Below are positions 1-64,000 of a stretch of 64,000 nt of DNA, piece after piece. Position 1 is the first letter of the stretch, and each line of letters opens with the position of its first letter. The notes below the pieces were generated by a model. That model searched no databases, was not told the DNA's origin, and saw only the letters and a program-made list of their open reading frames with translations. Source of the DNA: Flavobacteriales bacterium (GTDB lineage Bacteria; Bacteroidota; Bacteroidia; Flavobacteriales_D; Crocinitomicaceae); contig JABXHO010000050.1 in NCBI GenBank assembly GCA_013373595.1, positions 1 through 64,000 on the forward strand, given 5' to 3'. A program made the translations under genes and the position numbers.

Positions 1-409
1 GGATGTTTTCAAGAAAGAACTTTCTGTCATGATTCGAGAAATCACCGATGAAGTGATCTTCAACACGCCCCACAATGTACAGTTCTTCCAAGAGCCGAAA
101 AAGAAAGCACCGAAGAAACGTGTGAAGAAGAAAATTGACTTGGAAGACATCGACTGTCCGAAGTGTTCGAAAGCAAAATTAATGAAGGGTAAAACGGCCA
201 TCGGTTGTTCGAACTTCAAAGAATGTGGATTCAAAGTTCCGTTCGAGTTAATGGGGAAGAAATTAACCGACAATCAACTCAACAAACTACTCACCAAAGG
301 TGATTCAGGAAAAATCAAAGGTTTTGTGAGTCCAGCCGGAGACAAATTGGATGGGAATTTCTTGTTGACAGAGACCTTCAATATTCGTTTCAAGAACGCC
401 AACGAATAA
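1..409 (+). CDS. topB: DNA topoisomerase III, C-terminal part (5' end outside window)
   Basis: The reading frame is open from the first bases of the window, so this is the 3' end of a longer gene; the first ATG at 29 is internal. The visible part is a basic linker (KKKAPKKRVKKK) followed by a four-cysteine zinc-ribbon-like module: CPKC near the start, then GCSNFKECGF. After it comes the GKKLTDNQL...KGDSGKIKGF segment that closes type IA topoisomerases of the TopB kind in Bacteroidota. TopB relaxes and decatenates DNA using an active-site tyrosine that would lie upstream of this window. The family call rests only on this tail; a TopA-like C-terminal zinc domain is the main alternative. The next gene on the same strand starts 70 bases later. 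Confidence 0.75.
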   Translation, partial: DVFKKELSVMIREITDEVIFNTPHNVQFFQEPKKKAPKKRVKKKIDLEDIDCPKCSKAKLMKGKTAIGCSNFKECGFKVPFELMGKKLTDNQLNKLLTKGDSGKIKGFVSPAGDKLDGNFLLTETFNIRFKNANE

Positions 410-479
410 TTTCGTTCCAATGAGGACTTAATTTGAACGTTTTTCGGTTTATGCTGTATCATAGGTTGAACACAAACGT

Positions 480-3431
480 ATGAAACAATTTCTTTCCATT
501 CTTGCTGTCGCATTCTTTGCGTTAACTTCTAAGGCACAAGATCTTCGCATCATCAAAGACAACATCAATTGCTCGTATGGATTAAAAGATAAACAGGGCA
601 ATTGGGTCATCGAACCGATGTATACCCTCATCCAAGAATACAATTCGGGTTATTTTCTCGTAAAAGATCCTCTGGGTGATGGAATTTTAACGCCTTCGGG
701 TAAGTGGTTGGTTCCCTGTGAGTACGATCGTTTTGATGATGATCTTTCAACCTGGGAATTACTCTATGATTACGGATACAGCACAGCTAATCAACGCAGA
801 ACAAGCAAAGCCTTTTTCCTTATAGGAATAAAAGGAGACGAAAAACAGCTTATCAATTCGCAGGGGAAGGTCATTTACACCGTAGATGCGAAAGCTGAAC
901 TTGAGCGCGACAACGAAGCGCACTTTTTAATTCGTGAAGGCAATCCAGTGAATACAACGTACATCGATACTTCGGGGAGTATATTGATCGATAAGTTCTC
1001 AGGGGCAATTCTTCCCTTTCGAGAGCGTGATTACACCTTGCGCAGTAATTCCACAACAAATTACGGGAAGATTGCAGAGGGAGATGTCCGATTAATCAAT
1101 CAAAAAGGAGAACTTCTCAGTGATAAAGTATTCGATAGGGCAATGTTGATTTTGCGTGACCGCATTTCATTTGAGGTCGATGGTAAACACGGAATAATGG
1201 CGCAGGATGGAACGGTACTCATTGAACCTAAATATCGATGGGAAACAGGACTAGGGAATTCTGGCGAGAGTTGGGTAATTCTTGATGAAAATGGGCGCAA
1301 GGGAATTATGAAATCAACGGGGCAGGTATTAATTGAGCCACTCTATGATGCACTGTATAAACTCAATGGAGCCAACAATCAGCAAGAAGGATGGATGGTT
1401 GAGAAAGAAGAAAAGAAGGGAGTAATTGATGTGTATGGAAACAGGGTCATTCCTTTGAAATACGATAAAATCATCACTTTCTATCCCTATCATCAGAAGC
1501 ATCGATTGATAAAAACAAACTTTGTGGTTTGGAAAGGGGATAGCATCGGGTATATTCGTCCAGAGGCGAGTAATGCTCCTAAGAAGTTTTACACATATCT
1601 TGAGCCAGTTTCGGATTACAATTATAGCTACAAACATTCTGTAGGATTTGGCTTCATCATTAAAGAAAATGGGAAATATGGCATTCTGGACGCATACGGC
1701 ATGCCTTTTTTGGAGTGCGAGTACGATGAAAGTTTAAAACGCAAAACCACTGATCAGCGTTATTGGTTCATAAAGGGACGTGAACTTGTTGAGTTTGCAT
1801 TCAATATCAATAAGATTGAAAAGCGTGAATGGGACACTTTTTTGGAGATGGAAGACGAAGCAGTGTATTATTTTAAAGGACTGTACGAAACAGCACAGTT
1901 ATCGTCGGATCGGACGAGAATTGTCTCCATCAGTAAAGAGAATTATGTATTCACGAAATACGGGAATATGTTCGTGGTAAATCGTGATGCTAAAGGGATT
2001 TTGAATATTTACAATCACGTCACGAGAAAAAAGATCAATCTCAGGAATATTCTGTACATCGAGGAACCTACGCAAAATCGTTTTGTGATTCGAACGGGTT
2101 CCAATCATGCTGGAGTTGTTGATAAAAATGGAAAGATCATTATTGATACGATGTACACTACGATGGATATTCAGAATGGCGGATTGCATATCTGGGCCTC
2201 ACAACCGTACTCGAACAGTGGATACAAATGGCTGTTGTTGGATAGCAATGGTGTGCAAATAGTCAAAGCACATTTTGATCAATCGTTTAGAATCAATTCG
2301 GGAGATCAGATCGTGAAAGATGGGTATAAAACGGGATTGATGGATACGAAAAACCTAAAATGGAAGATCGTACCAACCCATCCCTGTTTGTACAAGATGG
2401 TGGATCAATATTACGCAACAATCACGAAGGAAAGAAAGAAAGGAGTTGTTCGTGCAGACGGAAAGTATGTGATTGAGCCGATTTACGATACGGTTATTTT
2501 ATTAGCTGGAAATGCAACCATTAACGGGAATGTTCGAAAGGGGGAGGCGCCTGAGTTCTATTGGTTAGTACGTCGAGGAAATCGGGAGTTAATGATTGAT
2601 CAGGATGGAAAAATCAGTTGGTTAAATGCCATTCGTTCGCTGAAGGAATCGTTGTTGTTTACAGATACATGGGTGATGAAATCCTATAACCAAATCTGGA
2701 ATTTCCCTGTACTGAACTATGCGCCATCACTGCACTTTTTGAGAGGATTGTCTCCCGAACAAGTTCAAGAGAAAAAGTCAGCTTTATGGCAGAACGTAAA
2801 AATTAAATCGGTCATTTTTGACACCATTAACAATGAGTGGGAAGCAAGAAAAGTCAATTGCAATCAAGGGAACCCGACCTACGGATGGGTAACAACGCAA
2901 ACGACTGATAAAAAGATGAATGAGCTCTTGGAAATGTGCCAATGTGCAGTACGAAACAGGTATGGAGGCAGTGGGGGAACGGTAAGTTACAAGTTGATGT
3001 CAGTCGGTTCCAAGTTTGCGACACTCGCAAAAGAGTATCCGCATTACTCTGCAGGTTGGCGACATCATATTTCCCAAGCTCCAGTTGCAAGTCCAACAGA
3101 CGAATATTGGAATTTTGTTGATAGAGATGGTGTCATAAAGTCAATTGAATTAAATGATATCTTTCCGAACAACGCGACGCTAATGGACGAATTTATTGAA
3201 GCACTTCAACAACGAGATGAACTCAAACTGGAATGTTCTTCGGTGGAAAATATGCTAGAAATGGTACGCGGAAGATTCAGGTTGACGGAAGATGGTGTCT
3301 CGCTGTACTTGGATCGAAGTCGCACGAGCATATACGAAGCGTACAGTCCAATTGAACTCTATATTCCACTGGAAAATCTATTAAAGCACGAGGAATCGAA
3401 ATGGATAGTTCCTATTCTAAAAGCAGAGTAA
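480..3431 (+). CDS. Secreted WG-repeat protein
   Basis: A 983-residue protein with a clear Sec signal peptide (about residues 1-20, cleavage after SKAQ). The mature protein is built of WG-type repeats, in which a segment like YGLKDKQGNWVIEP or HGIMAQDGTVLIEPKY recurs many times through the first two thirds. These repeats are about 30-50 residues long and give a beta-rich, probably propeller-like or solenoid fold. No catalytic motif is visible. The C-terminal third (from about residue 700) has no repeats that I recognise. The ATG lies in the same 15-base context as the next gene's start (AAACGTATGAAACAA), and the two genes are 34 bases apart, so they are probably cotranscribed. The family has no agreed biochemical role; a surface or periplasmic binding role is only a guess. 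Confidence 0.85.
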   Translation: MKQFLSILAVAFFALTSKAQDLRIIKDNINCSYGLKDKQGNWVIEPMYTLIQEYNSGYFLVKDPLGDGILTPSGKWLVPCEYDRFDDDLSTWELLYDYGYSTANQRRTSKAFFLIGIKGDEKQLINSQGKVIYTVDAKAELERDNEAHFLIREGNPVNTTYIDTSGSILIDKFSGAILPFRERDYTLRSNSTTNYGKIAEGDVRLINQKGELLSDKVFDRAMLILRDRISFEVDGKHGIMAQDGTVLIEPKYRWETGLGNSGESWVILDENGRKGIMKSTGQVLIEPLYDALYKLNGANNQQEGWMVEKEEKKGVIDVYGNRVIPLKYDKIITFYPYHQKHRLIKTNFVVWKGDSIGYIRPEASNAPKKFYTYLEPVSDYNYSYKHSVGFGFIIKENGKYGILDAYGMPFLECEYDESLKRKTTDQRYWFIKGRELVEFAFNINKIEKREWDTFLEMEDEAVYYFKGLYETAQLSSDRTRIVSISKENYVFTKYGNMFVVNRDAKGILNIYNHVTRKKINLRNILYIEEPTQNRFVIRTGSNHAGVVDKNGKIIIDTMYTTMDIQNGGLHIWASQPYSNSGYKWLLLDSNGVQIVKAHFDQSFRINSGDQIVKDGYKTGLMDTKNLKWKIVPTHPCLYKMVDQYYATITKERKKGVVRADGKYVIEPIYDTVILLAGNATINGNVRKGEAPEFYWLVRRGNRELMIDQDGKISWLNAIRSLKESLLFTDTWVMKSYNQIWNFPVLNYAPSLHFLRGLSPEQVQEKKSALWQNVKIKSVIFDTINNEWEARKVNCNQGNPTYGWVTTQTTDKKMNELLEMCQCAVRNRYGGSGGTVSYKLMSVGSKFATLAKEYPHYSAGWRHHISQAPVASPTDEYWNFVDRDGVIKSIELNDIFPNNATLMDEFIEALQQRDELKLECSSVENMLEMVRGRFRLTEDGVSLYLDRSRTSIYEAYSPIELYIPLENLLKHEESKWIVPILKAE

Positions 3432-3465
3432 TTGAGAAATTGGTATCTTGGAAAAAAATAAACGT

Positions 3466-4566
3466 ATGAAACAACTCCTAACTTTAGCAACTTTACTAGT
3501 GCTTTCATCACCACTTTTTGCTCAAACGCCTGAAGAAAAAGCAGTGGAATTGAAAAATGAAGCCATTAAAACAATGGATGAAGGCAACACTGAAAAAGCA
3601 CGTAAACTTTTAGAAGAGGCGAAAAAATTGGACCCGAATGATCCAACTTACGATTACGAAATTGCCTTTTCCTACAACATCGATAAAAATTACAAGGAAG
3701 TCATTAAAATCTGTAAGAAATTGACCAAGCACAAGGACAAATTCCCAGAGGTATATCAAATGATGGGGAATGCCTATGATTACGATGGAAATTCGAAAAA
3801 AGCCATTCAAACGTATGATAAAGGATTAGATTTATTTCCAAATGCTGGAAACTTATACCTGGAAAGAGGAAACATGGAACTGGTGCAGGGAAACTACAAT
3901 GAAGCACTTGATTACTACATAGAGGGAACAAAAAGAGATCCCATGCATTCGTCAAATTACTACTGGTGTTCAAAACTTTACTTGAGTTCGGAAAACGAAT
4001 ACCTTGGAATGATTTACGGTGAGTTATTCATGAACTTGGAACGAAATTCAAAGCGTACAGTGGAAATCAGTAAACTACTTTACGATACCTACGATTCGGA
4101 AATTTCATTTGAAGGAGATACAACGGCAAGTGTGAGTTTTGCATCGAACAATATTGAAATTTCAGTAGAGGGAGGTGATCCAGATGGTGCAGCAGAGGCT
4201 TTATTGGCAGCACTTACGCAAAAGACGTATGGAACAATGGTCTACGAAATGACGCTTGTTCTCTCACTTGTTGGAGAAGATGAAATCAGTTTGGAATCAT
4301 TGAACAGAATTCGAACGAAATTTGTGGAGAATTATTACGCCAACGATAAAGACGAGGAGTTTCCAAACGTACTTTTCGAATACCAGAAGAAAGTGCAAGA
4401 TGCAGGACACATGGAAGCATACAATTACTGGATTCTCTCACAAGGAAACGATGCCGAATTCGATTCGTGGATGACGGATAATGAAGATAAGTGGGATGCC
4501 TTTATTGATTGGTTCCTCCCAAATGGAATTCAACTAGACGAAGATCATAAATTCGTTCAGCCTTAA
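3466..4566 (+). CDS. Secreted TPR-repeat protein
   Basis: 366 residues from the ATG at 3466; an in-frame TTG at 3448 is less likely because the signal peptide (MKQLLTLATLLVLSSPLFAQ) begins at the ATG. Residues 21 to about 170 are tetratricopeptide repeats, for example AIKTMDEGNTEKARKLLEEA and the KAIQTYDKGLDLFPNAGNLY-type helix pairs. The rest is helical without clear repeats and acidic at the C-terminus. TPR proteins act as protein-binding scaffolds; the partner is unknown, but the WG-repeat gene directly upstream is the natural candidate because the two are adjacent and co-directional. A perfect hairpin 13 bases after the stop probably ends the unit. Confidence 0.85.
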   Translation: MKQLLTLATLLVLSSPLFAQTPEEKAVELKNEAIKTMDEGNTEKARKLLEEAKKLDPNDPTYDYEIAFSYNIDKNYKEVIKICKKLTKHKDKFPEVYQMMGNAYDYDGNSKKAIQTYDKGLDLFPNAGNLYLERGNMELVQGNYNEALDYYIEGTKRDPMHSSNYYWCSKLYLSSENEYLGMIYGELFMNLERNSKRTVEISKLLYDTYDSEISFEGDTTASVSFASNNIEISVEGGDPDGAAEALLAALTQKTYGTMVYEMTLVLSLVGEDEISLESLNRIRTKFVENYYANDKDEEFPNVLFEYQKKVQDAGHMEAYNYWILSQGNDAEFDSWMTDNEDKWDAFIDWFLPNGIQLDEDHKFVQP

Positions 4567-4579
4567 TAAAAGTCAATCA

Positions 4580-4609
4580 GAGGTGGCTGAGCGGAGCCGA
4601 AGCCACCTC
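4580..4609. repeat. Palindromic repeat (family A copy 1), likely two-way terminator
   Basis: A 9-bp perfect stem (GAGGTGGCT / AGCCACCTC) around the 12-base loop GAGCGGAGCCGA, sitting between two convergent genes. The loop is the signature of a small repeat family with further copies at 30090-30118, 35413-35441 and 35510-35538. It is followed by an A/T stretch but not by a long T-run, so its terminator role is inferred from position and stem strength. Confidence 0.75.
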
Positions 4610-4639
4610 AAAAATCCTTTCTTGCGGTAGTTGAACTCT

Positions 4640-5221
4640 TTATCTGAACTGCTTCGGAGTTAACTTTTCTTTGGCATTTTGAGCAATCTCAAGAATTCTC
4701 TTTTGTCGTGTCTCTGGTCGTTTCGCAGAAATCACCCAGTACAATAATATCTTTTTCGTCGATTTACTGAAAGCGTCGAAGTGGTCGAGTGCAGCTTCAT
4801 GTTTTCTGAGTGCTTCTTCCAAATCTTTGGGTACAATTAAAGCTTCTACGTCATCAAGAAGTGTCCAAGAACCATTTTGTTTGGCTGTCTCAATACTGTC
4901 GACACCCGCTTGTGTCATTTTTCCGTTTTTCGTGAGTTGTTCGACCTTTTCTTTATTGACTTTCGACCAGTTGCTAGTGGGTTTTCGCTTGGAAAAATAT
5001 TGCATATAGCTTTTGTCGTCAATCGTCTTTTTAGTGCTGTCAATCCAACCAAAACAAAGTGCTTCATCCACCGCATCACTCCAGCTAATCGATGGAATTT
5101 TTGTGGCGGTTTTGTAATAAATGAGCCAAATTGACTGCTTTGTAACATGGTTTTGCTCTAACCAATTGCGCCATTCGTCCTGACTTTTCGGGTAGAATGT
5201 TTCGATTTCCTTTTTGCTCAT
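4640..5221 (-). CDS. YdeI/OmdA-family protein
   Basis: 193 residues, no signal peptide. It begins with the family's typical pattern: a W-rich N-terminal domain (SQDEWRNWLEQNH, IWLIYYKT, SISWSDAVDEALCFGWIDS) followed by the IDDKSYMQYFSKRKPTSNWS segment and a helical C-terminal OmdA-like domain ending with AKRPETRQKRILEIA. Members are described as YdeI/OmpD-associated or bacteriocin-protection proteins, but their biochemistry is not settled. It stands alone, 20 bases downstream of the membrane-partner gene of the sigma operon on the same strand, and could be read through from it. Its 3' end faces the TPR gene across a strong hairpin. Confidence 0.85.
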   Translation of the reverse strand: MSKKEIETFYPKSQDEWRNWLEQNHVTKQSIWLIYYKTATKIPSISWSDAVDEALCFGWIDSTKKTIDDKSYMQYFSKRKPTSNWSKVNKEKVEQLTKNGKMTQAGVDSIETAKQNGSWTLLDDVEALIVPKDLEEALRKHEAALDHFDAFSKSTKKILLYWVISAKRPETRQKRILEIAQNAKEKLTPKQFR

Positions 5222-5241
5222 GTTCTACGAAAATAACATCA

Positions 5242-5787
5242 TTACCAGAAAATGAATACACTATCTTCTTTCTGTTCGGTTTTTGGGATGTACATGCTTG
5301 TGTCTACTTGCTCAGCCGGCATCATTTTTCTATGTTCTCTTTCTGATTGATCAAAAATGGAAATGTCATCCTGTGGACTTGAGTCCAGTTGTTCATTCGC
5401 ATGTTCTGACGAAGATGTTGTTTCTTCGCGGTTTACAGATCGTGAGCTATTCGACTTGATAGAAGGTGTTAAGTTTTCAACGGCTTCCTGGACTTCGATT
5501 TTTTGTTCGACATTTTTCTGTTCTATAGTCGATACGGATGCCGAAATGGGTTTCGATCCTTGCGTCAAACTAAGTACAAGCAGGGCAGTAGTGAATAAAA
5601 CGCCAAATCGCATCCATTTGCCATTCATATTGAAGCCTATTTTTCCTCCTTTGGTAACGGGCAACTCGGCATCCAACTGCTTGGAAAGTTTTTCCCATCC
5701 TTCTGGATTGTATTCGATGGGAATACGTGAAACGGTTTCTACGACTTCTTTGCGTAGCGCGTCGGTATAGTTAGTGTGTTCTAGCAT
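5242..5787 (-). CDS. Single-pass membrane protein, probable anti-sigma partner
   Basis: 181 residues: a soluble N-terminal part of about 55 residues (DALRKEVVETVSRIPIEYN...GWEKLSKQLD), one transmembrane helix at about residues 60-78 (FGVLFTTALLVLSLTQG), and a polar, Ser/Glu/Gln-rich tail with no fold that I recognise. Its ATG overlaps the last bases of the ECF sigma gene (ATGCTAG), so the two are translationally coupled. That coupling and the cytosolic-helix plus single-TM layout are what suggest an anti-sigma role. No ZAS-type HxxxCxxC motif is visible, so the sequence itself does not prove it. Confidence 0.6.
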   Translation of the reverse strand: MLEHTNYTDALRKEVVETVSRIPIEYNPEGWEKLSKQLDAELPVTKGGKIGFNMNGKWMRFGVLFTTALLVLSLTQGSKPISASVSTIEQKNVEQKIEVQEAVENLTPSIKSNSSRSVNREETTSSSEHANEQLDSSPQDDISIFDQSEREHRKMMPAEQVDTSMYIPKTEQKEDSVFIFW

Positions 5788-6320
5788 GTGAGTTCTTTTT
5801 CAATAATCCAGTTCTTCATTTTCTTTCGTGCGCAATGCAGATGCCATTTTGAGTTGGCCACAGAAATCGACAATAGTTTGCTAATCTCCTTGTGTGAATA
5901 CCCTTCGATAATAGAAAGGTTAAAAACAGCTTTTTCCTGCGGAGGCAGTGTGTCGATAAGTTTTAAGATGTGACTTGGATCATCTTCGATTAAATTTCGG
6001 GTAGAATCTTCATCTGGTAAGGTGGCCATGGTGACGTGCTTCTCATTAAACGATTTTCGACTTCGAATGAAATCGATCGATTCATGAACCACTATGCGTT
6101 TTATCCAACCAGCTAAATTTTCGGAAGTACCGTTAAAAGTGTCGATCTTCTTCAATGCTTTGAGCATGGATTTGTTCAGGACGTCCTCTGCATCAAACGT
6201 ATTGATGACATATCGAAGGGCTACGCGCATCAGATAAGGATAGACCGAACGGTACAGTTCTTCCTGCGCCGCTCGGTCATTTTTTCGACAACCTTCAAGT
6301 ATTTCAGGTGCAATTTCCAT
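5781..6320 (-). CDS. ECF RNA polymerase sigma factor
   Basis: 179 residues with the two conserved ECF regions: sigma-70 region 2 at about residues 20-90 (RYVINTFDAEDVLNKSMLKALKKI, then GWIKRIVVHESIDFIRSRK) and region 4 at about residues 120-170 (LPPQEKAVFNLSIIEGYSHKEISKLLSIS, then the SKWHLHCARKKMK recognition helix). It directs RNA polymerase to envelope-stress or nutrient promoters in other Bacteroidota. It lies 4 bases after an outer-membrane protein gene and overlaps its presumed anti-sigma gene. The central linker is short, as is usual for ECF factors. Confidence 0.92.
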   Translation of the reverse strand: MEIAPEILEGCRKNDRAAQEELYRSVYPYLMRVALRYVINTFDAEDVLNKSMLKALKKIDTFNGTSENLAGWIKRIVVHESIDFIRSRKSFNEKHVTMATLPDEDSTRNLIEDDPSHILKLIDTLPPQEKAVFNLSIIEGYSHKEISKLLSISVANSKWHLHCARKKMKNWIIEKELTC

Positions 6321-6324
6321 TCAC

Positions 6325-7116
6325 TTAAAAGAATATAGATGCTTTTAGGGATAAGTTTGAGATGTGCTTATTCTTCAAGATCTCATCATTCGACTGTCTA
6401 CGTTTTTTTCCTCCCATGTAGTTGTAGCCTAGTCCAATTGTCATACCAATGTTATCGGTGAAATTCAAGCGGTAGCCAATGCTCGGACTGAAGTAAACTC
6501 CATTCGAAATATAGGTTGGGACTCCTTCTTCTACACGCTCGGAATCAAAGTAAACTTGATACCCAAGAGAACATGAGAATAGAAGTGATAGACGTCCCTC
6601 AAGTGATGACTGTAATGCATATCGAAATTCCCCTGTAAAAGCGGTTGAGTTGTAATAATAGACTCCAGGTCCTGCATGAACGTAGGCACCAATACCAGCT
6701 TGTATTTTCGGGGTGAATTTTCGGAGTAGTCCTGCGCCAGCTCCGTGGTGATACCAACTTCCTCCGTTAATCGAATAGGAGAAATACATCGAGTAAGTGT
6801 TTTGATTGAATCGGCTCAAGGGCATTTCATCCAGTTGTGTTTCTTCACTTGTTGCATTGGTTTCAGTTTGAGGGACCGTTCGCAATACAGCGATGTCTTT
6901 ATAGTTGAATGTTAATGTATCGTTCGAAGGTTGTTGTAAGAGTTTGAGATGTTTTCCCGGATGTTGTTCGATTATCGTTCCCTGATGAGAGGTTCCATTG
7001 TTGAGTTCCACAATGTCTGGTCCCATTGTTTGTGCGGAGCTAATCGAAGCTAAAAAGGTAAAAGATAATAGTAAGGTGAGCTGAGTATACGAGTATTTAA
7101 TTGATGTAAGGTTCAT
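6325..7116 (-). CDS. Outer-membrane beta-barrel protein heading a sigma operon
   Basis: 263 residues with a signal peptide (about residues 1-29, ending SSAQ). A short segment resembling a small beta domain follows (VELNNGTSHQGTIIEQHPG). From about residue 105 there are alternating aromatic beta strands (YSMYFSYSINGGSWYHHGAGAGLLRKF, GIGAYVHAGPGVYYY, IGMTIGLGYNYMGGKKR), and the protein ends in aromatic residues (ASIFF), as outer-membrane barrels do. It is the first gene of a three-gene unit with an ECF sigma factor and its membrane partner. A near-perfect inverted repeat lies 25 bases upstream of its start. It may be the surface sensor or simply the coregulated target. Confidence 0.75.
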   Translation of the reverse strand: MNLTSIKYSYTQLTLLLSFTFLASISSAQTMGPDIVELNNGTSHQGTIIEQHPGKHLKLLQQPSNDTLTFNYKDIAVLRTVPQTETNATSEETQLDEMPLSRFNQNTYSMYFSYSINGGSWYHHGAGAGLLRKFTPKIQAGIGAYVHAGPGVYYYNSTAFTGEFRYALQSSLEGRLSLLFSCSLGYQVYFDSERVEEGVPTYISNGVYFSPSIGYRLNFTDNIGMTIGLGYNYMGGKKRRQSNDEILKNKHISNLSLKASIFF

Positions 7117-7140
7117 AATATTTTAGTTTTAATTGTATCT

Positions 7141-7161
7141 AATTAGTGAGCTCACCTAATT
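7141..7161. promoter_or_regulatory. Inverted repeat upstream of the OMP-sigma operon
   Basis: AATTAG and CTAATT arms flank the self-complementary core TGAGCTCA, with one unpaired C. It lies 25 bases before the ATG of the minus-strand OMP gene, where an operator or the -35/-33 region of its promoter would be. It is AT-rich outside the core and not followed by a T-run, so an operator is more likely than a terminator. No matching copy was noticed elsewhere in the window. Confidence 0.4.
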
Positions 7162-7361
7162 GACGAGACGAAATAAAAGGTGGATAGAAAAAAGAGCATT
7201 TTTTTATTCAATGGGTGAAGTTTTGAGGTCAAACACCGCTAGGGCAACATCAAATCAGCCGACAAAACTACGAATTCGGCAGGGTAATCTCCGAAAAACT
7301 AGAATGTCAGATTGTCGAAAAGTCGAAATATCGGAACATCGAACAATCCATCCAAAATCCC

Positions 7362-7369
7362 TACCTTTG
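7362..7369 (+). promoter_or_regulatory. -7 box (TACCTTTG) of the purM operon
   Basis: TACCTTTG matches the Bacteroidota -7 consensus TAnnTTTG and lies 16 bases before the purM ATG at 7386, implying a leader of only about 10 bases. No clear TTTG -33 box stands 18-20 bases upstream. Confidence 0.6.
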
Positions 7370-7385
7370 CCGCTCACTTTTTGTT

Positions 7386-8552
7386 ATGGCAGATACTCGT
7401 TACAATTTACGCGGAGTTTCCGCAGGAAAAGAAGACGTTCACAACGCAATTAAGAACGTCGATAAAGGACTTTTCCCACAAGCATTTTGCAAAATCGTAC
7501 CCGACTATTTGAGCGGAGATGAAGACTATTGCATCGTTATGCATGCGGACGGAGCAGGAACAAAATCTGCCTTGGCGTACATGTACTGGAAAGAAACAGG
7601 CGATGTGTCTGTTTGGAAAGGAATCGCTCAGGATGCTCTCATCATGAATATTGATGATTTATTGTGTGTGGGGGCAACCGACAACATCTTGCTTTCATCG
7701 ACGATTGGGCGTAACAAAAACTTGATTCCAGGTGAAGTAATTTCTGCCATCATTAATGGAACAGAAGAACTCCTCGAAGGATTAAGAACACAAGGAATCG
7801 GAATTCACTCAACAGGAGGAGAAACTGCAGACGTTGGAGATTTGGTTCGAACAATTATCGTTGATTCAACGGTAGTGTGTCGCATGAAACGATCTGATGT
7901 GATTTCCAACAGAACAATTCAAGATGGTGACGTAATTGTTGGCTTGGCATCATTTGGACAAGCAACATACGAAGATGAATACAACGGAGGAATGGGGAGT
8001 AATGGATTGACTTCTGCTCGTCATGATGTATTCAATAAAACATTGGCGGAGAAATATCCAGAAAGTTTCGATCCTGCTGTGCCATCTGATTTGGTGTATT
8101 CAGGATCAAAAAACTTGACAGACGAAACAGCAACGTCTCTCGATGCAGGAAAAATGGTATTGTCACCAACAAGAACCTACGCGCCAATTATCAAGAAGAT
8201 TCTAGACAATCACCGATCAGATATCCATGGAATGGTTCACTGTTCGGGAGGAGCGCAAACAAAAGTGCTTCACTTCGTGAATGACGTGCATGTCATCAAA
8301 GACAAGCTTTTCCCAACGCCACCATTGTTCGAAATGATTCAGAAAGAATCGGGGACAAGCTGGGAAGAAATGTACAAAGTGTTCAACATGGGACACCGTA
8401 TGGAACTGTATGTTCCGCAAGAAGTTGCTGAGGACATCATGGCGATTTCCAAAGAGTTTGGTGTAGATGCTCAAATTGTTGGACGAGTAGAAGCAGCCGA
8501 CACGAAAAAATTAACGATCAAATCACCACACGGTGAATTTATATACGCGTAA
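7386..8552 (+). CDS. purM: Phosphoribosylformylglycinamidine cyclo-ligase (AIR synthase)
   Basis: 388 residues, cytosolic. PurM makes aminoimidazole ribotide from FGAM with ATP, the fifth step of purine synthesis. The AIRS-family N-terminal ATP-binding elements are present: DGAGTKSALAY at about residues 55-65, and AQDALIMNIDDLLCVGA at 81-97 with its conserved acidic residues. The GGETADV motif follows at about residues 143-149, and the C-terminal domain carries the GMVHCSGGAQTKV segment. The length suits the longer Bacteroidota form. It is the first gene of purM-prfA-pyrF; prfA starts 2 bases after its stop. The ATG is preceded by a good -7 box. Confidence 0.93.
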   Translation: MADTRYNLRGVSAGKEDVHNAIKNVDKGLFPQAFCKIVPDYLSGDEDYCIVMHADGAGTKSALAYMYWKETGDVSVWKGIAQDALIMNIDDLLCVGATDNILLSSTIGRNKNLIPGEVISAIINGTEELLEGLRTQGIGIHSTGGETADVGDLVRTIIVDSTVVCRMKRSDVISNRTIQDGDVIVGLASFGQATYEDEYNGGMGSNGLTSARHDVFNKTLAEKYPESFDPAVPSDLVYSGSKNLTDETATSLDAGKMVLSPTRTYAPIIKKILDNHRSDIHGMVHCSGGAQTKVLHFVNDVHVIKDKLFPTPPLFEMIQKESGTSWEEMYKVFNMGHRMELYVPQEVAEDIMAISKEFGVDAQIVGRVEAADTKKLTIKSPHGEFIYA

Positions 8553-8554
8553 AC

Positions 8555-9634
8555 ATGAATGATTTACTCCAAAAATTAGAAGCCATTCACTTCCGCTTTA
8601 TCGAAGTAGGAAAGTTGATTGTGGATCCAGATATTATCGCGGACATGAAGCGCTATGTCAAATTGAACAAGGAGTACAAGGATCTGGAGGAAATCGATAA
8701 GATGTACAAAAGCTACAAGGATCTATTGGATAACCTCGAGAGTTCAAAAGAACTGCTAGCGGAGGAAACGGACCCTGAAATGCGCGAAATGGCAAAGATG
8801 GAAATCGATGAACTGGAAACGGCTCGACCAGAAATGGAAGAAACGATCAAGTTTATGTTGATTCCTAAAGATCCAGAAGATGAGAAAAGCGCCATCATGG
8901 AATTGCGTGCAGGAACTGGAGGAGACGAAGCGTGTATTTTTGTGGCCGATTGTTTCAGAATGTACACCATGTTCTTCAAGGAGCAAGGATGGTCGTATGA
9001 AGTCGTAAACACGAACGAAGGTGGAACGGCAGGATACAAAGAAATTACATTGAATATTGATGCTCCTGCAGCATATGGAGTCTTGAAGTTCGAATCGGGA
9101 GTACACCGTGTACAACGTGTGCCTGAAACAGAATCACAAGGTCGTGTCCACACTTCTGCCATTACGGTGGCTGTGTTGCCAGAAGCGGAAGAAGTCGATT
9201 TTGAGTTGAACATGTCAGATGTTCGTCGTGATACTTATCGCGCATCAGGAGCGGGTGGACAGCACGTCAACAAGACAGAGTCTGCCATTCGTTTGACACA
9301 CATTCCAACGGGAGTTGTCGCTGAATGTCAAGATGGTCGTTCACAGCACAAAAACCTTGAGAAAGCGATTTCAATGTTGCGCTCAAGATTGTACCAAATT
9401 GAATTGGACAAGCTCCAAAATGAACGTGCCGAACACAGAAAATCGTTGGTTTCAACAGGAGATCGCTCGGCGAAAATCAGAACCTACAACTATCCGCAAG
9501 GACGTGTAACGGATCACCGTATCAATAAAACGCTCTATAAATTAGATGCTTTTATGAATGGTGATATCATGGAAATGATCGATGCGCTGAAAATGGCCGA
9601 AAATGCCGAAAAATTGAAGAACGAGCAAATATGA
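8555..9634 (+). CDS. prfA: Peptide chain release factor 1
   Basis: 359 residues, the usual length for RF1. The release-catalysing GGQ is at residues 234-236 in [13 protein letters not shown]. The stop-codon-reading PxT tripeptide is PET at about residues 190-192 ([16 protein letters not shown]), which separates RF1 (UAA/UAG) from RF2 (SPF). The N-terminal helical domain and the C-terminal [12 protein letters not shown] segment are intact. It sits 2 bases after purM and overlaps pyrF by 4 bases, so all three are probably translated from one message. Linking termination to nucleotide synthesis genes is a matter of gene order here rather than of function. Confidence 0.96.
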
Positions 9635-10449
9635 CACGAGCAGAACTGATTGAACAGATTCGATTGAAACGTTCCTTCCTCTGCGTGGGACTTGATACAG
9701 ATTTGGATAAAATTCCACCGCATTTGTTGGAGACGGAAGATCCACTTTTTGAATTCAATAAGGCAATTATCGACGCAACAAAAGATTATTGCGTGGCCTA
9801 CAAACCGAATGTCGCATTCTACGAATGTCACGGACCCAAAGGATGGGAATCGCTTCAAAAAACATTGGATTACATTCCAGATAACATCTTTACCATTGCC
9901 GATGCAAAGCGTGGCGATATCGGAAATACCTCAAATTATTACGCGAAAACTTTCTTCGATTACCTCGATGCAGACTCCGTAACGATTGCGCCATACATGG
10001 GATCGGACAGCGTAACACCGTTCTTCGAATATCCAGGAAAATGGGTAATTCTTTTGGCTTTAACGTCTAATAAAGGAGCGCTAGATTTCCAGTTTATCGG
10101 GGACATCAACAACGTTGAGTTGTACAAGAAAGTACTCACGAAGTCGCAAGAGTGGGGAACCGATGAAAACTTGATGTATGTGGTTGGAGCAACGCGCGCT
10201 GAAGGAATTGGTGAGGTGAGAAAACTCGTTCCGAATCACTTTTTCTTAGTACCAGGCGTTGGTGCACAAGGCGGATCACTCGAAGATGTAGCGAACTACG
10301 GTTGGAACGAGGATTGTGGCCTTTTGGTGAACTCTTCACGTGGAATTATTTACGCGTCGAAGGAACAAGATTTTGCTGAGAAATCGGCAGAGGCTGCCAA
10401 AGCCATTCAGCAACAAATGGCAACTATTCTCGAAGAGAAGAATTTCTAA
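9631..10449 (+). CDS. pyrF: Orotidine 5'-phosphate decarboxylase (group 2)
   Basis: 272 residues; PyrF turns OMP into UMP, the last step of UMP synthesis. The catalytic Asp-Lys-Asp set lies in [10 protein letters not shown] (residues 91-100, Lys93 and Asp96), and the phosphate-binding end is VPGVGAQGG. The length and the early KPNVAFYE segment place it in the longer group 2 family rather than the E. coli type. Its ATG overlaps the prfA stop (ATGA), so it is translationally coupled. A weak hairpin (GTTTCC / GGAAAC, 10468-10490) follows and may end the operon. Confidence 0.94.
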
Positions 10450-10957
10450 AGAGTATCTTTTTTAGGCGTTTCCGGAGCTATCGGGAAACTTTGTGCTTAT
10501 TTTGCTCGCAGGCGGATGGTATTTCCCCATGTAGATTTTTGTTTTGAACCTGTTAGTCAAAGCACTTTTCGATTAATGCTGAAAAATTCGAGAGCCTACT
10601 TCTATCGAGCAAGCTGTTACAATGCATATCTGGTACGGGATTGGAGTGAATTGCCGATTCAATAACAATACAAGAACACATGGAACGCATTCAGTATAGG
10701 TGAAAATCGTGTATAGTGGAAGTTTGGTTGTAGATTCATCGAACAAGTTGAGAAGCAAAGCGATGAATAGGAGTTGACGATGCGCGAAAAATTGTTAATC
10801 TTTTGTTAAGGTAAATTTTCCTTCGAGATAGTCTATTTTCCTTATGCACGCCTAGAATTCAAGGGCGTATAAATAATTCATTCGAAAAAATGACGCATCG
10901 CAACTTCTTTTCCTTGCTCAGTTTGAGTTTCAGGCGCTTTATTGAGTAAATAATTTC
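10450..10957. other. Long intergenic region
   Basis: About 500 bases without a credible gene. It holds a weak hairpin after pyrF (10468-10490) and a short inverted repeat ACGCC / GGCGT near 10846-10868. Several T- and A-rich stretches come just before the exporter promoter. No RNA family was recognised. Short frames on either strand lack signal peptides or domain features and look random. Confidence 0.5.
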
Positions 10958-10987
10958 TTTGTCCCCGAATATATTATAGTACCTTTG
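10958..10987 (+). promoter_or_regulatory. Bacteroidota sigma-A promoter of the RND exporter gene
   Basis: TTTG at 10958-10961 and TACCTTTG at 10980-10987, spaced by 18 bases, match both boxes of the primary sigma promoter of this phylum. The predicted transcript starts near 10993, about 25 bases before the ATG at 11018. The promoter overlaps an in-frame TTG at 10985, so that TTG cannot be the start codon. Confidence 0.82.
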
Positions 10988-11017
10988 TGCATTCGAATTA
11001 ACGGAAACCAGGTATTT

Positions 11018-13681
11018 ATGTGGCAATTTGTTGCTAATTTAATTTTGCGGAATCGGTTGATAATCATTGGGTTATTGACGCTTCTAACTGTGTTTTTAGG
11101 CTACAACGCGATCACGGGATTAAAACTCGATAATCGCTACGGAGTTCTCCTTCCAAAATCGGCTCAAGCAAGTATCGACTACCAACGCTTTCAAGAGATG
11201 TTTGGTGAGGAAGGCGGTGTTCTCGTCGTTGGAATCCAGACAGATTCGCTTTATACAGAAGATCGTTTCCGAAAATGGAAAGAGTTAGGTGATTCAATTC
11301 TTAAGTTAGAAGGAGTAGAGTCGGTTGTGTCAGAAGCCAATCTATTCAGCGTTTTCAATAACCAGGAGAAACGAAAATTCGAAGCAAAACGTGTCTTTTC
11401 AGACGTAACATACAAGGAAAAATCCATTGATTCCATTCAAAGAGAGATTCGCGAGAATCCGATGTACAAAGACTTGCTCTTTAACGACAAGAATGCATCC
11501 TTGATGATGGTGGAAATTGATGGGAAATTCCTTCTCGATCAAAAGAAAGCCAACGTTGTGCTCGATATTGAAAATTTAGCGTCGCAATACAATGACGTTT
11601 TCGGTCAAGCACGCTTCGCAGGATTGCCGCATTTACGTGTGATTATCGGGAAACGAGTGGTGAAAGAAATGTACGTCTTTGTCGGTTTACTGATATTGGT
11701 TACATCATTACTTCTTTTCCTCTTTTTCCGATCATTGAAGGTAGTTTTCATCTGTAACCTAGTGGTTGTGGTTGCGGTAATCTGGTCCATTGGATTAATT
11801 GGGGCGCTCAGCTTCGATTTAACCATCATCATGGCGTTGATTCCTCCGCTTATGATCGTGATTGGAATCCCAAACTGTATATTCCTGATAACGAAATACC
11901 ATCAAGAGGTCAAGGAACACGGAAACAAAGTGAAGGCACTCACGCGTGTAATTCGCAAAATCGGAACGGCAACATTCCTTACCAACCTTACAACATCTCT
12001 CGGGTTCTTAACCTTTGTAACAACAAACTCTCCGAAACTCATCGAGTTCGGTATTAGTGCATCGTTGAACATCATTTTGGTGTTTGTGCTGTCAATTTGT
12101 ATTCTGCCAATCGTATTGTCTTTCTCTAAGAAACCTAAGCAGAAACATTTGATGCACCTCGACCGCCGTTTGGCTGTTGGGTTACTCAATAATCTTGTTC
12201 ACATCGCAGGGAATCATCGTAAATGGGTCTACATCGTTACCATTGGGGTAGTGGTGTTCAGTATCATTGGGATGATGCGCATCGAGGCAACAGGAAATTT
12301 GACGGGTGATTTACCTCCAGGTGATCAAATCCTGAAAGACGTTGAATTCATTCAAGATAATTTCGGAGGTTCTATTCCATTCGAAATCATGATCGATTAC
12401 AAGGAAAACAGCCGCTTGCAAAAGAAGCACACACTGCTTTCCATTGATAGTATTCAACGACGTTATTCGAAAGATACCTTGTTCACACGCTTTGTTTCGA
12501 TTGTGGATGTGCTCAAAGGTGCGAACATGGCCTATCATAACAATGATGTTGACCAGTTTACACTCGTTACCAGCAAACGAAAGCTTCGAACACTTAAAAA
12601 CTACATCGATAGTTCACTTGTAACGAACTCAAATGGGGCTGGAATGGCTTTGAATGAGTTCATGGATACAACCAATCACGTGCTTAGAATTCGTTCCCAA
12701 ATGATGGATATCGGATCTTACGAAGTCAGTGACATTGTAGACTCGATGGAGGTGCAAATGGATGGTATTCTCAATCCGGATAAACAACAAATTGAGAAAT
12801 ATTACCGCCTTGCAACGAAGAAAAAGGACAATAAATACTATGATTCCATTGTGTTCGAATACCCTTCGGTATTTAATGCACTTACAAAGATTGTTTCCGA
12901 TGGTGACGATGAGAAAGTAGCGGAATTCGATATGGATCCAGACCTTATCAAAGAAGAATTTGGAAAGAAAGGATTTAAAGATGATTTGCGCGAAGCTATC
13001 GACAACGAATACTACGATGTTACCATTACAGGAGTGTCGAAGGTAGCATCTGAAGGAACGAAATACTTGGTGTTTAACTTGATGACGAGTTTGATCTTTG
13101 CGATCATCGCCATTGCAGTATTGATGTCCATCTTATTCCGCTCTTGGAGAATGGTGCTCGTTTCTTTAGTGCCGAACTTTATCCCGTTGTTGTTTACAGC
13201 AGGAATTATGGGATGGTTTGGAATTCCATTGAAGCCATCAACACTTCTTGTATTTAGTATTGCCTTCGGAATCTCTGTAGATGATACCATTCACTACCTT
13301 GCAAAGTACCGTCTTGAGTTAAAGTCGAAACAATGGGACTTGAAAGAGTGTGTCATGATGGCCATTCGCGAAGCAGGATTGGGAATGTTCTACACGTCCA
13401 TTGTACTCTTCTGTGGATTCTCGATGTTCAGTTTCTCTCAATTCGGAGGAACACAAGCTCTAGGTTTACTCGTTTCGTTGACCTTGTTGATTGCCATGAT
13501 TACCAACTTGGTGTTATTACCTAGTTTGTTACTTTCACTAGAGCACAGGTTAACCACAAAATCGTTCGAAGAACCATACTTCGATGCTTACAACGAAGAA
13601 AGCGATATCGACTGGGAAGATGTGGATGTTCTTCCGAATCCACACGATGGACCCAACGCAGAAAAATCAACTGAAAGCTAG
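11018..13681 (+). CDS. RND-superfamily (MMPL/SSD type) transporter
   Basis: 887 residues from the ATG at 11018. The layout is the two-fold RND plan. One TM helix at about residues 12-32 is followed by a periplasmic domain with DNRYGVLLPKSAQA, then a block of five to six TM helices (about 215-370). A second periplasmic domain (about 415-690) is followed by a second TM block (about 695-860) with the FSIAFGISVDDTIHYLAKYR motif of the sterol-sensing/MMPL group. The family exports lipids, hopanoids or other hydrophobic molecules using the proton gradient. No membrane-fusion protein gene is next to it, as is usual for this single-component type. The substrate cannot be read from the sequence. The tail after residue 865 is acidic and cytosolic. 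Confidence 0.85.
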   Translation: MWQFVANLILRNRLIIIGLLTLLTVFLGYNAITGLKLDNRYGVLLPKSAQASIDYQRFQEMFGEEGGVLVVGIQTDSLYTEDRFRKWKELGDSILKLEGVESVVSEANLFSVFNNQEKRKFEAKRVFSDVTYKEKSIDSIQREIRENPMYKDLLFNDKNASLMMVEIDGKFLLDQKKANVVLDIENLASQYNDVFGQARFAGLPHLRVIIGKRVVKEMYVFVGLLILVTSLLLFLFFRSLKVVFICNLVVVVAVIWSIGLIGALSFDLTIIMALIPPLMIVIGIPNCIFLITKYHQEVKEHGNKVKALTRVIRKIGTATFLTNLTTSLGFLTFVTTNSPKLIEFGISASLNIILVFVLSICILPIVLSFSKKPKQKHLMHLDRRLAVGLLNNLVHIAGNHRKWVYIVTIGVVVFSIIGMMRIEATGNLTGDLPPGDQILKDVEFIQDNFGGSIPFEIMIDYKENSRLQKKHTLLSIDSIQRRYSKDTLFTRFVSIVDVLKGANMAYHNNDVDQFTLVTSKRKLRTLKNYIDSSLVTNSNGAGMALNEFMDTTNHVLRIRSQMMDIGSYEVSDIVDSMEVQMDGILNPDKQQIEKYYRLATKKKDNKYYDSIVFEYPSVFNALTKIVSDGDDEKVAEFDMDPDLIKEEFGKKGFKDDLREAIDNEYYDVTITGVSKVASEGTKYLVFNLMTSLIFAIIAIAVLMSILFRSWRMVLVSLVPNFIPLLFTAGIMGWFGIPLKPSTLLVFSIAFGISVDDTIHYLAKYRLELKSKQWDLKECVMMAIREAGLGMFYTSIVLFCGFSMFSFSQFGGTQALGLLVSLTLLIAMITNLVLLPSLLLSLEHRLTTKSFEEPYFDAYNEESDIDWEDVDVLPNPHDGPNAEKSTES

Positions 13682-13702
13682 TCGCAGAGAGTTCTGTTGA
13701 AA

Positions 13703-13734
13703 GTTGCTCGACTAGTTGGTTTTGAATATCTTTA
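13703..13734 (+). promoter_or_regulatory. Possible promoter of rmlA
   Basis: GTTG at 13703-13706 and TATCTTTA at 13727-13734, spaced by 20 bases, are a one-mismatch version of each box of the Bacteroidota consensus. The start codon follows at 13754. Confidence 0.4.
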
Positions 13735-13753
13735 GCGCAAACGAATTTTCATT

Positions 13754-14614
13754 ATGAAAGGAATTATTCTGGCCGGTGGATCTGGAACACGTTTGCATCC
13801 GCTAACGCTTGCTGTGAGTAAACAACTCATGCCTATTTACGATAAACCAATGATTTACTATCCGCTTTCTGTTTTGATGGCGGCAGGAATCAAAGATATA
13901 TTGATCATTTCAACTCCACACGATCTCCCCAACTTTCAAAAACTCTTAGGTGACGGAAAAGAATTGGGGTGTAATTTCGAGTACGCTGAACAGGTAATTC
14001 CCAATGGACTGGCGCAAGCATTTGTAATCGGTGAAGAATTTATTGGAGACGACAAGGTAGCGCTCATTCTGGGAGATAATATCTTCTACGGAGCAGGTAT
14101 GGGTAATTTACTCAAAGAAAATGCAGATCCCGAGGGAGGTGTTGTTTATGCTTACCATGTGAGTGATCCAGAACGATACGGTGTGGTGGAGTTTGATGAT
14201 GAGATGAACGCTATTTCCATCGAGGAAAAACCAGAAACACCTAAGTCTAATTTTGCAGTTCCAGGATTGTATTTCTACGATAATTCAGTTGTTGAAATTG
14301 CGAAAAATCTTGAGCCTTCAGCTCGTGGCGAGTATGAAATCACCGATGTAAATGCGGAGTACTTGCGTAGAGGTCAGTTGAAGGTGGCTGTGATGAATCG
14401 TGGAACAGCTTGGTTGGATACAGGAACATTCCCTTCGTTGATGCAAGCTGGACAATTTGTTCAGGTGATTGAGGAACGACAAGGACTCAAAATTGGTTGC
14501 ATCGAAGAAGTGGCATACCGCAATGGATTTATCACTGCAGAGCAATTGGAAGCGTTAGCAAAACCGCTGCTAAAAAGTGGTTATGGCGATTATTTGATGA
14601 GCATTCTTTCGTAA
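13754..14614 (+). CDS. rmlA: Glucose-1-phosphate thymidylyltransferase
   Basis: 286 residues; makes dTDP-glucose from dTTP and glucose-1-phosphate, the entry to dTDP-rhamnose and related cell-surface sugars. The nucleotide-binding loop [11 protein letters not shown] is at residues 8-18, followed by [17 protein letters not shown] and the catalytic/metal site LGDNIFYG near residue 110. It belongs to the short RmlA form (about 290 residues) with Mg-binding Asp residues conserved. No other rml genes are adjacent; the next gene is an isoprenoid synthase whose ATG shares one base with the rmlA stop (TAATG). Confidence 0.93.
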
Positions 14615-15579
14615 TGGATATAAAAAAATACACGGCGCTCATCGATGGAGAGTTGAGCCAAATTGGTTTCCCTGATTCCCCGAATCAATTATACGATCCC
14701 CTTCGCTATTTTTTGCAGATAGGAGGGAAGCGCATTCGCCCCATGTTGACCTTGTTAGGAGCTGAACTTTTTGGTGGAACCTACGAAAAGGCAATGTCGC
14801 AGGCATTGAGTATAGAAGTGTTCCATAACTTCACCTTGATTCATGACGATATCATGGATGAAGCGCCGTTGAGAAGAAATTTCCAAACAATTCACGAAAA
14901 GTGGAACCGAGATGTCGCTATTTTATCAGGAGATGTCCTGATGATCAAAGCATACCAATTACTCGGGCAAATTGAGGGGAAACTGCTTCCTGATGCCTTT
15001 GCTTTGTTTAACAAAACAGCAATTGAAGTGTGTGAAGGTCAGCAAATGGACATGGATTTCGAACAACGCTCTGATGTTACCATTGACGAATACATTGAAA
15101 TGATCCGCCTGAAAACTTCTGTTTTGTTAGGGTGTGCCCTAGAAATGGGAGCAATTGTTGCGGAAGCCTCTTCGAATGATCGTGCATTGATTTATGACTT
15201 CGGTCAACACATTGGGATTGCCTTCCAAATTCAAGACGATATCCTCGATTTGTATGCGAACCCAGATAAGTTTGGGAAGCAAGTCGGAGGAGATGTTATC
15301 GCCAACAAAAAAACAATGTTGCATTTGACAGCCGTTCAGAATGCTACAAAAGAACAATTGGAAGTTCTTAAGCAATTGCAGAACGAGGACAATGTTGAAC
15401 TAAAGGTAGATCGAACTCGACGACTTTTTGATCAACTAGACATCCGTTCGCTATGTGAAGCGCGCATGCAAGAACATTACGATATCGCGATGCAATCTCT
15501 TGCAAAAATCGAAGTAGAAGAAGCACAAAAAGCAAAACTCATCGGCTTGGCTAATTTCTTAATGAATCGAGAGGTTTAG
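14614..15579 (+). CDS. Polyprenyl (long-chain trans-isoprenyl) diphosphate synthase
   Basis: 321 residues from the ATG at 14614, which overlaps the rmlA stop. Hallmarks are GGKRIRP at residues 37-43, the first Asp-rich motif DDIMD at 78-82 and the second DDILD at 208-212, each binding Mg-diphosphate, plus KTSVLLGCALEMGA. The enzyme condenses IPP onto an allylic primer. The sequence does not say whether the product is geranylgeranyl-, hexaprenyl- or octaprenyl-diphosphate; in this phylum such genes feed menaquinone side chains or carotenoids. An in-frame upstream extension into rmlA is rejected because it adds residues the family lacks. Confidence 0.9.
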   Translation: MDIKKYTALIDGELSQIGFPDSPNQLYDPLRYFLQIGGKRIRPMLTLLGAELFGGTYEKAMSQALSIEVFHNFTLIHDDIMDEAPLRRNFQTIHEKWNRDVAILSGDVLMIKAYQLLGQIEGKLLPDAFALFNKTAIEVCEGQQMDMDFEQRSDVTIDEYIEMIRLKTSVLLGCALEMGAIVAEASSNDRALIYDFGQHIGIAFQIQDDILDLYANPDKFGKQVGGDVIANKKTMLHLTAVQNATKEQLEVLKQLQNEDNVELKVDRTRRLFDQLDIRSLCEARMQEHYDIAMQSLAKIEVEEAQKAKLIGLANFLMNREV

Positions 15580-15589
15580 GAAATAAAAA

Positions 15590-15619
15590 TGGGGTGAAGA
15601 CATTGCATCAACCACCCCA
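15590..15619. terminator. Hairpin between convergent genes
   Basis: TGGGGTG and CACCCCA pair as a 7-bp stem with a 16-base loop, 10 bases after the isoprenoid synthase stop and 19 bases beyond the 3' end of the convergent peroxiredoxin gene. There is no T-run on the plus side and only an interrupted A-run on the other, so it is a modest terminator candidate. Confidence 0.45.
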
Positions 15620-15638
15620 CCTCAACTATATTAGAGCC

Positions 15639-16355
15639 TTATCTTTTTTGTAGGATTTTATCCAATACTTCGTCTTTATCGAGCTTTTTGGTGCAGAAGA
15701 ACCAATCTTTACAATCGAGGTCTTCATCTTCCATTCGGTCTTTTGCGGTACCACAAGAACCTGCAGGTCCAATAATGACGTCATCTCCCGGTTGCCAATC
15801 TGCTGGAGTAGCAATATCGAATTCATCGGCCGCCTGCAACGCGATAATCACACGGTACAACTCGTCAAAATTTCTTCCCAAACTGAGTGGGTAGTAAATA
15901 ATTGATCGAATAATTCCTTTTGGGTCGATGAAGAATACGGCACGAACGGCTTTCGTTGTATCTTCATTCGGTTGAATCATTCCATACTTTTTCGCAACAT
16001 CCATGGTGATGTCTTCGATTAATGGGAATTTGACATCAACGTCTTTCATTCCTTTGTATTCAATCTTTTCCTTAATCGTTCTCAACCACGCAATATGACT
16101 GTACAAACCATCGATGGATAATCCAACCAACTTACAGTTGGCATTCGCAAACTTATCTTCCATCGTAGCGAAAGTCATGAACTCTGATGTACACACAGGT
16201 GTAAAATCTGCTGGGTGACTAAAAAGAATAACCCACTCGCCTTCATAATCCGCTGGAAAGTTGATTTCTCCTTGCGTTGTAACGGCTGTAAATTCGGGTG
16301 CTGTATCGCCTATACGTGGCATGCTAAACACTTCTTGTTCTATATTTTCTTCCAT
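15639..16355 (-). CDS. Peroxiredoxin, Prx6/1-Cys-like subfamily
   Basis: 238 residues (227 if the second Met at residue 12 starts the protein). The peroxidatic cysteine is Cys55 in FTPVCTSE, followed by the conserved EFMTFATMEDKFA. The Prx6-type C-terminal domain contains IRSIIYYPLSLGRNFDELYRVI and LQAADEFDIATPADWQPGD. Three further cysteines lie near the end (GSCGTAK, DLDCKDWFFC), so a resolving cysteine is possible and strict 1-Cys chemistry cannot be assumed. It reduces H2O2 and organic peroxides in the cytosol. Upstream is a palindrome shared with the sulfide:quinone oxidoreductase gene, which suggests redox or oxygen control. Confidence 0.88.
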   Translation of the reverse strand: MEENIEQEVFSMPRIGDTAPEFTAVTTQGEINFPADYEGEWVILFSHPADFTPVCTSEFMTFATMEDKFANANCKLVGLSIDGLYSHIAWLRTIKEKIEYKGMKDVDVKFPLIEDITMDVAKKYGMIQPNEDTTKAVRAVFFIDPKGIIRSIIYYPLSLGRNFDELYRVIIALQAADEFDIATPADWQPGDDVIIGPAGSCGTAKDRMEDEDLDCKDWFFCTKKLDKDEVLDKILQKR

Positions 16356-16383
16356 TGTTATTGATTTTAATTATTGTCTTCTC

Positions 16384-16391
16384 CGAAGGTA
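16384..16391 (-). promoter_or_regulatory. -7-like box of the peroxiredoxin gene
   Basis: On the minus strand this reads TACCTTCG, one mismatch from TAnnTTTG, 28 bases before the ATG. The palindrome at 16414-16427 begins 22 bases further upstream; its centre is then near -41, the place for a class II activator. No TTTG -33 box is seen, which fits an activator-dependent promoter. Confidence 0.45.
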
Positions 16392-16413
16392 ACTCAATCA
16401 TATGCGCGGGGCA

Positions 16414-16427
16414 GTAACACTTGTTAC
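16414..16427. promoter_or_regulatory. Crp/Fnr-like palindrome upstream of peroxiredoxin
   Basis: GTAACACTTGTTAC: perfect 6-bp arms GTAACA/TGTTAC around two bases. The same arms, spacing and GCA flank occur at 46240-46253 upstream of the sulfide:quinone oxidoreductase gene, in the same orientation and at nearly the same distance from the start codon. The 6-2-6 layout resembles Crp/Fnr-family operators; no regulator of that family is encoded in the window. Confidence 0.65.
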
Positions 16428-16522
16428 AGGAGTCGAGAAAAGTGAAAATTCATGAAAATCATGTGCCCGACCGCAATTTTTTCAAATCAAAGGCCACTAA
16501 ATAGTATCTTGAAAGCAACAAC

Positions 16523-17104
16523 GTGATATTGACGGAACAAGAATTCATACGATGTGCACAACGCAACAAGGATGAGGCATTCGCTTATCTCACAGATGCC
16601 TATGCGCAAAAGGTGTATGGAAGTTGTTTGCAAATGCTCCGAAATACAGAAGATGCGGAGGATTTGGTGCAAGAAGTGTTTACCTCGATCTATCTCTCGC
16701 TGGATTCATTTGGAGGCAAGTCAAAACTGTCGACATGGATTTACGCTGTAACGCAGAATAAAGCCAAGGAATTTCTTCGTAATAAGAACCGATTGAAACG
16801 AAAAGGGTCGTTGACGGTTTTGGACGAATATTCGGAAGGTTTTAGTGGTGCGACCATCAATTTCAATCATCCTGGAGTGCAACTAGAGGATAAGGAAAAG
16901 GCACAGGTGTTATTTCGTGCAATTGATTCACTAGCAGAAAATCAAGCGGAGGCATTTCGTTTAGCGAAGATTGAGGGATATAGCTACGCGGAGATTGCTG
17001 AGATGATGGAGTTAAGTGTATCATCAATAGAATCACTTTTGTTCCGTGCAAATAAACGTTTACGGATCATTTTGGGAGATTTCTACAATAAAAGTAGATC
17101 GTGA
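16523..17104 (+). CDS. ECF sigma factor of the copper/redox operon (CnrH-like position)
   Basis: 193 residues, starting at GTG 16523. Region 2 is CLQMLRNTEDAEDLVQEVF then STWIYAVTQNKAKEFLRNKNR (about residues 35-95). Region 4 is SLAENQAEAFRLAKIEGYSYAEIAEMMELS with the VSSIESLLFRANKRLR helix (about 130-185). It heads a run of five coupled genes: a one-TM protein, a membrane-anchored helical Spy/CnrX-like protein, an MbnP-like protein and a di-haem MbnH-like enzyme. The sigma/one-TM/periplasmic-sensor order matches the logic of the CnrYXH metal-resistance regulator, so I infer metal-responsive control of the downstream genes. Confidence 0.9.
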   Translation: MILTEQEFIRCAQRNKDEAFAYLTDAYAQKVYGSCLQMLRNTEDAEDLVQEVFTSIYLSLDSFGGKSKLSTWIYAVTQNKAKEFLRNKNRLKRKGSLTVLDEYSEGFSGATINFNHPGVQLEDKEKAQVLFRAIDSLAENQAEAFRLAKIEGYSYAEIAEMMELSVSSIESLLFRANKRLRIILGDFYNKSRS

Positions 17105-17144
17105 GCGCAAGATTTTGAATAAAAGAACAACAAAAGAACTAGAT

Positions 17145-17423
17145 ATGAAGGAAGAACAACAATGGATTGAGGACATCGTTTCGGTTTCGGAGAGAATCAA
17201 AACTCCTGAAATTCCAATGGATGTGCTTCAACGGATTAAACAGATTCCATCGAGAGCTAAATCAACGGTGGATTTGGTACCAAAACGAACAATTTGGTTG
17301 GTGGCGGCAAGTATTGCTGCGCTTGTTGCAATTAATATTTATGCTTCGCGCACTACGCAAACAACCAACGAATCAAGTAATTCATTTGGAGAAACTTATT
17401 TCTCTCATTTAAAACAATTGTAA
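17145..17423 (+). CDS. Small one-TM protein, probable anti-sigma factor
   Basis: 92 residues from the ATG at 17145. About 48 cytosolic residues (QQWIEDIVSVSERIKTPEIP...LQRIKQIPSRAKSTVD) precede a single TM helix at about residues 50-66 (IWLVAASIAALVAINIYA). A periplasmic tail of some 25 polar residues follows. This size and layout is that of CnrY-type anti-sigma proteins, although primary-sequence similarity to CnrY cannot be judged here. It lies 40 bases after the sigma gene and its stop overlaps the next gene's ATG (TAATG). Confidence 0.65.
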   Translation: MKEEQQWIEDIVSVSERIKTPEIPMDVLQRIKQIPSRAKSTVDLVPKRTIWLVAASIAALVAINIYASRTTQTTNESSNSFGETYFSHLKQL

Positions 17424-17857
17424 TGGAACGCAAGAGATTGTACAAACTTATCATCGCTGTACTGGTAATTCTCAATATTGGGTTAGTGGCCTTTATGTTT
17501 TTATCCAAACCTCCGCATCCTGGTCCACCACCCCATGAAGGGATTCTGGCGCGTGAGCTAGGGATTGAAGGGCAGTATGTAGCGAAGATTGATGTCTTGG
17601 AAAAAGAGCATCATCGAGAGAAGCAAGCCTTGATGAAAAAAGACCGCGAATTACATGAAACGCTGTTTTCGAAGATCGGAACGGATGAAGATGTTACTTC
17701 GCTCCAAGCGGAAATTGAAAAGAATCATGCACAGATCGAAAAAATAACCTATGATTTCTTTAATGAGGTAGCGATGTACTGCACAAAGGAACAGCGCGCT
17801 GAACTCAAGGAAACGATCTATCATGCGTTTCATCAAATGAGAGGACCAAGAAGGTGA
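17423..17857 (+). CDS. Membrane-anchored periplasmic metal-sensor-like protein (Spy/CpxP/CnrX type)
   Basis: 144 residues: an N-terminal TM anchor (about 9-27), a Pro/His-rich linker (SKPPHPGPPPHEG), then an all-helical hairpin domain. Candidate metal ligands are His63, His64, His78, His102, Cys120, His134, His137 and Met139, the last three lying in YHAFHQM at the end. The Spy/CpxP/ZraP/CnrX superfamily consists of such helical hairpins that bind Ni, Co, Zn or Cu, or act as chaperones. Being placed after sigma and anti-sigma genes, this one most resembles CnrX in layout. Its GTGA end overlaps the start of the MbnP-like gene. Confidence 0.7.
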   Translation: MERKRLYKLIIAVLVILNIGLVAFMFLSKPPHPGPPPHEGILARELGIEGQYVAKIDVLEKEHHREKQALMKKDRELHETLFSKIGTDEDVTSLQAEIEKNHAQIEKITYDFFNEVAMYCTKEQRAELKETIYHAFHQMRGPRR

Positions 17858-18486
17858 GACAAAGTCTTTTTATAGGTCTCTTTGTGTGGATGTCGTCTTT
17901 CATACACGCCCAAAAGGAAATTCAGTTCGACTGTACGTCTCACCAACTGACGGAAGGATATGAGATTTCTATTTTACGGTTTTATGTGTCGAATATTCAA
18001 GTCAAAAGTACCGATGGACGTTGGTATTCAGATCAGGTTGATGCTCATCTCATCGACAAGGAAGTTCCCAGTTCTTGGACTATTTCTCTTGTTGATTGTC
18101 CTAAAAATCTGGACATCGATTCTGTAGTGTTTGTACTCGGCACCGACAGTTTGACAAATGTTTCCGGTATCCTAGATGGAGATTTAGATCCGATCAAAGG
18201 AATGTATTGGTCGTGGAATTCGGGGTATATCAATGTGAAAGTGGAAGGAAAAGAACAAGCAACGAATACTGCTTTTGAATATCATTTGGGAGGATATCTA
18301 CCACCGTTTTCGACGGCAAGAGAAATTCGATTAAAGACTTCAACTGCAAATTCACTACGCATTTCGGTTGACGTATCTCGATTTTTGAAAAATGCCAAGG
18401 TAGAAGAGAGGTTGGAGGTAATGATTCCAGGACCTGAGGCATCGAAATTGTCTAGTCACTTATCAACTTGTTTTTCGATTGATTAA
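17854..18486 (+). CDS. mbnP: MbnP-family copper-binding protein
   Basis: 210 residues, GTG start overlapping the previous stop, signal peptide about 1-20 (ending IHAQ). Family marks are the early FYVSNI strand (43-48), VFVLGTDSLTNVSG (92-105), LDPIKGMYWSWNSGYI (111-126) and FEYHLGG (141-147). Three mature cysteines (27, 82 and 207) are also present. In methanotrophs, MbnP binds copper only after its partner MbnH oxidises one tryptophan to kynurenine; that is established for the family. That Trp119 or Trp121 of the WSW motif is the substrate here is my inference. The di-haem gene directly downstream overlaps this one by 8 bases, which is the expected pairing. Confidence 0.82.
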   Translation: MRQSLFIGLFVWMSSFIHAQKEIQFDCTSHQLTEGYEISILRFYVSNIQVKSTDGRWYSDQVDAHLIDKEVPSSWTISLVDCPKNLDIDSVVFVLGTDSLTNVSGILDGDLDPIKGMYWSWNSGYINVKVEGKEQATNTAFEYHLGGYLPPFSTAREIRLKTSTANSLRISVDVSRFLKNAKVEERLEVMIPGPEASKLSSHLSTCFSID

Positions 18487-19498
18487 ATTATCATTCATAG
18501 CATTCCTGATTGGAGCAGTGTCATTTTCTGCTCTTGACGAGAATTGGTTGAGTCCATCACAACGTGCACAAATCGATTCTTGGCCTGATCCTGTGTATAA
18601 TTTTGCAGAAAATCCGATTTCCGAAGATGGATTTCAGCTAGGACGTAAATTGTTCTATGATCCGATGCTCTCGCGAGACCAAACAATTTCCTGCGCAAAT
18701 TGTCATCTTCAATATACAGGCTTTACGCATGTAGACCACGCAGTCAGTCATGGAATTGAAGGAAGAAAAGGAACGCGCAACTCGCCTGCTCTAATCAATC
18801 TAGCATGGAATTCTTCATTTCATTGGGATGGAGGAGTCAACCACCTCGACGTGCAAGCAATCAACCCCATCGAACATTTCGCAGAAATGGATAATACCTT
18901 GGAAAACGTACTGAATTATGTAAACGGAAATCCAGAATATCGATCTGCTTTCTTTCATGCTTTTGGAGATTCAATGGCTACGAGTAAAACCTTGCTCAAA
19001 GCCTTTTCTCAATTTACGACTTCTCTTGTTTCATCCGATTCGAAATACGATCAATACATACGCGGAGAAGTGGGTTTTACTGAACAAGAAAAAAATGGAT
19101 TGAGGCTATTCGACAATTTTTGCAACAGATGTCATACGGCGCCACTTTTTAATTCAAATCGATACGCAAGTAATGGTTTGCCAATTGATACGATGTACAA
19201 CGATGTAGGACGCTACGCAATTACAAAACAGGGAAGCGATTCACTTCAATTTCGAATTCCCACATTGAGAAATATCGAGCATACTTATCCGTACATGCAT
19301 GACGGTAGATTCCGAAAATTGCGTGAGGTAGTGAAGCATTACGCGGAAGAATTGGATCGATCCAATCCGTATCTCAGTGAAGAACTGAAGTCAGAAATGA
19401 AGTTGAGCGAAAACGAACAAAAAGACCTGATTGCCTTCCTGTGTACACTGACCGATCGAACTTTTTTGTACAACCGCAGGTATAGTTTTCCAAATTAA
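18479..19498 (+). CDS. mbnH: MbnH/MauG-like di-haem cytochrome c peroxidase family protein
   Basis: 339 residues with a signal peptide (about 1-18). Two haem c sites are visible: CANCH at residues 72-76 and CNRCH at 215-219. The family motifs LGRKLFYDPMLSRDQTISC, GTRNSPALINLAWN (including a Trp) and FRIPTLRNIEHTYPYMHDGRF are present. The start is a TTG at 18479 inside the end of mbnP; the first ATG in frame comes only after residue 60, so TTG (or a rarer start) must be used. Partner MbnP is immediately upstream. Known members either detoxify H2O2 (CcpA) or oxidise a protein tryptophan (MauG, MbnH); the neighbour decides for the latter here, by inference. Confidence 0.85.
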   Translation: MIKLSFIAFLIGAVSFSALDENWLSPSQRAQIDSWPDPVYNFAENPISEDGFQLGRKLFYDPMLSRDQTISCANCHLQYTGFTHVDHAVSHGIEGRKGTRNSPALINLAWNSSFHWDGGVNHLDVQAINPIEHFAEMDNTLENVLNYVNGNPEYRSAFFHAFGDSMATSKTLLKAFSQFTTSLVSSDSKYDQYIRGEVGFTEQEKNGLRLFDNFCNRCHTAPLFNSNRYASNGLPIDTMYNDVGRYAITKQGSDSLQFRIPTLRNIEHTYPYMHDGRFRKLREVVKHYAEELDRSNPYLSEELKSEMKLSENEQKDLIAFLCTLTDRTFLYNRRYSFPN

Positions 19499-19557
19499 TT
19501 TCCATCGACCGCAAGTTTGATCTTCTCTTGGTCACTAAATGGATAAATCAATAAACT

Positions 19558-20919
19558 ATGAAGAAGAAAACGTCACTATTTATATTGCTTGCTTTTTCTA
19601 GCACTGCTTTCGCACAAAGTCCATCGATTACTTCCTGGCTTCAAAATACGACAGCAACGGGATCATATTATATGTCTGGAAATTCAACAGCGATCGATAA
19701 TGGAATCGAGGTGAACTGTCAACAAGTTGAATACTCAAATGATTGGGTCTACATTTCAACGCATGGAATTCCATCGTACCCGACAGGTCCTTTCCTGGAT
19801 GGTAACCCTTCGCAAGCTGAAGACCAAGATGTCATTTATCAATTTCCGTTGATTCCGACACCGAATACAGGAACGCCAACCGAAACGACACCCGGCAATG
19901 TCGGAGTGTTTATCAATGGAGTGTCTTTGTTTGATTGGAGAGACGGAGCGGCTTGGGATCCAAGTTCCAATTCATTGTGTGGAGGACCTGGAAATCCGCC
20001 TTGTCCTGGTGGTCCAGCAGCGACTCAGGTGTGGAATCGAGACGCTGTACCTGCGGAAATGGCAGGATTTGATTGCTCGAAAGGACACCCTGCAATGGGA
20101 AATTACCACCATCATCAGAATCCTTCTGCGTTTAAGTTGGATTTAAATGTGATTTCTTCGATTTGCAATCTCTATGATGCTGATGGCTTGTACGCGATTG
20201 ATTCGACCGAACATTCTCCACTTATCGGTTTCGCTTACGATGGATACCCAATTTACGGTGCTTATGGTTACGTAAATGCGAATGGTACAGGTGGAATTAC
20301 GCGCATGAAATCAGGATATGAATTAGCAAATTATACAGTACGAACACATTATCCTGATGGAACAGATGTGGATGACGGACCAGCGGTTGATGCCACCTAT
20401 TTCTTGGGATATTTTAGAGAAGATTATCAATGGGTAAGTCATCCATCCGAAGATTATTTGGATGAACACAACGGACGTTTTTGTGTGACGCCTGAGTATC
20501 CCAACGGAACCTACTGTTATTTCGCTACGGTGGATGAAAACTGGAATTCGGCTTATCCATACTCAGTGGGGCCAACCTTTTATGGGAATGTTGTGGCGGG
20601 AACAGTTACCAGTGTTTCCGAACCAACAACCGTATATGAAGCAACAAGTTCTCTTGATGAGGACGCCTTCGACGAAATGAATATTCAGGTGTTTCCGAAT
20701 CCAGCAACGGATCTTATTGCCGTTCAAGTATTGGACTTAGTACAGGAGGATTTGACGATTGAACTCATTGATGTTTCAGGAAAAACAATTAGTGAAATGA
20801 TCATTCTACCAGGAAGTACCATTGCTTATTTTGATGTGCAGTCGGTGTATGCTGGAAATTACTTCATTCGAATATCGAACCAAAAATTCGAGCGAACAAC
20901 TAAGATAATCATAGAGTAA
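19558..20919 (+). CDS. YHYH-domain protein with T9SS sorting domain
   Basis: 453 residues: signal peptide about 1-20, a long YHYH-type domain (about 25-355), and a C-terminal T9SS type A sorting domain (about 375-453, starting MNIQVFPNPATD). The naming motif appears as NYHHHQNPSAFK (182-193), with GHPAMG just before and IGFAYDGYPIYGAYGY (223-238) after. The function of YHYH domains is not established; the histidine cluster and acidic residues make metal binding plausible. It lies 59 bases after the di-haem gene on the same strand and is probably part of the same copper/redox set, delivered to the cell surface by T9SS. Cysteines at 54, 141, 149, 173 and 203 could form disulfides. Confidence 0.82.
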   Translation: MKKKTSLFILLAFSSTAFAQSPSITSWLQNTTATGSYYMSGNSTAIDNGIEVNCQQVEYSNDWVYISTHGIPSYPTGPFLDGNPSQAEDQDVIYQFPLIPTPNTGTPTETTPGNVGVFINGVSLFDWRDGAAWDPSSNSLCGGPGNPPCPGGPAATQVWNRDAVPAEMAGFDCSKGHPAMGNYHHHQNPSAFKLDLNVISSICNLYDADGLYAIDSTEHSPLIGFAYDGYPIYGAYGYVNANGTGGITRMKSGYELANYTVRTHYPDGTDVDDGPAVDATYFLGYFREDYQWVSHPSEDYLDEHNGRFCVTPEYPNGTYCYFATVDENWNSAYPYSVGPTFYGNVVAGTVTSVSEPTTVYEATSSLDEDAFDEMNIQVFPNPATDLIAVQVLDLVQEDLTIELIDVSGKTISEMIILPGSTIAYFDVQSVYAGNYFIRISNQKFERTTKIIIE

Positions 20920-20939
20920 GTTAATTTAGCGTTGACTTC

Positions 20940-20976
20940 AAAAGGCCCTGTTTTGCATTAGCGAGATGGGGCTTTT
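20940..20976. terminator. Two-way terminator between the YHYH gene and folA
   Basis: AAAAGGCCC and GGGCTTTT pair with one bulged G around a 20-base loop and are followed by an interrupted T-run on the plus strand. The right arm reaches into the folA stop codon, so the hairpin serves both convergent genes. Confidence 0.65.
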
Positions 20977-21481
20977 ACTTTTTCGTATAACGAAGAACAG
21001 TAAAACTAGCATCATGTCGATCGTCTTTGGGTTGTTCCAATATAGATTCGACGTTCCAATTTTTGAGATCAAACGCAGGGAAAAATGTATCCGCTCCGTA
21101 CGAATGATTGATGTGCGAAATGTACATCTCTTCAACGGCATCTAATTCCAAGGCTTGACGGTAAATTTCACCTCCACCAATAATGAAAACCGTACGTTCT
21201 GTTTCGGACTCGTAATGATTTAGGAAAGCTTCCAACGAATGAAATACCTCGCAACCTTCAGCTACATACGATTCATTCCGTGTGAGCACAACATTTTCTC
21301 TATTCGGAAGTGGACGGTATTTTTCAGGGATCGATTCATAATTCTTGCGTCCCATCACCACGATGTGTCCAGAAGTTGTTTCTTTGAAAAAACGCATATC
21401 ACTGGGCAAGTGCCACATCAAATCATTGTTTTTTCCAATTCCACGGTCTAAGTCCATGGCAACAATCAACGATACTTTCAT
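20975..21481 (-). CDS. folA: Dihydrofolate reductase
   Basis: 168 residues, the normal size. It opens with SLIVAMDLDRGIGKNNDLMWHLPSDMRFFKETT, in order the cofactor strand, the Met20-type loop and the helix carrying the substrate-binding acid (Asp in SDMRFF). VVMGRKNYESIP and the NADPH-binding VFIIGGGEIYRQAL follow. It regenerates tetrahydrofolate, needed after thymidylate synthase acts. Its ATG overlaps the stop of the capA-like gene by 4 bases (ATGA), and thyA begins that transcript, so supply and use of the folate cofactor are kept on one message with a foreign-looking gene between them. Confidence 0.96.
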   Translation of the reverse strand: MKVSLIVAMDLDRGIGKNNDLMWHLPSDMRFFKETTSGHIVVMGRKNYESIPEKYRPLPNRENVVLTRNESYVAEGCEVFHSLEAFLNHYESETERTVFIIGGGEIYRQALELDAVEEMYISHINHSYGADTFFPAFDLKNWNVESILEQPKDDRHDASFTVLRYTKK

Positions 21482-22887
21482 TCCGTTATAGTTTTGATTC
21501 CGTCAGGAGTCACCAATACAACCGATAAGCCCTCAACACCACAATCGCGAAGAAAGTTCTTGTGTCCATTTGCCATAGATTGATCGTAATACATCCCCGA
21601 TAAATAATTCCGATTCCCTTTCAAATCAACCGTTCGATGGAAATAATGTCCAAGCAGATCATCTGCGAGCATTTCCGGTCCGTTCGTTCCTACGCGAACC
21701 GAGTAATAATGAGTGAGCATTTGTTTGAACGCGCGCCCAATGCTCGATTCGGGATCAACAATGGATTCTTTTACGTCTCCTTTGTTTTCTGCAGCGTACA
21801 ATTTTCGACTGTCCGAAAAGAAATCCGACATACGTTGAGCTTCCACAGAGGAAACAAATCCCGTACGATAAGTGTTGTAATCGAATTCAGGAAGGATGTA
21901 GTACTGTGTAATAGCACCTTCTTTTCGTTTCATTACATACACGAAGTGATAATTCACATCACCTAAAATCATCTCCCCATTTTTCTTTTCGATGTGTGCT
22001 CCGAGCATAACACCTCCGCGCGTCGTGCGTGTTTGCATGTTCGAAACGAAGTTCCCGAGCGACCAAATAGTCAATTTATCTTCTCCGCGAACTTCTTTCT
22101 TTTCGATTGGTTGTACCACGTGTGGATGTCCACCAATGACCATATCCGCACCAGCACGGTAACAAACGTCTTCGTAGATTTTCTGGTACTTATTCGGCAA
22201 CGGTTTGTACTCCGTTCCCCAGTGCATATTACATACGATGTAATCCACGTTCATCGATTTCGCTTTGGCAATGTCTTGTTTGATCACAACGCTATCAATG
22301 TAATTAATGATGAGCGGCTTCGGAACCGACAAGCCATTTGTTCCGTACGTGTAATTCAACATGGCTACTTTGACGCCATTTTTCTCTACAATTAACGGGT
22401 AGTTCTCGTCGCGTTCTTGTTGATTTCTGAAGGTTCCTGTATGCGGTACACCGAGTTTGTCCAGTACGTCCAGGGTTCGAATAACACCTTTCGATCCGCG
22501 ATCGCATGAGTGATTGTTCGACGTTAAAATCACATTGAATCCAGAATTTACCAGTACTTCCGATAATTCATCAGGAGCAGAGAACTGCGGATATCCTTTG
22601 AATGGTTTTCCGGCTTGTGTCACTTCCAGATTGGCTACGCGAATATCGTATTGATTAATGATCGGCTTCACAAATTTGAATCCGTCATCGTATTCGTAGT
22701 CTTTCGTTCTGGAATTGTAAGCAGCTTCAATCTGACCGTCATGCTGCATAACATCTCCTACGAAGATCATTGAAAGTTTCTGATTCTCTTGTCCAATGGA
22801 GGAAAAAGAGAGAAAAAGGAGACTAAACAGCCACAACAGCCTTGATGTGCGGGTGCGGATCGTAGTTGAGTAGTTCAAAATCTTCAT
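21478..22887 (-). CDS. CapA-family (PGA_cap) metallophosphatase-like secreted protein
   Basis: 469 residues from the ATG at 22887, with signal sequence [16 protein letters not shown] ending SIGQ. The PGA_cap/CapA domain fills residues about 35-310: [55 protein letters not shown] and [13 protein letters not shown]. These Asp, Asn and His residues form the metal site of calcineurin-like phosphoesterases. CapA/PgsA proteins serve in poly-gamma-glutamate capsule assembly, but many homologues have no known substrate. The start overlaps the end of thyA by 65 bases in another frame and the stop overlaps folA, so expression is tied to both. Confidence 0.85.
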
Positions 22888-23617
22888 ACTTAAACGCGAA
22901 TATGTCATTTACTTCTGGATTGATTTTCATAGTTGGCAATGGACGAATGTCTCTGCTTAACTGCAATTTGGCTTGTTCCAAATGATTGTTGTAGAGGTGT
23001 GCATCACCAAAAGTATGAACGAAATCACCGGGTTCAAGGTTACATACTTGCGCCAACATCATTGTTAATAATGCATAAGACGCAATGTTGAACGGAACTC
23101 CGAGGAACGTGTCAGCACTTCGTTGATAAAGCTGGCAGCTCAATTTTCCATCAGCTACGTAAAACTGAAATAGTGTGTGACAAGGAGGTAGCGCCATGTT
23201 GTCAACATCAGCAACGTTCCATGCAGAAACAATGTGTCTACGCGAATTCGGATTGTTTTTCAAGTTGTCGACCAACTTCGTAATTTGATCAATCGTTCCA
23301 CCGTGCCCATCAGGCCAGCTTCTCCATTGATGTCCGTAAACAGGACCCAGATCACCATTTTCATCTGCCCACTCATCCCAAATACGCACCTTGTTTTCTT
23401 TCAAGTACTTGATATTTGTATCACCTTGCAAGAACCAAAGCAATTCATGAATGATTGAGCGAAGGTGTAATTTCTTCGTTGTTACCACAGGGAAACCTTC
23501 CGACAAATCGAAACGCATTTGATATCCAAAAACAGAAATAGTTCCCGTTCCCGTACGATCTCCTTTTTGAGTTCCGTTATCTAAAATATGTTGAAGTAAG
23601 TCGTGATACTGTTTCAT
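22823..23617 (-). CDS. thyA: Thymidylate synthase
   Basis: 264 residues, the same length as E. coli ThyA. It methylates dUMP using methylenetetrahydrofolate and releases dihydrofolate. The nucleophile is Cys146 in [14 protein letters not shown]; other marks are RTGTGT at 21-26, [11 protein letters not shown] near 124-134, and [20 protein letters not shown]. The C-terminus IKAVVAV closes the active site. It is the first gene of thyA-capA-folA on the minus strand; its last 22 codons also encode the capA start in another frame. Confidence 0.97.
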
Positions 23618-23840
23618 CCATCCTGAGTTTTACGCAATTTTTTCTTGAGACGTGTAAAAATACGGCTTACCCTTTTATTCTAAAAGCGAATGTTCGTAAC
23701 TGTTTGCGTTGGTGGAAAAGTTCAACTGGACGGATTGAGTGATTTTTTGAGTCGACCTAACGTAATCGTCACATACCGAAATATATCGATATGTCGAAGC
23801 AGGCATCAATAAAGTCGACTCTCTTTTGTATCTTTCGAGT

Positions 23841-24233
23841 ATGAAATGGCTCATCATTCCGTTACTGATCTTTCCGTTCATGCTCAGTGCACAGAAAGAA
23901 ATTAAACTCAAGCGCAGATACCTCGCGAAGTACGAAGGAACTGTTCCTGCGTACTCAATGGGATCTGCATTGGAAGTGGTAGACGTTGAAGAAACACCAA
24001 TCACAGTAACCATCGGTAAACGTTTTATTTACACAACAATTGGTGACCGAAAACTACAAGGAACCTACAAAGTGATGTTCGAAGCAGACAAATATTATCT
24101 GTTGGATGCTACCATGACAGGTCAGATGGTGAACGAGCGAATTTTGGTTTACAAGCGTGGAAAGCGCATTGCACGTGACGGAATGTATCCGCAGCCACTT
24201 GCTGATTTAAAGAAAACACGTCGACGAAAATAA
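23841..24233 (+). CDS. Small secreted basic protein, unknown
   Basis: 130 residues from the ATG at 23841, with a signal peptide (MKWLIIPLLIFPFMLSAQ). The mature part is short and beta-rich (ITVTIGKRFIYTTIGDRKLQGTYKV, FEADKYYLLDATM) and ends in a very basic tail (KKTRRRK). I do not recognise a family. TATCTTTC, a near -7 box, ends 4 bases before the ATG, which would give a leaderless or nearly leaderless message. A rhomboid-protease gene follows 59 bases later; no functional link is evident. Confidence 0.7.
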   Translation: MKWLIIPLLIFPFMLSAQKEIKLKRRYLAKYEGTVPAYSMGSALEVVDVEETPITVTIGKRFIYTTIGDRKLQGTYKVMFEADKYYLLDATMTGQMVNERILVYKRGKRIARDGMYPQPLADLKKTRRRK

Positions 24234-24292
24234 GCGCTCGCTGTCAACTTGGCAGGAAAATAGCTCAGGCACAATAGTTGACGATCTCGGTT

Positions 24293-25096
24293 GTGGAAAT
24301 ACAACGACAACAGCAACATCAATTTGGATCTACAATAGAAGCAATTGTTTACCCAATGCTATTGGTGATTGTGATGTGGTTGGTGTTTTGGGCAGACCAC
24401 CTCTTTCCCGAGGTTCAGTTTTATAAGTACGGCGTGATTCCGAAGGATACGTCAACTCTGCGAGGAATTCTGCTGATGCCTTTGCTGCACTCCAAACATG
24501 AAATTGCACACATTGTCAATAACTCCGTTCCAACCGCGATTCTTCTAGGTACATTGATTTACTATTATCGTGAAATTGCGTTTCGTGTTTTTGCGTTGTC
24601 GTGGTTACTCACTGGAATTGGTTTGTGGGTGTTTGCAGCGAACACGAGTACTTATCATATCGGGATGAGTGGAGTGGTTTACGCCTTGGCGACATTTCTA
24701 TTTACATCTGGAGTGCTCAGAAAGTACCGTCCTTTACAGGGAATATCGCTTTTTGTGGCCTTTGTCTACGGTTCTATGGTTTGGGGACTTTTTCCAATCG
24801 AACCGAAAATTTCTTGGGAAGGACACTTGTCGGGAGCAATTGTCGGAATCGTGTTAGCCGTAATTTATCGCAAACGTGGACCACAAGCTCCGAAGTACAT
24901 CTATGAAATTGAAAAGGAAATGGGAATTGAGCCGCCCGATTTAGAAGGAATGTACAATGAACGTTTGCGCGCAGCTCAGCAAGCACAAGAGGAACGTGAA
25001 CGTCGCGAAAGAGGGCACGTAATTGTGTACCATTATGTTCCGAATAAAAAGGAAGATACTAAAGATGCACCTTCGGACGGTACTGATCCGCAATAA
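24293..25096 (+). CDS. Rhomboid-family intramembrane serine protease
   Basis: 267 residues counted from the GTG at 24293; a TTG at 24278 is the other option. Six TM helices are predicted (about 18-35, 78-92, 97-116, 122-142, 148-166, 178-193). The catalytic serine is Ser126 in HIGMSGVVYALA, its partner is His178 in WEGHLSGAIVG, and the oxyanion-side His73-Asn77 lies in IAHIVNNS. The enzyme cuts TM helices inside the membrane; the substrate is unknown. A charged cytosolic tail of about 70 residues (QQAQEERERRERGH) is unusual in length. The 3' end overlaps the convergent sixA-like gene by 38 bases. Confidence 0.87.
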   Translation: MEIQRQQQHQFGSTIEAIVYPMLLVIVMWLVFWADHLFPEVQFYKYGVIPKDTSTLRGILLMPLLHSKHEIAHIVNNSVPTAILLGTLIYYYREIAFRVFALSWLLTGIGLWVFAANTSTYHIGMSGVVYALATFLFTSGVLRKYRPLQGISLFVAFVYGSMVWGLFPIEPKISWEGHLSGAIVGIVLAVIYRKRGPQAPKYIYEIEKEMGIEPPDLEGMYNERLRAAQQAQEERERRERGHVIVYHYVPNKKEDTKDAPSDGTDPQ

Positions 25097-25535
25097 CACC
25101 GAGTCCACGAGAAAGCTCTTCCCATCTGAAATCAGTGAATTCAATACAGATATATCCTGCTGTGCGCAGTTCAATGCGTTCGTCAGTGAGGTAAGTTGCT
25201 AGATCAGAAATGCCGAAGTTGTGACCAATAATCAATAAGTCATCATCTCCCGAACGTTCCCACAAAGCTTCGATTAATGTTTCACGCGAGCATAAGTAGA
25301 GGTCGTCCCGCATTACTACTTTCTCCAATTGCAATTTTTTTGAAATGTGTGAAAACGTCTGACGCGTGCGCTTAGCAGAGCTACACCACGTTTCACAGCT
25401 CAACTGTTTTTGATCGAAGTACTCCGCGAGCACTTCGCATTGCAATATCCCCTTCTCATTGAGTTTTCGATCGTAGTCTCTTCCTGTATCTGAGTGTTGG
25501 TGCGTTTTCCCGTGGCGTAACAAATGAAGCTTCAT
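25059..25535 (-). CDS. SixA-like phosphohistidine phosphatase (histidine phosphatase family)
   Basis: 158 residues. The catalytic RHG is at residues 7-9 (LLRHGKT), with the SSAKRTRQTF motif near 53-62 and the second histidine in LIIGHNFGISDLA. This small size without a cap domain matches SixA rather than phosphoglycerate mutase. SixA removes phosphate from histidines of phosphotransfer proteins such as HPr-type or hybrid-kinase domains. It is transcribed towards the rhomboid gene, sharing 38 bases of their 3' ends. Confidence 0.87.
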   Translation of the reverse strand: MKLHLLRHGKTHQHSDTGRDYDRKLNEKGILQCEVLAEYFDQKQLSCETWCSSAKRTRQTFSHISKKLQLEKVVMRDDLYLCSRETLIEALWERSGDDDLLIIGHNFGISDLATYLTDERIELRTAGYICIEFTDFRWEELSRGLGVIADQYRPKVHL

Positions 25536-25744
25536 CGGCTTATATACTTAGAATGTATCAAGAAAAGTAAATGAATTATTCCTGATTTCATCTCTAAAAC
25601 ACTTTTTTTTAAATTTTCACCAACCAATCCTTTGTATGTATCGTCTTTATAGCTACTCACCTTAGGTTGAGTTGAAAAAGCATCAAAGACAATAAAATTT
25701 GTAAATTGCATAAGGATCGAAAAATACGAAGACTAAGGAAAACG

Positions 25745-26314
25745 ATGAGCATCACACCTGACATCATACAAAAATGTATCAGTGATGATCGTAAAGCAAT
25801 CAACATGATGTATGAGCATTGCTTCCATCTTCTCATGCCCGTATGTTTTCGATACAATAACAACGAAGAAGACGCTCGTGCTTCTTACAATGCAGGTTTC
25901 ATCAAAATTTTAAAGGCGCTAAACAAGGTTGACGATAACGTCAATTTTAATGCTTGGGCAAAGCGTGTGATGGTTAACAACTTAATCGACGAGTACCGTA
26001 AAAACAAGCGATATACTTCGCACATCACCAAAAGCGATAACGAGCGTGAACTGGATTATTATTCCGAAGGGAATGAAAATCATGCTGAAAGCAATTTGGG
26101 ATACGAGAATATCATGAAACTTGTTCAGGAACTCCCAAAGGTTTCGGCGCACGTGTTTAACCTGTACGTGATTGAAGGGTATTCCCACAAGGAAATAGGT
26201 GAGAAGTTGGATATGTCGGAAGGTACTTCCAAATGGCATTTATCAACTGCTAGAAAATTGTTAAGAGAAAAACTAGAGCGATTGGAAAATCGTAATCAGA
26301 GAATGGTGATATGA
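25745..26314 (+). CDS. ECF RNA polymerase sigma factor
   Basis: 189 residues from the ATG at 25745; upstream in-frame codons do not match the family N-terminus. Region 2 is NNNEEDARASYNAGFIKILKAL then NAWAKRVMVNNLIDEYRKNKR. Region 4 is LPKVSAHVFNLYVIEGYSHKEIGEKLDMSEG with the TSKWHLSTARKLLREKL helix. It resembles the 5781-6320 sigma factor in motif wording (GYSHKEI, SKWHL), so the two are probably paralogues of one Bacteroidota ECF group. Its stop overlaps the next start (ATGA), tying it to the barrel-fused membrane protein. Confidence 0.92.
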   Translation: MSITPDIIQKCISDDRKAINMMYEHCFHLLMPVCFRYNNNEEDARASYNAGFIKILKALNKVDDNVNFNAWAKRVMVNNLIDEYRKNKRYTSHITKSDNERELDYYSEGNENHAESNLGYENIMKLVQELPKVSAHVFNLYVIEGYSHKEIGEKLDMSEGTSKWHLSTARKLLREKLERLENRNQRMVI

Positions 26315-27651
26315 GCTGGACGGATGAAGAAATAGACGATCTATTTAGAGAGGGGGCAGAAAAGCAATCGTTTGAGTACGATAGCGCATACTTCAGTGAA
26401 ATTGAAGCGGCACTCCCTGTAAATGGAAAAGGAAGAGATTTCCTATGGCTGGGAACAGCGCTGATGTTCGTTGCAGTATTGACAACGGGCTACTTTATCA
26501 ATTCGGATGATGCTGATTTCGCTAATGCAAATACTCAATTGGCTGATGCGAAAGTAACAAAGGCGGAAGACTCAAAAACTGCGAATCAAAACGGAGTTAC
26601 TTCTAAAATGACATCAAATACGAGCAGTAATGTTCCAATGGATGAGACTTCAGTTGTAACGAATGATGCAACATCCGTGTCGGCAACAACGAACACGGCT
26701 CCTTTGAAACTGGATCTGTCAGGGAATTCGACTTCTGCAGCAACATCTACGAATTCAAATTCAATGTATGATGTAGCAACGCGAAGCGTCAACAAGAAGC
26801 GCGGTTCTACTACATCTGTAAATCCAACTGATTTAGTATTGGAAGAACCGAACGGAAATCAATTGAAGGTTATTCCTGCAACGAACAATACAACTTCGGT
26901 AGCGACAAATCAATCGGGAGAAGCAACAGAGCAACATACCGAACTGGACAAAGCGCCAATTTCTGCTTCACTCGCTGTAAAGTCTCCGAATCAATTGGAT
27001 AATCAAATGTCCACAAACTTAGCGCCAAATGCATTACCAATGCTTTCTGAGATGCGACCAAAAGCTGCATTCTATTTGGAATTGAACGCTGGAGCTTCAC
27101 AGTCATTGATTACACCTTCTGAGTATAGCTCCACTTCATATGGTGGAGGATTGGGTGTTGAAACGTATCTGGGTAACTTCAACCTGACTACAGGATTGAA
27201 TCTAGCCGTTTCGAATCACAAAGATTTAATACTCACAACGGAAGGGAAGAATTACAGTTTTGGTTCTGCGCTCAGAAAACACGAGTACAGCTACAATCAA
27301 GTGTACAACTTGGACTTACCGATTAATCTTGGTTATAATTTCGGAAATCACAATGTGAATCTCGGAGTTCGAACTTCTGTGCTTCTCGGTGCAAAAATTC
27401 AACATTCTGTATTTGATGATCAAGAAATGTTAAGGTCAGAAAAACTTTACGGACTTGCAGGAGGACTCAAACGATTCGCTGTACGCCCTACAGTTGGTTA
27501 TGCCTATCGCATGAAAAATTGGACAGTTGGAGCGAACATTGGCGTTCAAATGATGCAGTCAGTGAACGAAGAATATATCAATGGATTGAATAATCGCTTT
27601 CCAATTGACGGACAAATCTACTTAAGAAGATCAATTAAACTACGAAAATAG
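26311..27651 (+). CDS. Anti-sigma-like membrane protein fused to an outer-membrane-type beta domain
   Basis: 446 residues in three parts. Residues 1-42 are acidic and helical (MSWTDEEIDDLFREGAEK...), as in membrane anti-sigma partners. Residues 43-62 are one TM helix (FLWLGTALMFVAVLTTGYF). Residues 64-250 are a low-complexity Thr/Ser/Asn/Ala linker. Residues 252-446 show alternating beta strands with Gly and aromatic residues (FYLELNAGASQSL, SYGGGLGVETYLGNFNLTTGLNL, VNLGVRTSVLLGAKI, WTVGANIGVQMM), as in outer-membrane barrels. The protein could therefore span both membranes. It is coupled by ATGA to the sigma gene and followed after 2 bases by a lipoprotein. Whether the last part truly forms a barrel or a periplasmic beta domain is open. 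Confidence 0.72.
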   Translation: MSWTDEEIDDLFREGAEKQSFEYDSAYFSEIEAALPVNGKGRDFLWLGTALMFVAVLTTGYFINSDDADFANANTQLADAKVTKAEDSKTANQNGVTSKMTSNTSSNVPMDETSVVTNDATSVSATTNTAPLKLDLSGNSTSAATSTNSNSMYDVATRSVNKKRGSTTSVNPTDLVLEEPNGNQLKVIPATNNTTSVATNQSGEATEQHTELDKAPISASLAVKSPNQLDNQMSTNLAPNALPMLSEMRPKAAFYLELNAGASQSLITPSEYSSTSYGGGLGVETYLGNFNLTTGLNLAVSNHKDLILTTEGKNYSFGSALRKHEYSYNQVYNLDLPINLGYNFGNHNVNLGVRTSVLLGAKIQHSVFDDQEMLRSEKLYGLAGGLKRFAVRPTVGYAYRMKNWTVGANIGVQMMQSVNEEYINGLNNRFPIDGQIYLRRSIKLRK

Positions 27652-27653
27652 AA

Positions 27654-28742
27654 ATGAGAAGAGTGAGAGCATTCATAGCGTTTGCAGCAGTGGCGGGAGG
27701 ATTTTTAATTTCTTCTTGTGATAAACACAGTATTGACGTTCCTCAGTCGAATGACCCTGTGTTTAAAGCGAGTGGAACAATTGATTCAGACGAATTTACG
27801 TTGGTAGCAGGAGATGATAATGCCTTCATGTTTACCTCTATGAAAACGGAAAACAACGTATCAGTATTCTCAGGTGAATTGAGTAATGGAGACCTTTCCA
27901 TCGAAATGGATATTTATGATGGCTTGTTGGATATTCCAAATCATAGTGTCATCAATTCTTTACCAAGTCAGCATACATTTTCTCGAATGCTTACATCGCC
28001 AATCGCGGTGCTATCAAAAGATGCATTTCCAAATGCGGATGTGATCAATTACGTTTCATGGATCGTAGATGGCGGAGCACCCGTATTGAACAATTTGGAG
28101 ATCACTGAGCCAGGGAAATATCAAGTATGTGCTGAAATCGTTTTCTGGGATGGTAGCTCGAATACTTTGTGTAGCGATTTGGTCTTAGGATACAAGCGCC
28201 ATGCAAACTTTCATATCAAACATTTCTTGAACCAAAGCGGAAGTCTTACGGCTTATGTGGACGATCCGCAGGTAGCAATTGAGAGAATTCGATGGTACAT
28301 GGACAATGAGTTTGTTTCCGAAGATTCACAATTGTTGTTCTCTGAACTTTCTCAGGATAACCACATTTTGAGAGCAGAAGTACTCTTTGAAAATGGTGTG
28401 AAGCGCAGTAAGAACATGATCGTGGATGGTAGCTTGAATGGTAAGTTCATTGATGATTTGACTTTCTTTGAAACAGGAACGCTCGCATTGATCAACCGTG
28501 ATTTTAATATTCGTATCAAGCTTAAGGAAAACGGAACGGTTTATTCATCAGATATCATCAACAATAGCTTGAACACGGTCTCTTTTGACGATATTTCCTA
28601 TTACGGAACAGATGCCAATGGAAACGATGTGTACAAATTAAGAGCACACATCAATGCTAGTGTGAACGATATTCAAGGGGTGAACGGATCACGTGAATTA
28701 TCTTTCGACACAACCTTCGGTATAGCGATTCCTTCGAATTAA
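27654..28742 (+). CDS. Lipoprotein of the sigma operon, unknown
   Basis: 362 residues with a lipoprotein signal: hydrophobic stretch 6-18 and lipobox LISSC (Cys22). The mature part has beta-sandwich character. Residues about 150-170 (VNYVSWIVDGGAPVLNNLEI, then EPGKYQVCAEIVFWDGSSNTLC) look like a PKD/Ig-type fold, and a second such segment follows near 210-250 (IRWYMDNEFVSEDSQLLF). No enzyme motif is seen. It starts 2 bases after the barrel-fused protein, so it is the third gene of the sigma operon and may be its surface or periplasmic ligand-binding partner. Confidence 0.75.
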   Translation: MRRVRAFIAFAAVAGGFLISSCDKHSIDVPQSNDPVFKASGTIDSDEFTLVAGDDNAFMFTSMKTENNVSVFSGELSNGDLSIEMDIYDGLLDIPNHSVINSLPSQHTFSRMLTSPIAVLSKDAFPNADVINYVSWIVDGGAPVLNNLEITEPGKYQVCAEIVFWDGSSNTLCSDLVLGYKRHANFHIKHFLNQSGSLTAYVDDPQVAIERIRWYMDNEFVSEDSQLLFSELSQDNHILRAEVLFENGVKRSKNMIVDGSLNGKFIDDLTFFETGTLALINRDFNIRIKLKENGTVYSSDIINNSLNTVSFDDISYYGTDANGNDVYKLRAHINASVNDIQGVNGSRELSFDTTFGIAIPSN

Positions 28743-28785
28743 TCGTGAAGGTCAATCGGATACGGATGCTTCTCATCGAAAATCG

Positions 28786-28793
28786 TATCTTTA
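28786..28793 (+). promoter_or_regulatory. Possible -7 box upstream of a T9SS protein gene
   Basis: TATCTTTA, one mismatch from TAnnTTTG, 13 bases before the ATG at 28806. No -33 box is evident. Confidence 0.35.
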
Positions 28794-28805
28794 GAAAAAA
28801 AAACA

Positions 28806-29888
28806 ATGCGCTCACTACTAGCTTTATGCGTTCTCATCGCGAACTTCTCAACAGCACAAATCACATTAAATAATTCGGACTTTGCAGATGGTGGAGACAC
28901 CGTTCGAATGAGTTCTACCACAGATCCAGCCATCGACTTCCTGTCAACTGGAGCAAATCACACATGGGATTTCTCAGGATTAGTGGCGGAGAGTCAAACA
29001 CTCAAAAATTATAACGATCTCGGTAATGCTTCGGCATTGGTTCAGTTTCTTTTCGGAAACTTTGCTCCATCTGATTACCAGGCAACGAACATGGTGGCGT
29101 CTGATGCACTTCCTTTGGATCAAATAGGGACATTTTTACCTGTGACAATTTCAGAAGTGAATCAAGTTTCGAAGAATTCATCCGATTCGATTACTTCGAT
29201 CGGGTTTTCAGTGACAGTGGACGGAACGGAAGTTCCCTTTCGCTCAGATACAATTGAAACACGCTATAAGTTTCCCGCTAATTTCGGAGATGTGTATTCC
29301 TCAAGAGGTTATTCAAATCTCGATATGAACCCCATTTTTGACGCCATTTGGATTCAGTATAGACAGCGAAACAGTAACATTGATGGATGGGGACAGATTA
29401 CCACTCCATTCGGAACGTTTGATGCTTTGCGTATTCGACACTCTATTCAGGAACAAGATTCCGTTTACATTGGACAGTTCGGGAACTGGATTTCATTGCC
29501 AATTCCGCCAAGTAATATTTATGAATGGTGGACAAATGGTCAACTGGAGCCAATCTTAAGAATTAATACTTCTGATATCGGAGGAACAGAAACGGTAACG
29601 AATATAGAGTACCGCGATAATTACGATCCTGCCTTAGCTGGAATAGATGAATTGTTTGAAGAATTGAGCGTTTATCCAAACCCAGCACAGGACATTTTAA
29701 ACGTAGAAGGATTGCAGCCAGGAAGCACTTATTTACTGGTGAGTCCAGATGGAAAACAAGTGCTATCAGGAACGATCCAATCAGAAATGCATTCCGTTTC
29801 GTTACATGAAATGGCTGCTGGAAACTACATGATTTTGGTAAAGAACACCAATGGTACATGGTCGAAGGCTTCTTTTGTGAAGCAATAG
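28806..29888 (+). CDS. Secreted protein with T9SS sorting domain
   Basis: 360 residues: signal peptide 1-18 (ending FSTAQ), a beta-rich mature part of unknown fold (HTWDFSGLVAESQTLKNYND...), and a T9SS type A sorting domain from about residue 283 (LSVYPNPAQDILNVEGL, then GNYMILVKN). The middle contains TPFGTFDALRIRHSIQEQDSVY, a pattern that recurs in T9SS-exported proteins of this phylum without an assigned role. The gene stands alone between the sigma operon and the RNase P RNA gene. Confidence 0.82.
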   Translation: MRSLLALCVLIANFSTAQITLNNSDFADGGDTVRMSSTTDPAIDFLSTGANHTWDFSGLVAESQTLKNYNDLGNASALVQFLFGNFAPSDYQATNMVASDALPLDQIGTFLPVTISEVNQVSKNSSDSITSIGFSVTVDGTEVPFRSDTIETRYKFPANFGDVYSSRGYSNLDMNPIFDAIWIQYRQRNSNIDGWGQITTPFGTFDALRIRHSIQEQDSVYIGQFGNWISLPIPPSNIYEWWTNGQLEPILRINTSDIGGTETVTNIEYRDNYDPALAGIDELFEELSVYPNPAQDILNVEGLQPGSTYLLVSPDGKQVLSGTIQSEMHSVSLHEMAAGNYMILVKNTNGTWSKASFVKQ

Positions 29889-29931
29889 TCAAAAATGAAA
29901 TCGCATTTCACGCGGAATACAGCTTTTCAAT

Positions 29932-29939
29932 TAACTTTG
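29932..29939 (+). promoter_or_regulatory. -7 box (TAACTTTG) of rnpB
   Basis: A perfect TAnnTTTG match that ends 5 bases before the first paired base of the RNase P RNA, which is where a transcript start would place the mature 5' end. Confidence 0.7.
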
Positions 29940-29944
29940 CAGCA

Positions 29945-30370
29945 AAGGCAAACTGGCTTATCGCTGCCTGTCGTTTGACAGGGGGAGGAAAGTCCGGGCA
30001 GCACAGAGTACCGTACTTCCTAACAGGAAGGATTCATCATTGATGGATACAGATAGTGCCACAGAAAACAAACTACCTATTTGGATACAGAGGCCACTGA
30101 GCGTAGTCGAAGTGAGGTGAAGTTACCAAATGGGAAAAGGTGAAAAGGTGAGGTAAGAGCTCACCGGGCTGTTGGTGACAAGAGTCGCATGGTAAACCTT
30201 ACGGGCTGAAAGACCAAATAAACCCAGGTACGTCGAATGTATGTTCGGTGGAAAGAGTAACTCGCTCTACTGGGAGGGTAGGTCGTTCGATCCTGTTCGT
30301 GAGGGCAGGGCTAGATAAATGATAAGCGTCGTGCAAGCGATTACAGAACCCGGCTTATGGTTTGCCTTTT
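29945..30370 (+). ncRNA. rnpB: RNase P RNA, bacterial type A
   Basis: The catalytic RNA that trims the 5' ends of tRNAs. P1 forms from AAGGCAAAC at the 5' end and GTTTGCCTT at the 3' end. The conserved CR-I element GGAGGAAAGTCCGGGC is at about 29986-30001, the ACAGAAA core at 30061-30067, and the CR-IV segment GGTAAGAGCTCACCGG at about 30152-30167. The GTAAACC...GGGCTGAAAGACCAAATA and ACAGAACCCGGCTTA elements near 30340-30357 complete P4. A T-run follows at 30367-30379. The P12 arm (TATTTGG with CCAAAT) carries an insertion of a genomic palindromic repeat. Confidence 0.95.
30090..30118 (+). repeat. Palindromic repeat (family A copy) inside the P12 arm of rnpB
   Basis: GAGGCCACTGAGCGTAGTCG followed by AAGTGAGGT. 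The core is CACT-GAGCGTAGTCGA-AGTG, with the same GAGCnnAGYCGA loop as the copies at 4580-4609 and 35510-35538. The GAGGCCAnTGAGCnnnGTCGAAnTGAG form matches the reverse complement of 35413-35441. It sits at the tip of P12, a variable arm of the specificity domain. Confidence 0.75.
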
Positions 30371-30391
30371 ATTTTTTTTCTTAGCAGTAGA

Positions 30392-30892
30392 TTAACCCAT
30401 TTGAGGTTGCGCGTGCTTTTCCCATTTTTTTGCATGCTGAATAAGCGTAGCTGTTGCGGATTGCAAACCGGCAGGGGAACCAAAGACAAGTGAGGATCGC
30501 TGTTTTTTATCAACAATGTAGCTCAAGCGTGTCACTTGAATGCCAAGAATTTGAAAAGAGCGGGCTTGCTTAACACTTTTGATGGAAGTCACCGTTGAAT
30601 GGTCGTCCAGCCCTTTTAAAATGATCGTATCTCCTTTTAATGCAGCAATTCTTGCGCGTTTTAGAATGAGCTGATAGCTCAGGAACAGAAGCAGGCAAAC
30701 GATGCTGGAAATAACCAGTGTCATTTTTCCAATGAGATCAAAATAAAAAAGAGAGGCTAGCGTGAGCGAAGCGGTGATTAATGCGACAGGTGAAACCCAT
30801 TTCATTCGGTCGAAATAGTCTTTGCGGTAAAGGTTGACACGTCCGTTGGAATGAAGTTTTGAGTTCAGCAGAGTTAGTTCTTGTGTGACCAT
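30392..30892 (-). CDS. Small membrane protein with two TM helices, unknown
   Basis: 166 residues. A short basic N-terminal part is followed by two TM helices at about 33-52 and 56-76. A cytosolic C-terminal domain of about 90 residues is beta-rich (ALKGDTIILKGLDDHSTVTSIKSVKQARSFQIL) and could be a PH-like fold. I do not recognise the family. It ends 22 bases from the 3' end of the convergent RNase P RNA gene. The upstream lipoprotein gene on the same strand is 82 bases away, so joint transcription is uncertain. Confidence 0.72.
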   Translation of the reverse strand: MVTQELTLLNSKLHSNGRVNLYRKDYFDRMKWVSPVALITASLTLASLFYFDLIGKMTLVISSIVCLLLFLSYQLILKRARIAALKGDTIILKGLDDHSTVTSIKSVKQARSFQILGIQVTRLSYIVDKKQRSSLVFGSPAGLQSATATLIQHAKKWEKHAQPQMG

Positions 30893-30973
30893 TTTAGAGG
30901 CGTAATTCTAGTCGAATATACCTACTTTTCTGTTTATAAGTTGGGCTTTTCAGCGAAAAAAGTCAACAAATGG

Positions 30974-31945
30974 TCATTCATTAATTTTGTCTAACATTCT
31001 ATCGATTACGTCGTAGTATTTTAGCTGTTCGTCGATATTTGACGGATAAAATTTTGGTCCTTCTTTTCGAACTTCAAGGTAATCGTACACTGGAAATCGA
31101 TCAATTTTGCGATTTAAGACAGCATTAAACCCTGGATTTTGAAAATAGTCAATCAGTTTTTGAGCGTCTGAATAATGCTCGGCCTGACGAATAATCGCGA
31201 CCGTTGTTAAGTCGAAATATACACCTGATTTATTTTGATTGGGAAAGTACGGGTCTAGGGCAGCATGTTGCCACAAACTATCCTCAAATGAGTTGAGTTG
31301 GCTGTATTTGCACACAATGAAATCCACAGAATCTTTCCACGGACCTTTTTCAGGGCGTTTGATCGATTTTGAATCCCACTGAGAAGCCCAATTATAGGTT
31401 TCAATTCGATCTTGTTTTCTTCGCATGGGACTTAAGAAACTAATCACATCGGCTTTTGAAAGCGTATGATAATGAGGTTTCGTAGTGAAATCATCATACG
31501 TAACCCGTGTCTTGAGCGAATCGTTTTTGAAGATAACTACAAATGGATCTAAACCAACACCAACGAAATTATGACGATAGGAAATATATCGATTTTGAGA
31601 GGTGAGCTTGTTCTCTGGCTCCATTAAATTCTGAAGAATGGCCTTTTTGTTCAGTTCGATCGGAGTGCGCGTATTCTCAGAAAATACCATATCAATCCCC
31701 GAATTGTAGCCTTTTGTTTCTACTTCTGAAATGATCTCATTCAAACTCAAATGACGAATGATGATCTTCAAATCGTGTCGTTTGGCAAAATTCTCGAAAA
31801 GAACACTGTCTTCAGAATGAAGAAAATCCGAAGCAATGGTAATCGATGGATTTTTCTCTACTTGTGCAGACTTAAGGGTACACGCGCTCACAGCCAACAA
31901 TGGAAGAAGAATGAAATAGGTAAGAATGCGCGCCAAATATTGCAT
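30974..31945 (-). CDS. Solute-binding-protein-like lipoprotein
   Basis: 323 residues with lipobox LAVSAC (Cys22). The mature protein has the two-lobe pattern of ABC-transporter binding proteins of the iron(III)/thiamine/spermidine class: ITIASDFLHSEDSVLFENFAKRHDL, a hinge near PFVVIFKNDSL, and a late LTTVAIIRQAEHYSDAQKLIDYFQNP. No permease or ATPase gene is next to it, so either the transporter is elsewhere or the protein has another role. Many polar residues replace the family's usual tyrosines, so the ligand cannot be guessed. Confidence 0.72.
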   Translation of the reverse strand: MQYLARILTYFILLPLLAVSACTLKSAQVEKNPSITIASDFLHSEDSVLFENFAKRHDLKIIIRHLSLNEIISEVETKGYNSGIDMVFSENTRTPIELNKKAILQNLMEPENKLTSQNRYISYRHNFVGVGLDPFVVIFKNDSLKTRVTYDDFTTKPHYHTLSKADVISFLSPMRRKQDRIETYNWASQWDSKSIKRPEKGPWKDSVDFIVCKYSQLNSFEDSLWQHAALDPYFPNQNKSGVYFDLTTVAIIRQAEHYSDAQKLIDYFQNPGFNAVLNRKIDRFPVYDYLEVRKEGPKFYPSNIDEQLKYYDVIDRMLDKINE

Positions 31946-32028
31946 GTAGCAAAGATAATGCTTTGGACGTAGCTTTGACCTAGATTGCTTTCAAGAAAAT
32001 CCAATTCGAGAACTCCACTTGAAACCAT

Positions 32029-32036
32029 TACCTTTG
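32029..32036 (+). promoter_or_regulatory. -7 box (TACCTTTG) of the HEAT-repeat gene
   Basis: A perfect -7 match 12 bases before the ATG at 32049, implying a leader of only a few bases. A TTG at 32019 lies upstream of this box and is therefore not the start. Confidence 0.65.
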
Positions 32037-32048
32037 CAAAAAAAAGAA

Positions 32049-32597
32049 ATGGCAAGTAAACAAGAACAGAAGTTGAAGGCGATTCTGACTGATCTTAAGT
32101 CAGATGATTCTAAGAAGGTAAAGAAGGCGATAAAGTCACTCGAGGTTCATGGAAATGCTTCGGCAATTAAACCGCTTTTTGAATTGCTGAAACACGGAGC
32201 ATTGGCAGAAACATTGCAGACAAACGTTCTTGAGTTGTTGTGTAGTTTGAAAGATACTTCAGTAGTTCCTGAGATTATGGATGTGATTGAGGACGAGGAG
32301 ATGCTGGAGGTTCGGCCACTTGCTTTGATGTCGATCTGGAACATGAAAGTAGATTTCAGTGATTACATCGACGATTTCGTACTCATTGCTTCGAAAGGAA
32401 CATTGATGGAGGCCGTAGATTGCCTAACAATCATCGAGAACCTTGAAGGGCCATTCATGGAAGAAAATATCTTGGAGTCGCAACTTCACTTAAAGGATTA
32501 CTTGGAAACACGAAATAATTCGGATGAGCAAAAAGCTGAAATCATGAGTGAAATTGCAATTTTGATCAAGAAAATCAATATGGAATTGATGGATTAG
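32049..32597 (+). CDS. HEAT-repeat protein
   Basis: 182 residues from the ATG at 32049; no signal peptide. It is built of helical repeats: QKLKAILTDLKSDDSKKVKKAI, LEVHGNASAIKPLFELLK, then TNVLELLCSLKDTSVVPEIM. HEAT/ARM-type repeats bind proteins in the cytosol, and the partner is unknown. The gene is monocistronic, with its own -7 box and a strong terminator 35 bases after the stop. Confidence 0.8.
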   Translation: MASKQEQKLKAILTDLKSDDSKKVKKAIKSLEVHGNASAIKPLFELLKHGALAETLQTNVLELLCSLKDTSVVPEIMDVIEDEEMLEVRPLALMSIWNMKVDFSDYIDDFVLIASKGTLMEAVDCLTIIENLEGPFMEENILESQLHLKDYLETRNNSDEQKAEIMSEIAILIKKINMELMD

Positions 32598-32631
32598 GGT
32601 AGAGTTATTCTGACTAAAATTAACGCATAAA

Positions 32632-32663
32632 AAATCCCTCCGTTCTTTTGAATGGAGGGATTT
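32632..32663. terminator. Strong two-way intrinsic terminator
   Basis: AAATCCCTCC and GGAGGGATTT form a perfect 10-bp stem with the 12-base loop GTTCTTTTGAAT. A-run before and T-rich stretch after make it work on both strands, for the HEAT-repeat gene and the convergent lipoprotein gene. Confidence 0.9.
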
Positions 32664-32690
32664 CTATTTTTTATCAGTTACAACTGATTT

Positions 32691-33137
32691 CTAGAGTGCA
32701 ATACAATCTGAGAATGTTGCACTGGTCAATTTGTCATCCTTGAAGAAAACAGTATAAACTTTCCCTTTGAATTTTACGTTTTCTCCTCCTTTAACTTTTT
32801 CTTTCGTGGCATCTTTTCCGCCATTTGCTTCAAACATGAAGTCTGCAGTTAACGGAAGATCATTCAATCCTGTTCCGAATTTTGCCGCTACTTTGTCTTT
32901 CCATGTAGCTGGTGCACGTACTTGACCTTGCAGAGTGATTTCTGAATCTGCTGGATACTTTTCATCGAAAGCTTCCTCTCCAAGCTTATTTGCTTCAGCA
33001 ATAAACTCTTCAGTTGTCATAATGGCGTCCTCTGCTGAACCTTCTCCAGCGTCACCTCCTTCGCTTCCTTCACCGCTACATGATGCCACAGCAAGCGAAA
33101 GTCCCATAAATAAAAAGATCGATTTAAATTTCTTCAT
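32691..33137 (-). CDS. Small lipoprotein with OB-fold-like domain
   Basis: 148 residues: lipoprotein signal with lipobox AVASC (Cys20), then an acidic Gly-rich linker (SGEGSEGGDAGEGSAEDA). The domain is of tRNA_anti-like/OB type (DSEITLQGQVRAPATWKDKV...GENVKFKGKVYTVFFKDDKLTSATFSDC). The OB assignment rests on the strand pattern with GxV and KFKGKV and is tentative. It is likely anchored in the outer or inner membrane facing the periplasm. It is transcribed alone, ending at the shared terminator. Confidence 0.72.
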   Translation of the reverse strand: MKKFKSIFLFMGLSLAVASCSGEGSEGGDAGEGSAEDAIMTTEEFIAEANKLGEEAFDEKYPADSEITLQGQVRAPATWKDKVAAKFGTGLNDLPLTADFMFEANGGKDATKEKVKGGENVKFKGKVYTVFFKDDKLTSATFSDCIAL

Positions 33138-33279
33138 AGTAATTGGTTTGAATAATAATGTTTGGAGCTAAATTAAATGCTTTTTAGGTCCGAACAAGTG
33201 AATCTGCAACTTTATTGATGCTCCTTCACGAGGAAATGTACGGTTGGTGAGCATTTAACTACAATTGGCAGCAAAAAAA

Positions 33280-33303
33280 ATCGCCTCGAATAAACAAGGC
33301 GAT
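33280..33303 (-). terminator. Intrinsic terminator of the suf operon
   Basis: Read on the minus strand: ATCGCCT, a 10-base loop, AGGCGAT, then a run of eight T. It lies 36 bases after the sufD stop and closes the operon, so no sufS or sufE follows here. Confidence 0.9.
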
Positions 33304-33338
33304 AATCTCTATTAAATTCAAAGAAGTTTCAAGTTGTT

Positions 33339-34571
33339 TTATTCAAATTCCCAACCAAAACGTTCTTTCAATAAACGATGCGTGTAATTCAATACATCTT
33401 CGTTTTCAATTTTCTCTAATACATCACCAACAAATGCAGAAACCATTAATTGTCGAGCAGATTTTTCAGACAATCCACGTGCACGTAGGTAGAAGATAGC
33501 TTCTTCATCCAATTGTCCTGTTGTAGATCCATGCGAACATTTTACATCGTCGGCATAAATTTCCAACTCTGGTTTCGAGTTAACACTCGCGTTATCCGTA
33601 AGCAATACGTTTCCATTCGACTGGAATGCATTGATCTTTTGTGCGTCTTTTCGAACGAATACTTTTCCGTTGAATACGGCTGTGGCATTATCATCAATTA
33701 CGCCTTTGTACAATTCGTTGGAGTTGCAATTGGCTACTTTGTGATCTACGACACTGTGATTGTCCACGTGTTGCTTTCCTTTCAATAGGTAGGCTCCGTT
33801 GAGATTTGTTTCACAGTTTTCGCCATTTACTTCAATGTTCAAATTGTTTCGAACCAAACCTCCGTTCAAGGTAATGGTGTTGATGGTAAACGTTGAATCT
33901 TTTTCTTGAGAAACTTGTTCCGTACAAATATGCGAGGAGTTCTCAGCTTCGTATTGAATTTTGTCGAGTGTCAAAAATGCGTTTGTACCCACCGAAATTT
34001 CAGAAGTCACGTTTGCAAATGCTTTTTCGGCGTCTTCTGCAAAGAAACCTTGAATCACGGAAGCTTTTGAGAAATCTCCAGCATGAATGATTGTCTTGAA
34101 ATTCGATAAAGTCGCTTCACCTTTCAAGACATGGATAATTTGAATTGGTTTTTCGATAACTGCCTTCGCGTCGATATCAACCAAAATTCCGTCTGTCAAA
34201 AATGCGGTGTTGAGCGCATTGAAAATTTCGCCTTCCAAAACGAGATTTGTCGAATCAATTTCACCTTCCATACATGCGGACAATGGAGAAATAGACAATC
34301 CTTCTGGCATTTCATTCGATGAAAGCTCTTCTGAAAAATGACCGTTCACAAATACAACGGTGGTCGCGTCTTTCGCAATCGTGTAGTTTTCTACAGAGTC
34401 GATGCTTGCTTCAGAAGAACGATAGTTCGTCTTGCCGAGTTTTGCAACACGCGTGTATTTCCACGCTTCCATACGAGTTGTAGGAAGTTGATTTGTTTTC
34501 AGCGTGTTTTTCGCTGAACTCAATTCCTTTTCGTTGAGTAAAATCGATGTTGGTGTTAATCCTTCTAACAT
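33339..34571 (-). CDS. sufD: Fe-S cluster assembly protein SufD
   Basis: 410 residues, cytosolic. SufD is the SufB paralogue in the SufBC2D scaffold that builds Fe-S clusters. The N-terminal part is variable (ELSSAKNTLKTNQLPTTRMEAWKYTR); the right-handed beta-helix core follows (about 120-360), and the C-terminal segment has KCSHGSTTGQLDEEAIFYLRARGLSEKSARQLM with the His needed for cluster assembly. It is 63 bases after sufC. The order here is sufA-B-C-D with the cysteine desulfurase gene missing from the unit. Confidence 0.94.
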   Translation of the reverse strand: MLEGLTPTSILLNEKELSSAKNTLKTNQLPTTRMEAWKYTRVAKLGKTNYRSSEASIDSVENYTIAKDATTVVFVNGHFSEELSSNEMPEGLSISPLSACMEGEIDSTNLVLEGEIFNALNTAFLTDGILVDIDAKAVIEKPIQIIHVLKGEATLSNFKTIIHAGDFSKASVIQGFFAEDAEKAFANVTSEISVGTNAFLTLDKIQYEAENSSHICTEQVSQEKDSTFTINTITLNGGLVRNNLNIEVNGENCETNLNGAYLLKGKQHVDNHSVVDHKVANCNSNELYKGVIDDNATAVFNGKVFVRKDAQKINAFQSNGNVLLTDNASVNSKPELEIYADDVKCSHGSTTGQLDEEAIFYLRARGLSEKSARQLMVSAFVGDVLEKIENEDVLNYTHRLLKERFGWEFE

Positions 34572-34634
34572 GGAGGTATTCTTTTTTATTCGTCGATGTA
34601 TTCACACGGACGAAACAATATCACTATTTCACTA

Positions 34635-35390
34635 CTATTGTGCAGCCATTTCTTCTTTGATCCAATCGTATCCTTTCTCTTCAAGTTCTAAAGCCAATTC
34701 TTTTGGACCTGATTTCACGATTTTTCCATCGTACAAAACATGAACAAAATCTGGAACGATATAATCGAGGAGACGTTGGTAGTGTGTGATTACGATGGAT
34801 GCGTTTTTGTCACTTTTCAAGGTATTCACCCCATTGGCTACAATGCGAAGTGCGTCGATGTCCAAACCAGAATCCGTTTCGTCGAGAATAGACAATTTCG
34901 GATCGAGCATTGCCATTTGGAAAATTTCGTTACGCTTCTTTTCTCCTCCAGAGAATCCTTCGTTGACACTTCTAGATGCTAATTTTGCGTCTAACTCAAC
35001 TAAGGCAGATTTCTCACGAACCAAGGCCATGAAATCTTTAGCAGAGATTGAATCTTCTCCTTTGTGCTCACGAATTTCGTTAATTGCTGTACGCAAGAAG
35101 TTGATATTCGAAACACCTGGAATTTCAACAGGGTATTGAAACGCCAAAAACAATCCTTCACGTGCGCGCTCTTCCGTTTCCATCTCGAGCAAATCTTCTC
35201 CGTCGAAATCAACAGACCCTTCTGTTACTTCGTAATCCTCTCGGCCCGCTAAAACAGAGGCAAGCGTACTCTTTCCAGCACCATTTGGTCCCATGATTGC
35301 GTGAACTTCACCTGCGTTTACAGTAAGATTCAGGCCTTTTAGAATTTCTTTGCCATCGATAGAGGCGTGTAAGTTCTTAATTTTAATCAT
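34635..35390 (-). CDS. sufC: SufC ATPase of the Fe-S scaffold
   Basis: 251 residues from the ATG at 35390. An upstream in-frame ATG at 35420 lies inside a repeat element and adds residues the family lacks. Walker A is GPNGAGKST at 34-42, the ABC signature is [10 protein letters not shown] at 146-155, and Walker B is [12 protein letters not shown] at 166-177 with the D-loop. [16 protein letters not shown] (78-93) is the SufC-specific Q-loop region. It binds SufB and SufD and drives their rearrangement with ATP. A 141-base gap with two palindromic repeats separates it from sufB, which is unusual within this operon. Confidence 0.96.
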
Positions 35391-35412
35391 TCTACTATTC
35401 GTTATATCTTTT

Positions 35413-35441
35413 CGGCTCATTTCGACAAGCTCAATGGCCTC
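35413..35441 (-). repeat. Palindromic repeat (family A copy) in the sufB-sufC gap
   Basis: Read on the minus strand it begins GAGGCCATTGAGCTTGTCGA and ends AATGAGCCG. CATT and AATG pair around the GAGCTTGTCGA loop; the outer part matches the rnpB copy (GAGGCCAnTGAGC). It covers a false upstream start of sufC. Confidence 0.7.
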
Positions 35442-35509
35442 TATTTTTTGTTCAATTATTTCAATGTCCGCTATTCACACAAAGGAGTGGCTCAGTCATT
35501 AGCACACAA

Positions 35510-35538
35510 GGGTGGTTGAGCGGAGCCGAAGCTACCCC
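35510..35538 (+). repeat. Palindromic repeat (family A copy) over the sufB stop codon
   Basis: GGGTGGTT and AGCTACCC pair around GAGCGGAGCCGA. Two of the pairs are G-T, which hold in RNA read from the plus strand but become mismatches in the minus-strand suf mRNA. The sufB stop (35532-35534) lies inside the right arm, so the end of the SufB protein is encoded by the repeat. Confidence 0.75.
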
Positions 35539-36980
35539 ACACTTCCTTCTAAACTAATCGTTAATAATTTTTGTGCTTCAACGGCAAATTCCATTGGCAA
35601 CTGATTCAATACTTCTTTGCAATATCCATTCACAATCAAACCGATTGCTTTTTCCTCACTAATTCCTCGTTGAAGACAGTAGAAAATCTGATCTTCTCCA
35701 ATTTTAGAGGTTGTGGCTTCGTGTTCAATTTTTGCCGAACTGTTTTTACACTCGATGTATGGGAAGGTATGTGCCCCACACTCATCGGTCATCAATAAAG
35801 AGTCACATTGAGAGAAGTTGCGGGCATTTTGTGCATTCTTATGAATTTGAACCAATCCACGGTACGAGTTTTGCGATTTTCCAGCAGAAATTCCTTTGGA
35901 GATGATCGTACTTTTCGTTCCTTTTCCAAGGTGAATCATTTTCGTTCCTGTATCTGCTTGCTGGTAGTTATTGGTTACCGCTACGGAGTAGAATTCTCCA
36001 ACAGAGTGGTCGCCCTTCAAAATACATGAAGGATATTTCCATGTTACGGCAGATCCTGTTTCTACTTGTGTCCACGAAATTTTAGAGTTCGTTCCACAAA
36101 TTCCACGTTTTGTAACAAAGTTGAATACTCCACCTTTTCCGTTTTTATCACCAGGGTACCAGTTTTGAACGGTTGAGTATTTAATTTCTGCGTTGTCTTT
36201 GGCGATTAACTCAACAACAGCGGCGTGTAATTGATTCTCGTCACGTTGAGGCGCTGTACATCCTTCGAGGTAAGAAACGTAAGAACCTTCATCGGCAACA
36301 ACTAGTGTGCGCTCAAACTGTCCCGTTCCTCCCTGATTAATTCGGAAATACGTTGAAAGCTCCATCGGGCAACGAACACCTTTTGGAATGTAGCAGAAAG
36401 AACCATCTGTAAAAACAGCTGAATTCAATGCTGCGTAGAAGTTATCTGTGGCAGGAACTACTGTTCCCATGTTTTCGCGAACCAATTCTGGATATTCTTG
36501 CACTGCTTCAGAGAACGAGCAGAAAATAATTCCCAACTCTTTCAACTTAGCTTTAAACGAAGTGGCAACAGAAACGGAGTCCATTACGAAATCAACAGCT
36601 ACACCTGTGAGGCGCTTTTGTTCTTCGAGAGAGATTCCCAATTTCGACATGGTTTCCTTCATCTCAGGATCAACATCGTCCCAGCTTTCGTATTTCTTTG
36701 TTTGAGTTGGCGCCGAATAGTACGCGATATCTTGAAAATCTGGCTTTTTGTAATTGACATGTGCCCATTCAGGCTCTGTCATTTCTGTCCAAATTTTAAA
36801 TGCTTTCAATCGGTATTCCAACAACCATTCTGGTTCTTGTTTTTTCGAAGAGATCAATCGAATAATATCCTCGTTGAGACCTTTTGGAATTGTATCGGCT
36901 TCAATATTCGACGTAAAACCGAATTTGTATTCCTGATTTTCTAGGTCTTGGGCGAGTTCGTTTTCTGTGTAATTTGCCAT
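35532..36980 (-). CDS. sufB: Fe-S cluster assembly protein SufB
   Basis: 482 residues, as expected. SufB receives sulfur from SufE/SufU and, with SufC and SufD, builds the nascent Fe-S cluster. Conserved blocks are [31 protein letters not shown], the [19 protein letters not shown] segment, [28 protein letters not shown] (whose Cys lies in the sulfur-transfer path), and [19 protein letters not shown] with the cluster-binding Cys/His region. No intein interrupts it. It is 8 bases after sufA. Its last codons and stop run into a palindromic repeat, so the C-terminal SLEGSVG end may differ from close relatives. Confidence 0.96.
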
Positions 36981-36988
36981 GATTTTAC

Positions 36989-37312
36989 TTAGATTGAAAA
37001 TGATTCACCACATCCACATGTGCGTCCCGCGTTCGGATTGACAAACACAAATCCTTTTCCGTTCAGGCCTCCTGAGTAGTCTAAGGTGGTTCCGATGAGG
37101 TAGAGATAGCTTTTCTTGTCAACAACAACTTTTACTCCATTGTCCTCGAATGCTTTATCGTCTTCTTGTTCTTCGTTGTCGAACTTGAGTTGATACATCA
37201 AACCTGAACATCCTCCACCTTCAACACCAACTCTGATGAAGTAGCCTTGCTGTCCTTCCTCTTCCATCAAGCGAAGTGCCTGATTTTTTGCTGAATCCGT
37301 AACTGTGATCAT
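36989..37312 (-). CDS. sufA: A-type Fe-S carrier (IscA/SufA/HesB family)
   Basis: 107 residues, the standard A-type carrier length. The three cluster-binding cysteines are Cys35 ([11 protein letters not shown]) and Cys99/Cys101 ([10 protein letters not shown]). It passes clusters from the SufBCD scaffold to target proteins. It is the first gene of sufA-sufB-sufC-sufD. Upstream is a promoter with a palindromic operator candidate between its boxes and an AT-rich hairpin in the leader, so the operon is probably regulated by iron or cluster status. Confidence 0.93.
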
Positions 37313-37334
37313 ATCTATGTAACTTATTAAAAAC

Positions 37335-37371
37335 CTTATCTTTATTTAGATTTATTTTAAATAAGAATAAG
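37335..37371 (-). promoter_or_regulatory. AT-rich hairpin in the suf mRNA leader
   Basis: In the minus-strand RNA, CTTATTCTTATTTA pairs with TAAATAAAGATAAG over 14 positions with one mismatch and one G-U, around a 9-base loop. It would start almost at the 5' end of the suf transcript. Such end hairpins often protect mRNA from decay; a regulatory switch is possible but not supported by other elements. Confidence 0.5.
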
Positions 37372-37380
37372 ATTCAACTG

Positions 37381-37412
37381 CAAAAATACCAAATTTGTGG
37401 TATTGTTACAAG
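37381..37412 (-). promoter_or_regulatory. suf promoter
   Basis: On the minus strand the -33 box is CTTG (37409-37412) and the -7 box is TATTTTTG (37381-37388), spaced by 20 bases; the -7 box is a full TAnnTTTG match. Transcription would start near 37375, leaving a leader of about 60 bases before sufA. Confidence 0.65.
37385..37404. promoter_or_regulatory. Palindromic operator candidate in the suf promoter
   Basis: AATACCAAATTTGTGGTATT: perfect 7-bp arms AATACCA/TGGTATT around 6 bases. It overlaps the -7 box and fills the spacer, the classic place for a repressor such as an Rrf2/IscR-type protein. The family of the regulator is inference. Confidence 0.6.
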
Positions 37413-37477
37413 GTTTTCATTTAACTATCTGGAAAAAGTAATTCTCAATCACCTGATTCGAATTAGTGCCAGTTTAC

Positions 37478-37485
37478 TAACTTTG
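37478..37485 (+). promoter_or_regulatory. -7 box (TAACTTTG) of ribF
   Basis: A perfect TAnnTTTG match 17 bases before the ATG at 37503; -33 box not clear. No FMN riboswitch motif is seen in the short leader. Confidence 0.6.
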
Positions 37486-37502
37486 TTCGAAAGGATGCAT
37501 GC

Positions 37503-38444
37503 ATGAGAATATATCAAGGTTTTGATCAGTTAATGGAAATTCCGAATCCCGTTTTAACGATTGGTACGTTTGATGGGGTGCATGTTGGACATCAAAAAAT
37601 CATTCAGCAGTTAAACCGTGAAGCCGAAGCCATTGGAGGAGAGTCGGTGCTGTTTACCTTTTATCCACATCCACGAATGGTATTGTATCCGGAAAGTCAT
37701 GGTTTGAGATTGATTCAAACGCAGGCGGAAAAAATGGATAAGTTGCGCAGAATGGGATTGCAGAATGTGATTGTTCATCCATTTACAAAGGATTTTTCTC
37801 GTTTAACGGCTGTTGAATTTGTACGTGATTACTTGGTGAATCGCCTCAAGGTGAAAAAATTGGTGATTGGTTACGACCATCAATTTGGAAAGAACAGAGA
37901 AGGTTCTATTGACTTTTTGAAAGATGTTGCACCTGTGTACGGATTTGATGTTCAGGAAATCAGTGCGCAAGAGATTGATGAAGTAAACATCAGCTCAACG
38001 AAAATTCGAACGGCAATTTTAGAAGGGGAGATGAAGTTGGCAGAAACCTACTTGGGCGAGCCATTCGAACTTCACGGAAAAGTGGTGCAAGGAAATGCCA
38101 TGGGACGGTCAATTGGTTTTCCAACGGCAAACTTGGACATCGAAAGTGAGATTAAACTGATTCCAAAATTGGGCGTATACGCAGTCAATGTGGTTTTAGA
38201 GAATGGCAATTTCAAGGAGGGAATGATGAATATTGGGGTGCGACCATCAATTGCGAATCATGATGATCTTTCCATTGAGGTGAACTTGTTCGATTTCCAA
38301 GGAGATTTATATGGTCAGTACGTTACGGTACAATTGTTGTCTCATTTTCGTGATGAAATGAAATTCAATTCAATTGCCGATTTGAAAGAACAACTCAAAC
38401 AGGATGAAGAAAATATTCGCGCTTACTTTAACTCTTTGGTCTAG
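37503..38444 (+). CDS. ribF: Bifunctional riboflavin kinase / FAD synthetase
   Basis: 313 residues. The N-terminal FAD synthetase domain starts with TIGTFDGVHVGHQKII (19-34), followed by TFYPHPRMVL and the VIGYDHQFGKNREGS loop. The C-terminal flavokinase domain has GNAMGRSIGFPTANLD and IGVRPS. It phosphorylates riboflavin to FMN and adenylates FMN to FAD. It is divergent from the suf operon. Its last 41 bases overlap, in another frame, the start of a secreted LRR protein gene. Confidence 0.95.
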   Translation: MRIYQGFDQLMEIPNPVLTIGTFDGVHVGHQKIIQQLNREAEAIGGESVLFTFYPHPRMVLYPESHGLRLIQTQAEKMDKLRRMGLQNVIVHPFTKDFSRLTAVEFVRDYLVNRLKVKKLVIGYDHQFGKNREGSIDFLKDVAPVYGFDVQEISAQEIDEVNISSTKIRTAILEGEMKLAETYLGEPFELHGKVVQGNAMGRSIGFPTANLDIESEIKLIPKLGVYAVNVVLENGNFKEGMMNIGVRPSIANHDDLSIEVNLFDFQGDLYGQYVTVQLLSHFRDEMKFNSIADLKEQLKQDEENIRAYFNSLV

Positions 38445-38973
38445 CTTCGCTTTTTCACAGGAGGTTAAAATCTATGATTGGGAGGAAGTTCAAGCCGCTC
38501 ATCCAGATACGGTTTTTGCCCTTTCCTTCGAGAAAAACAAACTGACGGAACTTCCCGAGGAATTGGCGCGATTCAAAAACCTCAAACACCTAAATCTGGC
38601 GAAGAATAAACTATCCGAATTACCCGATTATATCGCTACGTTCGATTCGTTGCAGGTCCTCGATTTGTCGAGAAACAAGCTCGGTCAGTTCCCTATTGAG
38701 ATTTGTCAATTATCCAATTTGAAACAACTCCTTATTGGCGGGAATGATATTGCGTCTATTCCAGATTGCATTGAATACGTCTCAGCCTTAGAGTATTTGG
38801 ATGCTTACGATAATCCAATCGCCTACCTTCCGCAGTCGATGATGCGATTGAAACGGCTCCAAAAAGTAGATTTTTCTGGAATCCGTTTCAATAAAAAGTT
38901 TCAAGAGCAGTGGACAACACAATTACCGAATACTGAATTGGTTTTTGATGCGCCATGTCACTGCATGGATTAG
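38404..38973 (+). CDS. Secreted leucine-rich-repeat protein
   Basis: 189 residues: signal peptide 1-18 (MKKIFALTLTLWSSFAFS) and about five LRR units of the LxxLxLxxNxLxxLP kind (KLTELPEELARFKNLKHLNLAKNK, SLQVLDLSRNKLGQFP, NLKQLLIGGNDIASIP). It ends with a cysteine pair (CHC). The first 13-14 codons, including most of the signal peptide, are shared with the 3' end of ribF in another frame, so the two genes are coupled. LRR proteins bind other proteins; the partner is unknown. The convergent gene downstream ends only 12 bases away. Confidence 0.85.
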   Translation: MKKIFALTLTLWSSFAFSQEVKIYDWEEVQAAHPDTVFALSFEKNKLTELPEELARFKNLKHLNLAKNKLSELPDYIATFDSLQVLDLSRNKLGQFPIEICQLSNLKQLLIGGNDIASIPDCIEYVSALEYLDAYDNPIAYLPQSMMRLKRLQKVDFSGIRFNKKFQEQWTTQLPNTELVFDAPCHCMD

Positions 38974-38985
38974 GAATTTCGCATC

Positions 38986-39618
38986 TTATTTATTCCCACC
39001 CAAAACGTAGCGCAAGCCGAAGATGTACGAACTCGAATTTAAGTTCATAGAAACCTTTTGAGAAATGTTATCGGTATTGCTCTGTCCTGAAACGCTGTAT
39101 TTCAACGCTCCAAATTGCGAGTAAAGCATCCATTTTTTATTGATGAAAAAGGTCAATCCAGGAGTGATTGAAAGATCACCACTAACGGTAGATTGGTAAT
39201 CTTTTTGGATCGAGCCGTTTAGATCTGAACGTACAATGGTATTTGTGTAACTAGGGATGATGTATCCGCCAAGCGTGAAATAAAAACGTTCTGTAATTGG
39301 GATAAAGCGAGTTGCTCCTGCTATTAAACTGAAAGAGTGGCTACTCCGTGAGGACAAGGAAGAAGAATGGGAATAGCTGAACGAATTCAAACCATAACCA
39401 ACACCTCCTTCTAACAACCATTTTTCAGAAGTGAATTTTCCAATGGTAGGAGAAAGTGCTAAGTTGAATTGTTGGGAACTGTTGGATGGATTCGTCCCAG
39501 ATTCTCCATATCCCATGCTGAAACCTCCTCCAATCGTGTAGGATTTTGGCGTGATTTGAGCAAAACCGGTAGAAGCTGCTATTAGTGCAATAGTGAATGT
39601 TAAAAAGTGGATTTTCAT
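38986..39618 (-). CDS. Outer-membrane beta-barrel protein
   Basis: 210 residues with a signal peptide (about 1-20, ending GFAQ). Eight or so amphipathic beta strands follow: SYTIGGGFSMGYGES, FNLALSPTIGKF, WLLEGGVGYGLNSFSYSHSS, FYFTLGGYIIPSYTNT, LSITPGLTFFINKKWMLYSQFG and SSYIFGLRYVLGGNK. This is typical of small porin-like OmpW/OprF-type barrels in Bacteroidota. No substrate can be named. A TAAGTTTG -7 box lies 44 bases upstream. Confidence 0.82.
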   Translation of the reverse strand: MKIHFLTFTIALIAASTGFAQITPKSYTIGGGFSMGYGESGTNPSNSSQQFNLALSPTIGKFTSEKWLLEGGVGYGLNSFSYSHSSSLSSRSSHSFSLIAGATRFIPITERFYFTLGGYIIPSYTNTIVRSDLNGSIQKDYQSTVSGDLSITPGLTFFINKKWMLYSQFGALKYSVSGQSNTDNISQKVSMNLNSSSYIFGLRYVLGGNK

Positions 39619-39661
39619 GTTATGCCGTTTTAATTGTTATTCAAATAACGATAGAAAAACT

Positions 39662-39669
39662 CAAACTTA
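39662..39669 (-). promoter_or_regulatory. -7 box (TAAGTTTG) of the beta-barrel gene
   Basis: Matches TAnnTTTG on the minus strand, 44 bases before the ATG. No TTTG -33 box at the expected distance. Confidence 0.5.
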
Positions 39670-39860
39670 TACCCTCTAGAAAAGGGACTTCCGTTAAAAA
39701 AATCCAACTTTTTTGATTTTGTTTTCGTCTATCTTAATTGTAAGACTCATTCAACTGAGCTTGGGTGCATCTCGATTTTTCAGGAATTTTCCGTTTTTTC
39801 TCAGCGATAAGCGGTATTTTAGACAGCAATTCATCGATTTAGGTGAAAACGAACTATAAA

Positions 39861-40844
39861 ATGAAACGATTACTAACTCTCGCATTTTTGGGCGCGCTTT
39901 ATTCAGCAAGTGCTCAGCAAGTACCACAGTTTAGCCAGTACCTTCGCAATCAATATTTAGTAAATCCTGCTGCTGCTGGAGTTTACGATTTTGTTGATGT
40001 CACTGTGGGCGGAAGATTGCAATGGCTTGGCTTCGATGATGCTCCGAAAACGTCATACTTGTATGTCTCTTCTCCCTTGAAGAAACAAACACGCGCAAGC
40101 TACAACCCTGGAATTCGTATCAGTAGTGGCCCCGTCCGAAACCCTGAAATTAAAACAGGAAGTTTCAAACATGCTTTGGGTGGACAGCTTATCGCCGATC
40201 AATATGGTGCTTTTCGACAATTGCGTGCTGCAGTGACCTACGCGCTTCACATGCCAATTTCGCGGGACTATAATTTGTCCTTTGGAACGAATGTGGGCAT
40301 TTCAAACCGTAGCTTTTTAGCCGATCGTGCGCAAACCTTAAATATGATGACGGGAGCAGCATACACGGACAACACCTACGATAATTTTGTAGCCAATTCG
40401 GGATCGCAAAACACCTTAGATATTGGTGCAGGATTGTATTTCTACTCAAAAAACATGTTTGTTGGAGTTTCGGCAGATCAACTCACCAAGGATTTTGTGA
40501 AATTTGGCAATGTTGAAACGACATTTGATCCGAATATGCATTTCCAAGGAACCGCAGGAGTGAAATTCCCGATTTCTAAGAACCTTACATTGATGCCTGC
40601 TATTTTGGCGAAATACACACAGTTTGCTCCACTTTCCATTGAAGGATCTTTGCAATTTGAATACAAAGAGTGGTTGTGGATGGGAGCATCGTTCAGAAAT
40701 GAAGATGCCATTGTTGCGATGGCTGGGTTAAACATCAGCGAACGATTCAAGTTCGGATATTCGTACGATTTCAATATTTCGCGCATGCAAAGTTACAGTG
40801 CGGGAGGTCATGAATTGGTGCTTGGTTTAATGTTAGGAAGATAA
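39861..40844 (+). CDS. PorP/SprF-family T9SS outer-membrane protein
   Basis: 327 residues from the ATG at 39861, signal peptide ending SASAQ. The PorP/SprF signature opens the mature part: QVPQFSQYLRNQYLVNPAAAGVYDF, then VGGRLQWLGFDDAPKTSYLYVSSP, and the C-terminus is SAGGHELVLGLMLGR. Proteins of this family sit in the outer membrane and serve T9SS, often holding or exporting one partner protein (SprF with SprB; PorP with PorE and the secreted CTDs). A second, closely similar copy lies at 42468-43484, and a PD40/OmpA-like gene is between them, 7 bases after this stop. Confidence 0.92.
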   Translation: MKRLLTLAFLGALYSASAQQVPQFSQYLRNQYLVNPAAAGVYDFVDVTVGGRLQWLGFDDAPKTSYLYVSSPLKKQTRASYNPGIRISSGPVRNPEIKTGSFKHALGGQLIADQYGAFRQLRAAVTYALHMPISRDYNLSFGTNVGISNRSFLADRAQTLNMMTGAAYTDNTYDNFVANSGSQNTLDIGAGLYFYSKNMFVGVSADQLTKDFVKFGNVETTFDPNMHFQGTAGVKFPISKNLTLMPAILAKYTQFAPLSIEGSLQFEYKEWLWMGASFRNEDAIVAMAGLNISERFKFGYSYDFNISRMQSYSAGGHELVLGLMLGR

Positions 40845-40851
40845 GAGGAGA

Positions 40852-42348
40852 ATGAAGAAAAGTCTATTGTTTGCAGCTTTTGCCTGCATTTCGCTCATCG
40901 GTCAAGCGCAATTTTGGGATGTTTCCACGCCTGCTCCGCTAAAAGGCACCGTAAATACTGTAGAGGCGGAGGAGAGTATTCCTGTTTTTTCAAAAGACAG
41001 CTCGATCTTATATTTTGTTCGAACCTTCGACCCTCAAAACAAAGGAGGAGAAATTGATCAGGATATTTGGTACAGTGTTCGAAACGACGAGGGATTCTAT
41101 ACTGACTGCAAACGACTAAAATCATTAAATAACAAACTGAACAATGCGATTCTCGGATTGAGTGATCAGGGGAAGGTGATGTATTTGTTGAATGCGTACG
41201 ATGGAAGAAAAGATTTTCAAAAGGGAATTGCACGTTCGTCGCGTTCTGAAAAAGGATGGTCGAAGCCTGAAAAGATCGAGATTCCAGCGCTAGATATCGA
41301 GGGCGAAGCGTACGGATTTCATGTGAGTGGAGACGGAAAAACAATTATCATTTCGCACAATGGCCCGAATAGTTTGGGTAAAGAAGATTTGTACGTGAGT
41401 GAAAAAACGGGCAATGGTTGGACGAAACCTGTTCATATGGGAAATGTGATTAACTCGGCTGGATTTGAAATTTCTCCCTTTCTATCGCCATCAAAAGACA
41501 CGCTTTTCTTTTCGAGTAATGGAATGGGCGGAGAAGGCGACGCGGATATTTTTTATTCCGTTAAGCTTGGAACATGGACAGAATGGTCTTCTCCTGTAAA
41601 CTTGGGAACTCCGATTAATTCGGCTCGTTTTGATGCATATTTTTCGTATTCAGATGAGGACGTTTACTGGTCAAGTAATCGCGATAATGTATTAAGTGAC
41701 ATTTATACCGCAACGATTTTAGCTCCTCCTTCGCTTTCTATTTCTGCGATTGGAACGGATGTTACGGTGTACAACGGGAAAGATGGTCGTATTAATGCTA
41801 CGCCAAAAGGAGGAGTGGCGCCGTTCACTTACTCGTGGTCGAATGGTATGACTACCGAAGATATTAATGGCATTCCAAAGGGTGAATATACGGTAACGGT
41901 AACGGATAAGATTGGGCAAATAGCATCGACTTCTGTCGTGATTAATGAGCCAGAACTTGTGGTAGCGAAGTCAGAGAGTCGTGATTTCTCGATGACGCAC
42001 TACTTTGGGTACAATGCTATTTCGCTGGATGCGAGCAACCAAAAGTATCAGGCGTTTGTTTCGGGAGTTGAGGAGCAAATTAAAACGGGACGAACGGTTA
42101 CCGTTAAGATAAAATCTTCTGCCTCGCGTGTGCCTACAAACGAATTTGCTTCAAACGAGAAGTTGGCGAAGACGAGAGCAGAGAAGATTAAGAAAAAACT
42201 GGAAGCTCATTTCAAAGAGCAAGGACTTCAAGATAAATTGAAAGTCGTGATTTCGGAATCCTTCGTGGGTGGACCTCCCTACGAAAATGATCGAAATAAT
42301 AAAGAGAAATACCAGCCATTCCAATACATTACCTTAACAACAAAATAA
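40852..42348 (+). CDS. PD40 propeller / SprB-repeat / OmpA-like protein
   Basis: 498 residues. A signal peptide (1-20) is followed by a PD40/TolB-type propeller (about 35-285: IPVFSKDSSILYFVR, GEAYGFHVSGDGKTIIIS, SPFLSPSKDTLFFSSNGMGG, DAYFSYSDEDVYWSSNRD). One SprB repeat follows (about 300-365: GGVAPFTYSWSNGMTTEDI, then PKGEYTVTVTD). The C-terminal part (about 395-498: VKIKSSASRVPTNEFASNEKLAKTRAEKIKKKL) resembles the peptidoglycan-binding OmpA domain, but I do not see the full NxxLSxxRA motif. The order is that of T9SS PorE-like anchors with an adhesin-type SprB repeat inserted. It lies between two porP/sprF genes. Confidence 0.85.
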   Translation: MKKSLLFAAFACISLIGQAQFWDVSTPAPLKGTVNTVEAEESIPVFSKDSSILYFVRTFDPQNKGGEIDQDIWYSVRNDEGFYTDCKRLKSLNNKLNNAILGLSDQGKVMYLLNAYDGRKDFQKGIARSSRSEKGWSKPEKIEIPALDIEGEAYGFHVSGDGKTIIISHNGPNSLGKEDLYVSEKTGNGWTKPVHMGNVINSAGFEISPFLSPSKDTLFFSSNGMGGEGDADIFYSVKLGTWTEWSSPVNLGTPINSARFDAYFSYSDEDVYWSSNRDNVLSDIYTATILAPPSLSISAIGTDVTVYNGKDGRINATPKGGVAPFTYSWSNGMTTEDINGIPKGEYTVTVTDKIGQIASTSVVINEPELVVAKSESRDFSMTHYFGYNAISLDASNQKYQAFVSGVEEQIKTGRTVTVKIKSSASRVPTNEFASNEKLAKTRAEKIKKKLEAHFKEQGLQDKLKVVISESFVGGPPYENDRNNKEKYQPFQYITLTTK

Positions 42349-42432
42349 CCAACGACTTTATTCTTTTTTTCGTTTTGAGATTAATTGCATGATAGTTGCG
42401 TAGAGTTTTGTCGTAATTAAGCAAAATTGCTA

Positions 42433-42463
42433 ATTGACAAAATGAAAAATCTCGTTAAGTTTA
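42433..42463 (+). promoter_or_regulatory. Possible promoter giving a leaderless second porP/sprF message
   Basis: ATTG (42433-42436) and TAAGTTTA (42456-42463) are spaced by 19 bases, each one mismatch from consensus. Only 4 bases separate the -7 box from the GTG start at 42468, and an in-frame stop lies within the box, so a transcript from here would be leaderless. Confidence 0.4.
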
Positions 42464-42467
42464 CCCT

Positions 42468-43484
42468 GTGAAAAATTGGATTTTACTTCTTATTTCTGGC
42501 TTTTTGACTGCTTTTGGGCATGCTCAGCAAGTGCCTCAGTATAGTCAATTTCTTCAAAATCAGTACATGGTGAACCCTGCATCCACGGGAGTGTATGATT
42601 TCATGAATGTTTCGCTTGGCGGACGTTTGCAGTGGGTAGGATTGGAAAATGCTCCGAAAACAACGTATTTGTATGTTTCTGCACCTGCTGCCAAATGGCG
42701 CAATCCTTCAATGAATAGAACCTACGGGACCATTCGAAGAGGAAATAAGCGTGTGCGACATCCAAGAGCACGCTACGGATCACTGGTTCATGCCTTTGGC
42801 GGTAGTTTTGTGGCAGATCAGTACGGACCGTTCCGTCAATTGAAAATGATGGGGACCTATGCTTTGCATTTACCGTTAAACAGAGATTTTAACTTGTCGT
42901 TTGGGACAAGTTTGGGGCTTTCCAATCGATCTTTCATTCCGGAGAATGCCCAAGTTTTAAGTGTCTTGACGAATACAGGAGTGTTCGACCAAACGTATGA
43001 TGCGTATGCAGCCAATCAGGGGGCGCAAAATACGATGGAGTTGGAAGGAGGATTGTATTTCCACGGAAAAGGTGGTTTCTTCGGTGTGTCAGCGACTCAG
43101 TTGACGAAGGATTACGTACAATTTGGCAATCGCGATTTCAATTTTGATCCAAGCATGCATTTGTTTGTGACTGGAGGAATGGAATTTCAGGTGAAACGTG
43201 ATTTAACGATTACTCCTGCGTTCTTAGTGAAATATGTGCGTCCTGCACCTGTTTCATTTGAGATAATGTCACAATTTGAATTCCAAGAACGTTATTGGGC
43301 GGCTGTTTCGTACCGACACAAGGATGCCATAGTGGCCAATCTGGGAATGTATGTTTCCAACCAATTTAAGCTTGGATATTCCTTTGATTTACCGATAACG
43401 CCTATTCGTAATTATAGTGCAGGAAGTCATGAGTTGGTCTTAACGCTGATGTTAGGTCGATCTTCAGGCGGAGCGAGTTTCTAA
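42468..43484 (+). CDS. PorP/SprF-family T9SS outer-membrane protein (second copy)
   Basis: 338 residues, GTG start, because a stop codon in frame lies 12 bases upstream and the signal peptide (MKNWILLLISGFLTAFGHAQ) starts here. It parallels the first copy: QVPQYSQFLQNQYMVNPASTGVYDF, LGGRLQWVGLENAPKTTYLYVSAP, FGTSLGLSNRSFIP, and a C-terminus SAGSHELVLTLMLGR. It carries a basic insertion (TIRRGNKRVRHPRARYGS) at about 83-100. The two copies bracket the PD40/SprB/OmpA-like gene, suggesting that one operon arose by duplication and serves two or more secreted substrates. Confidence 0.92.
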   Translation: MKNWILLLISGFLTAFGHAQQVPQYSQFLQNQYMVNPASTGVYDFMNVSLGGRLQWVGLENAPKTTYLYVSAPAAKWRNPSMNRTYGTIRRGNKRVRHPRARYGSLVHAFGGSFVADQYGPFRQLKMMGTYALHLPLNRDFNLSFGTSLGLSNRSFIPENAQVLSVLTNTGVFDQTYDAYAANQGAQNTMELEGGLYFHGKGGFFGVSATQLTKDYVQFGNRDFNFDPSMHLFVTGGMEFQVKRDLTITPAFLVKYVRPAPVSFEIMSQFEFQERYWAAVSYRHKDAIVANLGMYVSNQFKLGYSFDLPITPIRNYSAGSHELVLTLMLGRSSGGASF

Positions 43485-43655
43485 CGAAATCATCCAACGA
43501 TTGTTCGCGCCAGGGCGAAAGGCGATAGCTCGATGAAGCAGAAGTTACGTGGAAACTTGACAATTGCGTATAAGGATTAACAGCAAGTGTCTAGTAAAAC
43601 GAACTTATGCAAGTCGACTAAAGACTGGAGACCGTTCGGCGCCCAAGCGCATCCT
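43485..43655. other. Intergenic stretch with several short stems, possible RNA
   Basis: This 171-base gap between convergent genes looks richer in G and C than its surroundings and holds several self-complementary bits: CGCC/GGCG near 43510-43526, AAGTT/AACTT near 43551, AGTCGACT near 43613, GGCGCC near 43639. Distant CGAAC/GTTCG arms could close part of it. No known RNA family is recognised and no T-run follows, so this is a description only. Confidence 0.3.
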
Positions 43656-44756
43656 TTATTGAATCATTACTTTTTCTGAGGCAATTGTATGCCCCGCTTT
43701 GTTTTTTAAGCGAATAAGGTACATTCCTGCATTGAGTTGCGATACACGAATGCTTTTCTCGGTGGTGCTTTGTATCAACTTCCCATTGATGGAATAAATT
43801 TCTGCCGTGTTTGCATTTGGTGCATGTATGTGAATAACATCTGTGGCAGGATTCGGGAAAACGGAATACGAAGTATTCGAAAGAGAAGGTGAGACGGTAT
43901 TGGCGGCACTCATCTTCAAGCGGAAGAGTCCAGAAGATCCTGCAAAGCTTTCTTCGGTAGAAATGTAGTAATTGTTTGCACTGATGGGGGCAATCCCTTC
44001 GAGTTGATACGAATAACCTGAAGGAAGTTGGATTTGTGTTCGGACAACATCGGCTGCGGAGAACTGTGTTCCTGCAATATTTCCAATTTCCACTACGAAA
44101 GGATAAGTGAATGCGTATGCTGAAAGCATAATGGTATTCGACGCTTGATTGAAATGTGCTCCGGTAATGAGTCCATCAACATTAATGCTGTCAACTCGAG
44201 GAAGGGAATAGTTTCCTGGTGTTTTTGGAAGCGCGTAGATATTGGTCCACATGTTTCCCCAGTTTTTGGTGAAAATATACAAGCTGTCGTTCCAAGAAAT
44301 AATAGCTTCTGCATCGTAATTGGTTGAAAAGGTTGTGGAGGTGAAGTCGGTTTGGTCGGCGTAGTTGAAGGAAATGGTTTCAGCAGAAACAGTGTCGTTG
44401 GGTGTGTTTAGATAATCGGAAATGAAAAGTCTGTACACGCGCAAATTTGTCCGTGATCCATTGTTGTTCCCGAAATCGGCAATGTACATATAGGTGTCAT
44501 CGAAACAGATGTCTTCCCAGTCCACATTTGTTGCATTTTGGATAACAACGGTTCGTTGGATGTTTCCTGTTGTGCTGTCTATTTCGTACAAAGCGGCAGC
44601 TCCTCCTGAATCGTTGTGAGTGATTAATCGGTTATCGAGTAATACGAGTCCAGATGTTTCTATGAGGTTGTTTTGAAGCGGCGTTACCAAGTCGACTTGT
44701 TGCGCATTTCCCGCAATTGGAAACGTAAATAGAAGAAGTGCAATTAGTGTTTTCAT
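43656..44756 (-). CDS. Secreted protein with T9SS sorting domain
   Basis: 366 residues from the ATG at 44756 (upstream in-frame ATG adds an unrelated segment before the signal peptide MKTLIALLLFTFPIAGNAQ). The mature part shows repeated beta-propeller-like strands: ETSGLVLLDNRLITHNDSGGAAALYEID, WEDICFDDTYMYIADFGNNNG, YDAEAIISWNDSLYIFTKNWGN and QLEGIAPISANNYYISTEE. A T9SS type A sorting domain follows from about residue 295 (YSVFPNPATDVIHIH). The NDSGG and ADFGNN wording is like that of extracellular phosphatase or esterase-like propellers, but no catalytic site is sure. Confidence 0.82.
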   Translation of the reverse strand: MKTLIALLLFTFPIAGNAQQVDLVTPLQNNLIETSGLVLLDNRLITHNDSGGAAALYEIDSTTGNIQRTVVIQNATNVDWEDICFDDTYMYIADFGNNNGSRTNLRVYRLFISDYLNTPNDTVSAETISFNYADQTDFTSTTFSTNYDAEAIISWNDSLYIFTKNWGNMWTNIYALPKTPGNYSLPRVDSINVDGLITGAHFNQASNTIMLSAYAFTYPFVVEIGNIAGTQFSAADVVRTQIQLPSGYSYQLEGIAPISANNYYISTEESFAGSSGLFRLKMSAANTVSPSLSNTSYSVFPNPATDVIHIHAPNANTAEIYSINGKLIQSTTEKSIRVSQLNAGMYLIRLKNKAGHTIASEKVMIQ

Positions 44757-44901
44757 ATACTCATCGTAAGTTACAGGAAATTTTGATATGAAAACTGGGG
44801 ACAGGCCACAGAGTTCGAGTGCCTCACCCCTCAGCTCATAAGACAAAGTGGAGGGTGCGGTCCTCGAATCCTGGTTTTATCCTTGTAACTTTTAATCTTG
44901 T

Positions 44902-46191
44902 TTAGACGTCAATACCTTTCAGCATTTTCTTCCAGTAGAGGTAGGGCAGGATGTATTTTTTTAGCCACCAAAGTCTTCTGTGTTCTTTGGATGAATCGCT
45001 AATGAACATGCGCTTCAGTTTTGGGTCTGGAGTGAAGTTTGAGTCGTAATCGAACTCGGCCAATACCATTTTTCCATATCCTGTAACGAGTGGACAAGAG
45101 GAGTAACCGTTGTATTCTTTGTCTCCAATTGCTTGAGCATTGATCAAACGTGAGATGTTCTCCACCACGATTGGAACTTGCTTTCTAATGGCTGCTCCCG
45201 TTTTTGCTGTTGGCAATGCCGCTGCGTCACCAATTCCAAAGATGTTTGCGAATTTATTGTGTTGAAGCGTCCCAATGTTCACGTCAATCCATCCAGCATC
45301 GTTTGCTAAAATGGAGTTCTTGATGAAGTCGGGGGCTGTTTGCGGTGGCGCCAAGTGTAGCATGTCGAACTTGATGCCGTAGCGTCCATCTTTATGGATG
45401 AGGTCAATATCTTTTCTGTTGTAATTGATGGTGGTATCAGTAATTTTGGCTTTATCTTCCATAATCACACATCCACCTGTGTCAGGCTCTTTTGTGATTT
45501 CGTACCATGCAATTTGATTCTTACCATCTACTTCAACCAACTTGTGGTGAAAGCGTAAATTGATGTCTTTTCGATCCACCACTTCCATCAAGGTTTTTGC
45601 AATCGGTTTTACACCAAAAATGACACTTCCTGGTGTGGCGAACACAACATTTGTTTTATCGCGTACTCCTGCTTTTTTGAAGTGATCTTCGGCTAAGTAC
45701 ATGATTTTTTGTGGGGCTCCACCACATTTGATGGGTGTGGCTGGCTGTGTAAAAAGTGCCGTTCCTCCTTTGAAATTCTTGAGAACTTTCCACGTGAATT
45801 TTGGATCGGTATAGTTACTACACACAACGCCCTTGTCGATAGCTTCTTCTAATCCTTTTACTAATGAATTATCGATTTTGATTCCGGGCGATAATACCAA
45901 GAAATCGTATTCGATACGCGTGCCATTTTTCGTAATTACTGTATTGTTTTCGGGTTCGAATGATTCTGCGTATTCTTTGATCCAATTAACACCGTCTGGC
46001 ATTACAGAAGCCATGGTTCTTTTGGTTTTTTCGAAGTCGTATGTGTTGGCGCCTACAAGTGTCCAAGCGGGCTGGTAATAGTGGTATTCGGCTGGCTCGA
46101 GTACTGTCACTTTCACATTTCCTTTCCTTAGAAGCTGTGCCGCAGTCATGATCCCTCCTGTTCCGCCTCCTATGATTAATATGTGTTTCAT
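44902..46191 (-). CDS. sqr: Sulfide:quinone oxidoreductase (SQOR-like type)
   Basis: 429 residues. The N-terminal FAD site is ILIIGGGTGGIMTAAQL (4-20), and YYQPAWTLVGA (39-49) is a family hallmark. The two redox cysteines appear to be those in PATPIKCGGAPQKIMYLAEDH (about residue 155) and NGYSSCPLVTGYGKMVLAEF (about 375). The second FAD contact is NIFGIGDAAALPTAKTGAA. This wording matches the mitochondrial-type SQOR rather than flavocytochrome c. It oxidises sulfide to persulfide/polysulfur and passes electrons to menaquinone. The C-terminal basic helix (WWLKKYILPYLYWKKMLKG) would dock it to the membrane. A palindrome like that of the peroxiredoxin gene lies upstream. Confidence 0.88.
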   Translation of the reverse strand: MKHILIIGGGTGGIMTAAQLLRKGNVKVTVLEPAEYHYYQPAWTLVGANTYDFEKTKRTMASVMPDGVNWIKEYAESFEPENNTVITKNGTRIEYDFLVLSPGIKIDNSLVKGLEEAIDKGVVCSNYTDPKFTWKVLKNFKGGTALFTQPATPIKCGGAPQKIMYLAEDHFKKAGVRDKTNVVFATPGSVIFGVKPIAKTLMEVVDRKDINLRFHHKLVEVDGKNQIAWYEITKEPDTGGCVIMEDKAKITDTTINYNRKDIDLIHKDGRYGIKFDMLHLAPPQTAPDFIKNSILANDAGWIDVNIGTLQHNKFANIFGIGDAAALPTAKTGAAIRKQVPIVVENISRLINAQAIGDKEYNGYSSCPLVTGYGKMVLAEFDYDSNFTPDPKLKRMFISDSSKEHRRLWWLKKYILPYLYWKKMLKGIDV

Positions 46192-46239
46192 AATCTGTCG
46201 TTTAGATTCTAAAGTTGGAATAAGTGAAGCCCAATTGCA

Positions 46240-46253
46240 GTAACAAATGTTAC
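46240..46253. promoter_or_regulatory. Crp/Fnr-like palindrome upstream of sqr
   Basis: GTAACAAATGTTAC: perfect GTAACA/TGTTAC arms, with GCA before and A after on the plus strand, as at 16414-16427. Its centre is about 55 bases before the sqr ATG. The AAnnTTTA-like sequence 22 bases from the palindrome (46210-46217) is a poor -7 box, in keeping with activator dependence. Confidence 0.65.
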
Positions 46254-46334
46254 ATTGCTGGTTGATAGAAGGTTGGATTCGTCTGAAAACGAAGAGCGAT
46301 TTAATTTTAGCGTTTGTGTAGGTTTTTCCGCGTA

Positions 46335-48035
46335 CTAATTAAACTTTATCGCTTTCACCGGATTGATTCGGGCGATAACCATACTTGGAATAATCAATGC
46401 GCTCAAGCACACCACAAGCGTCCCAACATTTAAGAGTAGCCAGTGCCAAATGTTGATTTCAATTGGGACTTGACTCAGGTAATAGACTTCTGGATCGAGA
46501 GGAATCAAGCCAAAGTATTTTTGGGCAAGGCAGATTCCCAATCCGATGAGATTTCCCCAGAGCATTCCGCGTCCGATGAGGAATCCAGATTGAATCAAGA
46601 AGATTTTTCGGATGCTCCAATTGTTGGCTCCCATGGCTTTCATCATTCCGATGAAGTTTGACCGAATCAGGATCAATACAAGTAGGGCAGATCCCATGTT
46701 GATGATGCCAATCACAATCATTAGCACCAAAATGATGATCACGTTTAGGTCTAAAAATCCGAGCCATACGAAGATGTCGGGTTCGTTTTCAATGATACTG
46801 GAAGCTTGCAGTACATCACCATTCGGCATCATGATCATTTCGACTCGCGCTCGTGTTCGAGCAAGCGTTTCATCTAGCTTTTCCCAATCGTTCACCATGA
46901 TTTCAAAACCACTGATGTATTCGTGCGAACTTCCTTTTCCGTCGATGATTTCAACAACAATACGTTTTGTTCCATCGTCGAGAGCGAATTTTGTCCCGTC
47001 TTCATTTAAGTATTCGCGCTCCAGTTCACCCTCTTCGTTCAATTCGAAATAACAACGGTATTCCGCTCCTTCTTCAACGGTGATTTTTAAGTAAGCCGTA
47101 TCTGGAATAGCTGATTCTGCCATGATTTCACGTGGATTTGTCCAATAATCCGTGGCAATCAATCGGATAGTGGTGTCTTTGTGTGGACACAGGGAAAAGC
47201 CCATGTAGGTATCAAAACCATTCCCCCAATCGTATCTGAAATTGACACCGTTTCCACCCGTCACATTTCCTTTAATAACAAGCTGTCCATTGATGATGGT
47301 ATCCGCAACTTCTATACTCGCTTTAATTCCCCAATCGTTCAGTTTCTGTACCGCTCCGAGGCTTCCAAGTACCACTTGTTTATCAAACTCTTCAAGTCCA
47401 GTTTCGTAAATTCCCGCAATCACAAATTTTCGCTTGACAGGTTGTTGCTTCACGAAAAATGCACTTACGCGATCACCAACTTTGTAGTTGAGATCAACAG
47501 CTAATTTTTTGGAAATCACTAGCTGGTTTTCTGTTGAATCGTGTCCGAATGTGGGAAGTACTCCTTCGAGCAAGTAATTTTTGAAAAAGGTCCAATCGTA
47601 GTCGGCGTCTACTCCTTTGATGACGGCTCCTTGAACTTGGTATTGACTCTCAGTAGTGTCTTTTCCATTTGCCAATTTGTAGGAAATGTCTCGTTCTTCT
47701 GATTGAAGCAAAACAGGTTTGTATCCTACTGGAGAGATGGATTTAATTCCAGGGTCTGCTTTTAGGTCGGCGAGAAAGGATTGCGATTTTTGAACGGGAT
47801 CACTTTCGTAGATCGAGTTCTCGCTTGCCTCCATAATGAAAATATGCGATCCGAACCCGCTTACTTTTTGGCGTACTTCTTGCTGAAAACCTGTTACAAC
47901 GGCAATGGTGATCAAATTTACGATCACGGCCAGAGCAATACTAATGACAGAGATTCGAACAATAGGTTTAGAAACTTTCTTACCTTGCACGACACTCTTG
48001 AGCGTTTTCTTTGATATGAAATATTCGAATGCCAA
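46335..48035 (-). CDS. FtsX-like ABC permease (LolC/LolE type)
   Basis: 566 residues if it starts at the TTG at 48035; an ATG at 48089 would add 18. I prefer the TTG because family members begin with a segment like MxFEYFIAxR, matching LAFEYFISKK, and because the ATG would overlap the divergent gene. TM helices lie at about 28-50, 422-446, 472-495 and 530-552 with a large periplasmic domain (about 55-415) between the first two. VRISVISIALAVIVNLITIAVVTGFQQEV and FIGMMKAMGANNWSIRKIFL are LolE marks. It would extract lipoproteins from the inner membrane. The extra beta segments (ITVEEGAEYRCYFELNEEG) in the periplasmic part make it longer than E. coli LolE. Confidence 0.82.
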   Translation of the reverse strand: MAFEYFISKKTLKSVVQGKKVSKPIVRISVISIALAVIVNLITIAVVTGFQQEVRQKVSGFGSHIFIMEASENSIYESDPVQKSQSFLADLKADPGIKSISPVGYKPVLLQSEERDISYKLANGKDTTESQYQVQGAVIKGVDADYDWTFFKNYLLEGVLPTFGHDSTENQLVISKKLAVDLNYKVGDRVSAFFVKQQPVKRKFVIAGIYETGLEEFDKQVVLGSLGAVQKLNDWGIKASIEVADTIINGQLVIKGNVTGGNGVNFRYDWGNGFDTYMGFSLCPHKDTTIRLIATDYWTNPREIMAESAIPDTAYLKITVEEGAEYRCYFELNEEGELEREYLNEDGTKFALDDGTKRIVVEIIDGKGSSHEYISGFEIMVNDWEKLDETLARTRARVEMIMMPNGDVLQASSIIENEPDIFVWLGFLDLNVIIILVLMIVIGIINMGSALLVLILIRSNFIGMMKAMGANNWSIRKIFLIQSGFLIGRGMLWGNLIGLGICLAQKYFGLIPLDPEVYYLSQVPIEINIWHWLLLNVGTLVVCLSALIIPSMVIARINPVKAIKFN

Positions 48036-48078
48036 CTTTTCGGAAACTTTTCGGCTAAAGTACACAAAGGTTTTGTGC

Positions 48079-49278
48079 TTGAAAAGCATTTTTATTTTTT
48101 TGATCGCTTCGTGCGGCTACAGCAATGCGCCTCAACATGACGAGGGTAGATCTGTTTTTGTGAACGATCAGATTGAACGACTACTTCCTGTTTCTGTGGG
48201 GGCAGAGCAAACGACTAATTATCTTCCTATGTTGGAAGGAAAAAAGGTGGGAATAGTTGGTAATCAGTCATCTTTGATTGGTGAAACGCACTTGGTCGAT
48301 TCGCTGTTGAGTTTGAATATCGACGTAATCAAAGTTTTTTCGCCTGAGCACGGTTTCCGTGGAGACGCTGATGCTGGTGAGCATGTATCCAGCGAAAGAG
48401 ATCAAAAAACGGGCTTACCGATTGTTTCCTTGTATGGGAAAAACAAAAAGCCAACGCAAGATCAACTGAAAGGATTGGACATCGTTGTGTTCGATATTCA
48501 AGATGTCGGCGTTCGATTCTACACCTATATTTCAACGCTTCACTACGTGATGGAAGCCTGTGCGGAAGCCAATATTCCCGTAATCGTTCTGGATCGACCC
48601 AACCCGAACGGGCACTATGTGGACGGTCCTGTTTTGGACATGAAATACGCTTCGTTTGTGGGCATGCATCCCGTGCCGATTGTATACGGAATGACCATTG
48701 GCGAATACGGTAAGATGATCAACGGCGAAGGTTGGTTGGAGAACGATCTGAACTGCGATTTAACCGTAATTCCGTGTAAAAACTACGATCATAACACGCC
48801 TTACTCACTGCCTGTTCCGCCATCTCCGAATTTACGATCGGATGTTTCCATTCAGCTTTATCCAAGTTTATGCTTGTTGGAAGCCACAACGGTTTCTGTT
48901 GGACGTGGAACTGATGGGCCGTTCGAGCGCTACGGTCATCCTGATTTCCCCGAAATGGACTTCTCATTTACACCGAAGTCAGGACCAGGATCGAAGAATC
49001 CAAAACACGAAGGCGAGAAATGCTATGGCTACAACATGGGCGATCAGGAAGACCGAAGAGAAACCCGTTTTGAGTTGAATTTCTTATTGAATTCGAACAA
49101 ATTGTTGAAGGGAAAAACCTTTGTAGATCGCACAAGAATGTTCAACCTCCTTGCAGGAAATGATGTCTTGATTCAACAATTGAAGAATGGAACGTCGGAA
49201 GAAGACATTCGCGCTTCTTGGGAAGAAAAGTTGAATGATTTTAAGTTGATTCGGGAGAAGTATTTGGTGTATGAGTAG
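48079..49278 (+). CDS. namZ: Exo-beta-N-acetylmuramidase NamZ-like lipoprotein (DUF1343)
   Basis: About 399 residues from the TTG at 48079, the only start that gives a compact lipoprotein signal (KSIFIFLIASC, lipobox IASC). The DUF1343 core is clear: GKKVGIVGNQSSLIGETHLVDSL, KVFSPEHGFRGDADAGEHV, DIQDVGVRFYTYISTLHY, VLDRPNPNGHYVDGP and ATTVSVGRGTDGPFERYGHP. Characterised members (YbbC of Bacillus, GH171; Tannerella NamZ) release terminal MurNAc from peptidoglycan fragments. It would act in the periplasm or on the surface in cell-wall recycling. It is divergent from the LolE-like gene with about 43 bases between the preferred starts, leaving room for one compact promoter pair. Confidence 0.87.
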   Translation: MKSIFIFLIASCGYSNAPQHDEGRSVFVNDQIERLLPVSVGAEQTTNYLPMLEGKKVGIVGNQSSLIGETHLVDSLLSLNIDVIKVFSPEHGFRGDADAGEHVSSERDQKTGLPIVSLYGKNKKPTQDQLKGLDIVVFDIQDVGVRFYTYISTLHYVMEACAEANIPVIVLDRPNPNGHYVDGPVLDMKYASFVGMHPVPIVYGMTIGEYGKMINGEGWLENDLNCDLTVIPCKNYDHNTPYSLPVPPSPNLRSDVSIQLYPSLCLLEATTVSVGRGTDGPFERYGHPDFPEMDFSFTPKSGPGSKNPKHEGEKCYGYNMGDQEDRRETRFELNFLLNSNKLLKGKTFVDRTRMFNLLAGNDVLIQQLKNGTSEEDIRASWEEKLNDFKLIREKYLVYE

Positions 49279-49620
49279 GAGAGGAAACTAGTTATACAAT
49301 GATCCAAATTCCTCATTCCGAAAACTTCTCAATTAAAAAAAATCCAAAGTGCGGGGTAAGCATCGTTGTATCCAATGCCCAAAAAACAACTCTTTTTATA
49401 GTTTCATTTTTGATTCAGTCGTACTTAAGTCGTCGTATTGATTACGCTATGTGGAAATGCGCCGAACTTGTTTTCCCGAAGCTGGGAGTCGTTTAGATCG
49501 TAGTTAGCAACAATTGCCATATCCGAGAGAAGTTGACTTCCGAAACTAGCAAGAAGTTAAATTTATAATTGTAACCAGGTGATCGTTTAATCATTATTCA
49601 AACACTAGTCAGTATTGAAT
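49279..49620. other. Intergenic region before the lipocalin-like gene
   Basis: About 340 bases, AT-rich, without a convincing gene. A 65-codon frame (49299-49496) has no recognisable features. It contains the first of two matching 17-18 base segments that flank the next gene (49512-49529). Confidence 0.45.
49512..49529 (+). repeat. Left flank repeat of the lipocalin-like gene
   Basis: AATTGCCATATCCGAGAG, matched by AATTCCATATTCGAGAG at 50073-50089 with one substitution and one missing base. Each is near a TAGCAACAAT / GCTAACAATG sequence. Confidence 0.5.
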
Positions 49621-50052
49621 ATGCAGAAGACAATTTCCTTCATATTTATTTTTGCTTGTTTGAACTCAATTGCTCAAATACAAGATTCTGTAGGATACAA
49701 TCCACACTTGATTGGTAATTGGGAATTACATTCCTATGTCTTCTTACATGAGAATGATACCATTAAAATTCATAAAGATTCAGTCTACTGGAACGTAATA
49801 ATAAGAATCGAGACTGATTCAATTACGGAAGATCTAATATCAACAGGTAAGAGAAAAGATTTACCGAATATTACTGATAAATGTACTTGGTCAATTTATA
49901 GGGAAGAAACTCGAATATGGATAACAATTCCATGCGGTAGCAACAATGTTGGGGGAGCGCATGAAATAATTTTCGTGTCCGAAACGGAATTGTGCACCCT
50001 ATATTCAATAGATGAAACACCAGTAAAGCTATTATTTCAAAGGGTTGATTGA
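49621..50052 (+). CDS. Small secreted lipocalin-like protein
   Basis: 143 residues, signal peptide about 1-18 (ending NSIAQ). The N-terminal LIGNWELHSYVF segment is the GxW start of a lipocalin-like beta barrel, and alternating strands follow (WNVIIRIETDSITEDLIS, TWSIYREETRIWITIP, HEIIFVSETELCTLYSI). Base composition looks more AT-rich than in the neighbours, and the gene is flanked by short matching repeats, hinting at recent arrival. The ligand is unknown, and the family call rests on a short motif. Confidence 0.62.
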   Translation: MQKTISFIFIFACLNSIAQIQDSVGYNPHLIGNWELHSYVFLHENDTIKIHKDSVYWNVIIRIETDSITEDLISTGKRKDLPNITDKCTWSIYREETRIWITIPCGSNNVGGAHEIIFVSETELCTLYSIDETPVKLLFQRVD

Positions 50053-50072
50053 CTGATGCTAACAATGCTTTA

Positions 50073-50089
50073 AATTCCATATTCGAGAG
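50073..50089 (+). repeat. Right flank repeat of the lipocalin-like gene
   Basis: AATTCCATATTCGAGAG, the partner of 49512-49529; it begins 20 bases after the stop codon and follows GCTAACAATGCTTT. Confidence 0.5.
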
Positions 50090-50129
50090 GTAGCACGAAA
50101 GTATAGCTGAGAGCCGATATGTACAAAAA

Positions 50130-50171
50130 AATCGCCCCTTCTCCCGATTACTATCAGGTGAAGGGGCGATT
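50130..50171. terminator. Strong intrinsic terminator after the lamin-tail gene
   Basis: AATCGCCCCTTC and GAAGGGGCGATT make a perfect 12-bp stem around an 18-base loop. On the minus strand it is followed by a T-run, so it terminates the 50205-52958 gene, starting 33 bases after its stop. Confidence 0.9.
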
Positions 50172-50204
50172 AATATGAACGTGAGACCTTGTCTCTTTTA
50201 CGTT

Positions 50205-52958
50205 TTATTTTTTCACAACACGTTTCACTGCTGCGCGAACTCCGTCTACACGTACTTCGATGAAGTATTGTCCAGCTTCTCCGTTAATTGTCATTTGAAC
50301 GAATTCAGCTGAAGTGAAAGAAGACGATTGAATGTCTCTTCCCATCGCGTCCAATACGTGAACAGAAACGTTGCTCAATGTTGAACCGAAGTCAAGTGAA
50401 ATAGCTCCCGTTGTTGGGTTCGGATGTACAACTACTGCGTCGTTCAATCCGAATTCTGGAAGACTCGCTAAGTTTACAAATGTACATGCTGATGTATCTG
50501 TACAGTTGTTTTCTGTTACGATAACCGCATAGTTTCCAGTTGTAGCTGGTGTAAATGATTGGTTTGTTGCTCCAGAAACAGCAGCGTTTCCGTTGTCACA
50601 GTCAATCCATTGGTAAGCTGCACCTGTTGCTCCAGCTGTTAATGTATCTCCTGATAAAGTAGTTGACACATCTACAGTTGTGATCGTCAAGTTGATCGTG
50701 ATCGTACTGTCACACCCCGCTGTGTTTGGAATCACATCTGTGAATGTTCCAGAAGTTGTGAATACCGCTCCACTTGGTGCTGTGTAGCTGTTACATGCAA
50801 ACTCAGTGATGATGTTTGATGTACTTGCATTAACTGTCAAGTCAATCACGAATGTACTATCACATCCAGAAACGTTGGCAATGGTATCGTTGTAGATTCC
50901 AGAAGTTGTCCAAGAGATTCCACTTGGTGATGTGTATGAATCACACGCTGTAACTGCGAATGATGTATCCGTATCGGTACATGGAAGAACGGCACAAGAA
51001 ACCATCCAGTGACCACCCAATGAATCGAATGTGTTTTGCGGAAGAACAACCCACTCAGAAGCGGCAGTTGCCCAGTTTGTATTTCCTTGTTGGATAGCAG
51101 CGCTTCTTACCAATGTGTAGTTGTTTGTAGCTCCTGATCCAACAGGCCATCCTAAACCTGGATCAATTCCAACCTCTCCAATAATATCGAGAGTGTCTCC
51201 TGAAATGATATTTTCAAGAATCAATGCATCATCTCCGTTAAACCAAGTCGCTCCGTTCGTTGTGTCAGAAGGAACAAGGATTCCAAGTGAATCAGCTTGA
51301 TCATTTCCAATTACATAGACATCTCCAGCTGCAATGATAGTTCCTACAGGGAAGTCGTAAGTTCCAGAAGGTGTAGGAGATCCGTTGTTGTTTCGCTTGA
51401 TCACGTAGTCAACCAAATCAATGTCTCCACCTGTTGGATTGTAGATTTCCAGTGCTTTGTTGCTGTTTGAACCTTCAATGTACTCAGAGAAGAACAAATC
51501 TGAACAGTTGTTCGCACATCCTACTCCTGCTGGGTCAATTGTCAAGTTGATAGTGATAACACTATCACAACCCAATGCATTTGGAATAGTGTCCGTATAC
51601 GTTCCAGATGCTGTGTAAATGTCTCCACTTGGAGAACCGTAAGCCGAACATGCTGTCGCATTAATCGTGCTTGTTGTTTCTGTTCCAATTGTCACATCAA
51701 CAACGTAGAGACTGTCACAACCCGCCGCGTTAAAAATAGTATCGTTGTATACTCCTGTTGTTGACCATGTGTACGTACCACTTGGCGATGTAACAGGTGA
51801 ACAAGAAATGATAACTTGGTTAAATGTTGTTGGTGTACATGGTGCTCCACAAGGAGTCATTGTATGCATTCCAAGTGAGTCAAACATATCTTGTGGATAA
51901 ACATCCCATTGGTTTGAAGCTACTGTCCAATCCAATTCTCCTTGGTTCACATTCATTTTACGAATAAGTGTGTATTCGCTTGTGGCTCCTGTACCTACTG
52001 GCCAGTTTGTTCCTGGATCAATTCCTACCTGACCGATAATATCGATCGTGTCTCCAGATGTAATGTTCTCAAGAATGAGTGCATCATTTCCGTTAAACCA
52101 AGTAGCTCCGTTTGTTGTGTCGGAAGGAGCAACAATCCCAACTGGGTCACCTTGATCGTTTCCAATCACGTATACATCACCAGCGGCGATGATTGTTCCT
52201 ACAGGGAAATCATAAACTTCAGAAGGAGTTGGAGAACCGTTGTTGTTTCGTTTGATCACGTAGTTTACAAGATCAATATCAAAACTGGTTGGGTTGTAAA
52301 TTTCCAACGCCTTATTGCTGTAAGATCCTTCGATGTACTCGGAGAAGAATAATTCTCCACATGGACCAAATGCGGGAGTAGGAGGAGCACAAGAAGTCAT
52401 TGTGTGCATTCCGAGGGAGTCGAATGTGTTTGATGGATGAACATCCCACTCAGTTGCAGCAACTGCCCAGTTTGTGTTACCTTGCTGAATTGAGATCATT
52501 CGGGTAAGTGTGTTATTGGCAGTTGAACCTGTTCCTACAGCCCACTCAGTTCCTGGGTCAACTCCCACGATACCGATGATGTCTGCTGTGTCTCCAGTGA
52601 AAACATTCTCGAGTATAACGGCGTCGTCTCCGTTAACATTGATGACGTTATTGGTTGTGTCAGCAATTGCCAAGATAGCCGGGTCAGCACTTGGATGAGA
52701 GATAACATACACATCACCAGCACCCAAGATGGCACTCGTTGGAAAAGTTAGAACTGTCGTCGGTGTTGTACTACCGTTGTTAAAGTTCTTCACCTCATAA
52801 TCCGAGAGGTTGATTGATCCATTTGTTGGATTGTAAATTTCGATCGCTTTGTTAAAGCTTGATCCTTCAATGTATTCAGAGAAGAATAATTCCGAACATT
52901 GCGCAAAACTAACTGTTCCTGCTAGTAGTGCGAACGTTATAGTAATGATTTTTTTCAT
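50205..52958 (-). CDS. Large secreted protein with three lamin-tail domains and T9SS sorting domain
   Basis: 917 residues from the ATG at 52958 (start of MKKIITITFALLAG), signal peptide about 1-20. Three lamin-tail (LTD) domains lie at about 21-190, 200-373 and 488-660, each starting C-ELFFSEYIEGS. Between and after them are short adhesin-like units with the pattern SPSG-x-GCDS-xx-I-LT. A T9SS type A sorting domain forms the end (from about 845: VVVHPNPTTGAISLDFG). LTD proteins of Bacteroidota are surface or released proteins, often beside nucleases; none of the enzyme domains is here. The second and third LTDs are near copies, so this gene has grown by internal duplication. Confidence 0.85.
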   Translation of the reverse strand: MKKIITITFALLAGTVSFAQCSELFFSEYIEGSSFNKAIEIYNPTNGSINLSDYEVKNFNNGSTTPTTVLTFPTSAILGAGDVYVISHPSADPAILAIADTTNNVINVNGDDAVILENVFTGDTADIIGIVGVDPGTEWAVGTGSTANNTLTRMISIQQGNTNWAVAATEWDVHPSNTFDSLGMHTMTSCAPPTPAFGPCGELFFSEYIEGSYSNKALEIYNPTSFDIDLVNYVIKRNNNGSPTPSEVYDFPVGTIIAAGDVYVIGNDQGDPVGIVAPSDTTNGATWFNGNDALILENITSGDTIDIIGQVGIDPGTNWPVGTGATSEYTLIRKMNVNQGELDWTVASNQWDVYPQDMFDSLGMHTMTPCGAPCTPTTFNQVIISCSPVTSPSGTYTWSTTGVYNDTIFNAAGCDSLYVVDVTIGTETTSTINATACSAYGSPSGDIYTASGTYTDTIPNALGCDSVITINLTIDPAGVGCANNCSDLFFSEYIEGSNSNKALEIYNPTGGDIDLVDYVIKRNNNGSPTPSGTYDFPVGTIIAAGDVYVIGNDQADSLGILVPSDTTNGATWFNGDDALILENIISGDTLDIIGEVGIDPGLGWPVGSGATNNYTLVRSAAIQQGNTNWATAASEWVVLPQNTFDSLGGHWMVSCAVLPCTDTDTSFAVTACDSYTSPSGISWTTSGIYNDTIANVSGCDSTFVIDLTVNASTSNIITEFACNSYTAPSGAVFTTSGTFTDVIPNTAGCDSTITINLTITTVDVSTTLSGDTLTAGATGAAYQWIDCDNGNAAVSGATNQSFTPATTGNYAVIVTENNCTDTSACTFVNLASLPEFGLNDAVVVHPNPTTGAISLDFGSTLSNVSVHVLDAMGRDIQSSSFTSAEFVQMTINGEAGQYFIEVRVDGVRAAVKRVVKK
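51000..52898 (-). repeat. Three tandem lamin-tail coding units
   Basis: Units at about 52898-52390, 52361-51850 and 51512-51000 encode the three LTDs. Unit 2 and unit 3 share long identical stretches (for example KALEIYNPT, YVIKRNNNGSPTPS and FPVGTIIAAGDVYVIGNDQ), while unit 1 shares its tail (IQQGNTNWA) with unit 3 rather than unit 2, which suggests recombination between units. Confidence 0.8.
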
Positions 52959-53421
52959 TGTTATTTGGTTCATTTGTCCTGCAAATCTCGGACATTCTAA
53001 ATACATCCTAGAGTTTCCTAGATTAACAAAATGTTACCAGAAAATATAGTCCACTACTAAACGGATTTAGCAACGAATAAAAAAATATAGGTTTTCGGAG
53101 GCAGGGATGCTAAGGGCAATTTTCGGCGTGAAATGGAGATTGGCGTACCTTTTTTATGCGTTTCAGTCCTATTTTACATTAAGAAGATATTTCACAAAAA
53201 TGATCAGCTCTGTTAAATAATTGAAATATAATTAGTAACTTGATCGGCATAAAGAGCAAATACTACTTGCTTTTTATCCCATCTACTAGGAGTGAAGCCT
53301 TTATTCTTCACGAAAACTCTGCATTTTTTTGATAAACCATATGAGTGACTGTGAGGTACTCAGAGTAACATACTTGGATGAAGCTCAAAAACCTCACAAC
53401 TGAACCAAAACTAAAACGAAC
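52959..53421. other. Divergent intergenic region
   Basis: About 460 bases between two large T9SS protein genes. It contains a hairpin GTGAAG/CTTCAC near 53293-53312, AT-rich stretches likely to hold both promoters, and no clear TTTG/TAnnTTTG pair. No RNA family or short gene was recognised. Confidence 0.45.
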
Positions 53422-56400
53422 ATGAAAAACTACGCAAGAGGGCTCTTGGGCCTTACCTTAATGACGGTTTGTTCTGGTTTTCTATTTGGACAAACCACCG
53501 AAGAGAAAACGGAGATCATCCGAGACTACAATCAGGAAAAATTGTTACAACTTGAGCAGGACTTTAGGGCGGAAGCCGACGAGTCGAAGAGAAATGCGCT
53601 CAAATTAGCCCAGATTAATGGCTGGCCAATTACGTATACAACTGATGATGGCTCGTATGCCGAACTACAAGGGGTTGATGCGAATGGAAATCCACTTTAC
53701 TACGTAACTTCCAACGCGGATGCTGCGATTTCAACCAGAACAAACCATTTGAATTCAGGAGGATCTCTCGGTTTAAATTTGAACGGAGACAATTTAACCG
53801 CGTATGTATGGGATGGTGGTGTTGCTCGGTCAACGCACCAAGAATACGATGGACCAGGAGGAACAAATCGATTTTCCGTTGGAGACGGGTCGTCCTCATT
53901 AAACTTTCACGCGGCGCACGTTACTGGAACCATTATGGCTTCTGGGGTGCAAGCAAGCGCGAAAGGAATGGCTCCGTATTGTAATGTCATTGGATCGGAT
54001 TGGAACTCGGATTTATCTGAAGCGACAAATGCAGCATCTGCTGGAATGTTAGTTTCCAATCATTCGTATGGATATGGGATTCGAGATCAATTTGGGAACG
54101 TTCAGCTGCCTCAATACTATTTTGGAGGGTACATTGGTGTTTCGCGAGATTGGGACCAAGTCATGTACAATGCGCCGAACTACCTGATGGTTGTAGCGGC
54201 AGGAAATGACGGAAACGACAATACGGCCAACACGAATCCAATTGGAGGAAATAGTAATTACGACAAATTGAATGGAACATCAACCAGCAAGAACAATTTG
54301 GTTGTCGCAAATGCACAAGACGCAAATATTGATGCCGCAGGAAATCTAATTTCTGTCAGTATTAACAGTTCTAGTAGTGAAGGACCAACGGACGATCTCC
54401 GAATTAAACCAGATATCACTGGAAACGGAACAAGCGTGTATTCAACTTATGAATCGAGTAATTCTGCCTATGGATCGATCTCCGGAACGTCGATGGCTTC
54501 ACCAAATGTAACAGGAACCTTGTTGTTGCTTCAAGAGCACTATAGAAATGTAAATGGCAGCTATATGCGTGCGGCAACTTTGAAAGGATTGGCTTTGCAT
54601 ACGGCGGATGACGCAGGAAGCAATGGACCAGATGCTGTTTTTGGTTGGGGATTATTGAACGCGAAGCGCGCTGCAGAAACAATCTCAAATAATGGAACGC
54701 AGTCGTTGGTTGATGAGTTGACCTTATCACCAGGACAAACCTACACCATTACGGTAGATGCTGACGGATTGAATGATTTGATGGCATCGATTTCATGGAC
54801 AGATCTTCCTGGAACAGCTAATACGGGAACGGTCAATCCAAGCACAAAATACTTAGTAAACGATTTGGATATTCGCGTAAGCAAAGGCGGAACAACGTAT
54901 ACTCCTTGGAGATTAACAGGGCCAACTTCAAATACCAAAGGAGACAATGATGTTGATCCTTTCGAACGAATTGAAGTGGCTAATGCATCGGGAACATACA
55001 CAATTACAGTGACGCACAAAGGAACGTTGAGTGGAGGATCTCAGGATTTCACCTTGATCGTAACTGGAATTTCACAAAATGGAGGACCTGGTCCTGTTAC
55101 GTGTTCAACAACTATCTCGAATTATCCGTACGATGAAGGATTTGAAAATACCTTGGGCGCATGGTCGCAAAGTAACGGTGACGATTTTGATTGGACAATT
55201 CAATCGGGTGGAACGCCATCAAGTAATACAGGACCGTCTACGGCGAATGAAGGAACATACTACGTATATATGGAGTCATCTTCGCCAAACAATTCAATGA
55301 ACACGGCTTATTTGGTGAGTCCTTGTTTTGATCTAACGGGATTAAATAATCCATCGATCTCATTCGATTATCACATGTATGGAGCCGCTGAAATGGGAAC
55401 GTTGAACCTTCAGGTAAGTGTTGATGGTGGAGCATGGTCAACTATCTGGACAGAGTCTGGAAACCTTGGGGATGCATGGTTGTCCCAAGCAATTAGTTTG
55501 AATGCCTACACTTCAAGTTCAGAGGTAAAATTCCGATTCAACGGAACAACAGGAACGACGTGGCAAGGTGATATGGCTGTTGATGCAGTAAGCGTATACG
55601 GTGAAACAGTTTCTGGACCAACTTGTTCGGGAACGGTTACATCATTCCCTTACTCTCAGAGTTTCGAAAACACATTGGGGAACTGGACGCAAAATACAGA
55701 TGATGATTTCGACTGGTCATTAAATTCGGGAGGAACAGGATCGAGTAATACTGGACCGAGTGCTGCAAATGATGGAACGTACTACCTCTACATGGAGTCT
55801 TCATCACCGAATTACGATACTAAGAATGCAAAAATTACCAGTCCTTGTTTTGATTTGACAGCCGTTTCAAATCCCGTTATGAACTTTGATTACCACCTCT
55901 ACGGTGCAGCAGAAATGGGAGAGTTGAATCTTGAAGTGAGCACAAATGGAACAACATGGACAACGCTTTGGAACAAAACGGGGAACCAAGGAAATGCATG
56001 GTTGTCTGAATCAATTGATTTGAGTGCATATGCTTCAAGTTCAGAAGTGCGATTCCGCTTTAATGGAACAACGGGGACAACATGGCAGGGCGACATGGCG
56101 GTAGATGCTGTGAGTGTTGAAGGAGCAGCTCCGTCGTGTACAGACCTCAACTTGAGTATCACATTTGATAACTACCCAGAGGAAACAAGCTGGGAAATCA
56201 GAAATGGATCGAATGCAGTAGTGGTAAGTGGAGGAACCTACGGCTCGCAAGCAAGTGGATCAACAGTGAATATTCCTCTTTGTCTCAATGATGGTTGCTA
56301 TACTTTAACAATGAATGACCAGTATGGAGACGGAATTTGTTGTGCTTACGGAAATGGAAGTTATTCTTTGACAAATTCATCGACGAGTGCGGTATTGGCA

Positions 56401-56724
56401 TCTGGAGGATCATTCGGTTCTTCTGAATCTACTTCATTCTGTATTGGAGGAGCTACAAACGCACAATTCTCCGATGCAAGCACCATGACGTCGGAAGGAT
56501 CATATTTTGACATGTATCCGAACCCAGTAGAAGATCGATTGGTTATTCGCTACAACTCAACCAAATCGGTAACGTATCAAATACTTGATTTGAAAGGACG
56601 CGCGTTAGTGAACGGAAGAGTGGAGAGTGAGTCAATCGACCTTTCTTTCTTGTCGACCGGAGTGTACATGCTGAAAATTTCAGATGGAACGAAAACAATC
56701 ACACGAAAAGTGATGAAGAAATAA
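53422..56724 (+). CDS. Secreted subtilisin-like serine protease with MAM-like domains and T9SS sorting domain
   Basis: 1100 residues. Signal peptide about 1-23, then an S8 peptidase domain with Asp131 (AYVWDGGV), His166 (NFHAAHVTGTIMASG), Asn262 (VVAAGNDG) and catalytic Ser357 (SGTSMASPNVTG). A beta-sandwich domain follows (about 425-550, with SWTDLPGTA). Two MAM-like modules (about 561-729 and 736-903) each begin FPYSQ/YPYDE-F-NTLG and end TTWQGDMAVDAVSV. A Cys-rich module (about 904-1010: YPEETSWEIRNGS, DQYGDGICCAYGNGSY) and the sorting domain (about 1025-1100, DMYPNPVEDRL) complete it. It should be exported to the surface and digest external proteins. Confidence 0.92.
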   Translation: MKNYARGLLGLTLMTVCSGFLFGQTTEEKTEIIRDYNQEKLLQLEQDFRAEADESKRNALKLAQINGWPITYTTDDGSYAELQGVDANGNPLYYVTSNADAAISTRTNHLNSGGSLGLNLNGDNLTAYVWDGGVARSTHQEYDGPGGTNRFSVGDGSSSLNFHAAHVTGTIMASGVQASAKGMAPYCNVIGSDWNSDLSEATNAASAGMLVSNHSYGYGIRDQFGNVQLPQYYFGGYIGVSRDWDQVMYNAPNYLMVVAAGNDGNDNTANTNPIGGNSNYDKLNGTSTSKNNLVVANAQDANIDAAGNLISVSINSSSSEGPTDDLRIKPDITGNGTSVYSTYESSNSAYGSISGTSMASPNVTGTLLLLQEHYRNVNGSYMRAATLKGLALHTADDAGSNGPDAVFGWGLLNAKRAAETISNNGTQSLVDELTLSPGQTYTITVDADGLNDLMASISWTDLPGTANTGTVNPSTKYLVNDLDIRVSKGGTTYTPWRLTGPTSNTKGDNDVDPFERIEVANASGTYTITVTHKGTLSGGSQDFTLIVTGISQNGGPGPVTCSTTISNYPYDEGFENTLGAWSQSNGDDFDWTIQSGGTPSSNTGPSTANEGTYYVYMESSSPNNSMNTAYLVSPCFDLTGLNNPSISFDYHMYGAAEMGTLNLQVSVDGGAWSTIWTESGNLGDAWLSQAISLNAYTSSSEVKFRFNGTTGTTWQGDMAVDAVSVYGETVSGPTCSGTVTSFPYSQSFENTLGNWTQNTDDDFDWSLNSGGTGSSNTGPSAANDGTYYLYMESSSPNYDTKNAKITSPCFDLTAVSNPVMNFDYHLYGAAEMGELNLEVSTNGTTWTTLWNKTGNQGNAWLSESIDLSAYASSSEVRFRFNGTTGTTWQGDMAVDAVSVEGAAPSCTDLNLSITFDNYPEETSWEIRNGSNAVVVSGGTYGSQASGSTVNIPLCLNDGCYTLTMNDQYGDGICCAYGNGSYSLTNSSTSAVLASGGSFGSSESTSFCIGGATNAQFSDASTMTSEGSYFDMYPNPVEDRLVIRYNSTKSVTYQILDLKGRALVNGRVESESIDLSFLSTGVYMLKISDGTKTITRKVMKK

Positions 56725-56740
56725 CCCTAACCCTACACCA

Positions 56741-56787
56741 AAAACGGGACGCTTATTCCAACATTCATTGGAAGGCGTCCCGTTTTG
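56741..56787. terminator. Two-way intrinsic terminator
   Basis: AAAACGGGACGC with GGCGTCCCGTTTT, plus an inner TTCCAA/TTGGAA stem; T-rich on both sides. It separates the convergent protease genes. Confidence 0.92.
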
Positions 56788-56805
56788 TTTTTGTGACTTA
56801 CAGGT

Positions 56806-58923
56806 CTAGTAAACGATTACTTTTTTAACGATTGAACTTCCCTTCGTTTGGATTTCCATCAGGTAGCAAGCAGCACGAAGCGAACCTGTCTCCATTTGGA
56901 ATTCCACAAAGGTGTTGGCATCAGAACGTGAAGTTTCGCTAAGCACTTTTCCATTGAGGTCCATTAATTTGAAATCAACAGGAGAACCGTTGGCAACGTA
57001 CGAGATATTGATACCTTCTCCAGCCTGAAGCGGGTTAGGAGCAATCACCAATCCAAGTTCCTCTTCCAATTCAGAAACAGTCAGTACTCCTGAAATATTG
57101 ATGTTATCGATGAATAAATTCCCCGAAAGATCAGAAGCCGTGTATTCAAATTTGAAGATGGTCGCGCCATCCTGTGCACTTGGCGTATAGTTGAAGCTGG
57201 CCGTTTTCCAATCTTGATCCGTATCTGGGGAAGAGTCTTGATACCCTTCGTATCCCATCGAAATTAAATCGGAGCCAGAAATTGTTTTGCGAAGCGTCCA
57301 TGTTTGACCACAGTTTCGTGACGCGTATACCTTCAGTGTTTCTTCAATATCATTAACGCTTATGGCATTCGTTCCACAGGCATAATCAAATGAAATAGAA
57401 ACTCCTGTTGTGGTTGTGAGATTGATAGAGGGCGTGATCAGCTCGTCTTTGTTTCCTGCCAAACGGTTGTAGTAATTTCCCTCGTCTGAAAGTGGAAAAT
57501 ACGCCGTATGATTGAAGTAATTGTTCAGCTTGTAGCATCCAGAGGAGCTTTTGCCGTTCCCATTTGGAGCAAACTTCGCATGATTGAATTCGTAGTTCAC
57601 CACTCCAAATAAATTGAAGTCAGATTGCGTCTCGAAGTCAAAGAGAGTGGGGCCTACAAATTCAGCCCATGGATTTCTAACGTAAATGTAATCAGTTAGC
57701 ACTTTTGTGTTTGTTCCATACGCATTACTCACGACCAATTCCACCGTTTTGTATCCAGGAGATGTAAACTGAACGGTCGGTTCGAGGTCTGTACTCGTTA
57801 TCGTATTGGCGCCATCGTAAAAAGTCCATGTACGAGTATCCACATCTCCATTAAACGAGTGATCTTTGAATGTCAACGCTTCACCAACGCAGGTATATCG
57901 ACGTTCTGCATTGAAATCCGCAATCGGAGCACATGCTGAGGGTGAAGTCACATCAATCCCTGTAAAACTGGCATTTGCAGATGTGATCAACTGGTTTCGC
58001 TGTCCGGGATTATCCTGAATGGTATTGCGCATAATGGACACTTGATCCACCGTAAACATGCGCGAACAGTACGAGTAATCCATGTAGTTTTGGACATTTT
58101 CGATGACCCCAGGATTGCACTCCGAAAGTGATAAGTTACAATTCAGGTTAGAACCTTTTGTTTCTGGCGTATCGGGCACTCCATCATCTCCACAAGCTAC
58201 TCCAGGATTGTTGGTGCTTCCCCACGGATGAGGTAATCCGAGGTAGTGTCCAACTTCGTGCGTAAGTGCTCGAGAATTGTACGGAGAACCTGTTCCAATT
58301 GACCCGATGTAGTTGTTTAGGATGATAATGCCATCGCGGAAAAAAGAAGCTCCTTCAACAGCTGTAGGATAATAAGCGTAACCGGCTACGCCATTCTCCA
58401 TTTGAGCAACCACCCAAATATTTAGGTAGTGGAAGCGTGGCCACTGGTTCAGTTTCGAATAATCATCTCCCTGAAAGGCTTCGTGCGAATAGATGTGATC
58501 AATCCCATTGGTGCAGTTTCCATCGGGATCTTTTGTTGCTAATTTGAATTCAATTTCTACATCGCTGTAAAGTGGTTTGAATTCGGGAATCACGTCTGAG
58601 GTGTCACTATTCATTAGGCGAAAATCACGATTTAGAATTTCCATTTGATCCAAAACTTGGTCGTCTGAAATATTCTCGCTCCCGTACGTATGCACGATGT
58701 GAAAAACCACAGGAATTGTCAACACTGTTGACTTATTCGTACTATTGGACTGATTTGAAAGTCCATTCAATATTAAGTTTTGATGATCGATTTCAAGTTG
58801 CGGATCTTCAGCATAAAGTTCTTGCAATTTTTGCGTTAAACCGCACGAATATGTGTCTTGTGCTTTCGCTGAAAAAAGGCATAGAGATACCATCATCGAA
58901 ACTATAAAGTTCAATTTTTTCAT
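56806..58923 (-). CDS. Secreted M43 (pappalysin-type) zinc metalloprotease with T9SS sorting domain
   Basis: 705 residues with signal peptide about 1-21. The zinc site is HEVGHYLGLPH at 222-232 (Glu223 catalytic), and the Met-turn is NYMDYSYCSRMFT. GYAYYPT and the upstream DDQVLDQMEILNRDFRLMNSD segment are family marks of M43 cytophagalysins. A PKD domain follows (about 335-410: TFYDGANTITSTDLEPTVQFTSPG), then a jelly-roll carbohydrate/protein-binding type module (about 430-615), and a T9SS sorting domain (about 625-705, VIAPNPLQAGEG). Cysteines at 27, 137 and others fit an exported enzyme. It likely degrades extracellular protein alongside the neighbouring subtilase. Confidence 0.93.
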   Translation of the reverse strand: MKKLNFIVSMMVSLCLFSAKAQDTYSCGLTQKLQELYAEDPQLEIDHQNLILNGLSNQSNSTNKSTVLTIPVVFHIVHTYGSENISDDQVLDQMEILNRDFRLMNSDTSDVIPEFKPLYSDVEIEFKLATKDPDGNCTNGIDHIYSHEAFQGDDYSKLNQWPRFHYLNIWVVAQMENGVAGYAYYPTAVEGASFFRDGIIILNNYIGSIGTGSPYNSRALTHEVGHYLGLPHPWGSTNNPGVACGDDGVPDTPETKGSNLNCNLSLSECNPGVIENVQNYMDYSYCSRMFTVDQVSIMRNTIQDNPGQRNQLITSANASFTGIDVTSPSACAPIADFNAERRYTCVGEALTFKDHSFNGDVDTRTWTFYDGANTITSTDLEPTVQFTSPGYKTVELVVSNAYGTNTKVLTDYIYVRNPWAEFVGPTLFDFETQSDFNLFGVVNYEFNHAKFAPNGNGKSSSGCYKLNNYFNHTAYFPLSDEGNYYNRLAGNKDELITPSINLTTTTGVSISFDYACGTNAISVNDIEETLKVYASRNCGQTWTLRKTISGSDLISMGYEGYQDSSPDTDQDWKTASFNYTPSAQDGATIFKFEYTASDLSGNLFIDNINISGVLTVSELEEELGLVIAPNPLQAGEGINISYVANGSPVDFKLMDLNGKVLSETSRSDANTFVEFQMETGSLRAACYLMEIQTKGSSIVKKVIVY

Positions 58924-58989
58924 AATTAAGTTGTTTGTTTAGTAATATTCACCCAGTCCAAAAGACAAGGTGGGCAATGTTTGTGGGCG

Positions 58990-59532
58990 TTATACCGTCA
59001 AACTTTGCGGTGGAGGAGAGTAAATGGTGAGGTGCGGGTTCGACAATTGAACCAAATAGTGGAAATAATCTTTTCGCTGCGGCCTGTAATCCGAAGGTAG
59101 TTGGAGTGGGTGCGAGAAAGGTGCTCTGATGAACGGATGAAATAGAAAGGAGGTTGATAATTGCTCCGAATCGGAAGTGTCAGAGAACTGAACATCGATC
59201 ACTTTTGAAAAGTACGTGTCCATTTTCATTTCGTGTTTGTCCTTGTAGCAAATGATAAAAACACTATCCTCAGAAGTCGAGATGCTTACAATATCGTAGA
59301 GTGTATTATTTCGCTCGAACTCTTTCTGAGGACGCCTCCATCTGAACTGTTCAAATTCGGCTTTTGACACATCTATACGTTCATACTTTTTATGGTTGAT
59401 TGACCGCTTGAGTTGTGTGTCAACATGGAAGTGATGCACGTGTTGCAGTGATGTGTATACCGCTAAGAAACCAACTGTGTTGATCAGTAATACTCCTATT
59501 AAAAAAGAAGATATAAAGGGTCTAGAAGACAT
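58990..59532 (-). CDS. Membrane-anchored His-containing protein, unknown
   Basis: 180 residues from the ATG at 59532. One N-terminal TM helix (about 5-25, PFISSFLIGVLLINTVGFLAVYTSL), then HVHHFHVD and a soluble periplasmic part of about 145 residues, ending in a proline-rich tail (SPPPQSLTV). The His cluster just outside the membrane could bind metal. Short Bacteroidota proteins with such N-terminal anchors and YSPPP tails are often found beside heavy-metal efflux genes, but none is here. I do not recognise a defined family. Confidence 0.62.
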   Translation of the reverse strand: MSSRPFISSFLIGVLLINTVGFLAVYTSLQHVHHFHVDTQLKRSINHKKYERIDVSKAEFEQFRWRRPQKEFERNNTLYDIVSISTSEDSVFIICYKDKHEMKMDTYFSKVIDVQFSDTSDSEQLSTSFLFHPFIRAPFSHPLQLPSDYRPQRKDYFHYLVQLSNPHLTIYSPPPQSLTV

Positions 59533-59679
59533 TCTCAAAAGGTGTTTTCATGCAGTAATTTGTATAAGAAAATTACGTTTTTACCTTTATTCGAGAAAGT
59601 TTTGTCCGCTTAAATGAGTTAACGGTTATATGTATTGAGTGAGCGGTATGCCGTTGTGGTGCCGTTCGAGTGAACTGAA

Positions 59680-60165
59680 CTATTTTTTCACTTCTTCAGC
59701 TCCTTTCAACACCTTTTCTTTCAGTGTTTGCATGTAGTTCAAGAGTCGATCGAGCAAAGCAGGATCGGACGAACCAATAATTTTTGCGGCCAATATCCCT
59801 GCGTTTTTCGCGCCATCTAACGCGACAGTTGCTACAGGAATTCCTCCAGGCATCTGAAGAATGGAAAGAATGCTATCCCAACCATCGATGGAGTTTCTTG
59901 ATTTCACGGGAACACCAATTACAGGAAGTGGTGTCATGGAGGCAGTCATTCCAGGGAGGTGAGCCGCTCCACCCGCACCAGCGATAATCACTTTAATACC
60001 GCGTTTATGAGCATTTGTTGCGTAGTCGAACATTTTCTCGGGTGTTCTGTGTGCCGAAACGATGTCCAATTCATATCCAACACCCAATTCATCCAAGATG
60101 TCAGCAGCTTCTTGCATCACCGGAAGATCCGATGTACTTCCCATAATAATTCCTACTTGTACCAT
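59680..60165 (-). CDS. purE: N5-carboxyaminoimidazole ribonucleotide mutase
   Basis: 161 residues, the size of class I PurE. It interconverts N5-CAIR and CAIR in purine synthesis. [25 protein letters not shown] opens the CO2/ribonucleotide site, [13 protein letters not shown] holds the catalytic His, and [18 protein letters not shown] closes it. It is 3 bases after kynA on the same strand, so both probably come from the kynA promoter. No purK gene is adjacent in the window. Confidence 0.96.
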
Positions 60166-60168
60166 TTT

Positions 60169-61143
60169 TTATACTTTGAACAAAGGTAAGGAATCTACTT
60201 GATCGACCGTTTCGTGATCCTCCAAATTTGTGACTCCCCAGTTTTCTAGCTCTTCTTCACTCCACAATTCTGGGAAGAAAATACGTCGCTGGTATCGCGG
60301 GTGCATGTACTTCTGCCATTCTGATCCTCCAGTGGCTTCCGCAACATCTTCCCCCTTAGTTAAGTACTTTTTTGCAGCACCAAAATGATGCATTACCCAC
60401 TTAACGTTCACAGTGTGGTCGTAGTGACGCATGGCGTTAATTAGTTCAATATCTTGCTGATCTTCCTTCGGAAGGGTTTTGAATTTCGTCCAAAGGTTAA
60501 TCGTATTGTATTCTTTCATGAAAGCGATGAACTCGTCTGTGTAACGCTCTTCGAAGTTTTTCAGTAAGGCACTTTTTTCGCCTGTTTTATGATCTACTCC
60601 TGCTGCCTGCCAGTAGAGATTCGCCATGGCATATTCATATGGCGTGTCTCGATTGATGGTTTTTCTCACTCGGTAATCAATTAAATTGATCAACTCCGTT
60701 GAAGCAAATTCGACCATACGGTACTGCGCACTTTGAAAACCACTTGCTGGAGTAAGCGTGTCGCGGAACTTCATGTACTGGTCCACGTCCATTCCATCTC
60801 CCATAATTGTGAATGAATTAGAGAGCATATCGAAATAGCGACTTATTCGGGAAAGGTGTTTGGTGAACTTTTCTGTTGTGATCGCATCGTCGTGTGATAC
60901 TTGATCGATTTCCCATAAGATCATTTTGAACAACAATTCGTTGATTTGGTGGTACATGATGAATACCATCTCGTCTGGAAGCTGCGTGCGTTGAATCTGT
61001 AAACCCAGTAATGCATCAACTTGAATGTAGTCCCAATACGTAATTGGTTCAGCGTGAAGCAATCCCGAAAGGTATGTGTCTGGGTTTTGTCCCATTGCCT
61101 CATATTTGGCAACTATTGCATCGATCAGTTCTTTTCTATCCAT
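60169..61143 (-). CDS. kynA: Tryptophan 2,3-dioxygenase
   Basis: 324 residues. It opens free L-tryptophan to N-formylkynurenine using haem and O2, the first step of the kynurenine route. Family marks are TYWDYIQVDALLGLQIQ (35-51), YHQINELLFKMILWEIDQV (64-82), SGFQSAQYRMVEFAS (about 133-147) and HHFGAAKKYLTKG with ATGGSEWQKYMHPRYQRRIF near 245-285, where the proximal haem His lies. It has its own promoter and shares a message with purE. No other kynurenine-pathway gene is visible, so downstream steps must be elsewhere. Confidence 0.93.
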   Translation of the reverse strand: MDRKELIDAIVAKYEAMGQNPDTYLSGLLHAEPITYWDYIQVDALLGLQIQRTQLPDEMVFIMYHQINELLFKMILWEIDQVSHDDAITTEKFTKHLSRISRYFDMLSNSFTIMGDGMDVDQYMKFRDTLTPASGFQSAQYRMVEFASTELINLIDYRVRKTINRDTPYEYAMANLYWQAAGVDHKTGEKSALLKNFEERYTDEFIAFMKEYNTINLWTKFKTLPKEDQQDIELINAMRHYDHTVNVKWVMHHFGAAKKYLTKGEDVAEATGGSEWQKYMHPRYQRRIFFPELWSEEELENWGVTNLEDHETVDQVDSLPLFKV

Positions 61144-61164
61144 GGGTGTTGTTATTCAATGAGC

Positions 61165-61193
61165 CAAATGTAAGGATTTCAATTTTGGTGAAA
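61165..61193 (-). promoter_or_regulatory. Promoter of kynA-purE
   Basis: On the minus strand: -33 TTTC (61190-61193) and -7 TACATTTG (61165-61172), spaced by 17 bases; the -7 box is a full match. The leader would be about 15-18 bases. Confidence 0.65.
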
Positions 61194-61367
61194 TATGATT
61201 TCGATCAGAATGTGAAATACTTCACTTATGAATTCAAGAGTGTTCGTATATGGGAGCTGTTAGGTGTTTCAAAAGTGATATTGGGAAAAGGCAGAATTGT
61301 ACTGTGTTTATGTGTGAAATTTGAAACTTCTATGCGTAATTGAAGTGCGCAATTTTGCCATATTCGA

Positions 61368-61387
61368 ATTTCGCAATATTGCGAAAT
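61368..61387. promoter_or_regulatory. Perfect 20-bp palindrome upstream of kynA
   Basis: ATTTCGCAATATTGCGAAAT, fully self-complementary. It lies 225 bases before kynA and 42 bases after the 3' end of the LytTR gene. No T-run follows on either side, so it is more likely a protein-binding site than a terminator. A looser GCGCAATTTTGC segment lies just upstream (61348-61359). Confidence 0.6.
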
Positions 61388-61428
61388 AGATTTTGTAAGT
61401 TATTTAATGTGAGGTTATTGTGTGTAAA

Positions 61429-62157
61429 TCAAACTCCTAACGACTCCTTCAAAGGGCCATACGCCGATCTACTAATCGGTATACGTTCTCCATTTTTCAA
61501 GATGGCGCGATAACTGTTTTTCTCGAATGGTTCAATGCCTGTTAATTCCAGAAGATTGATGATATATGAACGATGAATTCTTACAAATTGCTGTTTGTCG
61601 AGTGTTTTCTCATAATACGTAAGCGTCTTTTTCTTGAGGTACTTCTTTTCAGCCGTGTGAACTTTCACATAATCATCGTATGCTTCGAGGTAAATGAGAT
61701 CTTGTATCGGGATGATTTTGATAGAGCTCCCGTCTTTGATTACAATACGTAAATGATCATCAGGTTGTTTTGAAACTTCTTGAAGACTTGTTGACGGTGC
61801 TGTCCGCTGCGTGTTTTTCCATTTCGTGAGTGCTTGATCAAATCGATCTTCGGTGAATGGCTTGAGCAAGTAATCAACTGCGCACGTTTCAAATGCCTTA
61901 AGTGCATACTCATCGAAAGCCGTAGTGAAAATCACAGAAACGGGCTCATCTATTAATTCAAGCATTTCAAATCCATTGATCTTTGGCATTTGAATATCCA
62001 GAAAAATCAGGTCTGGTTCGAGAGAGTCGATGGCTTTTAATCCTTCATAGCCATTGGAACATTCGCCGACAATTGCATACCCTTCTTTTTCCTCTAGAAA
62101 TGTGCGGATGATGGATCGAGCCAGCGGTTCATCGTCAATTATAAGTACTTTAATCAT
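61429..62157 (-). CDS. LytTR response regulator
   Basis: 242 residues: a receiver domain with phospho-acceptor Asp54 (IFLDIQMPKING) and Asp8/Asp9, then a LytTR DNA-binding domain from about residue 140 (IPIQDLIYLEAYDDYVKVHTAEKK, FVRIHRSYIINL). It is the partner of the LytS-like kinase directly upstream, with which it overlaps by 4 bases (ATGA). LytTR regulators bind direct repeats near target promoters; targets are not known here but may include the LiaF-like gene of the same operon. Confidence 0.93.
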   Translation of the reverse strand: MIKVLIIDDEPLARSIIRTFLEEKEGYAIVGECSNGYEGLKAIDSLEPDLIFLDIQMPKINGFEMLELIDEPVSVIFTTAFDEYALKAFETCAVDYLLKPFTEDRFDQALTKWKNTQRTAPSTSLQEVSKQPDDHLRIVIKDGSSIKIIPIQDLIYLEAYDDYVKVHTAEKKYLKKKTLTYYEKTLDKQQFVRIHRSYIINLLELTGIEPFEKNSYRAILKNGERIPISRSAYGPLKESLGV

Positions 62158-63191
62158 GCGAGTGGAATGGTTAAATGAGTGATAAATTGGCCATTTTCTG
62201 CAGTTGTTTCCAATTGTTGCTGTTGACCGTAAATGAGAAAAATTTTCTTTCGGATCGAGTTGAGGCCGTAGCCTGTTCCAGCGGAAGCTTGCTGAGCATC
62301 TTCATCGAATGGGTTGGTGACAATGACGTCAATTTTATCGTTAATCAATTTGATGGCAATGGAAATATCAACTTGATCGAGCGATCCGTACAACCCATAT
62401 TTAATGGCATTTTCAATAATCGGCTGAAGAATCAGAGCTGGAACTTTTTCGTTTGTTATTTCCTCTTCAATGTCAAAAGAAACAGCAAGTCGATCCCCAA
62501 ATCGGATTTGCTCGATTGCTACATAGCGTTTGAGATGTTCAATTTCTTCGCTTAGCGGAATCAGGGCTTGATCATCTTCTTGAACGGCTCTTCGCATGAA
62601 GTCGGAGAGCAGATGGATCATTTCGCGTGCTTTTTTCGGGTCAACGACAGTGAGCGCACTAATCGAATTTAAACTATTGAAAAGGAAGTGTGGCTTGAAT
62701 TTTTGTTGCAGACTGTTCAGCTCTATTTTAATGGATTCACGCTCTTTGTCAATCGCAAAGGATTGGATACGCGCCACGTGAATGCGTTCTTGATCAATCC
62801 ATAAAATGGCGGTAATGAGGAAAAAACTCAAAAGAATGAGGGCTCCACGAATAGGCAGACTTTGATAGACAAACTGCGTGTATGTCAATTCCGAAGAAGA
62901 TGATCGAGTAATCGAATAAATAAGCAACACGGATAATCCAGAGAAGAGAATGGTACTCGATACGTTGGGAAGTCCAAAGACTTTATTGGTGTGGAAATAG
63001 CGCTGAATGACGGTGATTATCAACAGAAAAATTAGCGAAGTTCCGAATTGAACAGATGCATCAACGATGATGCTTCTGCCGGAAATGTGCAGATAATTGA
63101 GATAGATTGTTGGTAAGATTGAAAGCGCAAAAAGCAGGATAATCAATTGGATCATCCTGTAATTGAATATGCTTTTCTTTTGCACGCTCAT
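62154..63191 (-). CDS. LytS-like sensor histidine kinase (His_kinase family)
   Basis: 345 residues. Four TM helices (about 13-30, 46-62, 78-94, 114-131) lead directly into a His_kinase domain with His168 in QQKFKPHFLFNSLNSISAL and the N-box ILQPIIENAIKYGLYG; the ATP lid ends in GTGYGLNSIRKK. There is no periplasmic sensor domain, so the signal probably reaches the membrane part itself or the LiaF-like protein encoded just upstream (9 bases). This is the smallest common form of the family in Bacteroidota. Confidence 0.92.
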   Translation of the reverse strand: MSVQKKSIFNYRMIQLIILLFALSILPTIYLNYLHISGRSIIVDASVQFGTSLIFLLIITVIQRYFHTNKVFGLPNVSSTILFSGLSVLLIYSITRSSSSELTYTQFVYQSLPIRGALILLSFFLITAILWIDQERIHVARIQSFAIDKERESIKIELNSLQQKFKPHFLFNSLNSISALTVVDPKKAREMIHLLSDFMRRAVQEDDQALIPLSEEIEHLKRYVAIEQIRFGDRLAVSFDIEEEITNEKVPALILQPIIENAIKYGLYGSLDQVDISIAIKLINDKIDVIVTNPFDEDAQQASAGTGYGLNSIRKKIFLIYGQQQQLETTAENGQFITHLTIPLA

Positions 63192-63200
63192 CGCTTAAAA

Positions 63201-63950
63201 TTAAAGGTAACTATGGATTTCAACACCTCCAAAGAAACAGTTTCCTGTTAAAATAAGCACTTTTTGGTCATCTGTGTCGGAAGCATTAACCATCGGTCGC
63301 TTTTCTTCAACACCTCCGAAAATCGTCGTTAATTCAGATTGAATACGCCAATCGGCAGGAACAGCAATGGTTAATCCTCCGAAAATAGTCGTTGTGTCAA
63401 TGGTTGCTGGTTGTTGCAAGTCTGCATTGATGAGGTTGAGTTCTGTTCCTCCAAATATTGAGCTGATTTTCGCTCCGCGGAAGTTCTTACTTACGATGGT
63501 TTTTTCTGTCCCGCCAAAAATGGTGCTTGTTTCGAAATAATCGGCGCTGGCTTCTTCTTTGGAAGAGTCAAAAAGAACACTCTCGAACTCGTTTTTTTTT
63601 TGATTCTTTTTGCCAAATCCAAGTGCTTTCCAGAGAATGGTTGCTCCAATTGCGATCACCACAACAGGAAGAATGAGTTTGGAGTCAATTGTGTGTGGCT
63701 TAAAATCGTTGATAAGAAACACGAGACCAATACCTACCATCACGTATCCTGATAATTTTTGAAAGTTGTGCTTTACAAGTGATACAAGTCCGATGGCAAT
63801 CAGAATCATTTTCCATGAGTAAATCCAGTTGGGAATATTCATTCCTGTTACATCTAATAGAAAAACCGTTCCAAAGCTAATGAAGAGTATTCCTGCGAGT
63901 ATTTTTGAGTTTTGTTCTCGTCTTCTGTAATCCGTGTTTATTTTTTCCAT
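63201..63950 (-). CDS. LiaF-like/DUF5668 membrane protein
   Basis: 249 residues. Four TM helices at about 15-32, 38-53, 61-78 and 88-105 form the DUF5668/LiaI-type part, with ILFISFGTVFLLDV and WKMILIAIGLVSLVKH. The C-terminal LiaF-type domain (about 145-249) has right-handed beta rungs with a repeated FGG motif: SIFGGTEL, TIFGGLTI, TIFGGVEE and CFFGGVEI. LiaF inhibits the LiaRS system in Bacilli; here a LytS/LytTR pair replaces LiaRS. It is first in the operon, behind a clear -7 box. Confidence 0.88.
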   Translation of the reverse strand: MEKINTDYRRREQNSKILAGILFISFGTVFLLDVTGMNIPNWIYSWKMILIAIGLVSLVKHNFQKLSGYVMVGIGLVFLINDFKPHTIDSKLILPVVVIAIGATILWKALGFGKKNQKKNEFESVLFDSSKEEASADYFETSTIFGGTEKTIVSKNFRGAKISSIFGGTELNLINADLQQPATIDTTTIFGGLTIAVPADWRIQSELTTIFGGVEEKRPMVNASDTDDQKVLILTGNCFFGGVEIHSYL

Positions 63951-63979
63951 GATTGTATTTTTTTGTCGTTTGCTTGGAT

Positions 63980-63987
63980 CAAATGTA
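63980..63987 (-). promoter_or_regulatory. -7 box of the LiaF-LytS-LytTR operon
   Basis: TACATTTG on the minus strand, a full match to TAnnTTTG, 29 bases before the LiaF-like ATG. The -33 box would lie at or beyond the window edge and cannot be judged. Confidence 0.6.
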
Positions 63988-64000
63988 CAGGGACAATTGT

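Follow-up and report, generated by a model that had tools for sequence, protein, structure and literature searches.

Copper sites built on kynurenine have been described chiefly in methanotrophs, in which they are linked with the oxidation of methane. In Methylosinus trichosporium OB3b, MbnP and MbnH (GenProp0940; 7l6g and 6e1c, respectively) are encoded by adjacent genes and belong to PF20243 and to the di-haem CCP/MauG families. MopE/SACCP and CorA/CorB, also of methanotrophs, likewise place a kynurenine copper protein beside a MauG-like di-haem enzyme (PMC3912023, PMC3621798), as we predict here; MopE and CorA have no marked sequence similarity to MbnP (PMC3621798) and are copper-repressible, being made under copper scarcity (PMC3912023). 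Genes resembling MbnP/MbnH have also been found before within copper operons (PMC9426467). A second point of comparison is CnrYXH of Cupriavidus metallidurans, which consists of an ECF sigma factor, a short protein with one transmembrane (TM) segment and a membrane-anchored periplasmic helical protein, and in which sigma-dependent promoters lie 5′ of its own operon and of a second, internal gene (cnrYp and cnrCp; PMC9045368). The locus described here joins a trio of this kind (sigma factor, one-TM protein, Spy-like sensor) to an adjacent MbnP/MbnH pair and a surface protein of the YHYH family. In contrast to the Methylosinus pair, it lies in an operon without methanobactin genes or a TonB receptor, apparently under an ECF sigma factor and a Spy-like sensor, and is linked to a YHYH protein exported by the type 9 secretion system (T9SS); unlike here, no sigma trio or YHYH gene has been reported for MopE/SACCP or CorA/CorB.

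The six genes occupy a single strand of the 64-kb stretch of DNA that was analysed (the window; Table 1), and the families assigned to them in an initial annotation were borne out by coordinates and profile searches. A gap of 40 bases separates the sigma and one-TM genes, and the next three junctions overlap, as annotated, by 1, 4 and 8 bases. The 59-base distance to YHYH was also correctly given; what had been read as plain spacing, however, carries a predicted promoter of its own. Translation of the sigma factor probably starts at TTG 16529 rather than at 16523, since the ORFs of relatives open there with 'LTEQEF'. The one-TM protein has a cytoplasmic part of ∼45 aa, the TM segment and a periplasmic tail of ∼22 aa; profile searches assigned it to no Pfam family, and an NCBIfam anti-sigma model matched at E=0.06 only. 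At the distal end of the operon, the YHYH protein exceeds the cut-offs of both PF14240 (181.4 bits versus 25) and the PF18962 sorting tail (43.5 bits versus 27), consistent with the T9SS export previously proposed, and is 55–80% identical across most relatives. Its AF2 model is poor (pLDDT 50), so we read no function from its fold, and to our knowledge none is known for the family. A divergent peroxiredoxin is encoded at 15639–16355, an adjacency that is not conserved in the locus maps of relatives.

Table 1. Genes, predicted promoters and key residues of the operon (positions in the window).
Feature	Position	Strand	Evidence
Predicted sigma-dependent promoter P1, 5′ of sigma gene	16472..16501	+	CGCAATTTTTTCAAATCAAAGGCCACTAAA; shared motif
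ECF sigma factor, first gene of trio	16523..17104	+	Sigma70_r2 E=1.7e-15; Sigma70_r4_2 E=2.7e-15; TIGR02937 107 bits; conserved
One-TM protein, 92 aa, candidate short anti-sigma factor	17145..17423	+	Position and TM conserved; role inferred
Spy/Metal_resist-like periplasmic helical protein, membrane-anchored, candidate metal sensor	17423..17857	+	PF13801 E=2.8e-5, sub-threshold
MbnP family protein, signal peptide, no lipobox	17854..18486	+	PF20243 E=5.6e-38
M117-Y-W119-S-W121 (WxW motif of MbnP)	18202..18216	+	M117 and W119 135/135; W121 134/135
MbnP His144, possible copper ligand	18283..18285	+	Invariant, 135/135
MbnH/MauG-like di-haem enzyme	18479..19498	+	CCP_MauG E=2e-50, 172 bits; TIGR04039 E=8.6e-61
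Predicted promoter P2, within 59-base gap 5′ of YHYH	19510..19539	+	CGCAAGTTTGATCTTCTCTTGGTCACTAAA; shared motif
YHYH protein, signal peptide and T9SS type A sorting tail (∼20689–20913)	19558..20919	+	PF14240 E=2.4e-53; PF18962 E=4.1e-11

The MbnP of the window shares with its Methylosinus counterpart the WxW motif, a conserved Met and His, and the fold. It scores 131.2 bits against PF20243 (gathering score 27) and 34.7 bits against the equivalog model TIGR04052, short of the cut-off of 140, and is thus by that model a relative rather than an equivalog. With its AF2 model (pLDDT 90.5) as query, a fold search of the PDB returned six 7l6g chains as the only matches at E≤0.001 (E=1.5e-6, TM 0.54 on the query), and the window protein is ∼80 residues shorter than these chains; PDB sequence searches with the MbnP profile and with the MbnP paralogue from the same genome gave no match. 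A 2021 PNAS paper reportedly assigned these Trp, Met and His residues of MbnP as ligands. By analogy with the Methylosinus protein, Trp119 would be the expected kynurenine precursor, with Met117 and His144 as possible copper ligands, and the Trp119/Trp121 pair to which the annotation had drawn attention is kept along with them (Table 1), as would be expected of a protein with kynurenine and copper chemistry. For the MbnH-like enzyme, TIGR04039 is the best NCBIfam model, with a score of 205.8 bits against a curated cut-off of 362.85 that is not attained, and 6e1c is the top PDB sequence match (E=1.9e-41). Both CxxCH motifs (72–76 and 215–219) and Tyr288 are present in 131 of 131 sequences, and Methylosinus MbnH likewise has both motifs and the axial Tyr. 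Extending the 6e1c-search alignment pairs Tyr288 with Met275 of the Pseudomonas CCP, which identifies Tyr288 by alignment as the MauG-type axial Tyr that replaces the peroxidase Met.

The kinship of the trio with the Cnr system lies in its component types and is an analogy, as is the 'CnrHYX-like' label of the annotation. The sensor scores 24.7 bits against PF13801, below the gathering score of 29.2, and a PDB search with its profile matched 5ihf and Spy 3oeo weakly (E 0.01–0.016) and gave no match to CnrX, leaving that part of the label without a sequence link. CnrX binds metal through His/His/His/Met, whereas the residues conserved in the window sensor are a single His (His63) and Cys120, each in 84 of 88 sequences. 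The one-TM protein fits CnrY, a short class II anti-sigma factor, in size and single TM, by description only. Gene order differs as well (Y-X-H as opposed to sigma, anti-sigma, sensor), and CnrYXH targets an efflux pump whereas the targets here would be MbnP/MbnH and surface proteins.

When 62 dereplicated sequences from upstream of sigma genes were subjected to Gibbs sampling, a predicted promoter motif emerged, GCAAGTTT-N16-CTAA, that occurs 5′ of both the sigma and YHYH genes; its two matches, at 16472 and 19510, are the only ones in the window, where none would be expected. Among the YHYH upstreams of the family, 13 of 41 score at least 11 of 12, with every one of these sites between −46 and −57, as opposed to none of the control upstreams of MbnP (0/53), MbnH (0/55) or other ORFs (0/335). 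The sole further exact copy of the core in the same genome lies 46 bases 5′ of a CotH gene, and a genome-wide search of 23 relatives placed 26 of 29 exact copies just 5′ of trio, YHYH, CotH, ASST-CotH or VTC genes, the last in one genome. We interpret exact copies alone, because one-mismatch copies in the genome of the window were fewer than for a reversed control pattern. In a pairwise test for a private motif common to the sigma and YHYH upstreams of one locus, within-locus pairs (mean 11.4) scored no better than cross-locus (11.2) or shuffled (11.1) pairs, and we therefore make no claim that the promoter co-varies with its sigma factor. These observations support autoregulation of the sigma operon, as the annotation had supposed, and a regulon that takes in T9SS surface proteins; P1 and P2, sharing one motif, parallel the cnrYp/cnrCp pair at the level of sequence. 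We regard the regulon as real, and as wider than the single surface component originally noted, since it extends to CotH, ASST and, in one genome, VTC. T9SS-exported YHYH and CotH (PF08757) proteins are known from Bacteroidota, and family and sorting-tail matches are over cut-off here; the published literature that we searched held no regulatory link between them and an ECF sigma trio.

The gene order recurs in relatives. Among 137 MbnP loci from Crocinitomicaceae, Flavobacterium, Saprospiraceae and others, a set that includes some genomes twice, the adjoining genes include the di-haem enzyme in 133, YHYH in 108, the Spy-like sensor in 89 and the sigma factor in 83, and the same order is found in ∼40 loci of the family and across Bacteroidota. 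The three modules thus form, on comparative grounds, a conserved unit rather than chance neighbours, in agreement with the annotation of a single operon, for which such co-occurrence had been named as a check. Other Bacteroidota have CotH inside the operon, and Flavobacterium-type loci a secreted multicopper oxidase; multicopper oxidases with a T9SS tail occur in 11 operons.

On balance we favour a model in which the locus serves as an envelope metal-response operon that amplifies its own expression. The inner-membrane-anchored Spy-like protein would report periplasmic metal, most likely Cu(I) in excess or mis-located, to the short one-TM anti-sigma factor, which would then release the ECF sigma factor to transcribe its own operon from P1, YHYH from P2 and the unlinked CotH gene. 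MbnH would oxidise Trp119 of MbnP to kynurenine, which together with Met117 and His144 would form a Cu(I) site in the periplasm. YHYH and CotH would operate on the cell surface, where they might bind or immobilise metal, joined in relatives by an ASST protein and the secreted multicopper oxidase. We draw the link to copper from the MbnP/MbnH family and from the multicopper oxidase genes inside related operons. Against this scheme, neither protein attains the score of the strict NCBI model for its family, no multicopper oxidase was found in the window operon, and the trio persists in several genomes without MbnP/MbnH, as set out below.

The operon might instead serve copper supply rather than defence, being switched on when copper is scarce or is required by copper enzymes of the surface or periplasm; MbnP would then be a carrier that delivers copper to secreted proteins, among them the multicopper oxidase, and the Spy-like protein would sense an apo state or folding. 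This fits three loci in which a multicopper oxidase and a thioredoxin-like protein are encoded between MbnP and MbnH, and it fits the behaviour of the functional analogues MopE and CorA, whose production under copper scarcity also speaks against a response to excess (PMC3912023). However, the window operon offers no multicopper oxidase to be loaded and CnrX-type sensors answer metal excess (PMC9045368, for the Cnr system), and we consider supply unlikely.

It is similarly improbable, in our estimation, that the trio responds to a different metal or to stress of the envelope and switches on a surface programme of YHYH, CotH and ASST, with MbnP/MbnH as an optional passenger that has its own function. 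The best sensor orthologues in the family lie within 5 kb of MbnP in 48 of 71 genomes, and the gene overlaps of 1–8 bases would tie MbnP/MbnH expression to the sigma factor. Yet the trio lacks MbnP as a neighbour in the remaining 23 genomes, three of which have it running directly into YHYH without MbnP/MbnH; in five same-genus genomes it stands alone without MbnP, MbnH or YHYH. Copies of the motif in these genomes are located at the trio and 5′ of CotH or ASST, and the trio is retained in one genome with a broken MbnP and another with an MbnP fragment. Trio presence is scattered on the MbnP tree (34 changes, versus 40 with shuffled labels), some absences being contig ends, and pairing of trio with YHYH gave no signal on that tree. 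The trio is therefore not coupled to MbnP/MbnH as a fixed system, contrary to the initial annotation, and its signal need not be copper. A chance juxtaposition of sigma trio, MbnP/MbnH and YHYH, which the patchy presence of the trio alone would favour, can be practically discounted on the 137-locus counts, the genome-wide motif copies and the YHYH upstream scores, given an order conserved across Bacteroidota families and a promoter common to the operon and unlinked genes.

Each of these modules is already known; what appears to be new is their combination, together with the predicted promoter and regulon. No description of trio, MbnP/MbnH and surface proteins together was found in the literature searched, a search that did not extend to the genomic-neighbourhood section of the 2021 PNAS paper on MbnP. 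We suggest, tentatively, that a Bacteroidota-wide ECF regulon combining periplasmic metal sensing, a kynurenine copper protein and a T9SS surface layer (YHYH, CotH, ASST and, in some lineages, multicopper oxidase) constitutes an undescribed extracellular copper- or mineral-handling system. Several cultured Flavobacterium species (F. swingsii, F. paronense, F. psychrotolerans and F. lotistagni) carry the operon, so the question of copper is accessible to bench work. The MbnP/MbnH pair is found here in Bacteroidota that are not methanotrophs, under an apparently metal-responsive sigma factor whose predicted promoter lets the regulon be read directly from genomes, and through which the uncharacterised YHYH family and the secreted CotH and ASST proteins gain a testable regulatory context.

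A six-gene set running from an ECF sigma gene through a one-TM protein (candidate anti-sigma), a Spy-like candidate sensor, MbnP and MbnH to a YHYH protein is a conserved unit. All six genes are present in the window as first described, and the last three junctions upstream of YHYH overlap by 1, 4 and 8 bases. A BLAST survey found MbnP in 99 of 150 Crocinitomicaceae genomes, and neighbourhood mapping located the complete order in about 40 loci of the family and again among 80 named Bacteroidota loci (Flavobacterium, Saprospiraceae, Chitinophagaceae-type and others). When the neighbours of 137 MbnP loci were clustered, with several genomes entering twice via both collections, MbnH accompanied 133, YHYH 108, the sensor 89 and the sigma gene 83. 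Our literature search, whose coverage did not extend to the 2021 PNAS study of MbnP, found no paper describing this combination. Synteny extends in part beyond the operon: a gene for polyprenyl synthetase precedes it in the window (14497-15579) and in about 20 related loci. Window positions 20975-23617 carry a minus-strand PGA_cap (PF09587) gene with a dihydrofolate reductase-like gene on one side and a thymidylate synthase-like gene on the other; as called, its ORF overlaps that of the thymidylate synthase.

Genes of the operon in the window
Product	Coordinates	Remarks
ECF sigma factor	16523-17104	
One-TM protein	17145-17423	92 aa
Spy/Metal_resist-like protein	17423-17857	membrane-anchored; PF13801, 24.7 bits
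MbnP	17854-18486	
MbnH/MauG-like di-haem enzyme	18479-19498	
YHYH protein	19558-20919	T9SS tail

The association is confined to one part of the MbnP family, since longer paralogues (~260 aa) adjoin MbnH without the trio (sigma, one-TM, sensor) or YHYH (loci L081, L086-L089). The trio has a scattered distribution on the MbnP tree (34 changes versus 40.4 with shuffled labels), from which MbnP-MbnH-YHYH emerges as the steadier core and the trio as a regulatory head that is gained and lost. The sensor is not near MbnP in 23 of the 71 family genomes that carry it; the trio leads directly into YHYH in three genomes (G058, G118, G070) and occurs without MbnP, MbnH and YHYH in five (G038, G052, G075, G135, G147; same genus except where coded otherwise). 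It is also intact in two same-genus genomes, one with an interrupted MbnP (G018, L049) and one retaining an MbnP fragment and lacking MbnH (G091, L082). Given these separations, the signal may in some lineages be something other than copper. L265 and L267 come from same-genus genomes that lack MbnP; there the gene after the trio encodes an undescribed protein of 535-595 aa, which in L265 bears a T9SS tail. The window's own genome holds two further MbnP copies (G000:C24, L003:242-1045; G000:C155, L001). One is paired with an MbnH of its own and carries a lipoprotein signal; the other is truncated at a contig end, behind a gene for a membrane-type protein with a CxxC motif. Within the contig sequence around them, the trio was seen beside neither.

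The AF2 model of MbnP (pLDDT 90.5) gave six significant PDB matches in a fold search, all chains of Methylosinus MbnP 7l6g. Met117, Trp119, Gly124 and His144 are kept in 135/135 aligned sequences and Trp121 in 134/135. In the 2021 PNAS study, the first Trp of WxW in Methylosinus MbnP is reportedly converted to kynurenine, and Cu(I) is said to be bound by His, Met and a solvent ligand with the kynurenine nearby; the invariant residues of the window protein fit this set, and it may likewise form kynurenine and bind copper. Among known structures, MbnH 6e1c is the closest to the window's MbnH by sequence. The two CxxCH motifs of the enzyme, its Trp110 and its Tyr288 are kept in 131/131, and extended alignments suggest that Tyr288 occupies the position of the peroxidase axial Met and MauG Tyr. 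Neither protein reaches the stricter NCBI model for its family (MbnP, TIGR04052, 34.7 versus 140 bits needed; MbnH, TIGR04039, 205.8 versus 363), which marks the pair as a divergent branch.

A link to copper, whether in excess or in need, is supported by context. A T9SS-tailed multicopper oxidase lies within the operon in 11 loci, chiefly of Flavobacteriaceae, accompanied in 10 by a thioredoxin/AhpC-like protein; both genes fall between MbnP and MbnH in L131, L134 and L139. Further operon loci with the two genes are L136, L129, L096, L153 and L160. Other bacteria, according to a published survey (PMC9426467), likewise carry MbnP/MbnH-like and AhpC_TSA genes in copper operons. A copper response of the operon is what we infer.

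The family name of the sensor is tentative, because its PF13801 match lies under the curated 29.2 bits. Its profile matches Spy (3oeo) and a VirG-like protein at E ~0.01, and CnrX was not among the structures matched. The metal ligands of CnrX are three His and one Met; with His63 and Cys120 each kept in 84/88 sequences, the ligand set here looks different. The label "CnrHYX-like" fits the layout of the trio by analogy, with no sequence link of the sensor to CnrX detected by its profile. A second likeness to CnrYXH is predicted, namely sigma-dependent promoters before the operon itself and before a second gene, for which cnrYp and cnrCp are the precedent (PMC9045368).

Gibbs sampling of 62 dereplicated sigma upstreams yielded a two-box motif, refined to the predicted promoter GCAAGTTT-N16-CTAA(A). 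A pattern of this type occurs twice in the window, with 0 expected: one copy (16472-16501) precedes the sigma gene and the other (19510-19539) sits in the gap upstream of YHYH. Among family loci with near-duplicates removed, scores of at least 11/12 were reached by 13/41 YHYH and 7/39 sigma upstreams, against 0/53 for MbnP, 0/55 for MbnH and 0/335 for other ORFs; all family YHYH sites scoring at least 10/12 lie 46-57 bases upstream of the start codon. As the consensus was drawn from sigma upstreams, the YHYH upstreams of relatives test it independently, with the limit that the window's YHYH site had been considered in refining the boxes. Some genomes instead have the site downstream of sigma, ahead of the one-TM gene, and other lineages have related but different boxes, e.g. 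GAAGGATT...CGTCTAAC before YHYH in L059 and L104. The motif predicted in common before sigma and YHYH is strong sequence evidence for the self-regulation initially proposed.

The initial reading is supported in part: self-regulation and the surface component gain strong sequence evidence, copper response and kynurenine chemistry are inferred, and the regulon probably turns out to be wider than the operon first recognized. One further exact core-motif copy in the same genome (C104:20912) lies 46 bases upstream of a T9SS-tailed CotH gene. Across the whole genomes of 23 relatives the exact longer motif occurs 29 times, against 12 for a reversed control pattern, and inspection of downstream genes placed 26 of the 29 copies within 119 bases upstream of trio, YHYH, CotH, ASST or VTC-type genes: YHYH (7), sigma (4), the one-TM gene (5), CotH (2), ASST then CotH (5), a 244-246-aa ORF then CotH (2) and VTC-DUF4956 (1). 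The other three copies could be assigned to none of these. The VTC-DUF4956 case, L255 (G131:C65), combines DUF4956 with a preceding gene of the polyphosphate polymerase family (VTC domain) and has the motif 119 bases upstream. At L203 a His-rich, lipoprotein-like methyltransferase (2573-3304) is divergent from the CotH gene, and a cation-efflux (CDF) gene directly follows CotH on the opposite strand. As independent evidence, the operon itself includes CotH in Flavobacterium lotistagni, Flavobacterium sp. CYK-55 and a further three loci. The same CotH family would thus be brought in by two routes, a shared promoter and a shared operon.
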